Part shown: positions 1 through 64,000 of the stretch, in pieces
Layout of the letters: each line of letters starts with the position of its first letter
Numbering within the stretch: position 1 is the first letter of the stretch
DNA from: an uncultured Pseudomonadota bacterium
Lineage (GTDB): Bacteria > Pseudomonadota > Gammaproteobacteria > Steroidobacterales > Steroidobacteraceae
NCBI GenBank assembly: GCA_903879335.1
Contig: CAIRLC010000017.1
Coordinates: 1 to 64,000 of the forward strand
Reading direction: 5' to 3'
DNA length: 64,000 nt
The notes under the pieces: generated by a model
Told to the model about the DNA's origin: nothing
Seen by the model: only the letters and a program-made list of their open reading frames with translations
The model's database searches: none
Program-made: the position numbers and the translations under genes

Positions 1-10
1 AAAATTTTTT

Positions 11-80
11 AATGATACGGCGACCACCGAGATCTACACAGGCGAAGACACTCTTTCCCTACACGACGCTCTTCCGATCT
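11..80 (+). other. Illumina P5 / TruSeq adapter read-through
   Basis: Bases 11-39 are the Illumina P5 flow-cell sequence, 40-47 an 8-base index (AGGCGAAG, which matches TruSeq i5 D505), and 48-80 the TruSeq read-1 primer ending in CTTCCGATCT. This is library construct, not genome. It marks the true end of the assembled contig, and the A/T-only bases 1-10 before it are probably also artefactual. Confidence 0.98.
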
Positions 81-224
81 TCCAGGCGGCGCTGCGCGGT
101 GGCAACTTTAGACGTTCTCATAGATGAACTTTCTCGACGGCATTAGAGTTGTTTTGATTGTTCATCGGCTTGTGTAGAAGTGGGGGGGTAATCCCCCCAT
201 TTTCCGTGGGTTTGACAAGTAGAT
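81..224. other. Probable IS end and flank, non-coding
   Basis: No credible gene is present. The stretch at 182-200 (seven G, TAAT, then C-run) followed by ATTTTCC lies just past the transposase stop and probably contains the terminal inverted repeat of the IS element. The exact IS end cannot be fixed because the other end of the element is missing. Bases 81-170 have no recognisable feature and directly follow the adapter, so their linkage to the rest is supported only by the contig end. Confidence 0.4.
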
Positions 225-846
225 CTATGCGGCCATGGCCAACCGCTGTTTCGGTGTGATGCCGCCCAAGGCCATGTTTGGGCGCTCGTTATTGTAGTTC
301 CAGATCCATCTTGTAGCATAGTCTTGAACCTGACCCAGTGATCCGAACTCGTACTGAGCCAACCATTCGTAGCGGACGGTACGGTTAAAACGTTCGACAT
401 AAGCATTCTGCTGCGGCTTTCCAGGTTGGATGTGTTCGATCTGGATACCTTTGCTTTCAGCCCATCCGAACACCAACGCAGAAACGTATTCAGGGCCGTT
501 GTCACAGCGTAGAACGCCCGGCTTGCCGCGCCATTCGATGATCTGCTCGAGGCTTCGGATGACCCGTTCTGACGGCAATGAGAAGTCGACCTCGATGCCG
601 AGCGCTTCACGGTTGAAGTCGTCGATGACGTTGAACAGCCTGAACGTTCTGCCGTCTTCCAGTTGATCATGCATAAAATCCATCGACCAGACTTGGTTCG
701 TCGTAGCCGGCACGGTCAGTGGTTCTGGCTTGACACGCACCATTCGCTTCTTCGGTTTGATCCGCAAATTCAGCTCTAATCCGCAGTAAATCCGATACAC
801 CCGCTTGTGGTTCCAGCGGTGACCCTTCACGTTGCGCAGATAAGCT
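225..846 (-). pseudogene. Truncated IS3-family transposase (OrfB, DDE integrase)
   Basis: The frame encodes about 200 residues of an IS3-family OrfB transposase, probably IS407 group. The catalytic DDE region is intact: D in [10 protein letters not shown] in LRCDNGPEY and E in [10 protein letters not shown], followed by the usual [12 protein letters not shown] tail. The in-frame GTG at 830 is not the natural start, because family-like sequence (AYLRNV) continues a few codons upstream to about 846. It then stops at the junction with the neighbouring gene. The N-terminal part of OrfB, all of OrfA and one terminal repeat are absent, so the element cannot move by itself. The stop codon is at 225. 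Confidence 0.85.
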
Positions 847-1360
847 TGACGCCGACCAACCCATCCCCACCTATTCCACTAGCTTCACGAACCGCGACTT
901 CTACAGCCTTCATTGAAAGGAAGACGGCAACGTCGTACTCACCCCGCATCATGGCGCGCCAAACGGGATCGGCGATTCGTGGGTTTAGAACTTCCATGGG
1001 TATTAGGCGCGCAATGCGGTAGTCCGCGAAGTCAGCCTCACTAGCGAACTGGCGAGCTCGTCGGCTAAGGTGCCGAAAGCCATTGGTCCCGTTCGTGCCT
1101 TCGGCCGGTACCAGTAGCCCTTGAGCTTCCAGCCATGCCCATGCCTCAGCGAACGCTAGATGAACCTCAATTTGCCGATTTCGTGGGTACGACGGACCTA
1201 GAGCTGCTGTCCCACCCCACAATTCGAATTCAAGGCTGTCCCGGTGGTGGTCCCCTGAATTCCGTTCACGCAGAAGAAACAACATCTTTGCCGCAAGCTC
1301 CTCGGGAGCGAGCGCGAGAAACGCTTCTACGTCGGGAATGCGGTTGACTAGCTCTCTCAT
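827..1360 (-). pseudogene. Truncated TIGR02391 (Ymh)-like protein
   Basis: The product resembles the TIGR02391 family of small proteins of unknown function. Its N-terminal half is variable, and the family-like segment [13 protein letters not shown]...GVKL is present near the end. In the family this GVKL(M) motif is followed by roughly 60 further conserved residues (an acidic stretch, then KNPxSH). Here the frame breaks into the IS3 fragment directly after GVKL and ends with the foreign residues ICAT. The gene is therefore 3'-truncated. No strong ribosome binding site precedes the ATG at 1360. The family assignment comes from memory of the motif and is moderately sure; the truncation follows from it. 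Confidence 0.6.
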
Positions 1361-1526
1361 GACGAAGAGTTTAGCAGTCCTTCCCCGAGGACTATCCTAG
1401 CTCCAAACCACCGGTAGACTTCCGGTAGACCTCAGCGCCGGAAAAACATCGCGTTTTCCCGCAGAAAAACGCATATCGATTTGGTAACCCCTTGGCTTCC
1501 TGATGGAATCCAGCTCGCACCAACTC

Positions 1527-2192
1527 TTATGCCTTCTCCCCCACTTGTAACTCCGCGAGTTTGAAGGGAACTCCGCAGCCGCCAATGCCGCAGTACCCGT
1601 TCGGATTCTTCGCGAGGTACTGCTGGTGGTAATCCTCAGCGTAATAAAACGTTGGCGCCGTCCGAATTTCAGTCGTGATCGGTCCATGTCCAGCCGCTTT
1701 CAAAGCGGCGCCGTAACGTACAGCTGTTTCTTGCGCGGTGGCTAGTTGATTGGCCGTTGTCGTGTAGACCACGGATCGATATTGAGTGCCCACGTCATTC
1801 CCTTGCCGCATACCTTGCGTGGGGTCGTGCGACTCCCAAAATACTTTCATCAACTGTGCAAAGTTGATGCGCGCGGGATCGTAGACCACTTGCACGACCT
1901 CAGAATGACCGGTCATGCCGGTGCAGACTTCCTTGTAGGTCGCATTTTTGGTGTATCCCCCAGCGTAGCCGACGGCAGTTGAGTAGACACCGTCGAGCTG
2001 CCAATACACACGCTCGGCCCCCCAGAAGCATCCGAGCCCTAGATAGACGACTTCGAGGCCTTCCGGAAATGGGGCAGATATCCGTTCCCCATTCACGAAA
2101 TGGCGCGGTGAGACATGTAAGGGCTCATCCCGTCCCGGCAGCGCGTCAGCGACAGTGGGTAAGGCGGGTTTACGACTCTGGAATAAGTTCAT
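1527..2192 (-). CDS. msrA: Peptide methionine-S-sulfoxide reductase MsrA
   Basis: MsrA reduces methionine-S-sulfoxide in proteins and free methionine, with electrons from thioredoxin. The catalytic motif GCFWG is present (Cys about residue 55 from the chosen start), as are the family blocks [35 protein letters not shown] and [10 protein letters not shown]. The C-terminal YCGIGGCG supplies resolving cysteines. The N-terminal segment ([11 protein letters not shown]) matches the long E. coli-type MsrA. The ATG at 2192 was chosen over 2213 because TGAGGTG lies 7 nt upstream and the protein then begins at the usual family position. It is a cytosolic repair enzyme of 221 aa, transcribed alone. Confidence 0.95.
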
Positions 2193-2346
2193 TGGGCACC
2201 TCAACGACTTCAATTACGGCCAGCCGACCGATCATACCCCGTATCCTGCCTTGTCCGACGTTGTGACAACAGGGTCCTATGGCAGGTCCCTCTTCCCGCA
2301 GCGGCCGGCTTCAGCTACCTTGCGCGCACTGTCGAGGAGACCGCGA

Positions 2347-2589
2347 ATGAGCATTGCGAACGCACACAATCTGAATCAGCCACTACCCACCGAGCGTCCG
2401 TTCGGAATCCGTGTCACGACTCGCCCTGGGGATCCGTTCCGGCTGCTCATCGGCAAGGAATGGACCCGTGAACATTGGTTTGGCAGCGCGTTGGAACGGG
2501 ACGAAGCACTGGCCGACATGCGCCGACGCCATGAATACTCGCGCTCGGGGGACCAGCCAGCGTTGGTCTATGAGGCGATCAACCGCTGA
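2347..2589 (+). CDS. Small conserved hypothetical protein (80 aa)
   Basis: An 80-residue soluble protein, MSIANAHNLN..., with a GIRVTTRPGDPFRLLIGKEW core, then ERDEALADMRRRHEYSR and ending VYEAINR. A strong Shine-Dalgarno (GAGGAGA, 2334-2340) sits 6 nt before the ATG at 2347, which argues for translation and against the longer in-frame start at 2155. I recall similar short proteins in other gammaproteobacteria but assign no function. No membrane segment or signal peptide is visible. It is divergent from msrA. Confidence 0.65.
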   Translation: MSIANAHNLNQPLPTERPFGIRVTTRPGDPFRLLIGKEWTREHWFGSALERDEALADMRRRHEYSRSGDQPALVYEAINR

Positions 2590-2641
2590 GGCTGGACAGG
2601 TGTCCAGCCGGCCTCATTGAATCACTCAGCGTGGCGACGAA

Positions 2642-3178
2642 TCAGCCTAGAGCCACCGTCGCCGCAGCCAGAACCGCGCCGATCGTCGCGCCAGCGAGCA
2701 CGTCCGTCGGATAGTGCAAGCCGAGGATGACGCGCGATGCCGCCACCAAAAGCGCGAAGGGCACCAGCAAGGGCGCCAAAATCGGGAAATGAGCCAGTGC
2801 CACGATCGTAAAGGACACCGCATGCAGGGTATGTCCCGAGGGAAAACTGTAGCGATCTAAAGCCCGCGTCCCGGCACGAATGCCGGCGTGGGTGATATAG
2901 GGGCGCTCTCGGACCAGGCGATGTTTGAGAGCCTTGTAGATCGCCAACCCAACGCCGCTGGCAATCAGCATTTCAAGAGCCGTCAATCGCCCTTCAGGAC
3001 CCCAAGCTAAGGCAAGGAATGCCATCAAGGAATACCAGAACACGCCATCACCGAGCCGACTGACCACCCGAAACAAGGCCAGCACAGCGGCGCGCTCGCA
3101 CGCGAGGTTTAGCCGTACGCAAAAGCGATACTCGTAAGCGTCGACCCGATCAAACCAACCCGCTGGATTCGCCGACAT
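2642..3178 (-). CDS. PAP2-family membrane phosphatase
   Basis: A 178-residue integral membrane protein with the three PAP2 phosphatase signatures in order: KHRLVRERP (KX6RP), YSFPSGHTLHA (PSGH) and SRVILGLHYPTDV (SRX5HXPTDV). Such enzymes remove phosphate from lipid phosphates such as undecaprenyl pyrophosphate or phosphatidic acid; the substrate cannot be told from sequence. Several hydrophobic helices flank the motifs, placing the active site at the periplasmic face. It lies 120 bp downstream of the PLP-enzyme gene at 3299 and may be its own transcription unit. Confidence 0.9.
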   Translation of the reverse strand: MSANPAGWFDRVDAYEYRFCVRLNLACERAAVLALFRVVSRLGDGVFWYSLMAFLALAWGPEGRLTALEMLIASGVGLAIYKALKHRLVRERPYITHAGIRAGTRALDRYSFPSGHTLHAVSFTIVALAHFPILAPLLVPFALLVAASRVILGLHYPTDVLAGATIGAVLAAATVALG

Positions 3179-3298
3179 CGGCTTGCACCCCGCCCCATTA
3201 CTGATGGAGAGCAGAGTGCAGCACCTGGCCTACATGTTTGTGACACTCACGTGAAGGTTAGATGACGCGACTGAGCCCTCAAGCGCCCGACGTGTCGT

Positions 3299-4459
3299 TC
3301 ACGATTCGAGTGCCTGAGCGAGATCTGCGATTAAATCTTCCGGATCCTCAAGACCAATAGACAGGCGTGACGTGGTCTGACCGATATCGCATGCGATTCT
3401 CAGATCACCGGTGAGGTCTCTCACTTGCTGTAACGAGGGCGGCACAATCAAGGATTCCGTCGAACCCAAGCTTGCCGCCATGCTGAATAAACGAAGCGAT
3501 TCGGCAAAGCGACTGGCTCCAGCCGCGTCACCGATCAGATCGATGCACAGCAGTGTTCCGTAATCCTTCATCTGACTCTTCGCGCGAGCGTGTCCGGGAT
3601 CAGTCGGCAGCCCCGGGTAGCGAACTTTGGCCACTTTCGGATGCGCGGCCAAGAACTCGGCTACACGCTGTGCGGTCTCGCAAGCTGCACGACGACGGAC
3701 GTGGTACGTCTTCAGGCCTCGCTGGATGAGGTAAGCCGCATGCGGATCGAGCGTGGGGCCTAAGGTATTGGCGTGAAACTGAACCCGCCGAATGTGGGGT
3801 TCGTCGCCGATGATCGCGCCACCCATGACATCACCGTGGCCGCCGGCATATTTCGTCAAGCTGTGGACAAAGAGATCTACCGGCAAATCGCCGTGAGCCT
3901 CGAGTCCTGCAAACGTGTTGTCGAGAACGGCAATCGCCCCATGACGATGGGTTAAGTCGGTGATTTTCGCGACATCGGCTATTTTTAGGACCGGATTTGT
4001 TGGTGATTCAAACCAGACCATGGCCGTTTTCTCTTCCGCCAGAACGCGCTCAATGGCTGCGTAGTCATCGATAGAAACAAACGTCGAGCGCACCCCGTAT
4101 CGACCCAGCACCTTGGTAATCATGCGTCGGGTTGGACCGTAGCTCTCAGCAAATGAAAGTACGTGATCGCCTGCAGACAGCATGGCTAAAAGAGCGGTGG
4201 ACACCGCGCCCATTCCAGAGGCGACCGCGACGCATCCTTGGCGGCCCTGCAAGCCAGCGAGCGTCGCTTCCAGCGCCGCTACGGTTGGGTTGGACGTACG
4301 GCTGTAATTAAAGCCGAGTCCGCGCTCCCACGACGCTTCAGTCTCGGCGACCGTGGGAAAATCAAATTTCACCGACTGATAAATCGGCGCCACCAAGGGC
4401 TGATTGCCTTCCGGCAGGACGATCTCCGGCGGGTGGTTTGCAAAGGTACTGGGCTTCAT
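3299..4459 (-). CDS. Cys/Met metabolism PLP-dependent enzyme (trans-sulfuration type)
   Basis: A 386-residue fold-type I PLP enzyme of the cystathionine gamma-synthase / beta-lyase / methionine gamma-lyase family. Visible landmarks are YSRTSNPT (tetramer/PLP phosphate contact), SGMGAVSTALLAML, the cofactor aspartate in VLDNTFAG, the Schiff-base lysine in HSLTKYAGGHGDVMGG and the C-terminal SLGSTESL and SIGLEDPEDL. The exact reaction (cystathionine synthesis, cystathionine cleavage or methionine gamma-elimination) cannot be settled from motifs. It is the last gene of the nine-gene polyamine run, 32 nt after the methionine aminotransferase, which suggests a role in methionine or polyamine-linked sulfur amino acid turnover (inference). 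CAGGTGATG near the start provides the ribosome site. Confidence 0.85.
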   Translation of the reverse strand: MKPSTFANHPPEIVLPEGNQPLVAPIYQSVKFDFPTVAETEASWERGLGFNYSRTSNPTVAALEATLAGLQGRQGCVAVASGMGAVSTALLAMLSAGDHVLSFAESYGPTRRMITKVLGRYGVRSTFVSIDDYAAIERVLAEEKTAMVWFESPTNPVLKIADVAKITDLTHRHGAIAVLDNTFAGLEAHGDLPVDLFVHSLTKYAGGHGDVMGGAIIGDEPHIRRVQFHANTLGPTLDPHAAYLIQRGLKTYHVRRRAACETAQRVAEFLAAHPKVAKVRYPGLPTDPGHARAKSQMKDYGTLLCIDLIGDAAGASRFAESLRLFSMAASLGSTESLIVPPSLQQVRDLTGDLRIACDIGQTTSRLSIGLEDPEDLIADLAQALES

Positions 4460-4491
4460 AGCATCACCTGAAAATACGAATAGAACTGCAC

Positions 4492-5649
4492 TCAGAGCGC
4501 GGCAAGTCTTTCGGCAGCCGCGCGTAAGGTGTCATCGTGCTTGGCGAAACAAATGCGAACCAACCGCTCGGATCGGCTTTGCGCCGCACAAAATGGCGAC
4601 ACTGGGATAGTGGCAACACCGTGCTGTCGAATAAGGTGCATCGAAAAATCTGCGTCCGCTACATCCGCAATGTCGGAATAATCCACCAGCTGAAAATAGG
4701 TGGACGGAGTCGGTTTAAAGCGTAATCGAGTCCGCGTAAGCAAATCGCTGAGCAAGTCACGCTTGGCCTGATAAAAAGCCGGCAACTCCAACTCCCACTC
4801 GGGACACTCGACCATGAAATCGGCAATGGCCCGCTGCAGTGGTGTAGCCACCGCAAAGGTATTGAACTGATGAACCTTCCGCACTTCAGCCGACAAGGCC
4901 TGTGGCGCCACGCAATAGCCGATCTTCCATCCGGTGGCGTGATAGGTCTTACCGAAAGAGGACACCACCACTGCCCGAGCGGCGAGTTCAGGGTGAGAAT
5001 TGACGCTTACAAATGCGTGTCCATCGAAGACCATGTGTTCATACACTTCGTCCGACACCAGAAATGCGGCTGTCGGACGGAGAATCTCAGCCAGGCGATC
5101 AAGATCTTCACGTGACAACAATGCACCGCTTGGATTGTGCGGTGTATTGAGAATCACAAGGCGAGTCCGGGGATTGAGCGCCGCCTCTAAGCGGCTCCAG
5201 TCGATCGAGAACTCCGGTTGGGTCAATGGCAGGCGCCGACAAACACCACCGCACAACTCAACGACAGGTTCATAACTGTCGTAGGCGGGATCAAATAGGA
5301 CAACCTCATCACCGGGCCCAACCAAAGCTTGAATGGTGGAACACAAAGCCTCGGTGCCACCCGCGGTGACCGTCAAATCAGTCTCCACGTTAACCCGACG
5401 TCCGTAGAGGCGCTCAAGCTTCGCCGCAATCGCCTCGCGCAACTCGATGGCACCAGCCATCGGCGAATATTGATTATGACCCGCTCGAACATGTTCGTTG
5501 ACCAAGTCACACAAGCGCGGCGGGGGATCGAATTCAGGCACACCTTGGCCGGTGTTGATCGCACCCAATTCCGACGCGAGTCGAGACATGACCGTAAAAA
5601 TTGTCGTACCGACTTTCGGAAGCCGAGTAACGGGGATGGGTGCCGTCAT
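4492..5649 (-). CDS. ybdL: Methionine aminotransferase-like class I/II aminotransferase
   Basis: A 385-residue aminotransferase close to E. coli YbdL and kynurenine aminotransferase-like enzymes: the opening LPKVGTTIFTVMSRLA, NTGQGVPEFDPP, the PLP-binding NTPHNPSGA, SDEVYEHMVFDG, and the lysine in SSFGKTYHATGWKIGY. YbdL transaminates methionine, phenylalanine and related amino acids. Its start is only 3 nt downstream of the ppgK stop, so translation is very probably coupled to the polyamine operon. A methionine salvage role fits, because spermidine synthesis releases methylthioadenosine and the last step of methionine salvage is a transamination (pathway knowledge plus inference). Confidence 0.85.
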   Translation of the reverse strand: MTAPIPVTRLPKVGTTIFTVMSRLASELGAINTGQGVPEFDPPPRLCDLVNEHVRAGHNQYSPMAGAIELREAIAAKLERLYGRRVNVETDLTVTAGGTEALCSTIQALVGPGDEVVLFDPAYDSYEPVVELCGGVCRRLPLTQPEFSIDWSRLEAALNPRTRLVILNTPHNPSGALLSREDLDRLAEILRPTAAFLVSDEVYEHMVFDGHAFVSVNSHPELAARAVVVSSFGKTYHATGWKIGYCVAPQALSAEVRKVHQFNTFAVATPLQRAIADFMVECPEWELELPAFYQAKRDLLSDLLTRTRLRFKPTPSTYFQLVDYSDIADVADADFSMHLIRQHGVATIPVSPFCAAQSRSERLVRICFAKHDDTLRAAAERLAAL

Positions 5650-5652
5650 CGT

Positions 5653-6405
5653 TTAACGCGTCGCATTCTCGTGGGCATAGAGCGCCGCACCGACAACGCC
5701 TGCGGCTTGCCTGAGACCGGCCGGGACTATGCGCGCCTTAGAATGTAAGAGCGCCTCAAACTCCTCGTACCGTTCACTCACTCCGCCGCCAACAATGAAA
5801 AGGTCTGGCCAGAGTAAGGCTTGATAACGGTCAAGCACTTTATTAACCCGCTCACACCACGCTGACCAACCCAAATTCTCGACGGTGCGGACACGCGCGC
5901 TCGCATAGTGCTCCGCCTCAATACCATCCACCTCGAGGTGGCCCAATTCCGTGTTTGGCCAGAGCCGACCATCGATAAAGAGCGCAGTACCGATTCCCGT
6001 GCCAAAAGTGATCATCATGACCACCCCCGATTCACCCCGCCCAGCACCAATCTGCATTTCAGCGACACCTGCGGCATCAGCGTCGTTGACAACGAAGCTG
6101 GGCCGCCCACCGGCGGCCGCTTTCAGTACCGCAGCCGCGTCACAGCCGATCCAGCCTTTATCGATGTTGGCGGCGGTATACGTCACGCCTCGCACCACCA
6201 CGGATGGGAATGCCAATCCAACAGGGCCGGTACACTGAGGAAAACGCGCGATCAGCTCGGTCAAGGCGGCCTGAGTTGCCTCCACTGTGGCGCCCGGTGG
6301 CGTCGGTACCGAGTCTAATTCACCGACGAGGTGGCCTGTCGTCGGATCAACCGCACCGGCCTTAATTGACGACCCGCCCAGATCAATACCGAGTACCAGT
6401 TCCAT
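5653..6405 (-). CDS. ppgK: Polyphosphate glucokinase-like ROK kinase
   Basis: A 250-residue ROK-family sugar kinase with the polyphosphate/ATP glucokinase signatures: LGIDLGGSSIKAG (phosphate binding), NDADAAGVAEM, the phosphate loop TFGTGIGTALF, ELGHLEVDG, and the C-terminal WPDLFIVGGGVS. By the TFGTGIG and WIG blocks it matches actinobacterial PpgK better than E. coli Glk. PpgK phosphorylates glucose with inorganic polyphosphate or ATP. The ATG overlaps the potI stop (TGATG), so it is co-translated with a polyamine importer. This is an unexpected partner, since polyamines are polycations that bind polyphosphate. The donor preference cannot be read from sequence. Confidence 0.85.
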   Translation of the reverse strand: MELVLGIDLGGSSIKAGAVDPTTGHLVGELDSVPTPPGATVEATQAALTELIARFPQCTGPVGLAFPSVVVRGVTYTAANIDKGWIGCDAAAVLKAAAGGRPSFVVNDADAAGVAEMQIGAGRGESGVVMMITFGTGIGTALFIDGRLWPNTELGHLEVDGIEAEHYASARVRTVENLGWSAWCERVNKVLDRYQALLWPDLFIVGGGVSERYEEFEALLHSKARIVPAGLRQAAGVVGAALYAHENATR

Positions 6406-7253
6406 CAGTGAGCTCCCATCGCTGTCTGTGCGTCGTGTAACCGTCGACGCTCCGTGCGCATCATAACCCCACCCGCGGTCGCCACGCAGACCGACACCAG
6501 ACCCACCAGAATCGTGGCCAGCGCATTAATGTCTGGACTGACCCCTAGACGGACCTTCGAGAAAACCAACTGGGGCAGCGTGGTGGACCCAGGTCCGGAA
6601 ACGAAACTGGTGATGACAATATCGTCCCAACTGAGAATAAAGGACAACACCCACGCCGAGGCAATAGCGGGAAGAATCAGCGGCAGGGTGATCACCACGA
6701 ACACCTTCCACGGGCGCGCCCCGAGATCCATGGCCGCCTCTTCCAGTGAGCGATCCACCGTCATCAAGCGGGCCTGAATCACGACCACTGCGTAGGCCAA
6801 ACAAAAGGTGACATGCGCGATCGTGATGGTTGAGGCGCCACGAGCCTGCGGCCAGCCGGTCCATTGGCCGAGCGCGACGAATAACAACAGCAGGGAAAGA
6901 CCAGTAATGACCTCCGGCAACACCATCGGCGCTGTAGTCAACAATCCAAACAGGGATCGACCACGGAATCGGCGATACCGAACAAGTGCAAATGCCGCCA
7001 GTGCTCCAAGGATGACCGCACCGGTGGCGCTGACCGCCGCGATCTGCAAACTGAGGCGCGCCGCTTCCAAGACTTGATCGTTAGCGAATAATTCCCGGTA
7101 CCAAATTATCGTCGGCGAGTGCGCAGCGTCCCAGACCGTCACCAAACGCGACGCGTTGAATGAATAGACGATCATCGAGAGGATGGGGAGATATAAGAAG
7201 GCAAACCCTACGACCAACATGACGAGCACGAAGGGAGAGCGACGAACCTTCAT
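6405..7253 (-). CDS. potI: Polyamine ABC transporter permease PotI
   Basis: A 282-residue inner-membrane permease of the spermidine/putrescine family with about six transmembrane helices and the EAA loop EEAAMDLGARPWKVFVVITLP that contacts the ATPase. The opening RRSPFVLVMLVVGFAFLYLPI and the internal SFNASR match PotI/PotC. The ATG at 7253 overlaps the potH stop (ATGA), so it was chosen over a longer in-frame start at 7352 that would run back into potH. It works with PotH as the membrane channel for polyamines delivered by PotF. Confidence 0.92.
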   Translation of the reverse strand: MKVRRSPFVLVMLVVGFAFLYLPILSMIVYSFNASRLVTVWDAAHSPTIIWYRELFANDQVLEAARLSLQIAAVSATGAVILGALAAFALVRYRRFRGRSLFGLLTTAPMVLPEVITGLSLLLLFVALGQWTGWPQARGASTITIAHVTFCLAYAVVVIQARLMTVDRSLEEAAMDLGARPWKVFVVITLPLILPAIASAWVLSFILSWDDIVITSFVSGPGSTTLPQLVFSKVRLGVSPDINALATILVGLVSVCVATAGGVMMRTERRRLHDAQTAMGAH

Positions 7254-8173
7254 TGCGCCTCCTCGCTCTGCGCCTGTACTTTTTGCAATAAAAGGACAAA
7301 TCCAGACAGCACGAGCAGTAATACCATCGCCAACGCACTCGCGACCGGCCAATCTCGATTGGCGAAGAACTCATCCCAAACCACACGGCCAATCATCAGG
7401 GTATCGGGCCCGCCCAACAGCGCAGGAATGACGTATTCCCCGACAGCGGGGATAAAGACGAGTAAGCAGCCGGCAAAAATTCCCTCTCGAGTCAACGGAA
7501 GAGTAATTGCAAAAAAAGCCTTCGTCGGTCGACAGCCCAGATCTGCAGCGGCCTCAAGCAGCGTCAAGTCGAGTTTTTCAATCGCGGAATAGAGCGGTAA
7601 GACCATAAACGGCAGGTATGAATAGACCATACCTAGATATACGGCGAAATCGGTCTGCAAAAACTGTACCGGCTCGTTAATCAGCCCTAGGTGGATCAGG
7701 AGTCCATTCACGGGACCGCTACGACTAAGCAATCCGATCCACGCATACACGCGCAGCAGGAATGACGTGAAAAAAGGTAGAGCGACGAGCAAGAACAAGA
7801 CATTCCGCCACGCGCCCGGCGCCCTCGCTATCCCGTACGCCATCGGATACCCAATCAACAACGTACACAGGGTCGAAATCGCAGCAACGCGTAGTGAATT
7901 CACGAACGCGGCCAGGTAAAGCCGGTCACCGAGTACGAACGTGTAGTTCGAGAAATTGACTCGAATTTGGAGAATTTGATCATGAGACCAAGTCAGTATC
8001 GGCTCAACCGGAGGCATGGCCAGAACGACATTGGAAAACGAAATCTTCAATACGATTAATAGTGGAACAAGGAAGAACAGCAATAACCAGCCGTAGGGCA
8101 CGCCGATCACCCATCGTCGGCCAAGATCTGATCGAAACTGCTGCCAGTACGTCCGGATTCCCACCCGGCTCAC
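7250..8173 (-). CDS. potH: Polyamine ABC transporter permease PotH
   Basis: A 307-residue permease with six predicted helices and the family segments GVPYGWLLLFFLVPLLIVLKISF, PFFTSFLLRVYAW and the EAA loop EAAADLGCRPTKAFFAITLP. GTG at 8173 overlaps the potG stop (GTGA) and gives the usual PotH length. An upstream ATG at 8215 lies inside potG and is less likely. It pairs with PotI to form the heterodimeric channel. Confidence 0.92.
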   Translation of the reverse strand: MSRVGIRTYWQQFRSDLGRRWVIGVPYGWLLLFFLVPLLIVLKISFSNVVLAMPPVEPILTWSHDQILQIRVNFSNYTFVLGDRLYLAAFVNSLRVAAISTLCTLLIGYPMAYGIARAPGAWRNVLFLLVALPFFTSFLLRVYAWIGLLSRSGPVNGLLIHLGLINEPVQFLQTDFAVYLGMVYSYLPFMVLPLYSAIEKLDLTLLEAAADLGCRPTKAFFAITLPLTREGIFAGCLLVFIPAVGEYVIPALLGGPDTLMIGRVVWDEFFANRDWPVASALAMVLLLVLSGFVLLLQKVQAQSEEAQ

Positions 8174-9291
8174 CTCGACACCACAACCGGGGAATTCGCT
8201 TCCCAAGACGCCCAAACCACCTCGTCATACTCCAGGTGCTCATCGTGACGGTCGATATTCGAGCGAGTCACCTGCAATTGCGTACCGTTGGACAATTGAA
8301 CCAAAAATCGCGTTGAATCACCGAGGTAGGCGATCCCTGCGATGATTCCGCGCACAACATTTTCGGGCTGACTGGGTTGCTCGCGTCCAAGACGAATCTT
8401 TTCTGGCCGAAGGGCTACGGTAACGGTCGCGTCGGGTGCCGAACTGACACCGTGAGCCACATAAACTTCCGCCCCAAGGCCTTCGCAGTGGATCCTGCAG
8501 TGGTCTGGCTCATCCACCACCAATTTCCCGTCAAACAAGTTGACCGAGCCGATGAAGTCTGCCACATACCGTGAATTCGGAAACTCATAGATATCGGTCG
8601 GCGACCCCACCTGCAAAATCTCACCGGATCGCATCACACCGATCCGAGTTGCAAGGGTCATCGCCTCTTCCTGATCGTGGGTCACGATCACGAAAGTCAC
8701 GCCCAACTGCTCTTGCAGGTTGACCAATTCAAACTGCGTGCGCTCGCGTAATTTCTTATCGAGAGCCCCAAGCGGCTCATCCAGCAGGAGCAACTTAGGG
8801 CGCTTAACTAAAGCGCGCGCTAGCGCCACGCGTTGGCGCTGCCCACCAGATAACTGGTGTGGCTTACGCGGCCCATAGCCCTCAAGCTGGACCATCGCGA
8901 GCATTTCGCGCACACGTTCGTCGGCGACACTCTTATTGATCCCGTCCTGACGCAAGCCGAACGCCACATTCTGCGCCACAGTCATGTGTGGAAACAGCGC
9001 ATACGACTGAAACATCATATTGACGGGTCGCTCATACGGTGGGACGCGCGTTACGTCGACTCCATCGATAAAAATCGATCCCTCAGTCGGCTCTTCAAAT
9101 CCTGCCAACATCCGTAATAGCGTCGTCTTCCCGCAGCCAGAACCGCCCAACAAACAAAAAATCTCGCCCTTAGCGATATCGAGCGAGACCTGGCGTACCG
9201 CATCAAAAGTACCGAAGCGCTTCGTGACGCGATCGATTCGAACGTAGGGAATACCGGCTGGAGCTGTCGCACCGTCTTGATTCAAGTTCAT
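8170..9291 (-). CDS. potG: Polyamine ABC transporter ATP-binding protein PotG
   Basis: A 373-residue importer ATPase. ABC motifs occur in order: Walker A GGSGCGKTT, Q-loop FQSYALFPHM, signature LSGGQRQRVALARAL, Walker B LLLLDEP and switch histidine THDQEEAM. A C-terminal TOBE-type regulatory domain follows (about residues 280-373), with DFIGSVNLFDG and VALRPEKIRL. All nucleotide-binding residues are intact. It energises PotHI; the start is 12 nt after the potF stop. Confidence 0.94.
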   Translation of the reverse strand: MNLNQDGATAPAGIPYVRIDRVTKRFGTFDAVRQVSLDIAKGEIFCLLGGSGCGKTTLLRMLAGFEEPTEGSIFIDGVDVTRVPPYERPVNMMFQSYALFPHMTVAQNVAFGLRQDGINKSVADERVREMLAMVQLEGYGPRKPHQLSGGQRQRVALARALVKRPKLLLLDEPLGALDKKLRERTQFELVNLQEQLGVTFVIVTHDQEEAMTLATRIGVMRSGEILQVGSPTDIYEFPNSRYVADFIGSVNLFDGKLVVDEPDHCRIHCEGLGAEVYVAHGVSSAPDATVTVALRPEKIRLGREQPSQPENVVRGIIAGIAYLGDSTRFLVQLSNGTQLQVTRSNIDRHDEHLEYDEVVWASWEANSPVVVSR

Positions 9292-9303
9292 CGGCGATTT
9301 CCC

Positions 9304-10437
9304 TTAAAGTCCAGTGCGAACACGCGTCCAAGCCCGGTTGGCATAACGGGCGTAAGCCAATGATTCCGATCGATGCGGCAACAGGCGCGCTACCACTTCC
9401 GGGGGTGGGTAAATAATGGGGTCGTCTAATAATTCTTTTGGCACTAAGGACTGACTCGCCAGGTTGCCGGTCGGATACTTCCGGAATTCGGTAAATCCAG
9501 CCGCTACATCGGCTCGCAGCAAATAGTTGATAAACCGGTGCGCATCGTCAGGGTGAGGGGCATCGACCGGAATGGCGAGCATATCGAATGATCGTAATGC
9601 GCCTTCTTTAGGCACCGAGAAGGCGATATTGACGCCCTTCCCCGCCTCGCGCGCGCGGTCGCGAGCTTGAAGGATATCGCCACTCCAACTCAAGGCAATG
9701 CACGTTTCACCGTTCGCCAAATCATTGATGTACTGAGAACTGTGAAAGTATCGAACATAGGGTCGAATTCGGGTCAGCATCGCTTCGGCATGTTCGAGAT
9801 CGCCCAAATCCTCTGACGTCGTATCAAGACCAAGCCACACCTTGCCTGAAAAAATAACCTCAGCTTCCTGATCCAATAAGGTGAAGCCGCAGGATTTCAG
9901 TTTGGCTGCGTTTTTGGGGTCGAAAATGACGGCCCAACTATCAATGGGAACGTCCCCAAGAGCGGCGCGTACTTTATCGACGTTAAAACCAATCCCGGTG
10001 ATGACACTCGTGTACGGAACGCCATATCGATTACCGGGATCTAGCGTCTGCAACTGACGAAGCACCAATGGATCGATATTTTTTAAATTCGGCAGCTTTT
10101 CATGATCAAGCCGCAGCAGTACGCCCGCTTTGGCCTGCCGTTGTAAATAGTAGTCAGTCGGCACAACGACGTCATAGCCGGTATGCCCGGTCAGCAACTT
10201 TGTCTCTAAGACCTCGTTACTATCGAACACGTCGTAGTTGACCTTGATGCCCGTTTCGCTCTCGAACTTGGCAAGCGCCTCTGGGGCTATATAGTCAGTC
10301 CAGTTGTAGACATTGAGCACACGGGCGTGGTGGTGTCCACTCGAGTTGGCAGCCTGTCCCGTCGATGGGTGATTATGACAGGCGGCTAGACCGAACACCG
10401 CGGCTAGGCACATCCCAACGGCGCGGTGCAGGTACAC
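9304..10437 (-). CDS. potF: Polyamine-binding periplasmic lipoprotein PotF
   Basis: A 377-residue family 1 solute-binding protein for putrescine/spermidine. The mature part starts VLNVYNWTDYIAPEALAKFE, the hallmark of PotD/PotF. YDVVVPTDYYLQ, SWAVIFDP and ALSWSGDILQA follow. The GTG at 10437 was chosen because GGAG lies 7 nt upstream and it yields a short lipoprotein signal ending in the lipobox LAAC, so the protein is probably anchored in a membrane. The next 20 residues are rich in H, S and G, a flexible tether. Only 10 nt separate it from puuA. Ligand preference among polyamines is not determined. Confidence 0.92.
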   Translation of the reverse strand: MYLHRAVGMCLAAVFGLAACHNHPSTGQAANSSGHHHARVLNVYNWTDYIAPEALAKFESETGIKVNYDVFDSNEVLETKLLTGHTGYDVVVPTDYYLQRQAKAGVLLRLDHEKLPNLKNIDPLVLRQLQTLDPGNRYGVPYTSVITGIGFNVDKVRAALGDVPIDSWAVIFDPKNAAKLKSCGFTLLDQEAEVIFSGKVWLGLDTTSEDLGDLEHAEAMLTRIRPYVRYFHSSQYINDLANGETCIALSWSGDILQARDRAREAGKGVNIAFSVPKEGALRSFDMLAIPVDAPHPDDAHRFINYLLRADVAAGFTEFRKYPTGNLASQSLVPKELLDDPIIYPPPEVVARLLPHRSESLAYARYANRAWTRVRTGL

Positions 10438-10447
10438 GGTGTCTCCG

Positions 10448-11788
10448 TTAGACGTTGAGCAACAGGTGCTCACGCTCCCAAGCTGAAATCACCTGTAAGA
10501 AGGCGTCGTGCTCACTGTCCTTAACGGCAGAGTAAGCCCCCACAAATCGTTCACCGACGACATCGACCAGCGGCCGGCACTCTTGCAACAGTCGCAGCGA
10601 CTCCGCCAGCGTTCGAGGCAATTGGAACGGTAACAAATACGCACTACCACTGATCGGCTCTGTCGGCTTCAAGCCCTCGACCATACCGAGGTAACCACAG
10701 GCGAGCGAGGCGGCCATCGCGAGATAAGGATTGGCATCGGCTCCACCGACACGATTCTCAACACGACGAGCAGCTGCACTCGACATCGGCACACGTAGGC
10801 CCGCAGTTCGATTGTCATAGCCCCAGTGGACATTGATCGGGGCCATGCTGTTCGGGGTCGTTCGTCGATAACTGTTTACATTCGGAGCAAAGAGCGACAT
10901 CGCTGCCGGCAAGTAGCGCTGCAGGCCGGCAATATGCGCAAAGAACAAATTCGATGGCGACCCATCCGGGTTGCTGAATATGTTTTCTCGTGTCTTAGCA
11001 TCAACCACACTTTGATGTAAGTGCATCGCGCTGCCGGGTTCCTTCGCATGCGGCTTGGCCATAAATGTGGCGTACATTTTGTGCCGCAACGCCGCCTCAC
11101 GTGCCGTGCGCTTGAACATAAAGGCTTGGTCGGCCAACGACATGGCATCGCCATGAAGGAGGTTGATTTCCATCTGCGCCGCGCCAGCTTCATGGATCAA
11201 GGTATCAATGTTGAGCTCTTGGGCCTCGCAGTACGCGTAGACGTCGTCAAAGAGCGGGTCAAATTCGTTGACGGCCGCAATGGAATAACTCTGCCGCCCA
11301 ATTTCAGGGCGACCTGATCGTCCGATTGGGGGCTTTAATGGGTAGTCCGAATCGATGTTCGGCTCAACGAGATAGAACTCAAGTTCCGGTGCGATCACCG
11401 GATCCCAGCCTTGGCTTGCATATAAATCAAGCACTCGGCGCAGTACATAGCGCGGAGCCATCGTAACCGGGCGTCCATCGCCGTAGAAACAGTCGTGAAT
11501 CACCTGTGCCGTGGGCTCTGCTGCCCAAGGGACAACTCGAATCGTCTGTGGATCAGCCTTGAGCACAATGTCGATTTCAGAAGGACTGATCGAACTGTCG
11601 TCATCCGGATAATCACCCGTCACAGTCTGCAAGAAGATGGACTCGGGAAGTCGCATGCCTTCTTCTTCGACATACTTTTCTGCAGGAACTACCTTGCCGC
11701 GGGCAACGCCCGCGAGGTCCGGGATAATGGCCTCCACTTCCTGGATGCCGTGGTCTTTCAAGAATTGTCTAATTGGGCTCGTCGTCAT
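10448..11788 (-). CDS. puuA: Gamma-glutamylpolyamine synthetase (PuuA/SpuB type)
   Basis: A 446-residue glutamine-synthetase-fold enzyme. It shows the N-terminal beta-grasp and the catalytic domain with APELEFYL, HEAGAAQMEINL, FMAKPHAKEPGSAMHLHQS, and the ATP/Glu-binding NSYRRTTPNSMAPINVHWGYDNR and AAARRVENRVGGADANPYLA. It lacks the classical adenylylation loop and belongs with PuuA/SpuB, which ligate glutamate to putrescine or related polyamines as the entry step of catabolism. Its ATG overlaps the puuD stop (ATGA). The order spuA(puuD)-spuB(puuA)-pot genes mirrors the Pseudomonas spu locus (established knowledge), but no spuC aminotransferase, puuB or puuC is present here. Confidence 0.9.
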   Translation of the reverse strand: MTTSPIRQFLKDHGIQEVEAIIPDLAGVARGKVVPAEKYVEEEGMRLPESIFLQTVTGDYPDDDSSISPSEIDIVLKADPQTIRVVPWAAEPTAQVIHDCFYGDGRPVTMAPRYVLRRVLDLYASQGWDPVIAPELEFYLVEPNIDSDYPLKPPIGRSGRPEIGRQSYSIAAVNEFDPLFDDVYAYCEAQELNIDTLIHEAGAAQMEINLLHGDAMSLADQAFMFKRTAREAALRHKMYATFMAKPHAKEPGSAMHLHQSVVDAKTRENIFSNPDGSPSNLFFAHIAGLQRYLPAAMSLFAPNVNSYRRTTPNSMAPINVHWGYDNRTAGLRVPMSSAAARRVENRVGGADANPYLAMAASLACGYLGMVEGLKPTEPISGSAYLLPFQLPRTLAESLRLLQECRPLVDVVGERFVGAYSAVKDSEHDAFLQVISAWEREHLLLNV

Positions 11789-12570
11789 GATGCACCTATC
11801 ATTGAATGCGCTGCCCGACGGGCTAGCGCGTAGGTCCGAGCGGCGTTTCCGAACGCCTCAAACAGGACCCGAGAAAATTCGTTGTCCGTCGACTTCCATT
11901 CAGGATGCCACTGCACGCCAACTGCAAAACTGCGCGCGCTCTTAACGCGGACCGCCTCTATGAGTCCGTCAGGTGCGACACCCTCGATCACCAAGCCATC
12001 GCCGAGCCGATCAATACCCTGTTGATGCAGCGAATTCACGCGAATGCGGGGCGCAGAGATCAGGCTCGAGAGATATCCACCGGCAACCAATTCGACGTCA
12101 TGCGCCGGACCGTACTGTTCGTCTAATGGCGCTTCAGTCTCTTCACGATGATCAGCAAACGGGCCAACCTCCTGAATCCGCTGGTGCAATGTACCGCCGA
12201 AAGCGACGTTCATCTCTTGGAAGCCTCGACAGACGGCGAGCAAGGGCATGCCTAGCGCGACCACTTCCGGAATCAGGGGCAAGGTCGTCTGATCTCTGTG
12301 AGCGTCATGCCATGTGCCTGGCTCGCTTGCTGGCCCTTGGTAATGATGCGGTTCCACGTTGGAAGGACTGCCCGTCAGTAGGATGCCGTCTACAGACGCC
12401 AAAATCGCTAAGCGATCGTCATGAGTCCCAAGTGTCGGGATGATGACTGGTATTGCCCCTGCTGAATTGCACACCGCGGCGAGATACTTCTCGCCCACGC
12501 AATGGAACCAGTGACTGCCGAGCAGTCGTCGGTCGGCGGGTACGCCTATTATCGTTTTGCGCGCAGACAT
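11785..12570 (-). CDS. puuD: Gamma-glutamyl-GABA hydrolase PuuD (SpuA)
   Basis: A 261-residue class I glutamine amidotransferase-like hydrolase (peptidase C26). The nucleophile elbow is LAVCRGFQEMNV and the catalytic His/Glu lie in VGVQWHPEWKS. LLTGSPSNVEPHHY and NSLHQQGID are typical of PuuD. It cleaves gamma-glutamyl-GABA to GABA and glutamate, the last step of the Puu route. First gene of the polyamine operon; a structured 225-bp leader separates it from rlmKL. Confidence 0.9.
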   Translation of the reverse strand: MSARKTIIGVPADRRLLGSHWFHCVGEKYLAAVCNSAGAIPVIIPTLGTHDDRLAILASVDGILLTGSPSNVEPHHYQGPASEPGTWHDAHRDQTTLPLIPEVVALGMPLLAVCRGFQEMNVAFGGTLHQRIQEVGPFADHREETEAPLDEQYGPAHDVELVAGGYLSSLISAPRIRVNSLHQQGIDRLGDGLVIEGVAPDGLIEAVRVKSARSFAVGVQWHPEWKSTDNEFSRVLFEAFGNAARTYALARRAAHSMIGAS

Positions 12571-12795
12571 GTTTGGTATTTTTCAAAAGATGCGTCGTTT
12601 AAGTTACCGCATCAACCCCGACATTTAACCACAAGAGAGGCGATGAAGTCCCCTTCAACTCAATGTCTACCGGCTGAAACCCGGCAACATTGCGCCATGA
12701 CTGAATCACAGGGCATGGTCATCCGCCTACTTTTAGGCAAATGACGGCCGACTGCGAGCTGACTCGTCTTTAAAAATCTGACAAGGGCGGCAGCG
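12571..12795 (-). promoter_or_regulatory. Leader region of the polyamine operon with small hairpins
   Basis: This gap between rlmKL and puuD holds several short perfect stems on the minus strand: CGAG-TCAG-CTCG, GCCTA-AAAG-TAGGC and CCGG-GTTTCAG-CCGG. No known riboswitch class was recognised and no convincing sigma-70 promoter pair was found. A 33-codon plus-strand ORF (12643-12744) with an upstream AGAGAGG also lies here but is not supported. Function as a 5' leader is inference. Confidence 0.3.
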
Positions 12796-14973
12796 TCAGT
12801 TCCAAGGCTTGGGTCGCAGCAAGAAGCATCGGTGGATCCGAGGGTTACGCTCGAAATCCTTGGGCACTGTCGCCCGTGAAATATCTTCAACGTCAGCCAT
12901 GGCTGTCAACGATGAATCCATCGAAAACCGAGTGAAGTTCGTGGAGAACACCAAGACTCCGCCCGGAGCAACAAGGCGTAACGTGGACTCCAGCAGCGCG
13001 ACGTGATCACGTTGAACATCGAGTGTCTCGGCCATGCGTTTAGAATTCGAGAAGGTGGGCGGATCAAGGAAGATGAGATCCCATCCACCCGCCGGTGCAT
13101 GACGTACCCATTCCAAGGCGTCCGCTTGAACGAGGACGTGTTCACGCCCGCCAAATCCATTGAGGTCTAAATTCGCTTGCGCCCACTCGAGGTAGGTTCT
13201 CGACATATCTACGGTTGTCGTTGATGCCGCACCACCGGCGGCGGCGTATACCGTCGCACTACCGGTATAGGCAAAAAGATTCAGGAAGCGCCGACCTGCG
13301 GCAAGCTCTCGAACGCGCGCGCGTGTAATGCGATGATCGAGAAATATTCCGGTATCCAAGTAATCATCGAAATTGACCAGAAAACGTAGGCCGCCTTCTG
13401 ATACCTCGTGAAAGACTTGCTCACTCGCTAATTTCGTATATTGATCCAAGCCCTTGCGACGACGACGGGTGCGGAACCAAATTCTGTCCTCCGGTAACCC
13501 AAGCACCTCGGGCAAAACAGAAACGGCCTCGGCTCGCCGTGTGCGGACCCTCTCTTCAGCGACCGAAGGCGGCGCCGCGTATTCCTGCACGTAGGCGTAG
13601 CGCCCCTCAGGTGCATCCGCCGAGCCGTAAATATCGATCGCAAACGAATACTCTGGCATATCGGCGTCGTAGGCTCGATAACAACTCACCCCCTCACGGC
13701 GAGCCCACTTGCCCAAATTGTCGAGATTCTTGCGCAGTCGATTGGCGAACATTTGCGCGCCACCACTGTCTCGGCGCGCAGCGTCAACCGGCGGAAGGTG
13801 ACCTGGGCGGTGCTCCCGAGGGCGACTGGCCACTGAGACATCGAAGCGCAGTAGGTGAGCTTCGATAGGTCCGTTATACAGGTGGTGTCGGCGCTTGGCA
13901 TCAAGGCCAATCTCTCGGCCTAAACCGGGATTGCCGGTGAAAACAGCGGCTTGCCAGCCATCGAATCGTTCGCGCAGCACTAACCCGAGCTCGCGATACA
14001 AATCGCGCAGACCCTCCTCGTCGCCCAATCGCTCGCCGTACGGCGGGTTTACGACCATCAAACCAAGGCCTTCAGGCCTCGTGACACGGACGAGCGGCAT
14101 CTGCGCAAACTTCACAATCCGGTCTACCCCAGCCAGACGGGACCCTTCTTGGGCAGCCTGCACTGCGCGAACATCAATGTCGCTGCCGAAAATGCGGCCG
14201 GTCTGGAAACTAGCGAGCGTACTACGGGCTCTCGCCTCCTCCAGCAGCCGGTTCCATAACGGGGCATCGTGCTGCGCCCAGCCGGAAAAACCGAAGTACT
14301 TGCGGGTGAGTCCCGGCGCCGTATCGGTGGCGATCAGTGCAGCCTCAATCGGCAACGTGCCGGACCCACACATGGGGTCTACAAACGCGCCACCCGCGGC
14401 GGCAATATCGGCCCATCCTGCGCGTAACAGTAGGGTCGCCGCCAGATTTTCCTTCAACGGTGCGGCAACGCCCGCGCCGCGCCAATCGCGTCGATGCAAA
14501 CTGTCGCCGGATAAATCAATCGCAATAGTTGCGCGGTCGGCGACCACTTTAACGCTGATCCGCACGTCAGGGCGTAGCGTGTCCACATTGGGACGGTCGC
14601 CCCGTAAGTCGCGGAGTTGGTCAACAATGGCATCCTTGACCTTGAGGGCACCAAAGCGGGTATGGGTCACCGCCGATCGCGTGCTGTCAAAATCAACGGC
14701 AATGGTCGACGTTGGGCCGATGTGCTGGCTCCAATCAATCGCACGCGCCGCGGCATAGAGCGCTTCAGGGGTCGGTGCATCGGCCACGTGCAAGGTCATG
14801 AGCACTCGGCTAGCCACTCGCGACCACAAGCACGCGCGATAAGCCACTTCGAGCGGCCCTGAGCATGTGGCTCCATAAGGACGCTCGCGCAACTCTAGCG
14901 CACCGAAGGTGGACAGTTCGGCCGTGAGCAGATCGGCAGCCCCTCGCGGGGCTGTCATTACGAATTCAGGCAT
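12796..14973 (-). CDS. rlmL: Bifunctional 23S rRNA methyltransferase RlmKL
   Basis: A 725-residue fusion of two SAM methyltransferases. The N-terminal half has a THUMP RNA-binding domain (about residues 45-155) and the RlmL domain with VDPMCGSGTLPIEA and NPPYGERLGDEEGL, which makes m2G2445. The C-terminal half (from about 390) is RlmK, with FLNLFAYTGSATVYAA, DMSRTYLEWAQ and DPPTFSNSKRM, which makes m7G2069. Both catalytic motifs are intact, and the fused arrangement is typical of gammaproteobacteria. Its ATG overlaps the upstream exonuclease stop (TGATG). Confidence 0.95.
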   Translation of the reverse strand: MPEFVMTAPRGAADLLTAELSTFGALELRERPYGATCSGPLEVAYRACLWSRVASRVLMTLHVADAPTPEALYAAARAIDWSQHIGPTSTIAVDFDSTRSAVTHTRFGALKVKDAIVDQLRDLRGDRPNVDTLRPDVRISVKVVADRATIAIDLSGDSLHRRDWRGAGVAAPLKENLAATLLLRAGWADIAAAGGAFVDPMCGSGTLPIEAALIATDTAPGLTRKYFGFSGWAQHDAPLWNRLLEEARARSTLASFQTGRIFGSDIDVRAVQAAQEGSRLAGVDRIVKFAQMPLVRVTRPEGLGLMVVNPPYGERLGDEEGLRDLYRELGLVLRERFDGWQAAVFTGNPGLGREIGLDAKRRHHLYNGPIEAHLLRFDVSVASRPREHRPGHLPPVDAARRDSGGAQMFANRLRKNLDNLGKWARREGVSCYRAYDADMPEYSFAIDIYGSADAPEGRYAYVQEYAAPPSVAEERVRTRRAEAVSVLPEVLGLPEDRIWFRTRRRRKGLDQYTKLASEQVFHEVSEGGLRFLVNFDDYLDTGIFLDHRITRARVRELAAGRRFLNLFAYTGSATVYAAAGGAASTTTVDMSRTYLEWAQANLDLNGFGGREHVLVQADALEWVRHAPAGGWDLIFLDPPTFSNSKRMAETLDVQRDHVALLESTLRLVAPGGVLVFSTNFTRFSMDSSLTAMADVEDISRATVPKDFERNPRIHRCFLLRPKPWN

Positions 14974-16496
14974 CAGGAAAGCTCCACGATCCGGGCACTG
15001 CCCGGAGCGTCAAAGAATCGACGCAGTATGCGATAGATATCGGGATCAAAGTGAAGATCCTCGGCATCCAAACCCAGCGCCTCCTGTTCATCCCGCACAG
15101 TGCCTAGGTATCGCCAATGCTCAAGCACATGCAAGTCGGCGCATCCGCGCCAATCTGTCTCCACCACGACGACTCGGCCACGAAACGGCCACGAGGCAAG
15201 ACGGGTACCGGAAAACGCTAAGCGCGCGCGGGCGTTATGCAGACCAGGGGCTTCCTTTCCGACACACGCCCCCTTACAGCGGCCTAATTGGTGGGCGAAG
15301 CAAGAAGCGCCCGCTTCAGAATGACCGCGTCCAGCCTCAAGCCCCAGTGATTTAGGGCAAAGTCGATGGGCACGACAGATTTCATCAGCCGCGCGTAACG
15401 CGGCCTTGGCGTCCTTGTAGAGCCCAAAGAAGTCGCTATCCGACTTGGAATCGAGTGCGGAAACCTCCGTCACTTCCAAGCGGTCGATACCACTGTCGGT
15501 GTGGACGAACGCTAAGGTGACCGATTGGTTCGATCGCAAGCGCCGGTTCGTCAGCGGCTTGGTCTCTTTCACGGCCCGGGCCTCAGTCAACAAGGCGCCT
15601 AATTCACCGGCTGTCTCCGTCCAAGTCACCCGGTGAACTTGACGGGCTAACTGAGCTTCCTTCGCCGCACGGTGCTCCGCAGCAAAATGCTCTAGCACCC
15701 GTTTGCGGATATTTTTGCTTTTTCCCACGTACAGCAGGGCATCGTCCGCACCATAAAAGCGGTAGACACCCGGCGCTTCTGGCAATTCGTCGGCCAGATC
15801 TGGCCCCAATTGGGGCGGCAACGACGTTTCGGTCAGGAGACCGTCAATCAGGGAAACCAAGTGTGTCGGATCGACGTCACGCCGCCAGATGGCCAGCAGA
15901 TCTCGCAACACCATCGCATCGCCCAATGCGCGATGACGCGCATCGCAGGCTAGGCCATGGCGCGCCATGACTGAGTCCAAATTATGACGGGGATACTCGG
16001 GATTGATCCGGCGCGAGAGCTTGACGGTGCACAGCACAGGCGCAACGAATCGCTTACCCAGCCGCAGGAGCTCCGCGCGCACGAACCCGTAGTCAAAACG
16101 CGCGTTGTGGGCCACGAATAGACGCCCGGACAGTCGGTCAAGCAATTCACGGTGCACATCGGCGAAATCAGGTGCGTTCGCCACCATTTCGTTGCTGATG
16201 CCGGTGAATGACTCGATTTGGGAGGGGATTCTGACCCCAGGATTCACGAGCGTGCTCCACACTCGCTCCGTGCCATCCCGATCGATTTCGATCAGACCGA
16301 TTTCGATGATGCGGTTGCGGGACGGGTGCCCACCTGTTGTCTCAAGATCAATGCAGACGAGGTCGTGGTCAAGTCCACGCCCGAGGTTCGCTGAAGACAA
16401 GAATCCGCTCCAAAAGCCCACCCAAGCGACCCCAGCGCGGACCTCCGTGAAAAGGTCGGCGGGATGCGGGCGACATGATCGCACAAACCCGATCAA
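14973..16496 (-). CDS. DnaQ-like exonuclease / GIY-YIG nuclease fusion protein
   Basis: A protein of up to 507 residues combining two nuclease modules. The first (about residues 45-210) is a DEDDh 3'-5' exonuclease: VCIDLETTG (D,E), VAHNARFDYGFVR (D), and HRALGDA (H,D), all catalytic residues present. The second (about 240-330) is a UvrC/Cho-type GIY-YIG domain: GVYRFYGADDALLYVGKSKNIRKRV. A cysteine-bearing tail follows (CPKSLGL...SCFAHQLGRCKGAC), the same layout as in DnaQ/UvrC-like fusions known from gammaproteobacteria and actinobacteria. A DNA repair role is inferred. The true start is uncertain: the exonuclease fold begins near residue 43, so a GTG or TTG start downstream of 16496 is possible. 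It is translationally coupled to rlmKL. Confidence 0.85.
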   Translation of the reverse strand: MIGFVRSCRPHPADLFTEVRAGVAWVGFWSGFLSSANLGRGLDHDLVCIDLETTGGHPSRNRIIEIGLIEIDRDGTERVWSTLVNPGVRIPSQIESFTGISNEMVANAPDFADVHRELLDRLSGRLFVAHNARFDYGFVRAELLRLGKRFVAPVLCTVKLSRRINPEYPRHNLDSVMARHGLACDARHRALGDAMVLRDLLAIWRRDVDPTHLVSLIDGLLTETSLPPQLGPDLADELPEAPGVYRFYGADDALLYVGKSKNIRKRVLEHFAAEHRAAKEAQLARQVHRVTWTETAGELGALLTEARAVKETKPLTNRRLRSNQSVTLAFVHTDSGIDRLEVTEVSALDSKSDSDFFGLYKDAKAALRAADEICRAHRLCPKSLGLEAGRGHSEAGASCFAHQLGRCKGACVGKEAPGLHNARARLAFSGTRLASWPFRGRVVVVETDWRGCADLHVLEHWRYLGTVRDEQEALGLDAEDLHFDPDIYRILRRFFDAPGSARIVELS

Positions 16497-16711
16497 CGAC
16501 GTTGCGGGAGCAGTGCGGCGCGGCCACTTGCGATTGGTTGCGATTTCCCGGATTCAGCACATGGACGCTGCGCCGACCCTGAGCGCTACCCGGCCTCGGA
16601 CGAGGAGACCACCTTAATCATCCAGTTGCACCAACACATCGGGCGCGCTTCCGCCGCTCTCGTCCCTTTGGATCAGGAAAGTGATCGGTCACGGCGTTTT
16701 TTAATGAACGT

Positions 16712-16743
16712 CCGGCAGTCGCGCCCAATGGCGCGACTGCCGG
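16712..16743 (-). terminator. Hairpin downstream of the porin gene
   Basis: A 14-bp perfect stem (arms 16712-16725 and 16730-16743, loop CAAT) starts about 10 nt after the porin stop codon. No uninterrupted U tract follows directly on the minus strand, so it is a probable but not classical intrinsic terminator or mRNA-stabilising hairpin. Confidence 0.6.
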
Positions 16744-16752
16744 AGTGGCCCA

Positions 16753-17874
16753 TCAGAACTTAAAGAGTGCTTGTACCGCGACTGAATTCTGACTCGAGGT
16801 GACCGAGGCGGTCTCGATTTTCTTAACGAACGCTGACTCATCGGACGTGTCAGCTCGCGCCTCTACACGCAGTTCGAGAGCCTTCGTCGGTAAGTAGGCG
16901 AGCGTTGCCGTGACCTCTTTCCACTTCTGCGCGACACCCGTGCGATAGCCATCGGCATCATCAAAATATTCAGCGCGCAGCGACGCCTTCCACTGATCAC
17001 TGATGGTGTAGTTGGCATAGGCAGCAAGACCACTCCACTTGGCATCGATAGGGCTTTTCACGCCATCGGTTACACCCGCCTGTTTAGCCCAATCGTAGTT
17101 CAGCACGAAGCTCAGTGAGTCGGTGACATTCCACGTTGCGACGAGGTCGATCAGCGAGCGCGTTCCCTCTGGTCCCGTGTCCACGAGACCACCGATACGC
17201 TGTTTGCCAATGTACCCCGACGCCGCGAATGCCAATGCCTTCGAGGGCGTATAGGTGCCACCCACTTCGAGGGTCTTGCCGGAATTCGCATTCTTCAGTG
17301 CATCCCAACCATTGTTGACGCCGAGGATCAGGCTGACCGTGTCCGTCGCCGCATAGGTTGCTCGCAGTCCGGTATGGGTAAATGGAATCGCATACCCGAA
17401 GAGGATTGAGCGCGAAAAATTTGCGTTCGTGGGCGAATTAATCACCTCTGCCCCAGATAGCGTTACAAACTTACCCGCAATCACCGTCAACGGACCTGTG
17501 GCGTACTGCAAAAAGGCTTGCGTGACGTCGAATTTATTAGTGCCGCCAGTAATCGCACCATAGGAGGCAATCAGATTGGCATCATTGCCAGCGGTCACGT
17601 TGAGTACCGCGCCGAGACCTTCTTTGGGCTGATAAGCGAACGTTACGGCTGCTTGCTGCAACGAAAAGCCGTCGCTTTTCACATCAAACACTCGGTCTGC
17701 GGTGCCACTCGTAAACACACCCGCGCCGGACAGGTTCGAATACGATCCATCAAAATAACCGCTAATCACCAAACTGGTCGGCGCATCGGCCGCCCCCTCA
17801 GACTCCGCCGCCGCAACGCCACCCGCAAGCAAAGCTAAAGCTGCGATGCTGCACACCCTGACATTCATATCCAT
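16753..17874 (-). CDS. Outer membrane beta-barrel protein (OmpL-like porin family)
   Basis: A 373-residue exported protein. The signal peptide is MDMNVRVCSIAALALLAGG...AAAE. The mature chain alternates short polar turns with amphipathic strands and ends in VAVQALFKF, with the terminal Phe required for BAM-mediated insertion. It resembles the putative beta-barrel porin-2 (OmpL-like) family; GYFDGSYSN near the mature start and QAFLQYATGPLTVIAGKF fit. The ATG at 17874 was preferred over 17895 because AGGGGA lies 6 nt upstream. The substrate is unknown. It is monocistronic, with a hairpin after the stop. Confidence 0.85.
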   Translation of the reverse strand: MDMNVRVCSIAALALLAGGVAAAESEGAADAPTSLVISGYFDGSYSNLSGAGVFTSGTADRVFDVKSDGFSLQQAAVTFAYQPKEGLGAVLNVTAGNDANLIASYGAITGGTNKFDVTQAFLQYATGPLTVIAGKFVTLSGAEVINSPTNANFSRSILFGYAIPFTHTGLRATYAATDTVSLILGVNNGWDALKNANSGKTLEVGGTYTPSKALAFAASGYIGKQRIGGLVDTGPEGTRSLIDLVATWNVTDSLSFVLNYDWAKQAGVTDGVKSPIDAKWSGLAAYANYTISDQWKASLRAEYFDDADGYRTGVAQKWKEVTATLAYLPTKALELRVEARADTSDESAFVKKIETASVTSSQNSVAVQALFKF

Positions 17875-18140
17875 TCGAAGTCCCCTGAATTGCAACAGTC
17901 ATGTGAAGAACTGCTCAGACCAATGCAGGGATCGTGCCGACTTGGGCGGCGACGACATTATTTATTAAGTCTTTGTTTTTTATCGCGTATTGAATGATCG
18001 CCCGCCCTTTTCCGGGGCATCGCGACGCAAAATTGCACTTTTAAGGTGCGCCGCATCCGCAGAATCCCTGAGTGCACTAGCCCGCAACGCGCCTAGGATC
18101 AAGCCTCAACATCTGGATAAACGCTGATGTGGAGAACGAC

Positions 18141-18500
18141 ATGCTAACGCGGCTAATTCCTGAGGTAGGGCACTGGTACCGGGACCGAAGTGATGGACAT
18201 CTATTCCAGGTGGTCGCGCTGGACGACCATGTGGGCACGATTGAAGTGCAGCACTCGGACGGTGATCTTGATGAATTAGAGATGGACACATGGTTCGCGC
18301 TTGGGCTTGACGCCGCCACATCACCGGAGGACCTGCGGGGCTCCGGGGACCCGTTAGATCCTGAGGAACGAGAATACGCGGTCGCCGGAGAAGGCTGGGA
18401 GCCGAACTTACCGCGCGAAGTTTGTGCGATTGCGGATTCAATCGATGATCGGGCGGATTACAACGAAATTGAATCCGATCCCGACGACAAAACACACTAG
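18141..18500 (+). CDS. DUF6763-like small acidic protein
   Basis: A 119-residue protein, MLTRLIPEVGHWYRDRSDGHLFQVVALDD..., with the block IEVQHSDGDLDELEMDTWF and a strongly acidic C-terminus. This matches my memory of the DUF6763 family, short proteins common in gammaproteobacteria with no known function. The ATG at 18141 has TGGAG 7 nt upstream. The alternative GTG at 18129 overlaps that ribosome site. It is convergent with the uspE-like gene and probably cytosolic. Confidence 0.75.
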   Translation: MLTRLIPEVGHWYRDRSDGHLFQVVALDDHVGTIEVQHSDGDLDELEMDTWFALGLDAATSPEDLRGSGDPLDPEEREYAVAGEGWEPNLPREVCAIADSIDDRADYNEIESDPDDKTH

Positions 18501-18507
18501 CGTCGAT

Positions 18508-19485
18508 CTAAAATGCGGGCACGACCCATGGGCGCTCCGTCGTTCTCTTGGGCACATCAGTGCGAAAGCCCTCGGGTTTCACGACCAGGACATCACAGGG
18601 CAGCGCATCAATCACGTTTTCGGCCGTATTACCGATGAAAAGCCGCTTGATCGCACTGCGTGATACAGCGCCCATGACGACGACGCCAGCGCCAATCTCG
18701 CTAGCCAGTTGTGGCAGCACCTCAACAGGCATGCCGCAATCGAGATGCTGACGCGCCCGCGGAATCGCAAACGGCTTGACGAGCTCACCATACGCCTCCT
18801 TAACATCCCCTAGGTATTCTGCAGCAAACTGCAGCGGCATCGGCGCAGGTTCAACCAAAAATCCAGCAACAACCAACGGGTTAGCGGAATAAAAATGAGC
18901 CGCATGCACTGGTGACTCAAACAATTGAGCAAAGTCTCGGCCAGCTTCGAGCAACCGCGCGTCCAAAGATTCAGGCTTAGCATGAGCGTGCATGGGATCA
19001 ACCGAAACAAGCACCGGGGCATTGTCATAGGGTTGGCGAGTCTTCACGAGCAACATGGGACACGGACAAGACCGAATAAGCTGCCAATCGGTATTGGTTA
19101 AGACCATTCGGGCCACGCGACTATGGCGATGGGTACCGACTAGTAGCAGCCCGATTTTTTCGCGCATCACTTCCCGCACGATGCTGTCATGGGGCGGATA
19201 GTCCCAGCGTACACGCAGGTGTACGTCAATCCCCGCGGATCGCAGCGGTTTAGACAACACCTCTAATTCAGCCTTCCGACGATCAACGAAGGCTGCGATC
19301 GATAATTCGAGCTCCTCCTTAGAAAAGTACTGCTGCCCGGTTAAGAATGGGCTGTACAGGCTGTGGAAGATCGTGACCCGAGCACCACAGCGGCTGGCGA
19401 TTTCAGCTGCGCGATCCAATAACGGCGCAACACGGGCAGTCGGATCCGCGAGCGCTACCATGATGTGGCTTGGGCCTTTAGTCAT
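18508..19485 (-). CDS. Tandem universal stress protein (UspE-like)
   Basis: A 325-residue protein with two UspA domains: residues about 8-148 (start HIMVALADPT, end VLTNTDWQLIRSCPCPMLLV) and about 155-300 (VLVSVDPMHAHA ... VVMGAVSRSAIKRLFIGNTAENVIDALPCDVLVV). The nucleotide-binding GX2GX9G(S/T) pattern is recognisable in the second repeat as GAVSRSAIKRLFIGNTAE but is weak in the first. The layout equals E. coli UspE. The ATG at 19485 with AGAGAGG 8 nt upstream replaces the longer frame from 19536. Role: stress tolerance, mechanism unknown. Confidence 0.88.
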   Translation of the reverse strand: MTKGPSHIMVALADPTARVAPLLDRAAEIASRCGARVTIFHSLYSPFLTGQQYFSKEELELSIAAFVDRRKAELEVLSKPLRSAGIDVHLRVRWDYPPHDSIVREVMREKIGLLLVGTHRHSRVARMVLTNTDWQLIRSCPCPMLLVKTRQPYDNAPVLVSVDPMHAHAKPESLDARLLEAGRDFAQLFESPVHAAHFYSANPLVVAGFLVEPAPMPLQFAAEYLGDVKEAYGELVKPFAIPRARQHLDCGMPVEVLPQLASEIGAGVVVMGAVSRSAIKRLFIGNTAENVIDALPCDVLVVKPEGFRTDVPKRTTERPWVVPAF

Positions 19486-19571
19486 GACACGTACCTCTCT
19501 GAGAGACGGTCTCAGAGTACGCCGAGCGGTACGCAATGGATTAAGCGCTTTCCACCACTTCCTTGCGGGGC

Positions 19572-20513
19572 TTACTTAGCCCACGGCAAACGATCCAAGT
19601 CGACATTGCCACCGGTCAGAATCATGGCGATCGAGGAGCCTGCGACTTTGCCCTCTAGGACGGCCGCTAAAGGCACGGCCCCCGAAGGCTCAACAACAAC
19701 CTTGAGACGATCAAACAATAAACGCGTCGCCGCCAGTATCGAGTCTTCGCTCACAACCACAATATCGTCCACGTACTGACGTGCCAGACGCAAGGTGCGA
19801 GCGGATAGCGCGCCGCGCAGGCCGTCTGCCACCGTCACTGGCGAGAGTTGAGGCTGCAGGACGCCAGTCGCCCATGAACGGGCGGCATCATCAGCGCCGG
19901 CCGGTTCAACACCGACGACGCGCACCCTCGGCCAACATGTTCGCGCCGCTATGGCGGTTCCGGCTAATAGCCCTCCGCCACCCACTGGGACCAACACCAC
20001 GTCCGGCGGGGTTAATTCGCTGCTCAGCTCCAGCAATGCCGTACCTTGGCCGGCAATGACCTCAGGGTCATCATAGGGATGAACCAAAACACCGCCAGTC
20101 TGCGCACACAGCTCCGCGGCGACCGCCTCGCGGGCTGCGAGCGTCGGCTCACAAATCGTAATTCGCCCGCCCCACTCTTCTACTGCTTGGCGCTTGATAC
20201 TCGGGGCTCCCTTAGGCATCACGATGTGCGCAGGGACACCTCGCAACGAGGCCGCACGGGCAAGGGCCGCCGCATGATTGCCGGATGAATGTGTCACCAC
20301 CCCCCGTCGAGCCACCGCCTCGGACAAGGCGAACACGGCATTACAGGCGCCGCGAGCTTTGAAGGCACCGACGGCCTGCAAATTCTCACATTTGAAGGCC
20401 AGACCCGGGAAATGGACCTCATCCGCCAAGACCGGCGTACGCCGCACATAGGGGGCAATGCGAGCCGCTGCAGTGACGATATCCGCAAAACCCGGGTCAA
20501 TCTGGTCAGCCAT
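19572..20513 (-). CDS. Threonine/serine dehydratase or serine racemase-like PLP enzyme
   Basis: A 313-residue fold-type II PLP enzyme. The Schiff-base lysine is in CENLQAVGAFKARGA, the substrate loop is SSGNHAAALARAA, and the PLP phosphate cup is VPVGGGGLLAGTA. The C-terminal regulatory ACT domain of biosynthetic IlvA is absent, so it is a short catabolic or racemase-type enzyme. Deamination of Thr/Ser, or Ser racemisation, cannot be separated by motif; 3-hydroxyaspartate dehydratase is another possibility. It is divergent from the GABA-type permease. Confidence 0.85.
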   Translation of the reverse strand: MADQIDPGFADIVTAAARIAPYVRRTPVLADEVHFPGLAFKCENLQAVGAFKARGACNAVFALSEAVARRGVVTHSSGNHAAALARAASLRGVPAHIVMPKGAPSIKRQAVEEWGGRITICEPTLAAREAVAAELCAQTGGVLVHPYDDPEVIAGQGTALLELSSELTPPDVVLVPVGGGGLLAGTAIAARTCWPRVRVVGVEPAGADDAARSWATGVLQPQLSPVTVADGLRGALSARTLRLARQYVDDIVVVSEDSILAATRLLFDRLKVVVEPSGAVPLAAVLEGKVAGSSIAMILTGGNVDLDRLPWAK

Positions 20514-20636
20514 AGGGATCCGCCTCCTCGGTCGAGCGTGAATATTTTGCCCTCTGATTCTACGTCTGACTGCCCGACGGGCGCCGCATTGTGTAACCTG
20601 CGGGACGCGCCATTAAGCGCGTGGAGCAAGACCAAC

Positions 20637-22013
20637 ATGACCCAACCCGTTTCTGACACGGCCGGCGCCCCTAATACGCTGAGCAAGTCCCTTAAATCGC
20701 GTCACGTCACGATGATCACCATCGGCGGCATCATCGGTGCTGGACTGTTCGTCGGTAGTAGCGTGGCAATCTCAGCCGCTGGCCCGGCGATCCTCATCAG
20801 CTACGCGCTCACGGGCCTGCTGGTCCTGCTGATCATGCGCATGTTGGGTGAGATGGCCGTCGACATGCCCAACATCCGCTCCTTCACGGAATTTTCGCGC
20901 GCCGGCCTCGGCAATTGGGCCGGGTTCTCGGTGGGTTGGCTCTATTGGTATTTTTGGATTGTTGTGATTCCCGTTGAGGCAATCGCCGGGGCCAACATTC
21001 TTCAAGAATTCTTGCCGATCCCAAATCTAGCCATCGGTCTCGTACTCATGGCGCTGATGACCGGCGTCAATTTGATGTCGGCGCGCGCCTACGGGGAATT
21101 CGAGTTTTGGTTTGCATCTATCAAAGTCGCCGCGATTATTTCCTTCATTACCCTTGGGTTATCGCACGCTTTCGGCTTCCATTCCGAAGAAGGGATGACC
21201 TTCGCGAATCTGTACTCCCACGGCGGCTTCGCTCCGAAAGGCGCATTCGCCGTACTTGCAGCGGTCACGACTGTCATCTTCTCAATGATGGGCGCCGAAG
21301 TCGTGACGATCGCGGCGGCCGAATCGGAGGAACCTGCCCGGGCGGTGGCCCGGATGACGTCCACCATCATTGGCCGGATTCTGATCTTTTATGTCGGCTC
21401 AATCTTCGTAATCTGCAGTGTCTTGCCATGGACCGAAGTGAAGTCGGGCGTATCCCCATTCGCTGCTGCGCTCGACACCCTGCATATCCCGTTCGCCGGG
21501 ACGATCATGAAGGGCATCATTCTCACAGCGGTGTTGTCTTGCTTGAATTCGGCGTTTTACGTGGCTTCACGGGTACTGTTCGTCCTCGCCGAAAAAGGTG
21601 ACGCTCCGCGCGCACTCGTTAAGACTAATTCCAGCCAAGTCCCTGCGCGCTCTGTGCTGCTGGCGAGCGCCGCCGGCTTCGTCGGCGTCGTTGCGAACCT
21701 GCTGTTACCCGATGTGTACGCCTTTTTGACGAACGCTTCGGGTGCTCTGATCGTGGTGATTTATCTGGCTACTGCAGTCTCACAGATCGTCACACGGCGT
21801 CGGCGCGAAACGGCCGGCGGCCCAGCGCCAACCCTACCAATGTGGCTGTTCCCATGGCTGAGCTATGTGGCGATCGCAGGCATGGTGTTAGTCCTCGTGG
21901 CGATGGCCATTACACCCTCACACCAGTACGAATTTTGGGCGAGCACCGTGTCCATCGCAGTGGCGCTCTTGTTGTACGTCTTATTGCGTCGCGGCAAAGG
22001 CCAACAGGCCTAA
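20637..22013 (+). CDS. Amino acid permease (GabP/AAT family)
   Basis: A 458-residue APC-family transporter with about 12 transmembrane helices. The AAT signature appears in the first helices: SRHVTMITIGGIIGAGLFVGS, with GEMAVDMPN and SVGWLYWYFWI next, and NSAFYVASRVLFVLAEKGDAP in the second half. This best fits GABA permease GabP or related proline/aromatic carriers. The ATG at 20637 with GGAG upstream starts at the expected family position; the open frame continues upstream into the divergent gene. It is followed after 18 nt by the aldehyde dehydrogenase. Import of the GABA formed by PuuD-type reactions is possible (inference). Confidence 0.85.
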   Translation: MTQPVSDTAGAPNTLSKSLKSRHVTMITIGGIIGAGLFVGSSVAISAAGPAILISYALTGLLVLLIMRMLGEMAVDMPNIRSFTEFSRAGLGNWAGFSVGWLYWYFWIVVIPVEAIAGANILQEFLPIPNLAIGLVLMALMTGVNLMSARAYGEFEFWFASIKVAAIISFITLGLSHAFGFHSEEGMTFANLYSHGGFAPKGAFAVLAAVTTVIFSMMGAEVVTIAAAESEEPARAVARMTSTIIGRILIFYVGSIFVICSVLPWTEVKSGVSPFAAALDTLHIPFAGTIMKGIILTAVLSCLNSAFYVASRVLFVLAEKGDAPRALVKTNSSQVPARSVLLASAAGFVGVVANLLLPDVYAFLTNASGALIVVIYLATAVSQIVTRRRRETAGGPAPTLPMWLFPWLSYVAIAGMVLVLVAMAITPSHQYEFWASTVSIAVALLLYVLLRRGKGQQA

Positions 22014-22031
22014 CTCAAGGAGGTCCGGCCG

Positions 22032-23441
22032 ATGGCGGATGAGTCGGCCGATCACCTCTTGGCGTTATTTGAGCGGCAGCGGTCGGCTTTTTCCGCCGAA
22101 CCGGTGCCCAGTGCTGCATCGAGACGGGCGCGCCTACAGAGCCTCATCAATGCGCTCAAGCGCCACAAATACGCGCTCGCAGAGGCCATCTCGAAAGATT
22201 TCGGTGGCCGGGCAACTTTTGAATCGCTACTGGCTGATGTGCTCGGCCCAGTGCTCGCTGCGCGCCACGCACGCCGTCACTTGGCCGGCTGGATGCGAGC
22301 ACAGCGGCGGGATACCGAACTCCTATTTCTAAGCAATCGTGCCTGGGTGGAGTACCAACCCAAAGGCGTCGTTGGCATCGTCTCGCCCTGGAACTTCCCC
22401 GTCTATCTTGCCATCGGACCTTTGATTGCGGCGATTGCGACGGGAAACCGCGCGATGATCAAAGGATCGGAGTACGCGCCACATACGAATGCGGCACTGC
22501 AAGTGCTGCTGGATGAGGCGTTGGGCACCGGCGCAGTACCGGTGGTGGTTGGAGATGCAGAGGTGGCTCGCGCGTTCACCGCTTTGCCCTTTGATCATCT
22601 GATTTTCACTGGAGCGCCATCGATTGCGCCGGCCGTCATGACAAACGCCGCCAAACACCTCACACCGGTGACACTGGAACTCGGGGGCAAGTCACCGGCG
22701 ATCCTCGCGGAGACGTCTGACATCAACGCAGCCGCGCATTCCATCGCGCACGGCAAACTTTTCAATGCCGGACAGATTTGCGTATCACCTGACTACGCGC
22801 TCGTACCGGAACATCTTGTGGATGATTTTGTGGTCGCAGTCACGCGCGCCGCGACTGCTTTTTACCCCCAACCTGTCACCGACCCGGATTACACCAGCAT
22901 CATCAATGAGCGCCAGCACGCTCGTTTAAGCGCCTTGCTCGCCGATGCGCGGTCGCTGGGCGCCAAGATTCAAACGGTTGCCGCCACCGATGGCTGCCGC
23001 CAACCGTTGACCATCGTGACAGGCGTCACTCGTCAGATGCGGCTAATGCAGGATGAGTTGTTCGGTCCGATTCTCCCGGTCGTCGCCTACCGAACCCTCG
23101 ACGATGCAATCGAGGTCGTCAATGCCGGACCACGACCATTAGCGCTGTATCCATACGGCTTTGATCCGGCTGCCTTAAGAGCGCTCCTCGACCGCACCCA
23201 CTCGGGTGGTGTCACGATCAACGATTGGGGCTGGCACGTGTTTAATCACGACTTGCCGTTTGGCGGCATCGGCCAATCCGGCATGGGTAGCTACCACGGT
23301 ATCGAGGGATTCCGTGAACTGTCCCACGCGCGCGCAGTCTTTCGGCGACATCGATTCTTCCCTGTCAGCTTGTTCCGCCCGCCTTATGGCCGCTGGGCTC
23401 AGCGCCTGGTCGTGAGGCTTTACTTGGGAAGCGATTCTTAG
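22032..23441 (+). CDS. Aldehyde dehydrogenase (coniferyl aldehyde dehydrogenase-like)
   Basis: A 469-residue NAD(P)-dependent aldehyde dehydrogenase. Landmarks: IVSPWNFPVYLAIGP, the cofactor glycines IFTGAPSIAPAV, the general-base Glu in LELGGKSP, the catalytic Cys in NAGQICVSPDY and the C-terminal PFGGIGQSGMGSYHG. The short form with a SYHGIEGFRELSHARAV end matches CalB (coniferyl aldehyde) and membrane-associated fatty aldehyde enzymes. A strong AAGGAGG lies 9 nt before the ATG. Its operon partner is the permease. The substrate is not fixed by sequence; it is not a close PuuC type. Confidence 0.88.
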   Translation: MADESADHLLALFERQRSAFSAEPVPSAASRRARLQSLINALKRHKYALAEAISKDFGGRATFESLLADVLGPVLAARHARRHLAGWMRAQRRDTELLFLSNRAWVEYQPKGVVGIVSPWNFPVYLAIGPLIAAIATGNRAMIKGSEYAPHTNAALQVLLDEALGTGAVPVVVGDAEVARAFTALPFDHLIFTGAPSIAPAVMTNAAKHLTPVTLELGGKSPAILAETSDINAAAHSIAHGKLFNAGQICVSPDYALVPEHLVDDFVVAVTRAATAFYPQPVTDPDYTSIINERQHARLSALLADARSLGAKIQTVAATDGCRQPLTIVTGVTRQMRLMQDELFGPILPVVAYRTLDDAIEVVNAGPRPLALYPYGFDPAALRALLDRTHSGGVTINDWGWHVFNHDLPFGGIGQSGMGSYHGIEGFRELSHARAVFRRHRFFPVSLFRPPYGRWAQRLVVRLYLGSDS

Positions 23442-23977
23442 GCTCGACGTCGCCGCCATTCGGCAGCGGTCTGACCATAGACATCGACCCGCTGCAAGGC
23501 GGGCGCCGGCAAATCAGCGTCCCGCAGACGGTTGGAGCCCAAACGCCGGGCCAGTGCGACCGATTTATGGTTACTCGGATCGATACAGTGGATGAATTCA
23601 GTCCATCCAAGCGTACCAACCACCCAATCAATCGCCGCAATCGCTGCCTCCGTCGCATAGCCTTGACCGTGCAAATCGGAGACCAGACCCCAGCCCACTT
23701 CATTGCCCGGCCATCCATCAGGCCGCCAAGGGCCAACGCGACCGATCCAACGTCCGCTCGCACGCTCAATGACCGAGAACATGCCAAATCCATACAGGGC
23801 CCACGAGCCGGCCATCTGGACGAACGCGCGCCATGCGACGGCGCGGGGTTGTGTGCCGCCGAGGGTGGCCATTGTGATCGGGTCAGCCGCCATGAGGGCC
23901 CAGGCGTCGAAGTCGTCTCGTAGGGGTGGCCGTAAGCGTAGCCGCGGGGTCTCAAGTTGAGGTTCGATCAGGGCCAT
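23438..23977 (-). CDS. GNAT-family acetyltransferase (RimJ/RimL-like)
   Basis: A 179-residue N-acetyltransferase: ETPRLRLRPPLRDDFDAW opening, GMFSVIERASGRWIGRVGPWRP in the central sheet, and the acetyl-CoA pyrophosphate loop in DLHGQGYATEAAIAAIDWV, followed by HCIDPSNHKSVALARRLG. This is the ribosomal-protein-alanine acetyltransferase-like branch, but the acceptor is unknown. It overlaps the end of the aldehyde dehydrogenase tail to tail by 4 bp and starts 10 bp inside the GST gene, so it is probably co-transcribed with it. Confidence 0.88.
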   Translation of the reverse strand: MALIEPQLETPRLRLRPPLRDDFDAWALMAADPITMATLGGTQPRAVAWRAFVQMAGSWALYGFGMFSVIERASGRWIGRVGPWRPDGWPGNEVGWGLVSDLHGQGYATEAAIAAIDWVVGTLGWTEFIHCIDPSNHKSVALARRLGSNRLRDADLPAPALQRVDVYGQTAAEWRRRRA

Positions 23978-24603
23978 CCGGAGAGATCCTCTGCTTGACA
24001 GACGGCTGCAAAACTTCGCCTCGCGGTCATCCGCTCGACCAAGCTAGCTATTGCCGGCCAGTGCAATGCCGAAGTTGGCAAATGGCGGGACCAGCGGGCG
24101 AGCATGGCCGCATGGAAGTCCACCACGGTCGGCGTGTCCGTCCCACAAATGTAGGGGCCCTGGACCAGCAAGTGGTCATTGAGTCGCTGAAAGGCGGCCT
24201 CTAATCGAGACCGCGCCATGGACTGAACCACCTCCTGCGCGCCCTCGCCTGCCGGCTCAGTCGGATAAAACCAGTTCCGGAATGCCGGCTGCACGGTATT
24301 GGCTAAATGCAGCATCCATTGCAAATACATTTCCCGGCGCGGATCACCGAGCACGGGCGCGAGCGCATGTTCGGGATGCCGCTCGGCAAGCAACAGCCCA
24401 AGCGCCGCCGCTTCATAGACCGGTCGCCCGTCGACGAGCAACAAGGGCACCATTCCGTTTGGATTCAGACGCAAATACTCCGGCGACTTATGTTCGCCCC
24501 GCTCACCATCGACGCAGACCAAGCGGTATGAAGCCCCGATGTCGATCAGCAACCAGTGGACCACGAAACTGGCGGCACCAGGCATGTAATACAGGGTGTA
24601 CAA
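23968..24603 (-). CDS. Glutathione S-transferase family protein
   Basis: A 211-residue GST. The thioredoxin-like N-terminal domain has the active-site region YYMPGAASFVVH, the cis-Pro block NPNGMVPLLLVDG and the glutathione-binding VYEAAALGLLLAERHP. The all-helical C-terminal domain has the conserved GTDTPTVVDFHAAMLARW. The catalytic residue is probably a Ser or Ala-flanked Ser in GAAS rather than Cys. The physiological substrate is unknown. It overlaps the GNAT gene by 10 bp. Confidence 0.88.
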   Translation of the reverse strand: MYTLYYMPGAASFVVHWLLIDIGASYRLVCVDGERGEHKSPEYLRLNPNGMVPLLLVDGRPVYEAAALGLLLAERHPEHALAPVLGDPRREMYLQWMLHLANTVQPAFRNWFYPTEPAGEGAQEVVQSMARSRLEAAFQRLNDHLLVQGPYICGTDTPTVVDFHAAMLARWSRHLPTSALHWPAIASLVERMTARRSFAAVCQAEDLSGWP

Positions 24604-24709
24604 AAGGCGTTCTCCCTTCCCGAAGCGCTATACCGGTAGGCCCCGCTGTCCCCGGCGCCGAATAGCGTTCATAATGCCCGGGTTTGATTCGCCTAGGAAC
24701 TCTGATTCA

Positions 24710-25774
24710 ATGTCTGCCGCGCTCAAGATCGTTACTGAAAACTCTTCCGCTTCAACGACCTACAGCATTCCACGGCTGCGGGAAGTGCTGTCAGCGTACT
24801 ATCGCCGTTCAACCGCGATCGCGATTGCGCTGTTGTCTGCGGATATCGCGCTATTCGGCTTCGCAGAATGGCTGGTTGCGCGCAACAGCCTCGGCTGGCA
24901 ATTGTTGGGCTCGGTTTTGGCGACACTGGCGATTGTGCGCCTCTTCATTATTGGGCACGACGCGTGCCATGGCAGCCTGACGGATCACGACGGACTCAAT
25001 AAGGTATTGGGCCGCATCGCGTTTCTGCCGTCGATGACGCCCTACAGCTTGTGGCGGGTCGGCCATAACGTGGTCCACCACGGCTTCAATAGCCTGAAGG
25101 GCCGTGATTTCGTTTGGGAGCCCAAAGACCCCTCGGAGTGGGAGCAACTGTCGCCCGCCGGCAAGGCGCTAGAGCGGCTGTACCGCAGTGCAGCGGGACC
25201 TTTGCCGTACTACTTGTTTGAAATCTGGTGGCGTCGTCTGTACTACCCACGCGGCAAGAATTCGCCGGGCAGTCGCTCTGAGTTCTTCTGGGATTCAACG
25301 CTGGTGACCGTTTTCGCAGCGCTATGGATCGGGGGCTTGGTCATGTTCTCGGCGGGCTCTATCGGTGTATCCGTGGTGCTCGGATTCCTGATTCCGTTTC
25401 TGGTTTGGAACTGGACGGTTGGCTTTGTGGTGTATCTGCATCACACCCACCCAGATTTCGTTTGGTATGCCGATAAGACGTCTTGGCTGAAGGAACAGGG
25501 CATCCTCCACGGCACGGTGCGGTACCGCATCCGCCCTTGGTGGAACTTCCTGCTGCACAACATCATGGAACATGCGGCACATCATCTGGATGCCAAGATC
25601 CCGCTCTATCGACTCAAAGCAGCGCAAACGGCCCTTGCGAAACTGGTCCCGGAAATCCCCGAGATCGAGTTGTCGATGCGCACGTACTGGCGCACGGTAC
25701 GCGAATGCAAGCTGTTCGATTTTGACCGTAAAGTTTGGGTGCGATTCCCGAAGAGCGCTCGCGCCAACGCCTAG
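24710..25774 (+). CDS. Fatty acid desaturase (membrane di-iron)
   Basis: A 354-residue integral membrane desaturase. All three histidine boxes are present: GHDACHGS, GHNVVHHGF and, near the end, EHAAHHLDAKIP with the upstream HNIMEHAAHH. Hydrophobic pairs flank the boxes. It resembles the DesA/delta-12 FADS group, which introduces double bonds into acyl lipids with ferredoxin-derived electrons. The ATG at 24710 was chosen for TAGGAA upstream; the open frame extends to 24596, over the start of the divergent GST gene. A truncated paralogue lies at 31065. Confidence 0.88.
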   Translation: MSAALKIVTENSSASTTYSIPRLREVLSAYYRRSTAIAIALLSADIALFGFAEWLVARNSLGWQLLGSVLATLAIVRLFIIGHDACHGSLTDHDGLNKVLGRIAFLPSMTPYSLWRVGHNVVHHGFNSLKGRDFVWEPKDPSEWEQLSPAGKALERLYRSAAGPLPYYLFEIWWRRLYYPRGKNSPGSRSEFFWDSTLVTVFAALWIGGLVMFSAGSIGVSVVLGFLIPFLVWNWTVGFVVYLHHTHPDFVWYADKTSWLKEQGILHGTVRYRIRPWWNFLLHNIMEHAAHHLDAKIPLYRLKAAQTALAKLVPEIPEIELSMRTYWRTVRECKLFDFDRKVWVRFPKSARANA

Positions 25775-25878
25775 CGCTCTGATCCCGAATCGGTGTGTCG
25801 GACTCAAGTCCGGCGCACCGGATCGATAGGCTTGAGCCGTCAAGGCTATAGGCTCGATCGGCCTGCCAACCCCGTCGT

Positions 25879-26253
25879 CTAATCCCCGAGATTCAGCGAC
25901 TGCGGGGTGAATAGATCATCGCTCGTTGAACAATCCGCGCGCGTATCACACGGAAAATCCTTTTCTATCAGCACCGCCAACGAACCGGCATCGTGGTCGG
26001 CCGAAAAGGCGTACGAGGCCTCATTACCCCGGGCCCACAGGTTAAACGCGCTACGCGGCAACCCGACGCCCACCAAGCCCTCGACACAGTCCACCACCGG
26101 CGCAGTCAATTCAGCGTCTATCGACAGCCCGAAACGCAATTGTCCGCTCGGAAACCGTGTGGTTGCGACTAAAAAGTCGGTCGCGAGCAGATCAGACAAC
26201 TCCCGGCGACCTAGTCGGCAGCGAATCGAGTCGTCTTGAATACGGATTTTCAT
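25879..26253 (-). CDS. DUF7009-like protein downstream of fdhD
   Basis: A 124-residue protein beginning MKIRIQDDSIRCRLGRREL, then ATTRFPSGQLRFGLSID and ending in an acidic CDTRADCSTSDD stretch. I recall the DUF7009 family as having this MKIRI.(G/D).SIR.RL opening and neighbouring fdhD. Its ATG overlaps the fdhD stop (ATGA-type, 4 bp), so the two are translated together. The D/C-rich tail is notable. Function unknown; a role in molybdenum cofactor or formate dehydrogenase maturation is a guess from context. Confidence 0.7.
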   Translation of the reverse strand: MKIRIQDDSIRCRLGRRELSDLLATDFLVATTRFPSGQLRFGLSIDAELTAPVVDCVEGLVGVGLPRSAFNLWARGNEASYAFSADHDAGSLAVLIEKDFPCDTRADCSTSDDLFTPQSLNLGD

Positions 26254-27110
26254 GTCACATCCCCAGACGGTAGATCAATGAAACGCTCTGGATGGGCATA
26301 CACGACATGCCGCCCGGCTCTCGCAAATCCGACAAGCGTCACGCCAAAACGTTCGGCCGAACGAATGGCAAATCCGGTCGGCGCCGACACCGCCACGAGC
26401 GTCGAAATCCCCACTGTCGCGACCTTCTGAACCAACTCGTAGCTCGCCCGACTCGAGACGACTGCGAACCCGCGGGACAAGTCCTCATTGCGGCGAACTA
26501 AAGCCCCAATGAGTTTATCGAGGGCATTGTGACGACCGACATCTTCACGCACCAGAACGACGCCCTGGCCCGGGATCGCCCAGCCGGCTGCATGGATACT
26601 GCCGGTTCGAGCGTTAAAGGCCTGACCATTCGAGAGGCTCAACACTGCATCCTGCACGTCGCGGGCCGTCAGGCTTAAGTCGCTTGAAAAAGCGGACGGT
26701 CGGCGAATGGCGTCATCGACGGTCTCCGCGCCACACATGCCACAACCGGTTCTACCGGTCAGGTTCCGCTGACGCTCGAGAAGCTTTGAGAAACGCTCCG
26801 GCAATATATTGAGGCGCACCTCCAAAGCGCCGTCCACCTCGGCAGCCTCCACCGCCCGGATTTCCGAGGCTCCCTCTACGATCGCCTCCGTCAGCGTAAA
26901 ACCGATAGCCAAATCCTCAAGATCACGTGGCGTCGCCAACATAACGACGTGAGGGACCCCCTGGTAACGAAAGGCAATCGGCCACTCTTCAGCGACAGAA
27001 TCAGTGACTTTTGAGATCAATCCACCATCCCAACGGGTCACGGACACCTCGCCCGTCGGCGCGGGGTTCAGTAAGCCACTGAGACGCAGGTCGTCGGACA
27101 CGTTGATCAC
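26250..27110 (-). CDS. fdhD: Formate dehydrogenase sulfurtransferase FdhD
   Basis: A 286-residue FdhD. It carries the essential cysteine pair in TGRTGCGMCGAETVDDA, the conserved FNARTGSIHAAGWA, VREDVGRHNALDKLIGA and SSRASYELVQK. FdhD transfers sulfur from IscS to the molybdenum cofactor of formate dehydrogenases. No formate dehydrogenase structural gene is in the window, so its client must lie elsewhere. GTG at 27110 and another GTG three codons later are both possible starts; TAGGTGATC precedes the second. Confidence 0.92.
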   Translation of the reverse strand: MINVSDDLRLSGLLNPAPTGEVSVTRWDGGLISKVTDSVAEEWPIAFRYQGVPHVVMLATPRDLEDLAIGFTLTEAIVEGASEIRAVEAAEVDGALEVRLNILPERFSKLLERQRNLTGRTGCGMCGAETVDDAIRRPSAFSSDLSLTARDVQDAVLSLSNGQAFNARTGSIHAAGWAIPGQGVVLVREDVGRHNALDKLIGALVRRNEDLSRGFAVVSSRASYELVQKVATVGISTLVAVSAPTGFAIRSAERFGVTLVGFARAGRHVVYAHPERFIDLPSGDVT

Positions 27111-27250
27111 CTACCACAGCATTGAAAGGAGGCACGGCACAGAACGAGGAACAGCACGCCGAGGGCACGGGACGATGGGCCGGCTGACCCGCCCGCCCGG
27201 TCGATGCGGCGCTCCGACCCAGTTTACACGCAACGATCGTGACCCTACCC

Positions 27251-27267
27251 CTCTCAAGGCTTGAGAG
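27251..27267. promoter_or_regulatory. Palindrome upstream of the SBP-permease operon
   Basis: CTCTCAAG-G-CTTGAGAG is a perfect 8-bp inverted repeat around one base. It lies about 135 bp before the transporter start and 15 bp upstream of a TTGATA that could be a -35 element (27283-27288; possible -10 TATTCT at 27308-27313, spacing 19). It is an operator candidate; the regulator is unknown. The rest of 27111-27402 shows no gene. Confidence 0.35.
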
Positions 27268-27402
27268 CCAGAACGCGGATTATTGATAGCGCGACCAAAA
27301 CCTAAGCTATTCTGCGCACTGATCGCGGCTCTAGACCGCGCCGGTCGGCAAGATCGGTGACCACACTAGGCCCGCACACCCATCACGGAGACAGGTACTC
27401 GC

Positions 27403-29694
27403 ATGTGTCGCGCACTTAAGTTTTTGATCGCCTGTTTATGGATCTCGACGACCGCTTTAGCAGGGGCGTCCGAGCAGGCAACGCAAGCCGGCCTGTACAG
27501 CACACCCGCCGATTTGCACGGCAAGCGAATCGCAGTGGCTGTGGGCTCGGCCCAGGAAGCTTGGCTGAGTAAACACTATGCGGACTCGGTGATCCTACAG
27601 TACGACACGATACCGGACCTGGTCATGGCGGTCACAGCGGGGAAGGCAGACGCCACGTTGAAGGATGCGGGAACCCTAAAGGAACTCCTGCGCAAGAATG
27701 ACTCTGTCGCCATTCTCGGCGACTCCATGTTCGACTCGCCTTTGGCTTCGGGCTTTGAAAAGGGTCACCCCGAATTCCGCGTGCCTTTCAACCACTTCCT
27801 CAAGACCATCCGCGACAATGGTGTCTACGCGGACATGATCGATCGCTGGATCAAGCAGGGCGTGAGCAAGATGCCAAGGATCGAGAACCGAGGCCGCAAT
27901 GGAACGTTCACGGTTGGCGTTTCACTCGTGGGGCTCCCCTTCGCCAGCATCCAAGACAACGTGCCGACCGGTCTATTTTTTGAGTTCATGGAGCGTTTTG
28001 GCGCATCGATCGGTAAAACACCAAAATTCCAATTTCTAGAAGTCGGTGGAATGGTCGCCGCATCCGCTTCAGGCAAGGTCGACATGATTACCGCCCTCTT
28101 CGATACCGAAGAGCGTCGTAAAAAGATCGATTTTTCTGATCCGATTTACACCATGGGCAATCACTTTGTGGTGCTCAAACGGAATCTGGCTAACCCTAAT
28201 GATTCAACCCCACAGGCCCCAAAAGCCACGGACGGAAAACTACATTCTGCAGAGGATTTGCACGGCAAACGCATTGCCGTGCTGATGGGTAGCGCATACG
28301 AAAGTTATGCGACGAAAAATTTTCCAGATTCAACAGTGCTCCAATTCCAGACTGCGGCAGACGTCTTGGAATCGATTAAATATGGTAAAGCCGATGCCTC
28401 GATCAACGACCTCGACACCCTGCGCGTCATACTCAAAGCTGACCCGGCGTTCGGCGAGGTGGGCGACGTCCTGTTTAGCTTCAAGACTGCCGCTGGATTT
28501 CGGAAGAACGAGGATGATCTACGCGCAAAATTTAATGCTTACCTCGCCACCATCCGAAAAAATGGGGATTACGACCAGATTGTCGCGGCGTGGTTGACTG
28601 GCGAAAAAACGGAAATGCCGGAGATTCCGAACTCGGGCGCTAATGGCGAACTCATCGTCGGCACGACGAATCTCGGCTTACCAACGGTGGCCGTTAAGGA
28701 CAACAAACTTGTCGGAGCGGACATCGAACTGGTAACCCGCTTTGCAGCATCCATCGGCAAGACCCCTAAATTTTCGGTGATGGATTTCGGCGGACTCATC
28801 GCCGCCCTCGTCTCAGGCAAAGTCGATCTGATCGCCAGTGGGATTTTCGTCACGGAAGAGAGACTCAAGAAGATCAATTTCTCCGATCCATACTATGAAG
28901 CTGGAAATAAGTTTTTCGCCCTAAAAACGAATATCGCTGGCAGTCAGAATTCGAATACAGCGGCAGGTGCCGCAACTGAGCAGTCACCACCAAGCTTTCT
29001 ATCAAGACTCAAAGCAAGTTTTGAGTCCAATATCTTGGCTGAAAAACGCTACTTGATGATCCTTGAGGGTCTTAAAACGACGATTATTATTTCCGTTCTC
29101 GCGACCTTGTTTGGCACAGCGTTGGGCGGCGTCATCTGCTTCCTACGTATGTCATCAAACGTGTGGCTGAACGCACCTGCCAAGGCCTACATCGCCATAT
29201 TGCGGGGTACTCCCGTTCTGGTGTTGTTGATGCTTATTTTCTACGTGGTTTTCGGTTCAGTGAACATTGATCCAGTCATAGTGGCAGTCATCGCCTTTGG
29301 GATGAACTTTGCCGCTTACTTCGCAGAAATATTCCGTTCTGGCCTGGCGGGAATCGAGCGAGGACAAACCGAAGCCGGCATCGCGATGGGCTTAACAACT
29401 ACGCAGACATTCATCCATGTACTGCTGCCACAAACCATCGTGCGCATCCTGCCTGTCTACAAGGGCGAGTTCATTTCGCTGGTGAAAATGACATCCATCG
29501 TGGGCTACATCGCGGTCCACGATCTGACGAAGGCCGGCGACATCATTCGTAGCCGGACGTTTGACGCGTTTTTTCCGTTAGTGATGGTCGCAGTGTTGTA
29601 CTTCCTCATCGCGGCAGTACTGATTCAGGGATTGGAATATTTAGAGCGAAAAACTGATCCTGTTGCTCGTCGCCGCAAGGGGGGTGCGAAATGA
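27403..29694 (+). CDS. Tandem substrate-binding lobes fused to amino-acid-type ABC permease
   Basis: A 763-residue fusion. A Sec signal (1-22, no lipobox) is followed by two similar units of about 225 residues. Each unit is a type 3 solute-binding protein written in reversed lobe order: C-lobe-like 37-165 ([35 protein letters not shown]), N-lobe-like 167-262 ([25 protein letters not shown]), C-lobe 285-405 ([35 protein letters not shown]) and N-lobe 416-510 ([27 protein letters not shown]). The carboxylate-binding Arg (238, 487) is kept in both. A HisM-type permease domain with EAA loop [14 protein letters not shown] fills 545-750. Read along the chain, 167-405 is a normal N-C protein, while the first and last lobes could pair across it. 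Fused binding domains are known in GlnP-type importers; this lobe order is unusual. It overlaps the ATPase gene by 4 bp. Confidence 0.88.
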
Positions 29695-30782
29695 TTAAGG
29701 TCGACCATCTATCCAAGAGTTATGGGACGCTGAAGGTATTGCGTGACATCACCACTGAGATCAAGAAGGGTGAAGTCGTCGCCATTATTGGCCCATCGGG
29801 CACCGGCAAGAGCACCTTCCTCCGCTGCCTTAATCTGCTGGACACGCCAACAGGAGGGTTGATTTCGATCGACGGTCAGAACATCTTAGATCCGAAGACG
29901 GATGTTCCGAAGATTCGGCAAAAAATGAACATGGTCTTCCAGTCGTTCAACCTTTTTTCACACTTGACCGTACTCGAGAACCTCACGCTCGCGCCGGTCA
30001 AATTGCGGGGTGTTTCGCTCGAACAAGCCAAGACTCGGGGTATGGAACTCCTTCGTCTTGTCGGCTTGGGTGAGAAGGCTGAGCAATTCCCACACGAACT
30101 ATCGGGTGGTCAGAAGCAACGCGTCGCAATCGCTCGGTGCTTGGCGATGGAGCCCGAGGTTATTTTGTTCGACGAGCCCACCTCAGCGCTCGACCCCACA
30201 ATGGTCAGTGAGGTACTCAGCGTTATTCGCCGACTCGCTAAAGATGGCATGACCATGGCCATCGTTACCCATGAGATGGATTTTGCTCGTGATGTCGCCA
30301 GCCGTATTTTTTATATGGATCAGGGTCTGATCTATGAGGAAGGTACGCCCGATCAGATATTCAACAACCCGCAAAAAGAACTCACACGCTCATTTATCAA
30401 TCGTGTGAAGACCTGCCGGTACTCAATTGCATCGGCTGACTTTGATCTCTATGCCATGAATGGTCAGATTCAGGTGTTCTGCGAGAAACACGCCATCTCG
30501 GCTAAGACGTGCGGCAATCTTCTTCTAGTGTCCGAAGAAGTCTTGCAGCTCTATAAGCCACTGCTCAGCTCGCGAAAACTCGAAGTGATCGTCGGATATT
30601 CCGAAAAGACCGGGCAGATCGAACTGGTGTTCGAGAGCGACGGGCACATCGGCAATGTGCTTGAAGCTGAAGATCTTGACGACAACCTGCCTTTAGTCCT
30701 CATCCGCGGCTATACCGATGGAATCGAATTTCAGCACGGCGAATCCGGTGACCGCTTGCGGCTATTGGTCAGGAAGAGCTAA
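29691..30782 (+). CDS. Amino-acid ABC transporter ATPase with C-terminal RsbW-like extension
   Basis: A 363-residue protein. Residues 1-237 are a complete GlnQ/HisP-type ATPase: Walker [11 protein letters not shown]-loop [10 protein letters not shown], signature [15 protein letters not shown], Walker [14 protein letters not shown], switch THEMDFA. This is the normal full length. About 126 further residues follow. They read like an anti-sigma/GHKL ATPase fold: [26 protein letters not shown] (helix with N-box position), [22 protein letters not shown] (strands and G1-like D-G), then [30 protein letters not shown] (terminal helix and strand). The N-box Asn and the second glycine motif look lost, so it may bind without hydrolysing. 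The first domain is certain, the second is inference. It energises the fused permease encoded just upstream. Confidence 0.88.
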
Positions 30783-30899
30783 GAGGGATCGGGGACTGGC
30801 GATGCGACCCCATTCAAGAGGGTGAATTGCGGCATCGTCGGTCTTTCCGCATTTGCGGGGGCAATCCCTCACGCCATGCTTGCCGGTGCGACGATGTAA

Positions 30900-30918
30900 A
30901 TGGTGGCTAGGGCGGGAA
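30900..30918. repeat. Left attachment-site copy (tRNA-Met 3' end repeat)
   Basis: Bases 30900-30918 (ATGGTGGCTAGGG, C, GGGAA) match 40594-40612 at 18 of 19 positions in the same orientation. The right copy covers the CCA end and acceptor/T-stem of tRNA-Met. This is the direct repeat expected when an element integrates into the 3' end of a tRNA gene. The first 13 bases are identical. Confidence 0.75.
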
Positions 30919-30974
30919 CCTAATTCCACCGAAATATACAACGAATCAAGCAGTTACGCGGATTCTACTTTGGC

Positions 30975-30999
30975 CGATACCAACAAAGTACCAGCAAAA
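30975..30999. repeat. Arm-type integrase repeat, left end
   Basis: Two near-direct copies, CGATACCAACAAA and GTACCAGCAAAA, lie about 60 bp inside the left attachment site. They resemble CGATACCAGCAAAA at 40449-40462 near the integrase start (12 of 14 for the first). Matching repeats at both ends of the element suggest integrase arm-binding sites. Confidence 0.5.
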
Positions 31000-31064
31000 A
31001 TGATGGACTGGGACTAACTGTGTTGAGCCCAAGCTCTCGGTAAATTCTAAGTCGAATACCCCGA

Positions 31065-31781
31065 TTAGGGAATATCCCCGCACCCCTCAACGGAGCAAGA
31101 TAGCGATAGTCGCAGCAGGGCGATGTTATTCCAGGTCATGTGTCGGTACTCAGACGCGTTTTTCCAATAGCGCGGCTTGAAGCTCGCTACGTGCACTCGC
31201 ACTGCGATGCCCGGCTCACGCAGCTTGCTGCGGACGACGTGAATGACCCACTGCACGGTGCCCTTCAGCCACGTGTAGCGCGGATTAAATACCAGATAGA
31301 TGAATCCGGCGAGCGGCGCCGTCAGCATGCTGCACTTGCGCCGGTACATGCGCTGACCTGACTCTGATAGGGCCGCGTATTCCTCCACCGAGAGCGTCGT
31401 GTACGGGCCGCGGTACTTGCTCCAATCGCCGTTGTGAGCATGGTGAAAGTTGTGGTTCTGCGCCCAAACGAACTGCGGCATACCGGCCAGCACGCCGAAG
31501 ACAAACCCGCCCAAACGATTGAAAAAACGGCTGCGAAATAAGCTGAAGTGGCCACAATCGTGCATCAACGCAAAAGCGCGCAACGTAAATAACGCGAGCA
31601 GCGGCACCACGAGTACTGTCAGCCAGACCGAGACGCTGGCAGTCCGCACGGTCACCCACCACAGACCGGCGATTGGCAGCACCGTAGTCAACAGCTGGGT
31701 CAGGCCTTTTAGATTATCGGGAGTGCTGTAGCGGGAGATGATCTCCCGTTTACGCTGCTTAATGCGGTCAATCGAGGGCAC
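31065..31781 (-). pseudogene. C-terminally truncated fatty acid desaturase
   Basis: The frame encodes a di-iron membrane desaturase with the first two histidine boxes (LMHDCGHFSLF and QNHNFHHAHNGDW) and the conserved SFKPRYWKNASEYRHMTWNNIALL. The reading frame then leaves the family and stops after about 17 unrelated residues. The third box, needed for iron binding and expected about 80 residues later, is missing. The break lies about 150-200 bp from the left attachment repeat, so loss at the element edge is likely. GTG at 31781 is the most plausible start; the open frame upstream to 31919 has no family similarity. Confidence 0.75.
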
Positions 31782-32070
31782 TGGGGAACTCGCCTCTAGG
31801 CTGGCTGTGATTGTGCACAGAGGTCTACCGTAGCAGATGGGCCACGACCGGGACACCCTCCTCCTCGCGAAGGGCCAGCGACCCAGCCAGCCGCAGCCCC
31901 GTTTTGCCGGACCCACCAAGGCGCTGCTGCGCCGTGGTTCTTACCCGCCTTGCCCGACGCCGCCAAGAGCGCTGGTGATTTAACGAAAAACAAGATGCCC
32001 CCTGCTCTCATCGCCACGCAGGGCAAGGGAGTTGACTGAAGCGCTTGCTGGGGGAGCCAGCAGGGCGAGC
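31782..32070. other. Non-coding gap inside the element
   Basis: Nothing recognisable was found between the truncated desaturase and the serine hydrolase stop codon. No hairpin with a U tract and no conserved ORF. Confidence 0.5.
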
Positions 32071-33885
32071 TCAGGGGCAAAACCGTGTCAGCCGATTGGC
32101 AACCCGTGCCATTGCGGCCGGGTCACCAGCATTAGAGGTGTCGGCGGATGGGTTGTGAGCCACGCGCACCGCGGTTAATCCGCCTGGGAACAAGGAGACG
32201 GAGTTGTCGCCCCAGCCCACCATCTCCGGAATATAGAGTTTGCACCCCTCGGTCGCGTCATAGCGCATTTCCCAGAAGGCATTGAAGTATGTCGTCTCAC
32301 CAAAAGGACCCTTGTCGCCTGTTGGCAGCCCCCGCGGCGCAGTGCCGGCTTGCAACTGCGCAATGCGCGGCGCATACAACAACTGCACTCCGGCATGGCG
32401 ACCGCCAGCATGATAAAGCCGCGCAACTTTCACCAGATCGCTGATCGTCGCGTAATAGCCGTAGGCCATGAGCGGCTGCCCCGCGCTGCCATCCGCCTCA
32501 ATCGTACGGTTAATGGGCGCGTAGTGAATGCCGAGTGGCGTATAGACCTCCCGTTCCAGCATCGACCACAAGTCAGCGGTCGGGCCTTCCTTGGACTTGA
32601 GGTACCGATCCATCGCTTCCCCCAGCAGGTACATGTCTTGATCGCGGTAGCGAACGACTTCCCCGGGACCCCACGGATAAACGCGCGCAATCCGTAGTAA
32701 CGTCGCCACTTTAGTCGCGCGCGACGATGCATCTGCCCAATCGTTGTAGGTCGCATCAATATAACCATCGCCAGAACGGTTTGGGTCGCGCTCAGCACTG
32801 CCATTACCCTGGCCGGTAACCATGTTGATGCAATCATCAAATCGGACATTTGCCCAGGCAGGGTAAGCCGCCACTTCAGGCACAAAGTCACGAATTTTGA
32901 GCTCAAAGACGCCGGGGCCGTACTTCTGTGCCAGGTGCAATAACGCCACTTCGTTGGCGAAGGCTTTGGTAACCGACCAGATGCCAAAACGCGTCCGATC
33001 ACACCAGGGCAATGGGCCACCAGCACTGGTACAACCGCGGGTATAAAAAACACCGTGGTAATCGAGCCCAGTCAGCACCGTCTGATCAGCGGCAAGCCCC
33101 GCGTCAAACCCCTCTAGTTTCGCGCGACCCACTTTGCGCTCCAATTCCGACCAGGAACGCACGGGAACCGCGTCCCGCAACGACGCCCTGTAGGTTGCCT
33201 CAAGGGCGGCCCAGTCGCGGCGCGTTGCTTGCACCCACGTAGCCTGCGTAACACCCACGGCGGTGAAGTAGGTCTCGACGTGAGCGGGTGTCGTTTGTTG
33301 GACGATCTGAAAACGCAGGTGGGACACCTTGCCGCCCCGATAGAGGAACGTGGCCAACCCGTTGTGCGTCTCGCCCTCCAGCGTGTGGACGAGGGAGAAC
33401 GGAAACGCACCGCGCGACCAACCCCGATCAGCCGGCTCAGACCAAACGCGTCCGGGCTGTACGATGACGTCCCAATAACTACGCCCACCTGGCAGCGAAC
33501 CGACCCGTATCACCTCTTGTGTCACAGGAACCAGATCACCGCGGACAGACAAAAAAGTCAGATCCACCTGGGGGAAATATTGCGCATCTTTGCCGAGGAC
33601 GGCGTGTGCTTGTAAGTCTGCAGGCTGCGTCGTCATCAGGACTTCTGCAAGCCTGAGCGTGCCGCGATACGGCTCGTGCGCTGCCGCTGCGTGTGGCCCG
33701 GGGACAAAGGCTTGATTGTCGATCACTGCAATAGGCGCCACAGCGTCCAACAAATCCGTGACGGTGAGGCGCGCAGCGGTGGCGTAACCCACGGACGCAA
33801 AGGCCAACAGGCACATGCAAACGACCGCATCGCGAACTGCCCGACTTTGGGAGACGCCGAGTCCCTTATAAAAGCGTAACGACAT
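32071..33885 (-). CDS. Exported serine hydrolase (beta-lactamase/NylB-like)
   Basis: A 604-residue protein with an N-terminal hydrophobic signal (VVCMCLLAFASVGYATAA). The first half (about 40-240) is a domain I do not recognise. The second half is a class C beta-lactamase-fold hydrolase: nucleophile motif FGIWSVTKAFANEVALLHL (SxxK), the tyrosine block VVRYRDQDMYLLGEAM, and VGWGDNSVSLFPGG near the end in place of the KTG/HTG motif. Such enzymes are esterases, amidases or peptidases rather than antibiotic resistance factors. It ends the minus-strand pair with the PQQ dehydrogenase (26 bp gap), so the two probably act on one exported substrate (inference). Confidence 0.8.
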   Translation of the reverse strand: MSLRFYKGLGVSQSRAVRDAVVCMCLLAFASVGYATAARLTVTDLLDAVAPIAVIDNQAFVPGPHAAAAHEPYRGTLRLAEVLMTTQPADLQAHAVLGKDAQYFPQVDLTFLSVRGDLVPVTQEVIRVGSLPGGRSYWDVIVQPGRVWSEPADRGWSRGAFPFSLVHTLEGETHNGLATFLYRGGKVSHLRFQIVQQTTPAHVETYFTAVGVTQATWVQATRRDWAALEATYRASLRDAVPVRSWSELERKVGRAKLEGFDAGLAADQTVLTGLDYHGVFYTRGCTSAGGPLPWCDRTRFGIWSVTKAFANEVALLHLAQKYGPGVFELKIRDFVPEVAAYPAWANVRFDDCINMVTGQGNGSAERDPNRSGDGYIDATYNDWADASSRATKVATLLRIARVYPWGPGEVVRYRDQDMYLLGEAMDRYLKSKEGPTADLWSMLEREVYTPLGIHYAPINRTIEADGSAGQPLMAYGYYATISDLVKVARLYHAGGRHAGVQLLYAPRIAQLQAGTAPRGLPTGDKGPFGETTYFNAFWEMRYDATEGCKLYIPEMVGWGDNSVSLFPGGLTAVRVAHNPSADTSNAGDPAAMARVANRLTRFCP

Positions 33886-33911
33886 TATTTTTACCCCTGT
33901 GAAACTGCGCT

Positions 33912-35942
33912 TTATGGCGCCCCAAGCTTGAATACAAAAATCGCTGGCGCCCCTTTGTCCTCACCAAACCAAAACGACCCCTTGCCACTGGCGACGCCAA
34001 TGTACTGTCGACCCTCTACCGCGTAGGTCACGACGCCAGCCGTCATCGCACCACCGACGTTGAATCGATACAGCACCCGCCCGTCATCGGCATCGAATGC
34101 AAGGACATCACCGGTGTTCTCGCCCGTGAAAATCAAGCCACCGGCCGTCGCTGTGACTCCGGCGACCATGGGTTTTTCGGAATGATATTGCCAGCGTATA
34201 GAACCTGTGCTGGCATCGATGGCGGTCAATAGACCGTGCGCTTGCGCTACGGGGTCCATCTCATCCGTGCCACCCATGTAGTCTTTGCCCGACACAATCA
34301 GCGACTCGTCGCCCAACTTGCCCGTCGTGCACCAGTCAACCGACGGCACGTACAAAGTCTGCAGTGGCGGATACCAAGCCGGGCCATTCCACTGGATACC
34401 ACCCAGATCTCCAGGACAAAAACGGGTTCCGGCAGCCGTGATCGGCACATCCACATTGAGGTGTTGGCCAATCGCGGTCTGACGCAAAAGCGCGTGCGTG
34501 TCTTGATCGTAAAGCCGCACAATGCCGTCCTTCCCACCGGCCACCACGACCGGATGCAGATGACCGTCAACCGCGACTTCGACGATCGGGCTGACCTGCG
34601 TGACGTCCCAATCCTTATCATCGTTCGGGACCAACTGCGCATACCAACGTAGTGTCCCGGTATGCACGTCGAGGGCAACCAGAGAGTCGGTGTAGAGGTT
34701 GGCTCCGCGGCGCAAATCCGCCCCGAACACCGGCGCGGGATTCGTCACCGGCACATAGAGTTGGCCGCGTTGTACGTCCAACGACATTGGGCTCCAAACC
34801 GCACCGCCTCCAATCGGCAACTTCGCATCGTGAATCCAGGTGTCAAAGCCTGGTTCGCCGGCTCTTGGGATAGTGTTGAAACGCCATACCGGGGCGCCAT
34901 CGGTCAGCCGGAACGCGCCAATCCAACCCTGAATACTGTTTTCGCTGCCCGCGGGCGCGATCAAAATCAGATCCTCGAAAATTAACGGTGGCATTGAGAA
35001 GGCTTCACCTGCCGCGGGCCTTGCCACCTGACGGGCCCAGAGCAGGCGCCCATCCGCCGCATCCAGCGCGATCAGGTACCCGTCACTGGTGCCGCGCACA
35101 ACATAGCCGTCTTTGATGGCAACACCGCGGTTGTTGGGCCAGGACTCGGCGTCTTGTGCGGGCCATTGGTAACGCCAGCGCTGACGACAGGTCGCGGCAT
35201 CGATCGCAACCGTCAGCTTCGGAGTCGTCACAAACATGGTGCCGCGATACACCACGGGCCCAGTGACAAAATTCTCGAGCGCACCGAACTGATAGACACA
35301 GGCCACTTGCAACCGCGACACGTTTTGACGATTGATTTGTTCCAGTGGGGAGAAACGCGTACCGCGATAATCATGGTTGTGGTACACCCAGTCACTGCTC
35401 TGGGCTGCCTGTCCAAGCTCCGTAGCCGAGGGTCCAGCGCCGTGCGCCACCATGCCCTGATCGCCCGCGATGAACAGTTGCCGGTCCTGACGGCCATTAC
35501 TTGCCGCCGCTGGGGATCTACCAGCCGTACCGGTGCCGGCGACTGCGTGACCTAGTGAATCCAACGTGAGTGCATCGACCCCCGGAGCGACATCGTTATG
35601 CGCCAGCACGTAAGCCACCAAGCCCAGATACTCATCCTGCGTCAGAGATCCAGTGGCTGGCCGTGGCATCGAAGTGCTGATGATGTAGTACAGATCACCC
35701 GCGGTACGCGTGCCCTTGGTCCATTGCTGCGCAAAGACGGGCCCGCTGAGCGCCGGCGCGACCGCGCCTTGCAGGTGATCTCCATGGCAAACCGCGCAGT
35801 GCCTGGCATAGACCGCAGCGCCACGGTCGGCTTGAGCGATGAAATCAGATGGGCCGCCAATCGCCCATGGCGCGATTGCTGTCACCGTCAGCACACCAAA
35901 CAGCATCGATACGGTGCGGGCAAGACGCAGAACGTTTCTCAT
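33912..35942 (-). CDS. PQQ-dependent dehydrogenase with N-terminal cytochrome c domain
   Basis: A 676-residue periplasmic quinohaemoprotein. After a signal peptide (MRNVLRLARTVSML...) comes a class I cytochrome c domain: haem motif CAVCH at about residues 50-54 and the axial Met in STSMPRPATGSLT. The C-terminal 500 residues form an eight-bladed PQQ propeller with repeated W-docking segments (GRLLWARQV, GTLRWYAQL, GSIRWQYHSEKP). Classical alcohol dehydrogenases carry the cytochrome at the C-terminus. The reverse order seen here is that of polyvinyl alcohol dehydrogenase (established knowledge). The substrate is therefore an alcohol, possibly polymeric, but this is not proven. ATG 35942 with AGGG upstream was preferred to 35960. 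Confidence 0.85.
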   Translation of the reverse strand: MRNVLRLARTVSMLFGVLTVTAIAPWAIGGPSDFIAQADRGAAVYARHCAVCHGDHLQGAVAPALSGPVFAQQWTKGTRTAGDLYYIISTSMPRPATGSLTQDEYLGLVAYVLAHNDVAPGVDALTLDSLGHAVAGTGTAGRSPAAASNGRQDRQLFIAGDQGMVAHGAGPSATELGQAAQSSDWVYHNHDYRGTRFSPLEQINRQNVSRLQVACVYQFGALENFVTGPVVYRGTMFVTTPKLTVAIDAATCRQRWRYQWPAQDAESWPNNRGVAIKDGYVVRGTSDGYLIALDAADGRLLWARQVARPAAGEAFSMPPLIFEDLILIAPAGSENSIQGWIGAFRLTDGAPVWRFNTIPRAGEPGFDTWIHDAKLPIGGGAVWSPMSLDVQRGQLYVPVTNPAPVFGADLRRGANLYTDSLVALDVHTGTLRWYAQLVPNDDKDWDVTQVSPIVEVAVDGHLHPVVVAGGKDGIVRLYDQDTHALLRQTAIGQHLNVDVPITAAGTRFCPGDLGGIQWNGPAWYPPLQTLYVPSVDWCTTGKLGDESLIVSGKDYMGGTDEMDPVAQAHGLLTAIDASTGSIRWQYHSEKPMVAGVTATAGGLIFTGENTGDVLAFDADDGRVLYRFNVGGAMTAGVVTYAVEGRQYIGVASGKGSFWFGEDKGAPAIFVFKLGAP

Positions 35943-36139
35943 GGCCCTCAGTATGCCCAAACCACACTGCGTTGTAGCGGTGTCCGGGTCGGCGGGCCAC
36001 GATCGAACCCGCCCAGTCGCCTGACAGAAACAATGCCGCGCCAGATCACAGCGGCGATTCCGGCCATTCGGCGACTCGAGGGCGGCGCACTGTCCATGGT
36101 ATCTTGGCGGGCGTTATGCAGCCCTTCGCGGAGTACAGC

Positions 36140-37567
36140 ATGAGATCCAAATCTAAGACAGCTTGGCTGGCCATCGTCTTGGCGGCCCTCCCCGCTCTCG
36201 CGCAGGCCGCGACGCCAGCCGCACTGACTGGCGACGAGGCAGCGTTTCGTGGCCTGTATCAGGAACTGGTTGAGATCAACACCACGCGCTCCGTGGGTAG
36301 TTGCACCCAAGCCGCCCAGGCAATGCGCGCGCATCTTGCTAGTGCCGGCATTCCCGAGTCGGACCTGCATATCGTTGCGCCACCGAACGACAGCAAAAAT
36401 GGCGCCCTGATCGCCTTGCTGCGAGGCCAAGAGACGGCGCCCAAGCCCATCCTGCTGCTCGCCCATATCGATGTAGTCGAAGCCAAGCGGGAGGACTGGG
36501 AGCGTGATCCGTTCAAGCTCGTGGAAGAAAACGGTTTCTTTTATGCGCGCGGTGCCAGTGACGACAAAGCGATGGCCGCGATATTCACGGATACGCTGGT
36601 ACGGCTCAAAAAGGAAGGCTTCAAGCCCCGACGCAGCATCAAACTGGCATTGACTTGTGGCGAGGAAACGCCGGACACGTTCAATACGGTGCGTTGGCTC
36701 ACGCAGACGCAGCCAGATGCGCTCGCGGCTGAATTTGCATTGAATGAAGGCGCCGGCGGCGAACTCGATGCAAGCGGCAAGCCGGTAACCTTGCAAATTC
36801 AGGCGGGAGAAAAAGTCTATCAGGATTTTGAGCTGGAAGCGTCCGATGTCGGCGGCCACAGCTCACGCCCCACGAAGAACAATCCGATCGTGCGTCTGAG
36901 CATAGGTCTTGCTCGTCTGGGTACACATAATTTTCATATCGCCTTCAATCCCGCGACACGTGGCTACTTCGAAGCGCAGGCGAAGACCGCAGCTCCTGCC
37001 GTCGCCGCAGACATGCGGGCCGTGCTTGCCAATTCGTCGGACGAGGCCGCAGCAGAACGTCTGTGGGCAATCAATCCAGGCTGGAACGGCGCGCTACGGA
37101 CCACCTGCGTGGTCACCCAAATCACCGGCGGTCATGCAGCCAATGCACTACCGCAGCGCGTGCGCGCGAACGTGAACTGCAGAATCTTACCCGGTGTCGC
37201 GATCGCAGAGGTGCAGCGCGAGATCACGAGCACCCTCGCTGATGAGAAAATTAGCGTTGCACCAAGTGGGGATCCGGGCATGCAATCACCACCGCCGCCG
37301 CTGACACCCAGCATCCTCGGACCGGTGCGTCAGGTGGCGGATTCGATCTGGCCTGGGGTGGCGCTCGTTCCGACCATGTCGACAGGCGCCACAGACGGGC
37401 GTTTTCTGAACGCTAGCGGCGTACCGACCTATGGACTGTCCGGTATTTTTGCAGACGCTGAAGGCAGTCACGCGCACGGACTGAACGAGCGCATCCGCGT
37501 GCAGTCCCTGCTCAATGGTCGCCGATTCTTGTATGAGGTTGTGAAAATTTACGCGACGCAACAGTAG
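36140..37567 (+). CDS. Exported M20/M28-type metallopeptidase
   Basis: A 475-residue M20-family peptidase with a clear Sec signal (MRSKSKTAWLAIVLAALPALAQAA). Zinc ligands and catalytic residues are visible: LLAHIDVVEA (His, Asp), YARGASDDKAMAA (Asp), ALTCGEETPD (catalytic Glu-Glu), a dimerisation domain starting at ASDVGGHSSRPTKNNP, and the final His in EGSHAHGLNERI. Related proteins are carboxypeptidases or dipeptidases. The ATG at 36140 has GGAG upstream. It is divergent from the PQQ dehydrogenase, sharing the 197-bp gap. Confidence 0.88.
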   Translation: MRSKSKTAWLAIVLAALPALAQAATPAALTGDEAAFRGLYQELVEINTTRSVGSCTQAAQAMRAHLASAGIPESDLHIVAPPNDSKNGALIALLRGQETAPKPILLLAHIDVVEAKREDWERDPFKLVEENGFFYARGASDDKAMAAIFTDTLVRLKKEGFKPRRSIKLALTCGEETPDTFNTVRWLTQTQPDALAAEFALNEGAGGELDASGKPVTLQIQAGEKVYQDFELEASDVGGHSSRPTKNNPIVRLSIGLARLGTHNFHIAFNPATRGYFEAQAKTAAPAVAADMRAVLANSSDEAAAERLWAINPGWNGALRTTCVVTQITGGHAANALPQRVRANVNCRILPGVAIAEVQREITSTLADEKISVAPSGDPGMQSPPPPLTPSILGPVRQVADSIWPGVALVPTMSTGATDGRFLNASGVPTYGLSGIFADAEGSHAHGLNERIRVQSLLNGRRFLYEVVKIYATQQ

Positions 37568-37872
37568 AACTGGTCATCTACTGTCGGATTCAGCCCGCAG
37601 ATTGATCGCGGCGACCTTCTCGCCGTCTGGGTCCATTACCAGCCGCGTGCCCAGACCGGCGTGAGGTGATGACCGAGATGGCAGCAGCAATACCCTTATC
37701 CATTCCGAGGAATTAGCACGTCACGATACTGCACGCCAAACAACCCCAACTTTTGGCGTCGATGGGCGTACTAGTTAATATTGGCCTGTTCAATGCACGT
37801 CAAAATGTTGGCGTTTAATACCCAGCAATGACCAATGGACCAACATTGGCTGTTCTGCTTCAAAGAGTGGTA
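37568..37872. promoter_or_regulatory. Intergenic region with candidate promoter for the small lipoprotein
   Basis: A TTGGCG (37753-37758) and a TAATAT (37776-37781) are separated by 17 bp, a fair sigma-70 match, and precede the lipoprotein gene. Nothing else recognisable lies in the 305 bp. Confidence 0.35.
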
Positions 37873-38139
37873 GTGAAAAAGATGACCTTTGGTGATGTTG
37901 CCGTATCCTTAGTGGGCTGTGGCACCTTTGCCCTGCTCACCGCCTGTGGCGGCGGCTCAGCCTTCCAGGAGGCGGCAGGCACCATCACCGCCGCCAAACC
38001 CACCGCCGACCAAACCGCGACGAACGCCGCGACAAGCCCGGCAGAAGCCGCAGTCGCGACCGCCGCGGAAGGCAGCGCAGCTGGCAATGCCTCCAGTGCG
38101 AAAGCCACGACCGAAGTGGGGGGGCACGGTAAAAAATAG
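37873..38139 (+). CDS. Small alanine-rich lipoprotein
   Basis: An 88-residue protein. From GTG 37873 it reads MKKMTFGDVAVS..., has a hydrophobic segment and the lipobox LLTAC followed by GGGS, then a low-complexity tail of Ala, Thr and Lys ending GGHGKK. No conserved domain is recognised. AAGAG lies about 8 nt before the GTG. It may be a species-specific exported lipoprotein; the longer frame from 37828 would place extra charged residues before the signal. Confidence 0.5.
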   Translation: MKKMTFGDVAVSLVGCGTFALLTACGGGSAFQEAAGTITAAKPTADQTATNAATSPAEAAVATAAEGSAAGNASSAKATTEVGGHGKK

Positions 38140-38263
38140 CAAGAACTGTCGTGTCTTCCCTTGTAAGTGATTGACTTGTTTACTGTGCTCTCTGGGCCAA
38201 AGCCAGCCGTTCTGGTCGAACAATGACACCGCGCTAACCCTGGCGCTCCGGACAATAACCCCC

Positions 38264-38285
38264 CCCCAACGGAGACCCGTTGGGG
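38264..38285. terminator. Bidirectional-type hairpin between lipoprotein and fic
   Basis: CCCCAACGG (38264-38272) pairs with CCGTTGGGG (38277-38285) across a four-base loop. It lies between the convergent lipoprotein and fic genes, where a terminator is expected. The downstream T content is only moderate. The preceding C homopolymer (38258-38267) is an error-prone run. Confidence 0.45.
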
Positions 38286-38376
38286 TGTTGATATTGGTGA
38301 CGGATGGTTGACCGCAGAACTGGGGCCTCGGTCAGCCGTTTCGGACTACTGTGAACCGGTGCGTATTCCCGCGTAA

Positions 38377-39525
38377 TCACCGCGACAGCAGCTCGATGTA
38401 AGGTTGGTAGCTGTAGCTGCGATTCTTCTTCTGGCCGGTCATTTCCATCACGATGTCCAGGTCTTCCAGTACTTTGACGGCGGCAGTGGCGGTCGGAAAG
38501 GTGGTTTCCAGTTTTTGCCGCACACGCTCGATGGTGAAGCGCGGCATCATGGGCAGCAACTCGAACAGCCGGTAGCTGGCGGGGCTGGCCCTGGGTGCTT
38601 CGAGCAGGCGGCGCCGATCCGCCGCTATCAGGCTGGCGACGGCGATGATGCTGCGTTCAGCGTCACTGGCGGCCGTCGCCACGCCTTCAAGGAAGAACGC
38701 GACCCAGGATTCCCAGTCGCCTTCGGTGCGGATGATCGACAGGCGCCGGTAGTACTCGGCCTGATACTGCTTCAGGTAACCGCTGACGTACATCAGCGGT
38801 TCCACCAGCAATCTCCAATGTTCCAGCAGTGCGGCGATCAGCAAGCGCCCAATGCGACCATTGCCATCAAGGAACGGGTGGATGGTTTCAAACTGGGCGT
38901 GTGCCAGCGCGATCCTAACCAGCGGCGGCAGCGTGCCTGCCTTGTCGTGAATGAATTGCTCCAGGTCGCCCAGCAGATCTACCACCCGGTCGGCCGGCGG
39001 CGGCACGAAAGCGGCGTTGCCCGGACGGGTGCCGCCGATCCAGTTCTGAGAGCGACGCAGTTCCCCGGGCTGCTTCCCGGCAACTCGCACCCCTTCCAGC
39101 AGGATACGGTGGGCCTCACACAGGAGGCGCACGCTGATGGGCAGCCCGTTGGGGTCGCGCAGGTTGTCCTGCACCCGTCGAAAGGCGCGCAGATAGTTGG
39201 TGACTTCCTCGACATCGTCCGTGTTGCTGACGGCGAAACCTGCTTCCTCGTCGAACAGATCGGTCAATGTCGCCTGGGTACCTTCGATTTGTGAGGTAAG
39301 CAGGGCTTCCTTACGGATCGCGCTGTACAGCAGCCAGTCTACCGACGGCACCAGCCCGGACACCCCGGACAGGCGGGCGAGCGCCAGCTCTGCCTGATGA
39401 TTCAGGTCGGCATACGCCTCTGGGGCCAGTTCAGGGTTGCTGGGCGGCAGGGGATGCGGGACGAAGGCCCGAACCGGTTCGCCCTGCGTGGTCGAAATGG
39501 CGTAAGTGCCCGTGGTCCGCTTCAT
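38377..39525 (-). CDS. Fic-domain AMPylase with inhibitory helix and C-terminal winged helix
   Basis: A 382-residue Fic protein. Order: N-terminal helices with the inhibitory motif TSQIEGTQATL ((S/T)xxxEG, class II), the Fic core with the catalytic HPFLDGNGRIGR, and a C-terminal winged-helix-like region (PRFTIERVRQKLETTFPTATAAVKVLEDLDIV). Fic enzymes transfer AMP to target hydroxyls; the motif Glu blocks ATP gamma-phosphate binding. All catalytic residues (His, Asp/Asn, Gly, Arg) are intact. The winged helix suggests DNA binding, and three palindromes lie upstream. It is part of the integrated element; targets are unknown. Confidence 0.9.
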   Translation of the reverse strand: MKRTTGTYAISTTQGEPVRAFVPHPLPPSNPELAPEAYADLNHQAELALARLSGVSGLVPSVDWLLYSAIRKEALLTSQIEGTQATLTDLFDEEAGFAVSNTDDVEEVTNYLRAFRRVQDNLRDPNGLPISVRLLCEAHRILLEGVRVAGKQPGELRRSQNWIGGTRPGNAAFVPPPADRVVDLLGDLEQFIHDKAGTLPPLVRIALAHAQFETIHPFLDGNGRIGRLLIAALLEHWRLLVEPLMYVSGYLKQYQAEYYRRLSIIRTEGDWESWVAFFLEGVATAASDAERSIIAVASLIAADRRRLLEAPRASPASYRLFELLPMMPRFTIERVRQKLETTFPTATAAVKVLEDLDIVMEMTGQKKNRSYSYQPYIELLSR

Positions 39526-39528
39526 GAT

Positions 39529-39602
39529 AAAGGCATCTTTAATGTGAGCTTGTAGAATTAAAGCATTCTTTAATATTAAGCGCCAGCATTAAAGCAGCCT
39601 TT
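39529..39602 (-). promoter_or_regulatory. Three operator-like palindromes before fic
   Basis: AAAG-N4-CTTT occurs at 39529-39540, 39560-39571 and 39591-39602, starting exactly 31 bp apart (three helical turns). The middle site extends to a perfect ATTAAAG-N4-CTTTAAT. The first site ends 3 bp before the fic start codon and covers its ribosome site. Repression by an oligomer on one DNA face is the obvious reading; autoregulation by Fic's winged helix is inference. Confidence 0.6.
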
Positions 39603-39647
39603 GATCAGAGGATCTGCCGCCGGCCGCCCCGCCCGCGAGGGATGCCT

Positions 39648-40392
39648 TTACAGTTGCCGCGCGCAGCGGGTGATGGGGCTGCGGTAGCCATGGATGGCGC
39701 GCATCAGGGCACCTACGGCCTTGGGGTCCACCAGGGCGGCCCGCGGCTTGGTCTTCACGGCTGTGAGCACCTCGCGTGCCTGAATGTCTGCCACGGGGTT
39801 CCGGTTCATCTGGCCCGTCTGAACGCCGTAGCCGAAGATGCGCCGCAGCAGTTGGGCCAGTCGCCGAGCAGTCTCCGCCCGCCCCAACCCCTCCGGCTGA
39901 CGCAGCGACTCAATGACATGCCGCGGCTCCATCTCTGCCGCCACCTGCCGGCCCACGGGCGCACGCACTATCCAGCGGGAAATCATCAGGTCCGTCCCGC
40001 GCACAGTCGCCGGCGCCAGCGTGAACTTGCGGCGGGTGAACCACTCGTTGGCCAGCTCGGCCACCGTAACGCCCCTGGCAGCCTCTAGGGCGGCCTTGGC
40101 CTTGCCCTCGCGCTTGTGTGGCGGCGGCGGGGTCCGTCCCATCCGTTAGCCGGGCTTTCTGGGCGTCCCGCAGCTCTCGCGCTTTGGCGAGGGACAGGTC
40201 CGGGTAGGAACCCAGGCTGACGGTCTTCTGCTTGCCGCCAATGCGGTAGTCCCAGCGCCACAACTTCGAACCGGAGGCCGGCACGTACAGGTACAGGCCG
40301 CCGCCTCCAGCCAGCTTGCGGGCGCGCCCGTCCGGGTAGGGTTTCGCGTTCCTTACGGCGAGGTCCGCCAACGGCTTGGACAGCTTGGGCAT
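39648..40392 (-). pseudogene. Frameshifted and truncated tyrosine integrase (DUF4102 type)
   Basis: The N-terminal DUF4102 arm-binding domain is readable from ATG 40392 (MPKLSKPLADLAVRNAKPYPDG, LWRWDYRIGGKQKTVSLGSYPDLSL, LTDGTDPAA). The frame then shifts near 40140, and the core-binding domain continues in the next frame (REGKAKAALEAARGVTVAELANEWF ... AQLLRRIFGYGVQTGQMNRNPVADI). It stops at 39648 after HGYRSPITRCARQL, where intact relatives continue into the catalytic domain. The R-H-R-Y residues are therefore absent. The gene is inactive by two lesions unless the shift is a sequencing error; truncation remains either way. It lies 200 bp from tRNA-Met, as expected for the integrase of this element. 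Confidence 0.85.
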
Positions 40393-40407
40393 GGCAGCGT
40401 CCTTGCG

Positions 40408-40462
40408 TTTTGCTGGTATCGTTTTTGAAGCGCCCTTGTCGGGCGGCTCGATACCAGCAAAA
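40408..40462. repeat. 14-bp inverted repeat upstream of the integrase
   Basis: TTTTGCTGGTATCG (40408-40421) and CGATACCAGCAAAA (40449-40462) are a perfect inverted repeat with a 27-bp spacer, 16 bp before the integrase start. A related ATACAAGCAAGG follows directly. Related copies occur at the other end of the element (30975-30999). They are probably integrase/excisionase binding sites or an autoregulatory operator. Confidence 0.55.
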
Positions 40463-40593
40463 TACAAGCAAGGAAAACGAGATTGCAAGGGTAGCCTCTG
40501 CATCCTCCGGGACGCCTGAACAGGCTGAAAACGCATAAATCCTACGAAGATCAGCTACTTGCAGACTTTCTTGGACGCTATTGGATGTGGGAT

Positions 40594-40612
40594 ATGGTGG
40601 CTAGGGGGGGAA
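40594..40612. repeat. Right attachment-site copy at the tRNA-Met 3' end
   Basis: Partner of 30900-30918 (18/19 identical, same orientation). It overlaps the CCA, discriminator, acceptor and T-stem of tRNA-Met, so the tRNA gene stays intact after integration. Confidence 0.75.
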
Positions 40613-40671
40613 TCGAACCCCCGACCCCGGGGTTATGAATCCCGTGCTCTAACCGGCTGAGCTACCTAGCC
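40595..40671 (-). tRNA. tRNA-Met (anticodon CAT)
   Basis: A 77-nt tRNA with encoded CCA. Acceptor GGCTAGG/CCTAGCC, D-arm TAGCTCAGCCGGTTAGAGC, anticodon loop TTCATAA and T-arm GGGGGTTCGAATCCCCC are all present. CAT is read as elongator Met; a lysidine-modified Ile tRNA has the same anticodon, but the acceptor and discriminator fit elongator Met. It is the integration site of the neighbouring element. Confidence 0.95.
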
Positions 40672-40762
40672 ACGCGGAAGTGCTACAAGCACCGCCGGGA
40701 AGGGGCCGAATTGTGTGGATGCGGGACCCATCCGTCAAGCGGAAAGGTCCCGATTTGAACGA

Positions 40763-42754
40763 TTAAAACTGATACAGCCACGCCAACTGCGAGTTAATCG
40801 AATTGTACCCGTCTCCGATCACGACCAATTTGGTCGGGGAAACCACGTACATGACCAGTCCAGTGCCACCTAAGAGGTTACGGGAGACTGCACCCAAGAT
40901 GCGCCCGGTCGACGGATCCACCGCAAAGGTGCCCGACAGGTTACCGCCAATCGTGCCGACCGACAGGGTGACCTGCGGGAGCGTTGAAATCGGCGAGGAC
41001 GACGGGGCATAAACGGTACCGCCAACGTAATAGGCTGACGGGAACGACGAGAACGGCACACCAACCTGGGCTTCCAAGAAGCCGAAGTTATTGGCCACGC
41101 TCACCGGTTCCAAAACGACAGCGCCGCCAGCGCCATCGGCATACAGCACGAAGTTACGCACTGCGCTGCCCGTGCCGATCGTCAACGTTCCTCGGCCATT
41201 ACCAGTCACGGTGTAAGCCTGCGCCGTATAGGACGCGTTCACGAGGGGCGTGGTGCGATCGGTTACATCTAGATTCACATCAACGGTGCCCGCGGCGGGG
41301 ATGGCTCCGGAGAGGCGGCCGACCGCAACCGTCGATGCCGCGGTCACCGGCTTGGTCGCTGATGGCGAAGAGCCAATGAGACTGAGCACGGCAGGACCCG
41401 AAAGCGCGGTCGCATCCAATGTTGGCGCACCGGTCTGAGGTCTGATCTCTCCGATCCAGCGCGGTGCTGTGCCGGAGGTCGAGGAGCTGAGCAAAATCGC
41501 GTGGTGGGCGTCGACGACATAATAGGCGACGGGCAATGACTGGCTGCCGAACACCATTGTCCCGGTGCCGCGGCCATTGGCGTCGGCCTCGGTGAAGTTG
41601 CCTGACAGGCTCACGCCGGCCAAGGGCGTTGGAGCGTCGTCATCAGCCATGCCCGACAATGCACCATTTGCAGCAAGCGTATAGCGACCGATCAGCGCAT
41701 AACGACGGCCGGAGCCGTTGTCACCGGCACCCGCGAAGACAAAGTCGCCTGCACGCGCCGTCAGTGGGAAGGCTGCGGTGGTCTGGGCCAGTAGTTGCCC
41801 GGCGCCCGCAAAGCCCGTGCCGTCGTTTTCCTGAATGTGCCCATTCAGGAGATTACTTTGCATGACGAAATCAAAATTTTCGCCGCCGCTCCAGCTGATC
41901 ACGCCGCGATTTTGGGTGTAAGTCTTGCACACACCATTGGTAGGCACGGCCGCCTGACGTCCGCCCTTGGAGTCAAGTGAGTCCACCACGCCCGTCACGA
42001 CGCCGTTGGTATCAACCGAGAAGGATCCCGCCCGTACCGCAACCGCATTGTTCTTGAAACCGCTGATGGAGTAGGCGTAGCGGCCCAACAACAAGCAGGC
42101 TGTCTTCGGATTGACGACTAAGGTAATCGTTGTCGTCGCGGTAACTTTGTTGGCATCAGTCACCGTGATCGTGACCGTCGAACTCCCGGTCGCGGTTGGC
42201 GTTCCAATAATCGCGGTTGAAGCCGTCGTGCTGCCATCCAATGTCAGGCCCGCAGGCAAGGTGCCGCTCGTCACTGCCCAGGTGTAAGGCGGTAAACCAC
42301 CGGCAACCGTAACGTAGGTCGAGTACGCGACGTTTTGGTTCGCCGGAAAGAGCACCGGCTGCAGAATCGTCGGCACGCCGTTGACCGTGATGGTCACTGA
42401 GGCAATCTGCGTTGGATCTGCGACTGAGGTCGCCGTAAGTGTCGCGAACGTCGAGCCAGTGATCCCAGTAGGCGTTTGCACAACGGCCTTCGTCGTGTCG
42501 CTGCTGGCGATGGTGCCGTCACCGGTGATCGACCACGTAACGCCTTGACTGTTCGCGTCATTCGTTACGGTCGCGTCGATTTCGAGTGTGTCGCCCTGCT
42601 GAACGACAGAAGTCGCCGTCGGTGAAGTCAGCGAGATGCCGACGCCTACACCGACCGCAGTTGTGCCCGTAGAACTCTTACTGCCGCCGCCACAGGCCGC
42701 GAGCGCAAGACCGAGGAAGACCGCCAATAGGCGGGCAGAACCAAATAGTTTCAC
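40763..42754 (-). CDS. Large lipoprotein with Ig-like repeats
   Basis: A 663-residue exported lipoprotein. The GTG at 42754 has GAGGAA upstream and gives a signal ending in the lipobox ALAAC, followed by GGGSKSSTG. Bacterial Ig-like domains follow (about residues 30-130, BIg2-like, QGVTWSITGDGTI), then a putative-Ig/cadherin-like segment (GGLPPYTWAVTSGTLPAGLTLDG). A longer C-terminal part has repeated GRYAYSISGF / GDFVFAGAGDNG / GRLSGAIPAAG blocks that I do not recognise. Probably a surface protein of unknown binding role. The frame open upstream to 42973 is unsupported. Confidence 0.75.
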   Translation of the reverse strand: MKLFGSARLLAVFLGLALAACGGGSKSSTGTTAVGVGVGISLTSPTATSVVQQGDTLEIDATVTNDANSQGVTWSITGDGTIASSDTTKAVVQTPTGITGSTFATLTATSVADPTQIASVTITVNGVPTILQPVLFPANQNVAYSTYVTVAGGLPPYTWAVTSGTLPAGLTLDGSTTASTAIIGTPTATGSSTVTITVTDANKVTATTTITLVVNPKTACLLLGRYAYSISGFKNNAVAVRAGSFSVDTNGVVTGVVDSLDSKGGRQAAVPTNGVCKTYTQNRGVISWSGGENFDFVMQSNLLNGHIQENDGTGFAGAGQLLAQTTAAFPLTARAGDFVFAGAGDNGSGRRYALIGRYTLAANGALSGMADDDAPTPLAGVSLSGNFTEADANGRGTGTMVFGSQSLPVAYYVVDAHHAILLSSSTSGTAPRWIGEIRPQTGAPTLDATALSGPAVLSLIGSSPSATKPVTAASTVAVGRLSGAIPAAGTVDVNLDVTDRTTPLVNASYTAQAYTVTGNGRGTLTIGTGSAVRNFVLYADGAGGAVVLEPVSVANNFGFLEAQVGVPFSSFPSAYYVGGTVYAPSSSPISTLPQVTLSVGTIGGNLSGTFAVDPSTGRILGAVSRNLLGGTGLVMYVVSPTKLVVIGDGYNSINSQLAWLYQF

Positions 42755-42815
42755 CGACGTTCCTCGCTTAGACCGTGACCGACCGTTTTCAGCCCAGAGC
42801 ATAGCGCCAAGACGA

Positions 42816-43907
42816 TCAGACGTTGAACCTAAAATGCATGACATCGCCCTCGCGGACGATGTATTCCTTGCCCTCAAGCCGCATCTTCCCAGCTTCCCGG
42901 GCGCCCGCCTCGCCTTTGCCGGCGATGTAATCATCGAAGGCAATGACTTCTGCCCGAATGAACCCACGCTCAAAGTCCGTGTGAATCACCCCGGCCGCCT
43001 GTGGTGCCGTGCACCCCTTGCGAATCGTCCAAGCCCGCGCCTCTTTCGGTCCGACCGTAAAATAGGTCTGGAGCCCAAGCAAAGCATAGCCCGCACGAAT
43101 CACGCGGTTCAGACCGGGCTCGGCCAGTCCAAGTTCCGCTAAGAAATCTTTACGGTCAGCATCTTCGAGCTGCGCGATCTCAGCCTCGATGGCGGCGCAG
43201 ACGGCAACGACCTGGGCGGACTCGCGCTTAGCGAGGTCTTCAACCGCGGCCAACAGAGGATTATCTGAGAATCCACTTTCACTGACATTCGCCACATAAA
43301 GGACGGGCTTCATCGTGAGCAATTGTAATTCGCGGCAAATCAGCCGTTCCTGCTCATCTAAACCCTGTGCACGGGCCGGAACACCCTCATTCAGTGAATC
43401 GCGCACCCGCTTAAACAGATCGCGGGCACGAATCGCATCCTTGTCTTGGGCCTTTGCCGCTTTTTCGGCGCGCTGAATACCCTTTTCGACCGTTTCGAGG
43501 TCAGCAAGCGCCAATTCGGTGTTGATGGTCTCGATATCCGCGAGCGGACTCACTTTACCTGCCACGTGAATGACGTCACCATCTTCAAAACAGCGAACGA
43601 CATGGGTAATCGCATCGACTTCGCGAATATGCGCGAGGAACTTATTACCAAGCCCCTCACCAGCAGCCGCGCCCTTGACGATGCCCGCGATGTCCACAAA
43701 TTCGACCGTGGTCGGCAAAATGCGCTCAGACTTAGCGATAGCCGCTAAGGAGTCTAAGCGCGGATCGGGAACCGGCACCACGCCGACATTCGGATCAATC
43801 GTGCAGAACGGATAGTTCTCTGCAGGGATCTGGGCGCGCGTCAGCGCGTTAAAGAGCGTGGATTTACCCACGTTCGGCAGTCCGACAATGCCACACTTGA
43901 TCGCCAC
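42816..43907 (-). CDS. ychF: Ribosome-associated P-loop ATPase YchF (OLA1)
   Basis: A 363-residue Obg-related ATPase. Motifs: [15 protein letters not shown] (P-loop), [22 protein letters not shown] (switch II), YVANVSES (in place of the NKxD guanine motif, explaining ATP preference), and the C-terminal TGS domain with [29 protein letters not shown]. It regulates translation and stress responses by ribosome binding. It starts 8 nt after pth. Confidence 0.97.
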
Positions 43908-43915
43908 GATTCCCC

Positions 43916-44506
43916 CTAGCCTTCCGCCGTACGACGGTTCAGGCCGTTCATCACCTTGTCAGCGCCATCGATGAGCACACGCTCGATCGCCGCCGAAGCT
44001 GCATCGACGGCATCGTCGAGCAACCGTTGCTCCGGCGCAGAAGCGCGACGAAGCACAAAATCAACCACTTGGTCCCGGCTGCCAGGATGACCGATCCCGA
44101 GCCGCAATCGCCAAAACCCTTCGCCCACGTGGGCGATGATGTCCTTAAGCCCATTATGGCCGCCGGCACCGCCACCCTGTTTGAGACGCAGCGCTCCGCA
44201 GGGGAGGTCTAACTCGTCATGGGCCACCAGAATCTGCTCCATCGGGATACGTAAGTAATCCGCCAGAGCGCGCACTGAAACGCCGCTGCGATTCATGTAG
44301 GTGGTGGGTTTGAGCAGCCAAACTTCCTGCCCTGCGACTTGTATACGCCCGACCTCCCCTTGATAGCGGGCATGTGGGCGTAAGGAACCACCGGCCCGCC
44401 GAGCAAGCGAGTCGACACACCAAAACCCAGCGTTATGCCGGGTCTCCGCGTGTTCAGGCCCCGGGTTACCGAGCCCAACAATCAACTTAGTGGCAGTAAC
44501 AGCCAT
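43916..44506 (-). CDS. pth: Peptidyl-tRNA hydrolase
   Basis: A 196-residue Pth that frees tRNA from drop-off peptidyl-tRNA. [19 protein letters not shown] contains the catalytic His. [19 protein letters not shown], and [12 protein letters not shown] follow, all typical. No clear ribosome site distinguishes ATG 44506 from 44512; the shorter one places the conserved start nearer the usual position. It precedes ychF in a two-gene unit, behind the rplY terminator. Confidence 0.95.
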
Positions 44507-44527
44507 GGGCATAGAGCGGCAGCAAAA

Positions 44528-44561
44528 GCCTCGCCCGCGCGCCTAGGCGCGCGGGCGAGGC
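44528..44561 (-). terminator. rplY intrinsic terminator (34-nt perfect palindrome)
   Basis: The 34 bases are perfectly self-complementary (17-bp arms meeting at CTAG) and very G+C rich. On the minus strand a TTTT follows directly. The hairpin starts 18 nt after the rplY stop and separates prs-rplY from pth-ychF. Confidence 0.85.
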
Positions 44562-44579
44562 GGCAAGCCTTGAAGTGAA

Positions 44580-45239
44580 TTACTTCTTAGCGGCCGGTTT
44601 CGCGGCCGGCTTCTTGGCGTCCTTTTTGGCATCAGCCGCCTCAGCTGCCGGAGCTGCTTCTTCAGCGCGCTGTGCGTGCACCGCCACGACGACTGGATTG
44701 CGACCCAGCGTCGTATCGACGGCAACAACGCCTTCTGGGAAGGCGATGTCCGACAAGTGCAAGGACTGATTGACATGCAACGCCGAGGTATCGACCGTGA
44801 GGAACTCCGGGAGATCCTTGGGGAGACACTCGACAATCACTTCGTTCTTCAAGTGCGACATCATGCCGCCCTCGGTCTTCACGCCCGGGGAAGCCGCTTC
44901 ACCCGTGAAGTGCAGAGGAACTGGCAGACGGATCGTCGCGTCTTCGAATACGCGCTGGAAATCCACGTGCACAATCTGGTTCTTCCACGGATGACGCTGC
45001 ACGTCACGCAAAATTGCCTGCTGCGTCACTTCGCCAACTTTCAGCGTAATGATTGTCGAGTAGAAGCGCTCGTTGTCGAGTGCCATCGCCACTTTGTTGT
45101 GGTCCAAAGACAGCGCACGTGGATCACGCGCACCGCCGTAGAGGATCGCAGGAACACGCCCCGCGTGACGCAGGCGGCGGCTCGCACCCTTCCCCTGGTC
45201 CTCGCGAAACTCCGCGATCAATTCAAAAGAGGTCTTCAT
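44580..45239 (-). CDS. rplY: 50S ribosomal protein L25, CTC form
   Basis: A 219-residue L25/CTC protein. Residues 1-95 are the 5S rRNA-binding domain (GASRRLRHAGRVPAILYGG, HPWKNQIVHVDFQRV). Residues 96-190 are the TL5-type beta domain (VPLHFTGEAASPGVK, VNQSLHLSDIAFPEG). A lysine/alanine tail (AADAKKDAKKPAAKPAAKK) ends the protein. Longer than the 94-aa E. coli form, as in many other gammaproteobacteria. It follows prs. Confidence 0.96.
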   Translation of the reverse strand: MKTSFELIAEFREDQGKGASRRLRHAGRVPAILYGGARDPRALSLDHNKVAMALDNERFYSTIITLKVGEVTQQAILRDVQRHPWKNQIVHVDFQRVFEDATIRLPVPLHFTGEAASPGVKTEGGMMSHLKNEVIVECLPKDLPEFLTVDTSALHVNQSLHLSDIAFPEGVVAVDTTLGRNPVVVAVHAQRAEEAAPAAEAADAKKDAKKPAAKPAAKK

Positions 45240-45330
45240 CGTCTTCTCCTTACAGAATCACCACCGCAGCCCGCGACCAAGTCCACGATGGATCCAAAAG
45301 CATCACGACACCACGTCGCGATGCGTATTC

Positions 45331-46284
45331 TCAATCGATATACAGCGAACTCACCGACTCTTCGTCGCGAATGCGACGCATCGTCTCAGCCAGTAGGCCC
45401 GCCACTGACACTTGTCGAATTTTCCGACACGCCGCAGCCGCAGGGCTGAGCGGTATCGTATCCGTGACGACCAATTCATCGAGCACAGATTTCGAAATGC
45501 GCTCGACCGCAGCACCCGACAGCACGGGATGCGTGATGTAGGCCACGACATGTTCGCCACCGCGATCTTTCAGCGCCTGTGCGGCCTGGCAAAGCGTGCC
45601 GGCGGTATCGACCATATCGTCGACCAATATGCAGGTCTTACCCTTGACATCGCCGATGATATTCATGACCTGCGATTCATTGGCACGCGGTCTACGTTTA
45701 TCGATGATGGCCATATCGACGTCGTTGAGGCGCTTCGCAAGCGCTCGCGCGCGCACGACACCACCGACGTCAGGCGAAACAACGACCGTCTCAGAGAACG
45801 GCTGCTTCCAAACGTCGCCCAACAGCACCGGCGATGCGTAAACGTTGTCGACCGGAATATCGAAGAAACCCTGAATCTGATCGGCATGCAAATCGATCGT
45901 CAGGACGCGATCAACGCCGACCGTCGTCAGCAAATTGGCGACGACCTTGGCGGTAATCGCCACTCGAGTTGCGCGCGGACGACGGTCTTGGCGCGCATAG
46001 CCGAAATAAGGTACGACGGCCGTGATGCGAGCAGCGCTGGCGCGACGCAGAGCGTCGACCATCGTCAGCAACTCCATCAAATTGTCATTCGCCGGTGGGC
46101 AGGTCGATTGCACAATGAAGACGTCGCGTCCGCGCACGTTCTCCATGATTTCAACCGTGACTTCACCGTCACTGAAGCGGCCGACATGCGCGCGACCCAA
46201 GGGCACCTTGAGTTCGCGGGCGATATCCTGAGCGAGCACGGGATTCGCATTCCCGGTGAACACTGCCATCTGTGAATCGGACAC
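45331..46284 (-). CDS. prs: Ribose-phosphate pyrophosphokinase
   Basis: A 317-residue PRPP synthase. The ATP-binding [12 protein letters not shown], the ribose-5-phosphate/pyrophosphate loops ([17 protein letters not shown]), the flexible KRR segment and the PRPP signature [18 protein letters not shown] are complete. It makes PRPP for nucleotide, His and Trp synthesis. It lies between tRNA-Gln and rplY, an order common in gammaproteobacteria. Confidence 0.97.
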
Positions 46285-46322
46285 GGTTTAGGTCTCCACA
46301 AACGCCTAGAACACCGACGAAA

Positions 46323-46397
46323 TGGCTGGGGCGGAAGGATTCGAACCTTCGCATGGCGGAATCAAAATCCGCTGCCTTACCGCTTGGCGACGCCCCA
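46323..46397 (-). tRNA. tRNA-Gln (anticodon TTG)
   Basis: A 75-nt tRNA with encoded CCA. Acceptor TGGGGCG/CGCCCCA, discriminator G, anticodon loop ATTTTGA and T-arm GAAGGTTCGAATCCTTC are intact. It sits 38 bp upstream of prs. GatCAB is also encoded in the window, so indirect Gln-tRNA formation is possible but not shown. Confidence 0.96.
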
Positions 46398-46445
46398 TCT
46401 GAACTACTCATCCAATCACCACTTGCCTAAGACAAGTGCGGGTTC

Positions 46446-47330
46446 CTAGGCACAATCGACCGCACCGTTCAGTTGGGAGAGCAGTGGCGATCGGGAAAAA
46501 CCCTCAGCCACGCAACCCTGCCAATCCGAAGGCAAGCCAATCAATGCTGCCCGTGCCTGTTCGCAACCTTCAAAGGCAGCAAAAATGCACGCGCCAGACC
46601 CCGTCATCCGAGCAACACCGCGTTCCCCTAACCAGCCGAGCGCTTGGCGCACGGCGGGATATCGCGCTATCACGACAGGCTGAAGATCATTCCGGCCTAT
46701 CAAGAGAGCGCCGGAGGCACCCGGCAATGGCGAGCCGGGAATTGTGATTGACGGGGAATTTCTTGTCAATTCAGGTGCCTGGAAAACGTCACGGGTTGGC
46801 ACTGAAATACCGGGAAATATCACGGCAAACCAACGCTTTGGCAGATCCACCGGCTCCAATTCGTCCCCAATCCCGCGAGCCACCGCATTCCGCCCCATCA
46901 CAAACACTGGGACGTCAGCCCCCAAGCGGCCGCCCAGCCGCGCCAATTCGTCCAATGACCGGCCTAGCGACCAGACGGCATTGAGCGCCACCAAGGTCGT
47001 CGCCGCGTCCGAACTGCCGCCACCCAAGCCTGCGCCCATCGGGATGCGCTTCCTGACTCGCAATCGAGCCCCAAGCCTGGGATGGCCGTATTCGCTCCGC
47101 AACAGGTGGGCGGCTCGGACCACCAAATCCTCGTCTGCCGCGACCCCTAAGGCGCCCTCTTCGCGCACGATAAGTCCGTTTTCGACGCTGATGACTTCAA
47201 TTTCGTCGCAAATATCGATTATTTGAAAAAGGGTTTCGAGCTCATGATAGCCGTCACTGCGCCGGCCCGTGACGTGCAGAAAGAGATTCAATTTGGCCGG
47301 CGCCAGCCACCAATTCGGCCTGGGTGTCAC
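46446..47330 (-). CDS. ispE: 4-(cytidine 5'-diphospho)-2-C-methyl-D-erythritol kinase
   Basis: A 294-residue GHMP kinase of the non-mevalonate isoprenoid pathway. PAKLNLFLHVTGRRSDGYHELETLF, the ATP loop RIPMGAGLGGGSSDAATTL, FVMGRNAVARGIGDELEPV and the C-terminal MTGSGACIFAAF are all present. It phosphorylates CDP-methylerythritol. The start overlaps the lolB stop by 4 bp. Confidence 0.95.
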   Translation of the reverse strand: MTPRPNWWLAPAKLNLFLHVTGRRSDGYHELETLFQIIDICDEIEVISVENGLIVREEGALGVAADEDLVVRAAHLLRSEYGHPRLGARLRVRKRIPMGAGLGGGSSDAATTLVALNAVWSLGRSLDELARLGGRLGADVPVFVMGRNAVARGIGDELEPVDLPKRWFAVIFPGISVPTRDVFQAPELTRNSPSITIPGSPLPGASGALLIGRNDLQPVVIARYPAVRQALGWLGERGVARMTGSGACIFAAFEGCEQARAALIGLPSDWQGCVAEGFSRSPLLSQLNGAVDCA

Positions 47331-47932
47331 GGCGCAGCCCCAGACCAGCGGTCAATCACGACCCGGATTCGGATTTCTCCCTGGGTTAGGGTGACTTTTC
47401 GCGGCAGTCGCGCAGGAAGGCCCGGCTGCGACCATAACTCGTCCGGGGTCACCTCCCAACCGCTCTGCTTAAAACGCAGATCAGAGACACCCTCAAGCTC
47501 ACCATTTGGGTCGGGCACGCCGCGCAACCAGAAACCCAACGACTCTAGCGGCACAGCAAATCCCATACGCTCCACCAACGCGTCGTGGATATCCGCGAAC
47601 GGCGGCGCAAATTCGAGGGCCGTTGTACCCGCGGCCTCTATGCGGATGCGCTCTGGACTCGCCCAAATACGTGAACGACCGGCGCCGAAAGGGCCCTCAA
47701 CCAGCAATACACTGTCGCGACCGGACTGCTGCCATTCAAAGCCCGCATTGACGCCTGCGCCATTCGATTTTACCGCCAAGCGACCCACGGCCCGCCAAAC
47801 CATCAAGTCTTGTAGCGCGGCCGTTTCCGTCGGACTCAACTCAGGCTCGGTCGGCAATCGGTTGAGGTAAGGCGTGGATACGCATCCAGCCAAACCCAGA
47901 CCAAGGCATAAAATAAAAGACCGACGCTGCAT
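47327..47932 (-). CDS. lolB: Outer membrane lipoprotein receptor LolB
   Basis: A 201-residue lipoprotein with a lipobox in LGLAGC right after a short hydrophobic signal. The WRAVGRLAVKSNGAGVNAGFEWQQSG opening of the unclosed barrel, LLVEGPFGAGRSRIW, and ESLGFWLRGVPDP match LolB. It receives lipoproteins from LolA and inserts them in the outer membrane. Its ATG touches the TPR gene stop (TGATG). Confidence 0.92.
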   Translation of the reverse strand: MQRRSFILCLGLGLAGCVSTPYLNRLPTEPELSPTETAALQDLMVWRAVGRLAVKSNGAGVNAGFEWQQSGRDSVLLVEGPFGAGRSRIWASPERIRIEAAGTTALEFAPPFADIHDALVERMGFAVPLESLGFWLRGVPDPNGELEGVSDLRFKQSGWEVTPDELWSQPGLPARLPRKVTLTQGEIRIRVVIDRWSGAAP

Positions 47933-49590
47933 CAGTGCTCCGCCTGTTCGTGTGCGCTTTGGACTCGCAGCAAATGAGCCTCCTCCGGGCTTCTTTGAAG
48001 TGCGGCCGCCAACACCTGCGTCGCCGCATCCGGAGCGTCAGCAGCAAATAAGGCTTCCACATAATGCGCGGCAATTTCGGGGTCTGGCTGTAAGCGATAA
48101 GCCTGAGCGAGCGCCTTTGCTGCATCCGGGTAGCGGTGCTGGCGGAATCGCAACCAACCGAAACTGTCCAAATAGGCGGCATTATTGGGCGCCTGAGCGC
48201 ACGCTGCAGTCAGCAATCGGTCAGCGCGGCGCAAATCTCGTCCGGCGTCGGCCAGCGTGTATCCCAACGCATTTTGAGCGGCCGGATCATCGGGCCGCCG
48301 ATCCAAAAGATGCTCAAGCCTATGGATCGCTTCATCAATTTGGCCAGTTCGAACTAAGACCTCAGCCTCAGCACGGATCACTTCTTCAGCGTCAGGATAT
48401 GCACGCTCAACGCGGTGCGCGAGTGCAAGTGCGGCCTCTGCGGCGTCGTGGTCGGCCAAAACGAGCATCCGTCCGACGGTGACGTCGCGACGCAGGCTCG
48501 GATTCCCAAATATGAACTCATCTAAGACCCGGTCGGCGAAGTTGAGGCCGTCCGTCTCGATATGGATCCTGTAGGCACGCAATTGGGCATCGACGGCGTG
48601 GCGACCGGTCGTAATCACCGCATACATGACAACCGCGCGCGCAGTCTCTCCCAGGCGCTCAGCCAAAGCGGCAAGGCCGAACTGTGCCGATTCTCGGTCG
48701 CCAGCCTTGGCCAATTCCATGTAGTGCCTACCGGCCAATTCGTTCCGGTGGGTATCCAATTCGCGCCCCGCGAGCGCCTCCAACGCCGCCGCCTTCTGAT
48801 CTGACCGCTGTGCTAAATCCTGCAGGATCAACTCCCCCTCGGCACCACGATCGCAGACCACCATTAACCAGGCCTCAGTCAAGCGATCAATGTCCCGGAC
48901 CTCGGTCGCCAACGGAGCAGCAAGATCGAGACCGGTTTGACAATCCCCGATCACCACCTGCGCTCGCGCAGCCAGCATACGGCCGAGGCGTGTTAGACCC
49001 AAATCATGCGCTTTTTGAGCCTCTTGATGCGCCGTCACGGCATCGCCCGCCGCCAGTGCCAAGTTACCCAGTTGGAGATGACCCTCAGCGGATTGCGGGT
49101 AGCGGGCAACAAGCGCTCGCATCACGGCAGCCACCCCCGCATGATTGCGCAATTCTGAGAAACTGCGCCCTAAAGACTGAAATCCCGCATCGGTATTCGT
49201 GTAACTCTGCTTGAGTAGCCAGTCCAACTCACGCAAGGCAATAGCACGACGATCTAACTCCAGCGCCGCCACCGCCAGAAATCGATGGGCACCCTCGCTA
49301 TGGGGGTCGCGGCGCAACCAAGCATCAGCAATCGCGGCCAAGGTGGTGTACTGCGACCAGTCATAGGCAATACGAGCGGCTGCAGAAAAATCTTCTACAT
49401 TTCCAGACCGTTGAGCCTCTTCGAGTCGCCAGTGCGCGGCTAAAGGATATTCGCCCCGCTGCACCGCCACCTCCGCCAGCGCCGGAAGCGGCTCTGCGGC
49501 GCGACTGGGCGGCACCACGAGAAACCCTGCGGCCCAAAAAAAGGAGACCCAGAGGCCTCGCGCAAATTGTTTGCAAGTTACTTTTGACAT
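47932..49590 (-). CDS. Exported TPR-repeat protein
   Basis: A 552-residue protein with a hydrophobic N-terminal segment (FARGLWVSFFWAAGFLVV) and a long series of tetratricopeptide-like helices. The clearest repeats are at the C-terminus: AAQNALGYTLADAGRDLRRADRLL and AAYLDSFGWLRFRQHRYPDAAKAL. Homologues sit beside lolB in many gammaproteobacteria; the function is unknown, perhaps scaffolding in the periplasm. The start at 49590 leaves a 101-bp divergent promoter region before hemA. Confidence 0.88.
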   Translation of the reverse strand: MSKVTCKQFARGLWVSFFWAAGFLVVPPSRAAEPLPALAEVAVQRGEYPLAAHWRLEEAQRSGNVEDFSAAARIAYDWSQYTTLAAIADAWLRRDPHSEGAHRFLAVAALELDRRAIALRELDWLLKQSYTNTDAGFQSLGRSFSELRNHAGVAAVMRALVARYPQSAEGHLQLGNLALAAGDAVTAHQEAQKAHDLGLTRLGRMLAARAQVVIGDCQTGLDLAAPLATEVRDIDRLTEAWLMVVCDRGAEGELILQDLAQRSDQKAAALEALAGRELDTHRNELAGRHYMELAKAGDRESAQFGLAALAERLGETARAVVMYAVITTGRHAVDAQLRAYRIHIETDGLNFADRVLDEFIFGNPSLRRDVTVGRMLVLADHDAAEAALALAHRVERAYPDAEEVIRAEAEVLVRTGQIDEAIHRLEHLLDRRPDDPAAQNALGYTLADAGRDLRRADRLLTAACAQAPNNAAYLDSFGWLRFRQHRYPDAAKALAQAYRLQPDPEIAAHYVEALFAADAPDAATQVLAAALQRSPEEAHLLRVQSAHEQAEH

Positions 49591-49691
49591 AGGTGCACTA
49601 TACGGTGACATCGGCACGGTGCGAACGCTTGCTCTCGACCCATCAGGTGCCGGACAATCTCCCTGCAAATCCGACCGTTTTCAGGCCTCTC

Positions 49692-50942
49692 ATGCCACTC
49701 GTTGTCGTCGGGATCAATCATCGCTCGGCACCCGTAGAGGTTCGAGAGAAGGTGGTCTTCGATACCCATAACCTGCAGGACGCTCTACAGTCGCTCGCCG
49801 CGGATGGCGCGCGCGAGAACGTTATTGTCTCGACCTGTAACCGCACCGAATTGTACTGCGTTGCCGATAACGCAGACGATCTGGGCCGTTGGCTGGCTGA
49901 GTATCACGGCTTGCCGCGCGCCTTAGACGACTGTTTGTACCTGCACCGAGACGAGCGAGCAGTGGAACACGCCTTCGCCGTGGCCTCGGGACTCGATTCA
50001 ATGGTCTTAGGTGAGCCGCAGATTCTTGGGCAACTGAAAGACGCCTATCGCGCAGCCAAGGATCACGGCACCGCGGGCCCGATGCTCAATCGGCTTTTTC
50101 AGGCGACCTTTTCGGTCGCGAAACGCGTCCGCACCGAAACGCGAATCGGCGCCAATGCGGTTTCTGTCGCCTATGCCGCCGTTAGCCTCGCGCGACAAAT
50201 CTTTGCCGGTTTTCAATCGCACACCGCACTCCTAGTCGGAGCGGGAGATACGATTGCGCTGGCGGCTCGGCACCTGCACTCACAGGGCTTGAAGCGGATG
50301 ATCATCGCTAACCGAAGCCTTGATCGCGCTCAGAGCCTCGCTGCCGAATTCAACGCTTCTGCGATCACGTTGGATGCACTTCCGTATCATCTGGCGGAAG
50401 CCGATATCGTGATTAGTTCAACGGCGAGTCCACAGCCGGTGATCCTCACTGCCGATGTTGCCGCCGCGCTCGATGCGCGCCGCCGCAAGCCGATGTTCAT
50501 GGTCGATATTGCGGTTCCGCGCGATATTGAAGCCGGCGTTGGTGCCTTTGAGGACGTCTACCTTTATTCCATCGATGACTTACAACATTTCGTTAATCAG
50601 AACTTAAAAGCCCGCCAAGATGAAGCGCGCGAAGCTCGCCTCTTAATTGACGAAGAAGTCAGCCGGTTTATGGCCAGCTTAAGAGGCCAGCAGGTCATTC
50701 CAACGATTCGCGAATTGCGAACGACAGCCGAGCGAGTCCGCACGGAAACCTTAGATCAAGCCATGAAGCTTTTAGCATCTGGCCGATCACCCGCCGACGC
50801 CATGGCTTTTCTGGCGGATACCCTGACGCACCGATTGGTGCATGCGCCGACGCACGCGCTGCGCGAGGCTGGCTCAGCGGGTGACGACGCGCTCGTGCAT
50901 GCTGCCCGTCGCCTATTTCACCTGGATGCTGACGAGGAATGA
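49692..50942 (+). CDS. hemA: Glutamyl-tRNA reductase
   Basis: A 416-residue enzyme converting Glu-tRNA to glutamate-1-semialdehyde, the first haem-pathway step. [20 protein letters not shown], the catalytic Cys in [10 protein letters not shown] (residue 49), [15 protein letters not shown] and the NADPH loop [16 protein letters not shown] are present. The ATG at 49692 was chosen because the family always starts at this motif; the open frame runs back into the divergent promoter. The hemA-prfA-prmC order is classical. Confidence 0.96.
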
Positions 50943-52018
50943 GAGACTCCATTCGTAGACGCCTTGAGCGGTTAACCGACCGCTACGAGGAAGTAGGACG
51001 CCTGCTCTCTGATCCGAGCTTGCAGGGTCGCAGCGACCGCTTTCGCGAACTCTCGATGGAATATTCGCGGATTGAATCCGTCGCTGTCGGATTCCGCGCG
51101 TTACTCGCGTTAGAAGCGGACCTGCGCAATGCCGTCGACATGAGTAACGACTCGGATCCTGAAATCAGGTCAATGGCCGATGACGAGCAGCGCGATGTCG
51201 CACCACGAATCCTCGCCGCGGAAGAGGAGTTGCAGCGCTTACTGATACCGAAAGACGTGCATGACGAGGGCAATATCTACCTCGAAATTCGCGCGGGAGC
51301 AGGCGGTGATGAAGCGGCAATCTTTGCGGGCGATTTGTTTCGCATGTACAGCCGCTATGCGGATAACCACGGCTGGCGCGTAGAAATCTTATCGGACAGC
51401 CGCGGCGAACACGGCGGCTACCGAGAGGTGATCTCGCGGATCGTTGGTCAAGGTGTCTATTCGAAACTTAAATTCGAATCCGGCACCCACCGCGTGCAGC
51501 GCGTGCCGGCGACGGAGGCACAAGGGCGAGTACACACCTCGACGTGTACCGTCGCCATCCTTCCGGAACTGGTCGAGGTTGAAGACATCCCGATTTCAGA
51601 CGCCGATCTGAAAGTAGACACCTATCGGGCCAGCGGAGCGGGTGGCCAGCACGTCAACAAGACGGACTCTGCCGTTCGTATCACCCACTTGCCAACAGGC
51701 CTCGTCGTGGAATGCCAAGAGGAACGGTCGCAGCATAAGAATCGGTCACGCGCGATGTCCTTGCTGAAAGCCCGATTGCTCCAGGCGGAACGTGAGAAGC
51801 AGACCAATCAGCAAGCTTCGGCCCGCAAACTGCAAGTTGGCCGCGGTGATCGCTCTGAACGCATTCGCACCTATAACTTTCCGCAAGGTCGACTGACCGA
51901 CCATCGGATCGAATTGACGCTCTATCGATTGGAAGCGATCGTCGGTGGAACCTTAGATGAGATTTTGGCGCCTCTGGCGCGCGAGTTCGAGGCGGAACAA
52001 CTCGCTGAGCTGGAATGA
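50939..52018 (+). CDS. prfA: Peptide chain release factor 1
   Basis: A 359-residue RF1. The catalytic GGQ is in [15 protein letters not shown], and the codon-recognition region contains [22 protein letters not shown] (PxT-type). It ends termination at UAA/UAG. The ATG overlaps the hemA stop by 4 bp. Confidence 0.97.
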
Positions 52019-52851
52019 TTCGCGCTGCTCTCGCATCAGCCGTCGCACGCCTCTCCCCCATTTCAGAGTCGGCGCGGTTGGATGCGGAATTACTGCTCGC
52101 CCACCTGCTGGGTTGGAATCGGGCCCAACTACGTAGTCGCGACGACGAGCCACTGAGCGCGCAGGTCACTGCCCAGTACGACAGACTCATTGAGCGCCGG
52201 GCGAGCGGTGAACCGGTGGCCTATCTGGTCGGTTATCGTGATTTCTGGAAAAGCCGCTTCGCGGTGGGCCCGGGAGTGCTGGTCCCGCGGCCAGAAACCG
52301 AGTTGTTGGTCGAGACGGCGCTCGAATGGCTGTCGCTGACCCCCAATCCGCAGATTTTGGATCTCGGCGCGGGCACTGGCGCTATCGGTTTATCGCTCGC
52401 ACTTGAACGCCCTGATGCCGATGTCGATCTTGTCGATGCCAGCAGCCAAGCCTTAGCCATTGCGGACCTGAACCGGACGCACCTCGGAGTGGCGCGCGCG
52501 AGACTGTTCAGGGGGTCGTGGTTCGCGCCGGTTGCAGGTGGTCGGTATCACCTCATCCTATCGAACCCCCCTTATATCGCCCCGGACGACCCTCACCTTG
52601 CCACACTCCAGTTGAGCCATGAACCGCTAGAAGCCTTAGCCGCCGCCGATGCCGGCCTTGCCGACCTACGCCACATCGTGTCCTTAGCCCCCGCTCACTT
52701 GCACCCCGGAGGACGGCTTCTGCTCGAGCATGGCTACGACCAAGGCCCGCCCGTCCGGACAATGCTCGCGGAAGCCGGTTTCGGGCGGATCCACACCTAT
52801 CGCGACCTTTCAGGCATGGAACGCGCGACGGGAGGGGGTCTCGGCGACTAG
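52015..52851 (+). CDS. prmC: Release factor glutamine methyltransferase
   Basis: A 278-residue SAM methyltransferase. It shows [39 protein letters not shown] (motif I), and the substrate-Gln motif [11 protein letters not shown]. It methylates the GGQ glutamine of RF1/RF2, fitting its position just after prfA (4-bp overlap). Confidence 0.97.
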
Positions 52852-52891
52852 AATTCGCCTGCGGCGGACCGTATCCGCCGGGAGAACCACA

Positions 52892-53380
52892 GTGCTCAAG
52901 TTTCAGACCTCGCTCGGCGATTTTTTCGTCGAACTTCATACCGATGACGCGCCGATCACGACCCAGAATTTCCTGGACTACGTGAACTCCGGCCATTTTG
53001 ATGGCACCGTGTTTCATCGGGTCATCCCGGGCTTCGTGATTCAAGGCGGCGGCATGACCGCTGATATGAATCAGAAAAAGACGAAGGCCCCAATCAAGAA
53101 TGAATCGTCGAACGGACTCAAGAATCGCCGGGGCAGCCTGTCGATGGCGCGCACACAAGATCCACATAGCGCCACCTCGCAGTTCTTCGTCAATTTGAAG
53201 GACAACACATTCCTTGATCCCGGTCCGGGCAATGCGGGCTACGCCGTGTTTGCTCACGTCATGTCGGGCATGGATGTGATCGACAAAATTGCAGCAGTGA
53301 AGACGGGCAGCAAGGGCCATCACGACGATGTGCCGGTCGAACCGGTCGTCCTGCAATCCGTGACTGTCGTAGAGGCCTAA
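52892..53380 (+). CDS. ppiB: Cyclophilin-type peptidyl-prolyl isomerase
   Basis: A 162-residue cytosolic cyclophilin. TVFHRVIPGFVIQGGG carries the catalytic Arg, with ATSQFFVNLKDNTFLD and GYAVFAHVMSGMDVIDKIA. No signal peptide, so PpiB rather than PpiA. GTG at 52892 is preceded by GGGAG; the longer frame from 52730 runs inside prmC. It catalyses proline isomerisation during folding. Confidence 0.93.
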   Translation: MLKFQTSLGDFFVELHTDDAPITTQNFLDYVNSGHFDGTVFHRVIPGFVIQGGGMTADMNQKKTKAPIKNESSNGLKNRRGSLSMARTQDPHSATSQFFVNLKDNTFLDPGPGNAGYAVFAHVMSGMDVIDKIAAVKTGSKGHHDDVPVEPVVLQSVTVVEA

Positions 53381-53393
53381 AGGTCGTCGCTGC

Positions 53394-54155
53394 ATGTGGC
53401 GGCGCCTGAAACGCCTACTGGCATGGATAGTGGGGGGATTTTTCACCCTCACTGTCCTGTCAGTTCTGGTTTTGCGGTTCGTACCGCCGTTAACCAGCGC
53501 GTTCATCGTCCATGGGTATGTCACTGCCTGGAGCCAGGGTGACTGGGGTTGGCGTGCGCTCCAGACTTGGGTGCCATACGATTCGATCTCGACCAATGCA
53601 AAAATTGCCGTCATCGCGTCGGAAGACCAAAAATTTCCAACGCATCATGGTTTCGACCTAGATCAGATCGATCAGGCCATTGAAGAACGGGAAAGTGGCC
53701 GCCGTGTGCGTGGCGCCAGCACGATCTCACAGCAGGTGGCTAAGAACCTCTACCTATGGCCCGGTCAAAGCTTCATCCGTAAGGGAGTAGAGGCCTACCT
53801 CACCGTGCTCATTGAAGCCCTTTGGCCGAAGCGCAGAATCCTTGAGGTCTACTTGAATTTCGCGGAATTTGGCCCTGGGATTTATGGGGTCGGGGCCGCC
53901 GCCCCCCATTTTTTTCGCCACTCCCCGGCTCAGATTACGCCGAGCGAGGGCGCACTACTGGCAGCTGTACTGCCCAGCCCAAAACATCTGAAGGCTGAAC
54001 GGCCGAGCGCTTATGTCCAGCGCCGCATCGCGGCCATCTTGGCTCAAGAAGCCGCGTTGGGTGGCCCGAGTTACCTGCGGCGGGTTGACGCCGACACGGC
54101 CTCGAAAGCCGCTAATGTAACGCCCGAGGGGAATCGGCGTCGGGCGCCACACTGA
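53394..54155 (+). CDS. mtgA: Monofunctional peptidoglycan glycosyltransferase
   Basis: A 253-residue GT51 enzyme with one N-terminal transmembrane helix (LLAWIVGGFFTLTVLSVLVL). Active-site blocks: SEDQKFPTHHGFDLDQI (catalytic Glu), GASTISQQVAKNLYLW, RILEVYLNFAEFGPGIYGVGAAA. It polymerises lipid II into glycan strands without a transpeptidase. The 3' end overlaps hslO tail to tail by 44 bp. Confidence 0.96.
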   Translation: MWRRLKRLLAWIVGGFFTLTVLSVLVLRFVPPLTSAFIVHGYVTAWSQGDWGWRALQTWVPYDSISTNAKIAVIASEDQKFPTHHGFDLDQIDQAIEERESGRRVRGASTISQQVAKNLYLWPGQSFIRKGVEAYLTVLIEALWPKRRILEVYLNFAEFGPGIYGVGAAAPHFFRHSPAQITPSEGALLAAVLPSPKHLKAERPSAYVQRRIAAILAQEAALGGPSYLRRVDADTASKAANVTPEGNRRRAPH

Positions 54156-55026
54156 ATAGCGCGCCGATGTCGACGGCATCGTAGCGCCATGCTCGATTAC
54201 AGAATTCGCACTTAATCTCGACAGCGCCCTGCTCTGCCAGCACGTCGCGAGATTCAGCTTCGCCGAGCGAACGGATGATACTGTCGACTCGCTCGCGAGA
54301 GCACGCGCAACGGAATGACACCGGCGCCGGGTCAAAGACGCGCACGTCTTCTTCGTGAAAAAGCCTACGGAGCAATTCATCGGCCGGTAAATGGGCTAAT
54401 TCTTCAGCAGTCAACGTGCCAGCCAAATGCAGTATACGGTTCCAGTCTTCGTCAGCCTCGGCCAGAACCGTATCAGAGGTTTCGCTAGACGCACTCGCGC
54501 CCATCGGCAGTCGCTGCAACAAGAGTCCGGCGCAGCACGTTTCATTGGCCACCAACCACAACCGCGTCGGTAGTTGCTCAGACCGCTCAAAGTAGTCTTC
54601 GAAACTATTCACCAAATGCGGCGCTTCCACCGGCACAACGCCTTGGTAGCGCGACGTACGATCTTCATTCTCAATCGTCACAACAATTTGCCCGCCGCCT
54701 GACAACTCCGGCAACGTCGCACCTGTAGCCGGTAACTCACCCTTCCAGCGCGCCACTCCGCGTAGCGAATAGCCTGGGTGCGCTTGCACCACTAACAGAT
54801 GCATTGGGCCCGGGCCCTGAAGCTGCAATGTAAGGCGCCCATCGAACTTAACCGTCGCTGCCAGCAGCAGTGTAGCGGCTGCAGACTCGCCCAAGGCTGT
54901 CCGAATCACATCCGGGTAATCGTGATGTTCAATGAGCGCCCGCCACGAAGCATCCAGCCGGACGAAATGGCCGCGAACTGGAAAGCGCTCGAAAATAAAG
55001 CGCTTGAGCGTATCGCTTCCATCCAC
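54112..55026 (-). CDS. hslO: Redox-regulated chaperone Hsp33
   Basis: A 304-residue Hsp33. The C-terminal zinc switch has the four cysteines in FRCACSRERV (CxC) and IKCEFCNRAW (CxxC). The N-terminal domain has IRTALGESAAATLLLAATVKFDGRL. Oxidation releases zinc and activates holdase function. It is 10 nt downstream of gatB, on the same strand, so it extends the gat operon. Confidence 0.95.
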   Translation of the reverse strand: MDGSDTLKRFIFERFPVRGHFVRLDASWRALIEHHDYPDVIRTALGESAAATLLLAATVKFDGRLTLQLQGPGPMHLLVVQAHPGYSLRGVARWKGELPATGATLPELSGGGQIVVTIENEDRTSRYQGVVPVEAPHLVNSFEDYFERSEQLPTRLWLVANETCCAGLLLQRLPMGASASSETSDTVLAEADEDWNRILHLAGTLTAEELAHLPADELLRRLFHEEDVRVFDPAPVSFRCACSRERVDSIIRSLGEAESRDVLAEQGAVEIKCEFCNRAWRYDAVDIGALFSVAPDADSPRALH

Positions 55027-55036
55027 CGAACTCTCC

Positions 55037-56500
55037 TCAGGGCGCTAGCTTGCGCTTTAGCAAGTCGTTCAACTGACCCGGATTGGCCTTACCCTGCGTA
55101 GCCTTCATCGCCTGACCAACGAAGAAACCAAACAGCCGATCCTTGCCTGAGCGATATTCCTCAAGCTGTTTCGGGTTAGCGGCCATGACGGCGTCAATAG
55201 CCGCTTCGATGGCGCCGGTATCCGTGATCTGTTTGAGGCCTTTCGCCTCAATGACCGCATCAGCCGTTGCGCCTTCGGCCCACATCGCCTCAAAGACTTC
55301 TTTGGCGATTTTTCCCGAAATCGTATCGTCTTGAATACGCGCCAAGAGGCCCGCAAGCCCGTCCGAACTGACGCGAGCAGTAGAGACCTCAGCATTGTCG
55401 CGATTGAGCGCGCCAGAGAAATCGCCCATGACCCAGTTGGCCGCAAGCTTCGCAGCTGGCGCACCGCCACTGGCCGCCACCACGGCCTCGTAATAGTCTG
55501 CCAGATCACGGCTAGAGCTCAGCACTAGCGCATCGTAGCGAGACAATCCGTAGGCCTCGCAGAATCGATCCGCTTTTTCATCCGGCAATTCAGGCAAGGT
55601 GGCCCGCACTGCTTCGATGAAACTCTCATCAAGCTCGACAGGCAACAAATCCGGATCCGGGAAGTAGCGATAATCGTTCGCCTCTTCCTTCGAGCGCATG
55701 GATCGCGTCTCGTCCTTCGCCGCGTCATATAGACGCGTCTCTTGAACGATCGTCCCACCACCTTCAAGCACGTCGATCTGGCGCGCTACTTCGTAGTTGA
55801 TGGCCTTTTCAACATAGCGGAACGAATTAACGTTCTTGATCTCGCAGCGAGTGCCGTACTTCTCGGCACCGAAACGACGCACCGAAACGTTAGCGTCACA
55901 ACGGAAGCTGCCTTCCTGCATATTGCCGTCGCAAATCTCAAGGTAGCGAACGAGCGTATGCACCTTCTTCAGGTAAGCAACGGCCTCCTTGGCGCCACGC
56001 AGATCGGGTTCGGAAACAATCTCAAGGAGCGGGGTGCCCGCACGATTAAGATCGATGCCGCTGGATGCGCCTAAGCCCTCATGGGTGGACTTACCGGCAT
56101 CTTCTTCCAGATGCGCGCGGGTGATGCCGATGGTCTTGATCGATCCATCATCCAGCAAGATGTCGAGCTTGCCCGTAGCCACGATCGGCAGTTCGTACTG
56201 ACTGATCTGGTAACCCTTCGGCAAATCGGGGTAGAAATAATTCTTACGGGCGAACACCGAGCGGCGTGCCACGGTGGAGCCAGTCGCGAGGCCAAATTTA
56301 ACCGCCATGCGGACAGCTTCGCGATTAAGTACCGGCAGGACCCCGGGATAGCCGAGATCAACAAGGTTGGCCTGACTGTTTGGCGCGGCTCCATAAGCCG
56401 TTGCCGAACCAGAGAAAATCTTCGAACGAGTGGCGAGCTGGGCGTGGATCTCCAGGCCGATCACGACCTCCCAGCCTGCGGGTGTGGACGGTTGACTCAT
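55037..56500 (-). CDS. gatB: Asp/Glu-tRNA amidotransferase subunit B
   Basis: A 487-residue Gat[50 protein letters not shown], and the Yqey-like tail domain at the C-terminus ([20 protein letters not shown]) are present. It phosphorylates and amidates misacylated Glu-tRNAGln or Asp-tRNAAsn with ammonia from GatA. It follows gatA by 10 nt. Confidence 0.97.
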
Positions 56501-56510
56501 GGCATTACCC

Positions 56511-57971
56511 TCAGACGTAGGCCGCCGGAATACGGCGGTGAAAGTCAGTCACGCCTTGATAAGCGTGCGCGGCGGACAGCAGTCGGCTCTCACCAAAGTG
56601 AGGGCCAATCAGCTGCACACCAACAGGCAGATGCCCATCGAAGCCGCAGGGGATCGACATTGCAGGCAAGCCGGCAAGGTTGGCGCCGATCGTATAAATG
56701 TCGTTCAAATACATCGTGATCGGATCGTCGACTTTTGCACCCAGATCGAAGGCTGGCGTTGGCGACGTCGGTCCGATCAGCAAGTCGACCTTCTCGAAGG
56801 CGGCCTTGAAATCTGCCGCGATCAGGTTACGAACCTTCTGTGCCTTCAGATAATAAGCGTCGTAGTAACCGGCCGAGAGCACGTAAGCACCGGTCATGAT
56901 GCGCCGTTTGACCTCAGAGCCGAAACCTTCGCCGCGAGATCTCTTATATAAGTCCATCAAATCTTTAGGATTTTCGCAGCGGTGCCCAAAGCGCACGCCG
57001 TCAAAACGGGAAAGATTGGATGAACACTCTGCCGGCGCAACGACGTAATACGTCGGCACTGACAGCGGCAAATTCGGGCAGCTGACCTCGACCAATTCAG
57101 CGCCGAGCGCCCGATACTGATCCAATACCGCATTCACCAAAGTTCCCGTCGCGCCGTCCATACCGCGCTCGAAGAACTCTTTGACGATACCGATGCGCAG
57201 ACCCTTAACCGGTGTATTTAATTCCGCCGCGTAATTCGGGACCGGGCGGTCCACGGAAGTGGAATCCCGCGGATCAAAACCAGCAATCGCGCTGAGGAAT
57301 AGAGCGCAGTCCTCAGCCGAGGGCGCCATGATGCCTGCCTGATCCAAGCTTGAGGCAAAGGCGATCATGCCGTAGCGAGAGACCCGCCCGTAGGTCGGCT
57401 TAATGCCTGAAATACCGACCAGCGCGGCCGGTTGGCGAATTGAACCGCCCGTATCAGTGCCCGTCGCCACCGGCGCTAAGCGTGCTGCCACGACGGCGGC
57501 GCTACCGCCCGAGGATCCGCCAGGAACCTTGGCGTGATCCCATGGGTTACGTACCGGACCATACCAGCTGGTTTCATTCGACGAGCCCATCGCGAACTCA
57601 TCCATGTTGGTCTTACCCAACATGACCGTGCCCGCAGCGCCGAGCCGTTCTACGACAGTCGCATCGTAGGGTGAGATGAAGTTGTCCAACATCCGCGAGC
57701 CGCAAGTTGTGCGGACCCCGTCGGCGCAAAAAATATCTTTGTGCGCGATCGGGATTCCGGTCAGCACACCGGCCGTGCCGGCAGCAATCGCCTGATCCGC
57801 CGCTCGAGCTTCACCGAGGGCGCGCTCAGCCGTGATGGTGATAAAGCCGTTCAGGGCCGGATTCGAGGAAGAAATCCGGTCCAAGAAGTGCTGGGTAAGC
57901 TCAGCCGAGGAATAGTCCTTGCGGGCGAGACCGGCCGACAAGTCGGCTACAGATAAGGTATGCAGGCTCAC
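56511..57971 (-). CDS. gatA: Asp/Glu-tRNA amidotransferase subunit A
   Basis: A 486-residue amidase. The Ser-cisSer-Lys triad lies in IPIAHKDIF (Lys), [16 protein letters not shown] (the two Ser) and [15 protein letters not shown]. It hydrolyses glutamine to supply ammonia. The start overlaps gatC (ATGA). Confidence 0.97.
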
Positions 57972-58258
57972 TCGATCACCCGTGGGACTAGGTAAAGGGC
58001 GTCGCTGACGGCCGACGCATTAGCCTGATATTTCTCATGCTGGTCAGTTTCCGACACCTCATCGGCGCGTAACCGCTGCGATTCCCCGGCTAGGGGATGG
58101 GCCATCGGTTCGACGACGCCAGTGTCGGCAGCAGAAAGTTGCTCGACGAATGACAATATCTTCGACAGGCTGTCGACGTAGACCGAAAGCTCGGCCTCGG
58201 TGATGTCGAGACGCGCTAAATGCGCAATGCTCTCGACCTTAGGACGTGTAAGACTCAT
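57968..58258 (-). CDS. gatC: Asp/Glu-tRNA amidotransferase subunit C
   Basis: A 96-residue stabilising subunit. It starts with [17 protein letters not shown], has [10 protein letters not shown] and VEPMAHPL, and ends VPRVIE, all typical of GatC. First gene of gatCAB-hslO; divergent from mreB. Confidence 0.95.
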
Positions 58259-58308
58259 GTATGGGTACTAAAAGCAGTGAAAAAGCCTTAACAATCATAC
58301 ACGTTGCC

Positions 58309-58338
58309 TTGTGGAAAGTCCCATCTCTTTGATAGATT
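58309..58338 (+). promoter_or_regulatory. Candidate mreB promoter
   Basis: TTGTGG (58309-58314) and TAGATT (58333-58338) are spaced 18 bp and lie 80 bp before the mreB start, a moderate sigma-70 match in the divergent gatC/mreB gap. No other good pair was found. Confidence 0.35.
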
Positions 58339-58393
58339 AGGAGTATTCTCCGAGCCGCCATCGCCTACGGCGTGGCAGCTCAGTACCCCTTAG

Positions 58394-59458
<1,065 letters not shown>

Positions 59459-59483
59459 CGATCGACTAGGAGCGCCCGCTTTG

Positions 59484-60383
59484 GTGGCACTGAGAGATCG
59501 CGGTGCCCGATTTGCACCCACGCGAGTCGGGTCACTTGCGTGGCGCGCGATTGCGCTCATCGCTTTGTCGCTCGGAATCATGGTGTTGGACTCCCGGCAC
59601 GATGGTGCTGGACTTCTGCGCCGCTCCCTCGCTCAAGTTGTTGCACCGTTACACCGGATCGTTGAGGCTCCGTTCGCGTTACGCGACGCCATCAGCTCAT
59701 CACTCACTACGCGAGATGCCTTGCGTCTTCAGGTGACTACCCTCGAAGCGCAAAATCGGGAAAACGCGTTAACGTTGCAGCGACTGCATGCCATTGAACT
59801 CGAGAATGAACGGTTGCAGCGACTACTCGATGCATCGCCTCGAGAGGCCATTCGGACGCTCACCGCGCGCGTTTTACAAGTTGATCTTGATTCTGCGCGC
59901 CAAAGAGTGCTGATTGATCGAGGCTCAGTTGATCAGGTGACCAGTGCTCAACCGGTGATCGATGCGTATGGCGTCTACGGCCAGACAACACGGATCAACG
60001 CGTCCACCACCGAAGTCATTTTATTGTCGGACGCGAACCACGCCATCCCAGTCCAAATTGAACGGAATGGGCTGCGAACAATCGCGGCCGGTACCGGGGA
60101 CCCCAATCGCCTCGCCCTGCCCTATCTACCGCGGAATGCAGACGTCCAAGTCGGGGACAAATTGGTCACTTCAGGGCTTGGCGGCACATTCCCGGCGGAC
60201 ATTCCTGTCGCGACGGTCACGGAGGTTCGTCGTGACCCAAGTCAGCCCCTCGTCCAGGTTCGGGCAGCACCCAACGCCAAGTTGGATCGAGATCGTGAAG
60301 TGATGCTGGTTTGGTACAAGCCTCAAGTCATATCAACGCCTGCTGAAGCGACTCCTCATCCTGCTAAGGGCAAGTCCCCTTGA
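59484..60383 (+). CDS. mreC: Rod-shape protein MreC
   Basis: About 299 residues with one N-terminal transmembrane helix (WRAIALIALSLGIMVLDSRH), a coiled coil (LRLQVTTLEAQNRENALTLQRLHAIELENERLQRLL) and the beta-domain with QVDLDSARQRVLIDRG and ADVQVGDKLVTSGLGG. GTG 59484 or TTG 59481 are the realistic starts; AGGAG at 59468-59472 is 8 nt from the TTG and 11 from the GTG. The frame open from 59391 overlaps mreB. Confidence 0.92.
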   Translation: MALRDRGARFAPTRVGSLAWRAIALIALSLGIMVLDSRHDGAGLLRRSLAQVVAPLHRIVEAPFALRDAISSSLTTRDALRLQVTTLEAQNRENALTLQRLHAIELENERLQRLLDASPREAIRTLTARVLQVDLDSARQRVLIDRGSVDQVTSAQPVIDAYGVYGQTTRINASTTEVILLSDANHAIPVQIERNGLRTIAAGTGDPNRLALPYLPRNADVQVGDKLVTSGLGGTFPADIPVATVTEVRRDPSQPLVQVRAAPNAKLDRDREVMLVWYKPQVISTPAEATPHPAKGKSP

Positions 60384-60859
60384 ACGATCCTTACGCCACG
60401 CATCGATTGCATGCCTATATCAGTGCATTGATTGCACTGTTGTTGAGTGCAATTCCGTTGCCGCACGTTCTTGGCCTCTTGCGACCCGATCTATTATTGC
60501 TGGTTGTTATATGGTTTGCGCTGATGAGTCCTCGCAGTACCGGACTGCTGTACGCATTCAGTTGGGGATTGTTACTTGATGCCTTCTCCGGTGTATTGCT
60601 CGGTCAACATGCGTTGGGCTTTGTTGCAGTGAGTTTTTTCGTGCATCACTTTCATCTTCGAATGCGCATGTTCCCGCTCCCGCACCAAACATTTGTCGTC
60701 CTCATATTGCTTTGGCTGTATCAGTTCCTGATGTTTTGGATTGACGGCGTCAGTGGGCATCCACTCAATGAATGGTCTCGCTTGCTGGCGGGTGTGGGCG
60801 GCGCCTTGTGCTGGCCACTCTTGAGCGGCTTATTTAGCAGCCTCGTACGGCGCCACTGA
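60380..60859 (+). CDS. mreD: Rod-shape protein MreD
   Basis: A 159-residue membrane protein with about five helices. PLPHVLGLLRPDLLLLVVIWFALMSP and SWGLLLDAFSGVLLGQHALGF match MreD. It starts with TTG overlapping the mreC stop (TTGA), which implies coupled translation. Confidence 0.92.
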   Translation: MNDPYATHRLHAYISALIALLLSAIPLPHVLGLLRPDLLLLVVIWFALMSPRSTGLLYAFSWGLLLDAFSGVLLGQHALGFVAVSFFVHHFHLRMRMFPLPHQTFVVLILLWLYQFLMFWIDGVSGHPLNEWSRLLAGVGGALCWPLLSGLFSSLVRRH

Positions 60860-60863
60860 GGCC

Positions 60864-62795
60864 ATGTTCGGCAGCGCAAGGATCAAGGATCACCACGGCG
60901 AGCTGCGACTGTTCGGCCGCAGGATCATCTTTGCGGGTATCGCTGCCGCCATATTGCTGCTCACCGTCATCATTCGCCTTTTCTTTTTGCAGGTCATCCG
61001 GCACTCGTATTTCGCCGATCTGTCTCAAGGAAACCGCGTCCGTCTTGAGCCTTTGCCACCAGATCGCGGCCTGATCTACGACAGCCAAGGCACGGTTGTT
61101 GCTGAAAATACGCCGGCTTACCAACTCGAACTGATTCCCGAGCAAGTCCCAGACGTGCCAGGGACACTCACTCGCCTTGCCGACTTGCATCTACTCGACC
61201 ACGATACGATTCCGGGCCTCACGCGTTTAATCAAAACCGGTCGTCGCTTCCAAGCGGTACCGCTACGGCTTTCATTGTCCGAGAACGACATCGCCGTCTT
61301 TTCGGTTCGACAGCATGACTTTCCGGGTGTCGAAATTCGTACGCGCCTCGCGCGTTGGTATCCCTTCGGTGCTCAAGCCGTTCATGCCTTGGGATATGTC
61401 GCGACGATCTCCGAAGACGACCTCAAACACATTGATCGCGACCAGTATTCAGGCTCCGCGCTGATCGGCAAGATTGGTCTTGAGGCCACGTACGAGCGAG
61501 AATTGCATGGCCTATCGGGTTACCGTCAGGTACTCGTCAATGCACAAGGGCGTCGAGTCGATAAATTAGGCGGCACTCAGGTCCACCTTGAAACGCGCAA
61601 ACCCACCGCTGGTAATGACCTGTTTCTGGGCGTTGACATGCGGCTTCAACACATCGCAGAAGAAGGGCTTGCGGGCAAGCGTGGGGCAGTGGTCGCGATT
61701 GACCCCAGGACAGGCGACGTGCTGACGCTTGCCTCCGTCCCAACCTATGACCCCAACAAGTTCACTCGGGGCATCTCGAGCACAGAGTATGCGGCTCTCC
61801 GCGATGACATGGATCGCCCGCTTTTCAACCGAGCGCTTCGTGGGACATACCCGCCAGGTTCAACTGTCAAACCGATGATGGCTTTGGCCGGATTGGAATA
61901 CGGAGTCATCGACCCAAACGCCGTCCGCAATTGCACCGGCGGCTTCACCCTTCCCGGCTCCAGCCACGTCTATCACGATTGGAAGCCTGGCGGTCATGGG
62001 CCCGTCGATATGAAGCGGGCGATCGCGACATCGTGTGATATCTACTTCTACGGACTCGCGGAGGTGCTGGGCATCGACAAAGTACATGAGGCGATGACTG
62101 GACTCGGCTTCGGCCGCTTGAGCGGCATCGATGTGGGCGGCGAAAAGCCAGGAATCATGCCGTCCCCGGCCTGGAAAATGGCCACGTACAAACAACAATG
62201 GTACCCGGGCGAGACGGTCATTGTGGGTATCGGTCAAGGCTATCTGACGGCCACCCCGCTGCAACTCGCACATGCAGCGGCCATTGTCGCGGCACGAGGA
62301 CACAATTGGCGCCCTCGGCTCGTGACCGCGGTGCGTGACTCCACAATCCAAACCATCCGAAAACTACCGCCGATTGAGGAGTCGATGGTTCCGCTGCGGG
62401 ATCCGAGCCTTTGGGACACCGTCATTGAAGGAATGGAATTGGTGGCGCGTCCCGGGGGAACTGCGTCTTCGGCATTCGTCGGCGTGCCCTATCGCGTTGC
62501 GGCTAAGACGGGCACCGCCCAGGTGTTTAGTCTCGGCCAAAACCAGAAGTACAACGCCGCGGCATTGGCAGAGCGACTGCGTGATCACGCTCTTTTTATC
62601 GCCTTCGCGCCGGCCGAGGATCCTAAAATCGCGATCGCTGTACTGGTCGAAAACGGCGGTCATGGCGGCGCAGCTGCGGCTCCAATTGCGCGTCGCATCT
62701 TTGACGCCTACCTGTTGGGCAAATTTGATCAGGCGCCCAAACCCGTGGCGCCACCGGCTGGCGCCACGATGGAAGACCTGGACGAGGTACATTGA
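60864..62795 (+). CDS. mrdA: Penicillin-binding protein 2
   Basis: A 643-residue class B transpeptidase for elongation. One N-terminal helix (RRIIFAGIAAAILLLTVIIRLFFL), the pedestal with RGLIYDSQGTVVAENTPAYQLE, and the transpeptidase domain with YPPGSTVKPMMAL (active Ser), SCD and VAAKTGTAQ (KTG). It crosslinks glycan made by RodA. Confidence 0.97.
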   Translation: MFGSARIKDHHGELRLFGRRIIFAGIAAAILLLTVIIRLFFLQVIRHSYFADLSQGNRVRLEPLPPDRGLIYDSQGTVVAENTPAYQLELIPEQVPDVPGTLTRLADLHLLDHDTIPGLTRLIKTGRRFQAVPLRLSLSENDIAVFSVRQHDFPGVEIRTRLARWYPFGAQAVHALGYVATISEDDLKHIDRDQYSGSALIGKIGLEATYERELHGLSGYRQVLVNAQGRRVDKLGGTQVHLETRKPTAGNDLFLGVDMRLQHIAEEGLAGKRGAVVAIDPRTGDVLTLASVPTYDPNKFTRGISSTEYAALRDDMDRPLFNRALRGTYPPGSTVKPMMALAGLEYGVIDPNAVRNCTGGFTLPGSSHVYHDWKPGGHGPVDMKRAIATSCDIYFYGLAEVLGIDKVHEAMTGLGFGRLSGIDVGGEKPGIMPSPAWKMATYKQQWYPGETVIVGIGQGYLTATPLQLAHAAAIVAARGHNWRPRLVTAVRDSTIQTIRKLPPIEESMVPLRDPSLWDTVIEGMELVARPGGTASSAFVGVPYRVAAKTGTAQVFSLGQNQKYNAAALAERLRDHALFIAFAPAEDPKIAIAVLVENGGHGGAAAAPIARRIFDAYLLGKFDQAPKPVAPPAGATMEDLDEVH

Positions 62796-62797
62796 AC

Positions 62798-63934
62798 ATG
62801 GAAACCACCCAGGAGATTCCACAGGTCCGGCGTAAGCGGATGTCTGCGGACGCAAGCCTCGTCAGGCAATTGCATATGGATGGTCCGTTACTGTCGATCC
62901 TCGCGGCAGTGATCGCGTACGGTCTGTTTATTCTCTACAGCGCCACAGGTGAAAATTGGGGGCAATGGCTCAGCCAAGTGGTCCGCTTGGCGCTGGCGTT
63001 GGTGGCGATGATCGGTCTGGCGCAAATACCGCCAGGATGGCTCCGACGAGCGTCACCCATTCTGTACGGGATCGGACTCGTACTGTTGCTGCTTGTTGCC
63101 GTGCATGGAAGTGTCAGCAACGGAGCCCAACGCTGGCTTGATCTGAAGGTATTTAAATTCCAACCTTCAGAGATCATGAAGCTGGCCGTTCCAATGATGT
63201 GCGCTTGGTACCTTCATGCGCGCCCCTTACCTCCGTCTCTGCGAGACATAGGCATCGTGCTCGCTATTATCGTCGTGCCGGCAGCCTTGATCGCGAAGCA
63301 GCCTGATCTGGGTACTGCACTATTGGTCGCCTCATCGGGCATCCTAGTTTTATTTCTCGCAGGACTCTCTAACGCAGTCATTTCCATTGGCATTGCGGCC
63401 TTCGCTGCGGTCATTCCGATCGCATGGCATTTCATGCACGATTATCAGAAGCAACGCGTCATGATGTTTCTGGACCCTTCACAAGATCCTCTGGGTGCTG
63501 GATATCACAGCATCCAGTCACAAATCGCTATCGGCTCGGGTGGCCTTTTTGGCAAAGGATGGATGCATGGCAGCCAAGCGCAACTGGAATTCTTACCCGA
63601 ACGTTCAACAGATTTTATATTTGCGGTAGTCGGGGAAGAGCTTGGCTTATTAGGCCAATTGCTGCTGATCATCCTGTACTTGGCCGTGATCGGACGTTCA
63701 CTATTCCTCTCATCAGCCGCCCAAACCACCTATGCGCGTTTGGTCTGCGGTGGTTTTGCACTCACGTTCTTTGTCTACGCATTCGTCAACACCGGCATGG
63801 TGAGCGGTATCCTACCGGTCGTCGGCGTCCCCTTACCGCTGATCAGCTACGGCGGCACAGCCATGGTGACGCTACTGGCTAGTTTCGGCATCCTGATGTC
63901 CTTGAACGGTCATCGTCGCTTGGTGGGTAGTTAA
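62798..63934 (+). CDS. rodA: Rod-shape SEDS glycosyltransferase RodA
   Basis: A 378-residue polytopic (about 10 helices) SEDS polymerase. LFILYSATG, GAQRWLDLKVFKFQPSEIMKLA, LIAKQPDLGTALLV, PERSTDFIFAVVGEELGLLG and GVPLPLISYGGTAM are all diagnostic. ATG 62798 with GAGG upstream is preferred over TTG 62792. It ends TAATG into the next gene. Confidence 0.97.
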   Translation: METTQEIPQVRRKRMSADASLVRQLHMDGPLLSILAAVIAYGLFILYSATGENWGQWLSQVVRLALALVAMIGLAQIPPGWLRRASPILYGIGLVLLLLVAVHGSVSNGAQRWLDLKVFKFQPSEIMKLAVPMMCAWYLHARPLPPSLRDIGIVLAIIVVPAALIAKQPDLGTALLVASSGILVLFLAGLSNAVISIGIAAFAAVIPIAWHFMHDYQKQRVMMFLDPSQDPLGAGYHSIQSQIAIGSGGLFGKGWMHGSQAQLEFLPERSTDFIFAVVGEELGLLGQLLLIILYLAVIGRSLFLSSAAQTTYARLVCGGFALTFFVYAFVNTGMVSGILPVVGVPLPLISYGGTAMVTLLASFGILMSLNGHRRLVGS

Positions 63935-64000
63935 TGTCACGGGTCCTCTGGATGATTCTTGCGACCGTACTCTCATTGTCCGGATCACTGACTGCCTACG
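63934..64000 (+). CDS. 5' end of a gene cut by the window (exported protein)
   Basis: ATG at 63934 overlaps the rodA stop (TAATG). The 22 visible codons (SRVLWMILATVLSLSGSLTAY) read like a Sec signal peptide. By position after rodA a lytic transglycosylase (mltB) or rlpA gene is the usual occupant, but nothing in the visible part decides it. Confidence 0.55.
   Translation, partial: MSRVLWMILATVLSLSGSLTAY

Follow-up and report, generated by a model that had tools for sequence, protein, structure and literature searches.

Which lobes pair with which in a protein where the two lobes of an amino-acid binding protein stand in reversed order, twice over, ahead of a permease? This question is raised by an open reading frame (ORF) at 27403-29694 of the window, by which we mean the whole stretch of 64,000 nucleotides analysed here, from an uncultured bacterium of the Steroidobacteraceae. 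The ORF spans 763 codons, with exactly the coordinates given in an earlier sequence-only reading of this DNA, and the ORF list holds no + strand ORF of at least 90 amino acids upstream of it, in 27110-27403. Two ORFs that resemble fatty-acid desaturases by eye, from their His motifs (24596-25774 and 31065-31919 of the window), flank the importer region.

Lobe order of the binding protein-permease fusion

The 763-residue chain runs from a signal peptide through C-lobe, N-lobe, C-lobe and N-lobe to the permease, with the following features:

27403..27468, + strand: signal peptide, residues 1-22; hydrophobic N-terminus directly 5' of C-lobe 1, boundary estimated by eye
27502..27876, + strand: C-lobe 1 of permuted SBP unit 1 with the C-terminal helices, residues 34-158; Pfam SBP_bac_3 profile 79-131, 140 bits with our own lobe HMM, Asp88 kept
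27892..28188, + strand: N-lobe 1 of permuted SBP unit 1, residues 164-262; 100 bits with our own lobe HMM, unit model pLDDT 95.5 and pTM 0.89, TEER Arg238
28189..28239, + strand: inter-domain linker from N1 to C2, residues 263-279; pLDDT below 50 at residues 245-252 of the two-unit model, linker statistics
28240..28617, + strand: C-lobe 2 of permuted SBP unit 2, residues 280-405; 140 bits with our own lobe HMM, Pfam SBP_bac_3, Asp336 kept
28633..28935, + strand: N-lobe 2 of permuted SBP unit 2, residues 411-511; 128 bits with our own lobe HMM, Pfam profile 1-93, TEER Arg487
29038..29661, + strand: permease domain of the amino-acid importer class, residues 546-753; PF00528 E=1.3e-17, HEQRo_perm_3TM 73.7 bits (cut-off 42.2), PDB 4yms_D

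Both lobes match by sequence: Pfam finds SBP_bac_3 (PF00497) in three stretches, with E=1.8e-50 for the 763-residue protein, and BPD_transp_1 at residues 575-751 of the same chain. A sequence search of the PDB matches residues 552-750 to the permease chain 4yms_D (E=4.2e-32); in such a search residues 413-510 align to the first halves, and residues 274-402 to the second halves, of canonical amino-acid SBPs (the solved proteins matched in this way being glutamine and arginine binding proteins), so that the lobe order is reversed. The C-N-C-N-permease order proposed from the sequence alone is borne out by the PDB sequence matches, Pfam and our own lobe HMMs, and both of the motif sets described at the time (DLHGKR, GKAD, FN-x-L-TIR-NG and TEER-KKI-FSDP, once in each repeat) are present in the ORF. 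Units 1 and 2 share 44% identity and thus form a real internal repeat, but the length of about 225 residues first given for it was too short, a unit being nearer 238-242 residues.

Pfam annotates the reversed halves poorly, which makes their order easy to mistake, and the arrangement could in principle be an artefact of annotation or assembly, namely an N-C-N-C protein minus its first lobe. However, the signal-peptide-like stretch directly precedes C-lobe 1, and 79 of 80 homologous loci yield a stop-free ORF that contains a C-N unit, the remaining one (L096) being cut by a contig edge; with this start and these homologues, a truncated N-C-N-C protein is ruled out, and the probability that we would still assign to an artefact is practically negligible.

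The family of permuted units and the pairing of their lobes

A scan of genome contigs seeded with the window protein gave 120 relatives, from which 80 loci were retained; seeded in this way, the sample consists of relatives of this architecture. Lobe profiles were built from the window and expanded on the 80 loci. Across loci L021-L100 there are 107 distinct ORFs with a C-N unit: 23 of them (in 20 loci) consist of the unit without a permease, while 25 have one unit before the permease, 33 have two, 15 three and 8 four, and the three others start at a contig edge (L067, L074) or include a weak partial lobe (L071). The ORF of L096, which lies at a contig edge and reads N-lobe then permease, was left out of the 107 for want of a C-N unit. 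In none of the 107 is the first C-lobe preceded by a complete N-lobe, and since the same lobe HMMs find the N-C order in 22 canonical ORFs, the C-N order is not forced by the method. The homologue search suggested by the sequence-only reading finds its lobe order in these relatives, with a copy number that varies from one to four C-N units before the permease. The records of the relatives are labelled as Gammaproteobacteria, Burkholderiales, Geobacter and relatives, Chlorobium, Firmicutes (Formimonas, Syntrophomonas), Novosphingobium and others, although MAG labels can be wrong.

The window's own genome also encodes a stand-alone C-N protein (L110, at G000:C7:6431-7138) with a lipoprotein-like start, as judged by eye; its C-lobe region also matches Phosphonate-bd (PF12974, E=7e-9). 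The contig-edge ORF L074:2-2533 reads N-C-N-permease-C-N, with a further permuted unit 3' of the permease.

The joints between lobes are of two kinds. In the family ORFs, C-to-N joints (n=211) are short and constant at 5-14 residues, and N-to-C joints (n=96) are longer, variable and rich in A/G/S/P/T, at 8-40 residues. When corrected for profile ends, the median N-to-C joint is 15 residues in the family (n=97) versus 4 in the canonical proteins (n=22), where this joint is the true crossover between the lobes; the family maximum of 291 residues probably comes from an ORF with a permease in between.

AlphaFold2 predicts window unit 1 alone (from a 139-unit alignment) with a pLDDT of 95.5 and a pTM of 0.89, the latter implying a fixed mutual position of the two lobes. 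For the two-unit segment (50 sequences) the pLDDT is 91.7 and the pTM 0.54, and the only stretches of at least three residues with a pLDDT below 50 are model residues 1-4 and 245-252, of which the latter falls in the N1-to-C2 linker. In such models, these are the scores that two rigid bodies on a flexible link give, while pTM alone has no power to tell which lobes pair. Among the best 50 of 1400 Foldseek matches to the two-unit model, no target-normalised TM exceeds 0.50; the alignments of 6svf, 8eyz and 4f3p cover 246-259 columns and have an identity of 22-24% and an rmsd of about 22 Å, while that of 4prs covers 195 columns (14.8 Å) and that of 4g4p 249 columns (15% identity, 7.0 Å). The low TM together with an rmsd of about 22 Å to canonical SBPs argues that the two-unit model holds no canonically closed N1-C2 pair. 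The single-unit model likewise has no TM above 0.50 among its best 50 of 1321 matches, as expected when a sequential aligner is given a permuted fold. The pairing of the lobes is in this way inferred from pTM, pLDDT and the Foldseek table rather than measured.

The unit model, the stand-alone and single C-N homologues and the linker pattern together lead us to regard each repeat as very probably a compact, naturally circularly permuted SBP_bac_3 domain. The sequence-only reading had weighed precisely this outcome, with each repeat folding alone as a compact permuted SBP, against its own preference, and the prediction (pTM 0.89) falls on the side of the compact repeat. What it had preferred were two interlocked sites, in which N1 and C2 form a normal SBP in the middle, with the outer lobes, C1 and N2, closing over this SBP as a second, permuted one. 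A C-N-C-N order would permit this, N1-C2 does stand in canonical order, and the best Pfam stretch, residues 170-399, covers just these two lobes; but C-N units occur singly, both alone and before a permease, members with one or three units cannot all pair up in this manner, a single unit is predicted to be compact, and the N1-C2 link is long, variable and of low complexity. The weak Foldseek matches of the two-unit model, including those to 6svf, 8eyz and 4f3p, also speak against it. Linkers, AlphaFold2 models, Foldseek, members with one to four units and lone homologues together rule out interlocked lobes as the main reading, and the probability that we leave to them is very small. The idea that this may be a new importer architecture accordingly survives in part: as far as the structure and literature searches reach, the architecture is undescribed, and its lobe order and two kept sites are supported, whereas the interlocking of those sites is not.

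A domain swap, with permuted units exchanging C- and N-lobes between neighbouring units or between two permease protomers, is only slightly less improbable in our view. Linkers with a median of about 16 residues would allow some exchange, and single-chain AlphaFold is blind to swapping between chains; stand-alone units and single-unit fusions, however, have no need of a swap, and the low-complexity linkers fit beads on a string.

The Arg of the TEER motif, which we take to bind the ligand carboxylate as in GlnH-type structures, is kept in 138 of the 139 aligned units, the single exception being a Glu in the unit after the permease of L074:2-2533. In the window protein both of these Arg residues (Arg238 and Arg487) are in place, in agreement with the sequence-only reading. 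The position of Asp88 and Asp336, which presumably binds the ligand amino group as in GlnH-type structures, is Asp in 72 of 139 units, in 13 of the 14 stand-alone ones and in both window units; with Asp in only 72 units, many relatives may bind other ligands. Our best guess for the window protein, in which we are reasonably confident, is a ligand of the amino-acid type, either an amino acid or a related carboxylate.

In a tree of concatenated lobes set in a common order, 112 permuted units (thinned from 211) and 20 canonical SBPs (thinned from 22) separate without error, with a support of 0.91. Separate C-lobe and N-lobe trees give no clean split of permuted from canonical proteins, with 10 misplaced at best, and a single permutation event is for this reason likely rather than shown. 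Window units 1 and 2 fall into sister groups within one 7-leaf clade (support 0.95), which indicates a duplication of the entire C-N unit in this lineage. The permutation could plausibly have arisen from an ancestor with tandem N-C-N-C lobes through loss of the first and the last of them.

The tailed ATPase and its gene neighbourhood

The permease stop and the start of the ATPase gene (29691-30782) have 4 bases in common, and the ATPase falls into two parts:

29691..30410, + strand: ABC ATPase core, GlnQ-like, residues 1-240; PF00005 E=9e-36, best NCBIfam match GlnQ with E=4.5e-90 and 301 bits (below the 379-bit cut-off)
30411..30782, + strand: degenerate RsbW-like HATPase_c_2 domain as C-terminal ATPase tail, residues 241-363; family tails versus PF13581, hhalign to RsbW-like proteins

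With its binding domains N-terminal to a BPD_transp_1 permease and a GlnQ-like ATPase adjoining, the locus has the layout of the GlnPQ type. The tail is about 123 residues long in the window and 100-140 residues long in 66 of the 69 ATPases that score above 300 bits (L021-L100). The window's tail alone finds no match in Pfam or the PDB, but 40 of 56 family tails match HATPase_c_2 (PF13581, E<=10), with a best E of 1.4e-7; a PDB search with the tail profile gives three matches only, at E 0.5-1.1. When aligned by hhalign with 15 RsbW-like proteins (14 from homologous loci and one from elsewhere in the window's genome), the tail profile reaches a probability of 97.7% and E=1.6e-12 over 114 columns. 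The N-box Asn, which is needed for the ATP/Mg site, is present in all 15 RsbW-like proteins aligned and absent in 55 of the 56 tails, so that kinase activity of the tail is unlikely; from these alignments the tail is probably a non-catalytic docking domain. The sole tail that keeps the Asn (EETLVN, in L098, ATPase near 103-1233) may show an ancestral, catalytic state.

Permuted units (E<=1e-20) and strong tail matches (E <1e-40) are found in the same 10 of 60 related genomes, although these genomes share ancestry and do not represent 10 independent events. A short ORF of 262-327 codons with a C-N unit is also present in eight of these 10. Outside the 10, two related genomes show weak matches to the tail (E near 6e-5) in ORFs that are 153 and 197 codons long. 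Across the phylum, a permuted unit (E<=1e-45, with at most 7 candidates scored per genome among the matches listed) or a tail (E<=1e-15) was seen in one of 398 genomes, the window's own, and the family is thus patchy.

A STAS gene lies directly downstream of 26 of the 65 tailed ATPases that have at least 500 bases downstream, and 39 are without one. In 12 of those 26 an RsbW-like gene follows the STAS gene on the same strand; in seven further loci (L025, L026, L027, L028, L043, L070 and L072) the STAS gene is followed by a weaker RsbW-like ORF on the opposite strand, with E near 1e-10 to 1e-11. SpoIIE is found directly upstream in 21 of 66 loci with room for it, and of all 80 homologous loci 27 contain a SpoIIE-domain ORF and 16 an NMT1-type binding protein. 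A scan of 86 of the 319 listed neighbours gave 11 matches to NMT1 and 5 to HATPase_c_2; ten more neighbours, chosen by position, were five SpoIIE phosphatases with Cache-type or other sensor domains, one NMT1 protein and four unrelated ones, while ten small ORFs, again chosen by position, were six STAS, three HATPase_c_2 and one without a match. Beside the window's importer there are no SpoIIE, STAS or RsbW-like genes; elsewhere in the same genome there is one SpoIIE match and a STAS/HATPase_c_2 pair.

Two further arrangements were seen. In L068 (4045-4934) the importer is closely preceded, rather than followed, by STAS and RsbW-like ORFs, and in L070, L075, L081, L059, L090 and others the operons of permuted importers carry Cache-SpoIIE, STAS and RsbW-like genes, partly with an NMT1-type binding protein.

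RsbU/RsbV/RsbW and SpoIIE/SpoIIAA/SpoIIAB are partner switches, a type of switch that normally serves stress signalling. The homologous operons hold the same domain types (SpoIIE phosphatase, STAS and HATPase_c_2), with the difference that here an extra, degenerate HATPase_c_2 copy is fused to the ABC ATPase. On this gene content we would give partner-switch coupling of the importer an even chance. We tentatively put forward, at slightly less than even, a more specific version: an extracellular Cache-SpoIIE sensor and the RsbW kinase would determine how far the STAS protein is phosphorylated, and STAS bound to the pseudo-kinase tail would switch import, or else the importer would be the sensor of the switch, fed in either case by one to four permuted domains.

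A further alternative is that the complex is mainly a sensor, in which ligand sensed by the permuted SBPs is signalled, by way of the permease and then the ATPase with its tail, to a STAS/RsbW/SpoIIE switch that controls gene expression, with transport being secondary. The kinase-like tail and the SpoIIE, STAS and RsbW-like genes in part of the homologous operons are in line with this, as are the Foldseek ranks 1 and 3 of BvgS and EvgS, which are sensory proteins with SBP-type periplasmic domains. We nonetheless consider it unlikely: the permease and ATPase match importer families, STAS does not adjoin the ATPase in the window or in the majority of tailed relatives counted above, and the loss of the N-box Asn from nearly all tails speaks against kinase activity. 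Our preferred reading is thus still an importer that a partner switch may regulate.

Known systems and a proposed mechanism

In Lactococcus lactis GlnPQ, two tandem SBDs are joined by a short flexible linker before the permease and are reported to be largely independent (PMC8025302). The protein described here resembles GlnPQ in having two SBP domains in tandem before the permease, but the tandem chain 6h30 matches our own profile as N-C-N-C, whereas every complete unit here is C-N; one to four copies and the RsbW-like tail on the ATPase are further differences. Among the best 60 of 485 PDB profile matches, a search for a solved permuted SBP_bac_3 chain gave a best stretch in C-N order only in 6h30 and 4q0c, both of which are tandem-domain chains; the other chains match in two stretches, or in one for three short constructs.

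A natural circular permutation of a bilobed binding protein has a precedent in TpMglB-2 (Tp0684), a glucose-binding protein that still binds sugar, and for which tethering is raised by its authors as a possible reason (PMC4990184). TpMglB-2, however, has a type I (cluster B) sugar fold and is a separate lipoprotein, while the present units have the type II amino-acid fold (SBP_bac_3), are cut between whole lobes and are fused in tandem to a permease. Among the matches listed from the open-licence PMC literature we recognised no permuted SBP_bac_3 protein, TpMglB-2 being the sole natural permuted binding protein; permutation of binding proteins is thus known in the type I class, and its type II SBP_bac_3 counterpart is without a recognised report among those matches. 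The binding domain of L. lactis OpuA is likewise fused to its permease. Glycine-betaine binding domains of the OpuAC type show a 'domain dislocation', by which the lobe order differs between subfamilies. A term search of PMC2861598 gave no hit for this dislocation. OpuAC domains reach a TM of at most 0.48 to the single-unit model among the matches listed and so are not co-linear with it.

For the proposed gating, the nearest case is MlaFEDB, where the STAS protein MlaB is needed for complex assembly and ATPase activity, and its T52A mutation abolishes ATPase activity (PMC5016091). There, as is proposed here, a STAS-domain protein belongs to an ABC transporter complex, but MlaFEDB is a lipid transporter, and MlaB serves as an analogy only. 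To our knowledge, MlaFEDB has no kinase-like tail and no SpoIIE or RsbW partners. In the open-licence PMC literature no partner-switched ABC importer was recognised among the matches listed, MlaB as a STAS subunit apart.

As a whole, we hold with considerable confidence that the locus is best explained by a GlnP-type subunit with tandem permuted SBP_bac_3 domains, a GlnQ-like ATPase and a tail that may dock a STAS switch; the lobe order, the family with one to four units and stand-alone members, the compact unit model, the tail homology, the co-occurrence and the operons form its computed support. We suggest that two complete permuted domains, each made of a C-lobe, closing helices and an N-lobe, would sit in tandem on flexible linkers before the permease, and that each unit would fold and bind on its own. 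Judged from the families they match, the permease and the adjoining GlnQ-like ATPase would then import the ligand, which is probably a small amino acid or a carboxylate of similar kind. In a permuted unit both termini would no longer lie on the N-lobe but on the C-lobe, at its hinge side, and with the termini there, units could stand in series or alone. The degenerate HATPase_c_2 tail may be the docking site for a STAS protein, the phosphorylation of which would be set by an RsbW-like kinase and a SpoIIE phosphatase; by analogy with MlaB, we speculate that such a partner switch gates the importer. Of this mechanism, we infer the positions of the termini, the ligand class, transport, STAS docking and gating.

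The family offers a natural series of permuted type II binding proteins, in which the unit is single, fused once or fused two to four times, and with this series it can be tested whether permutation eases tethering and stacking. The pairing with a tailed ATPase and the SpoIIE, STAS and RsbW-like genes of the operons, in turn, make post-translational partner switching of an ABC importer a concrete and testable idea.
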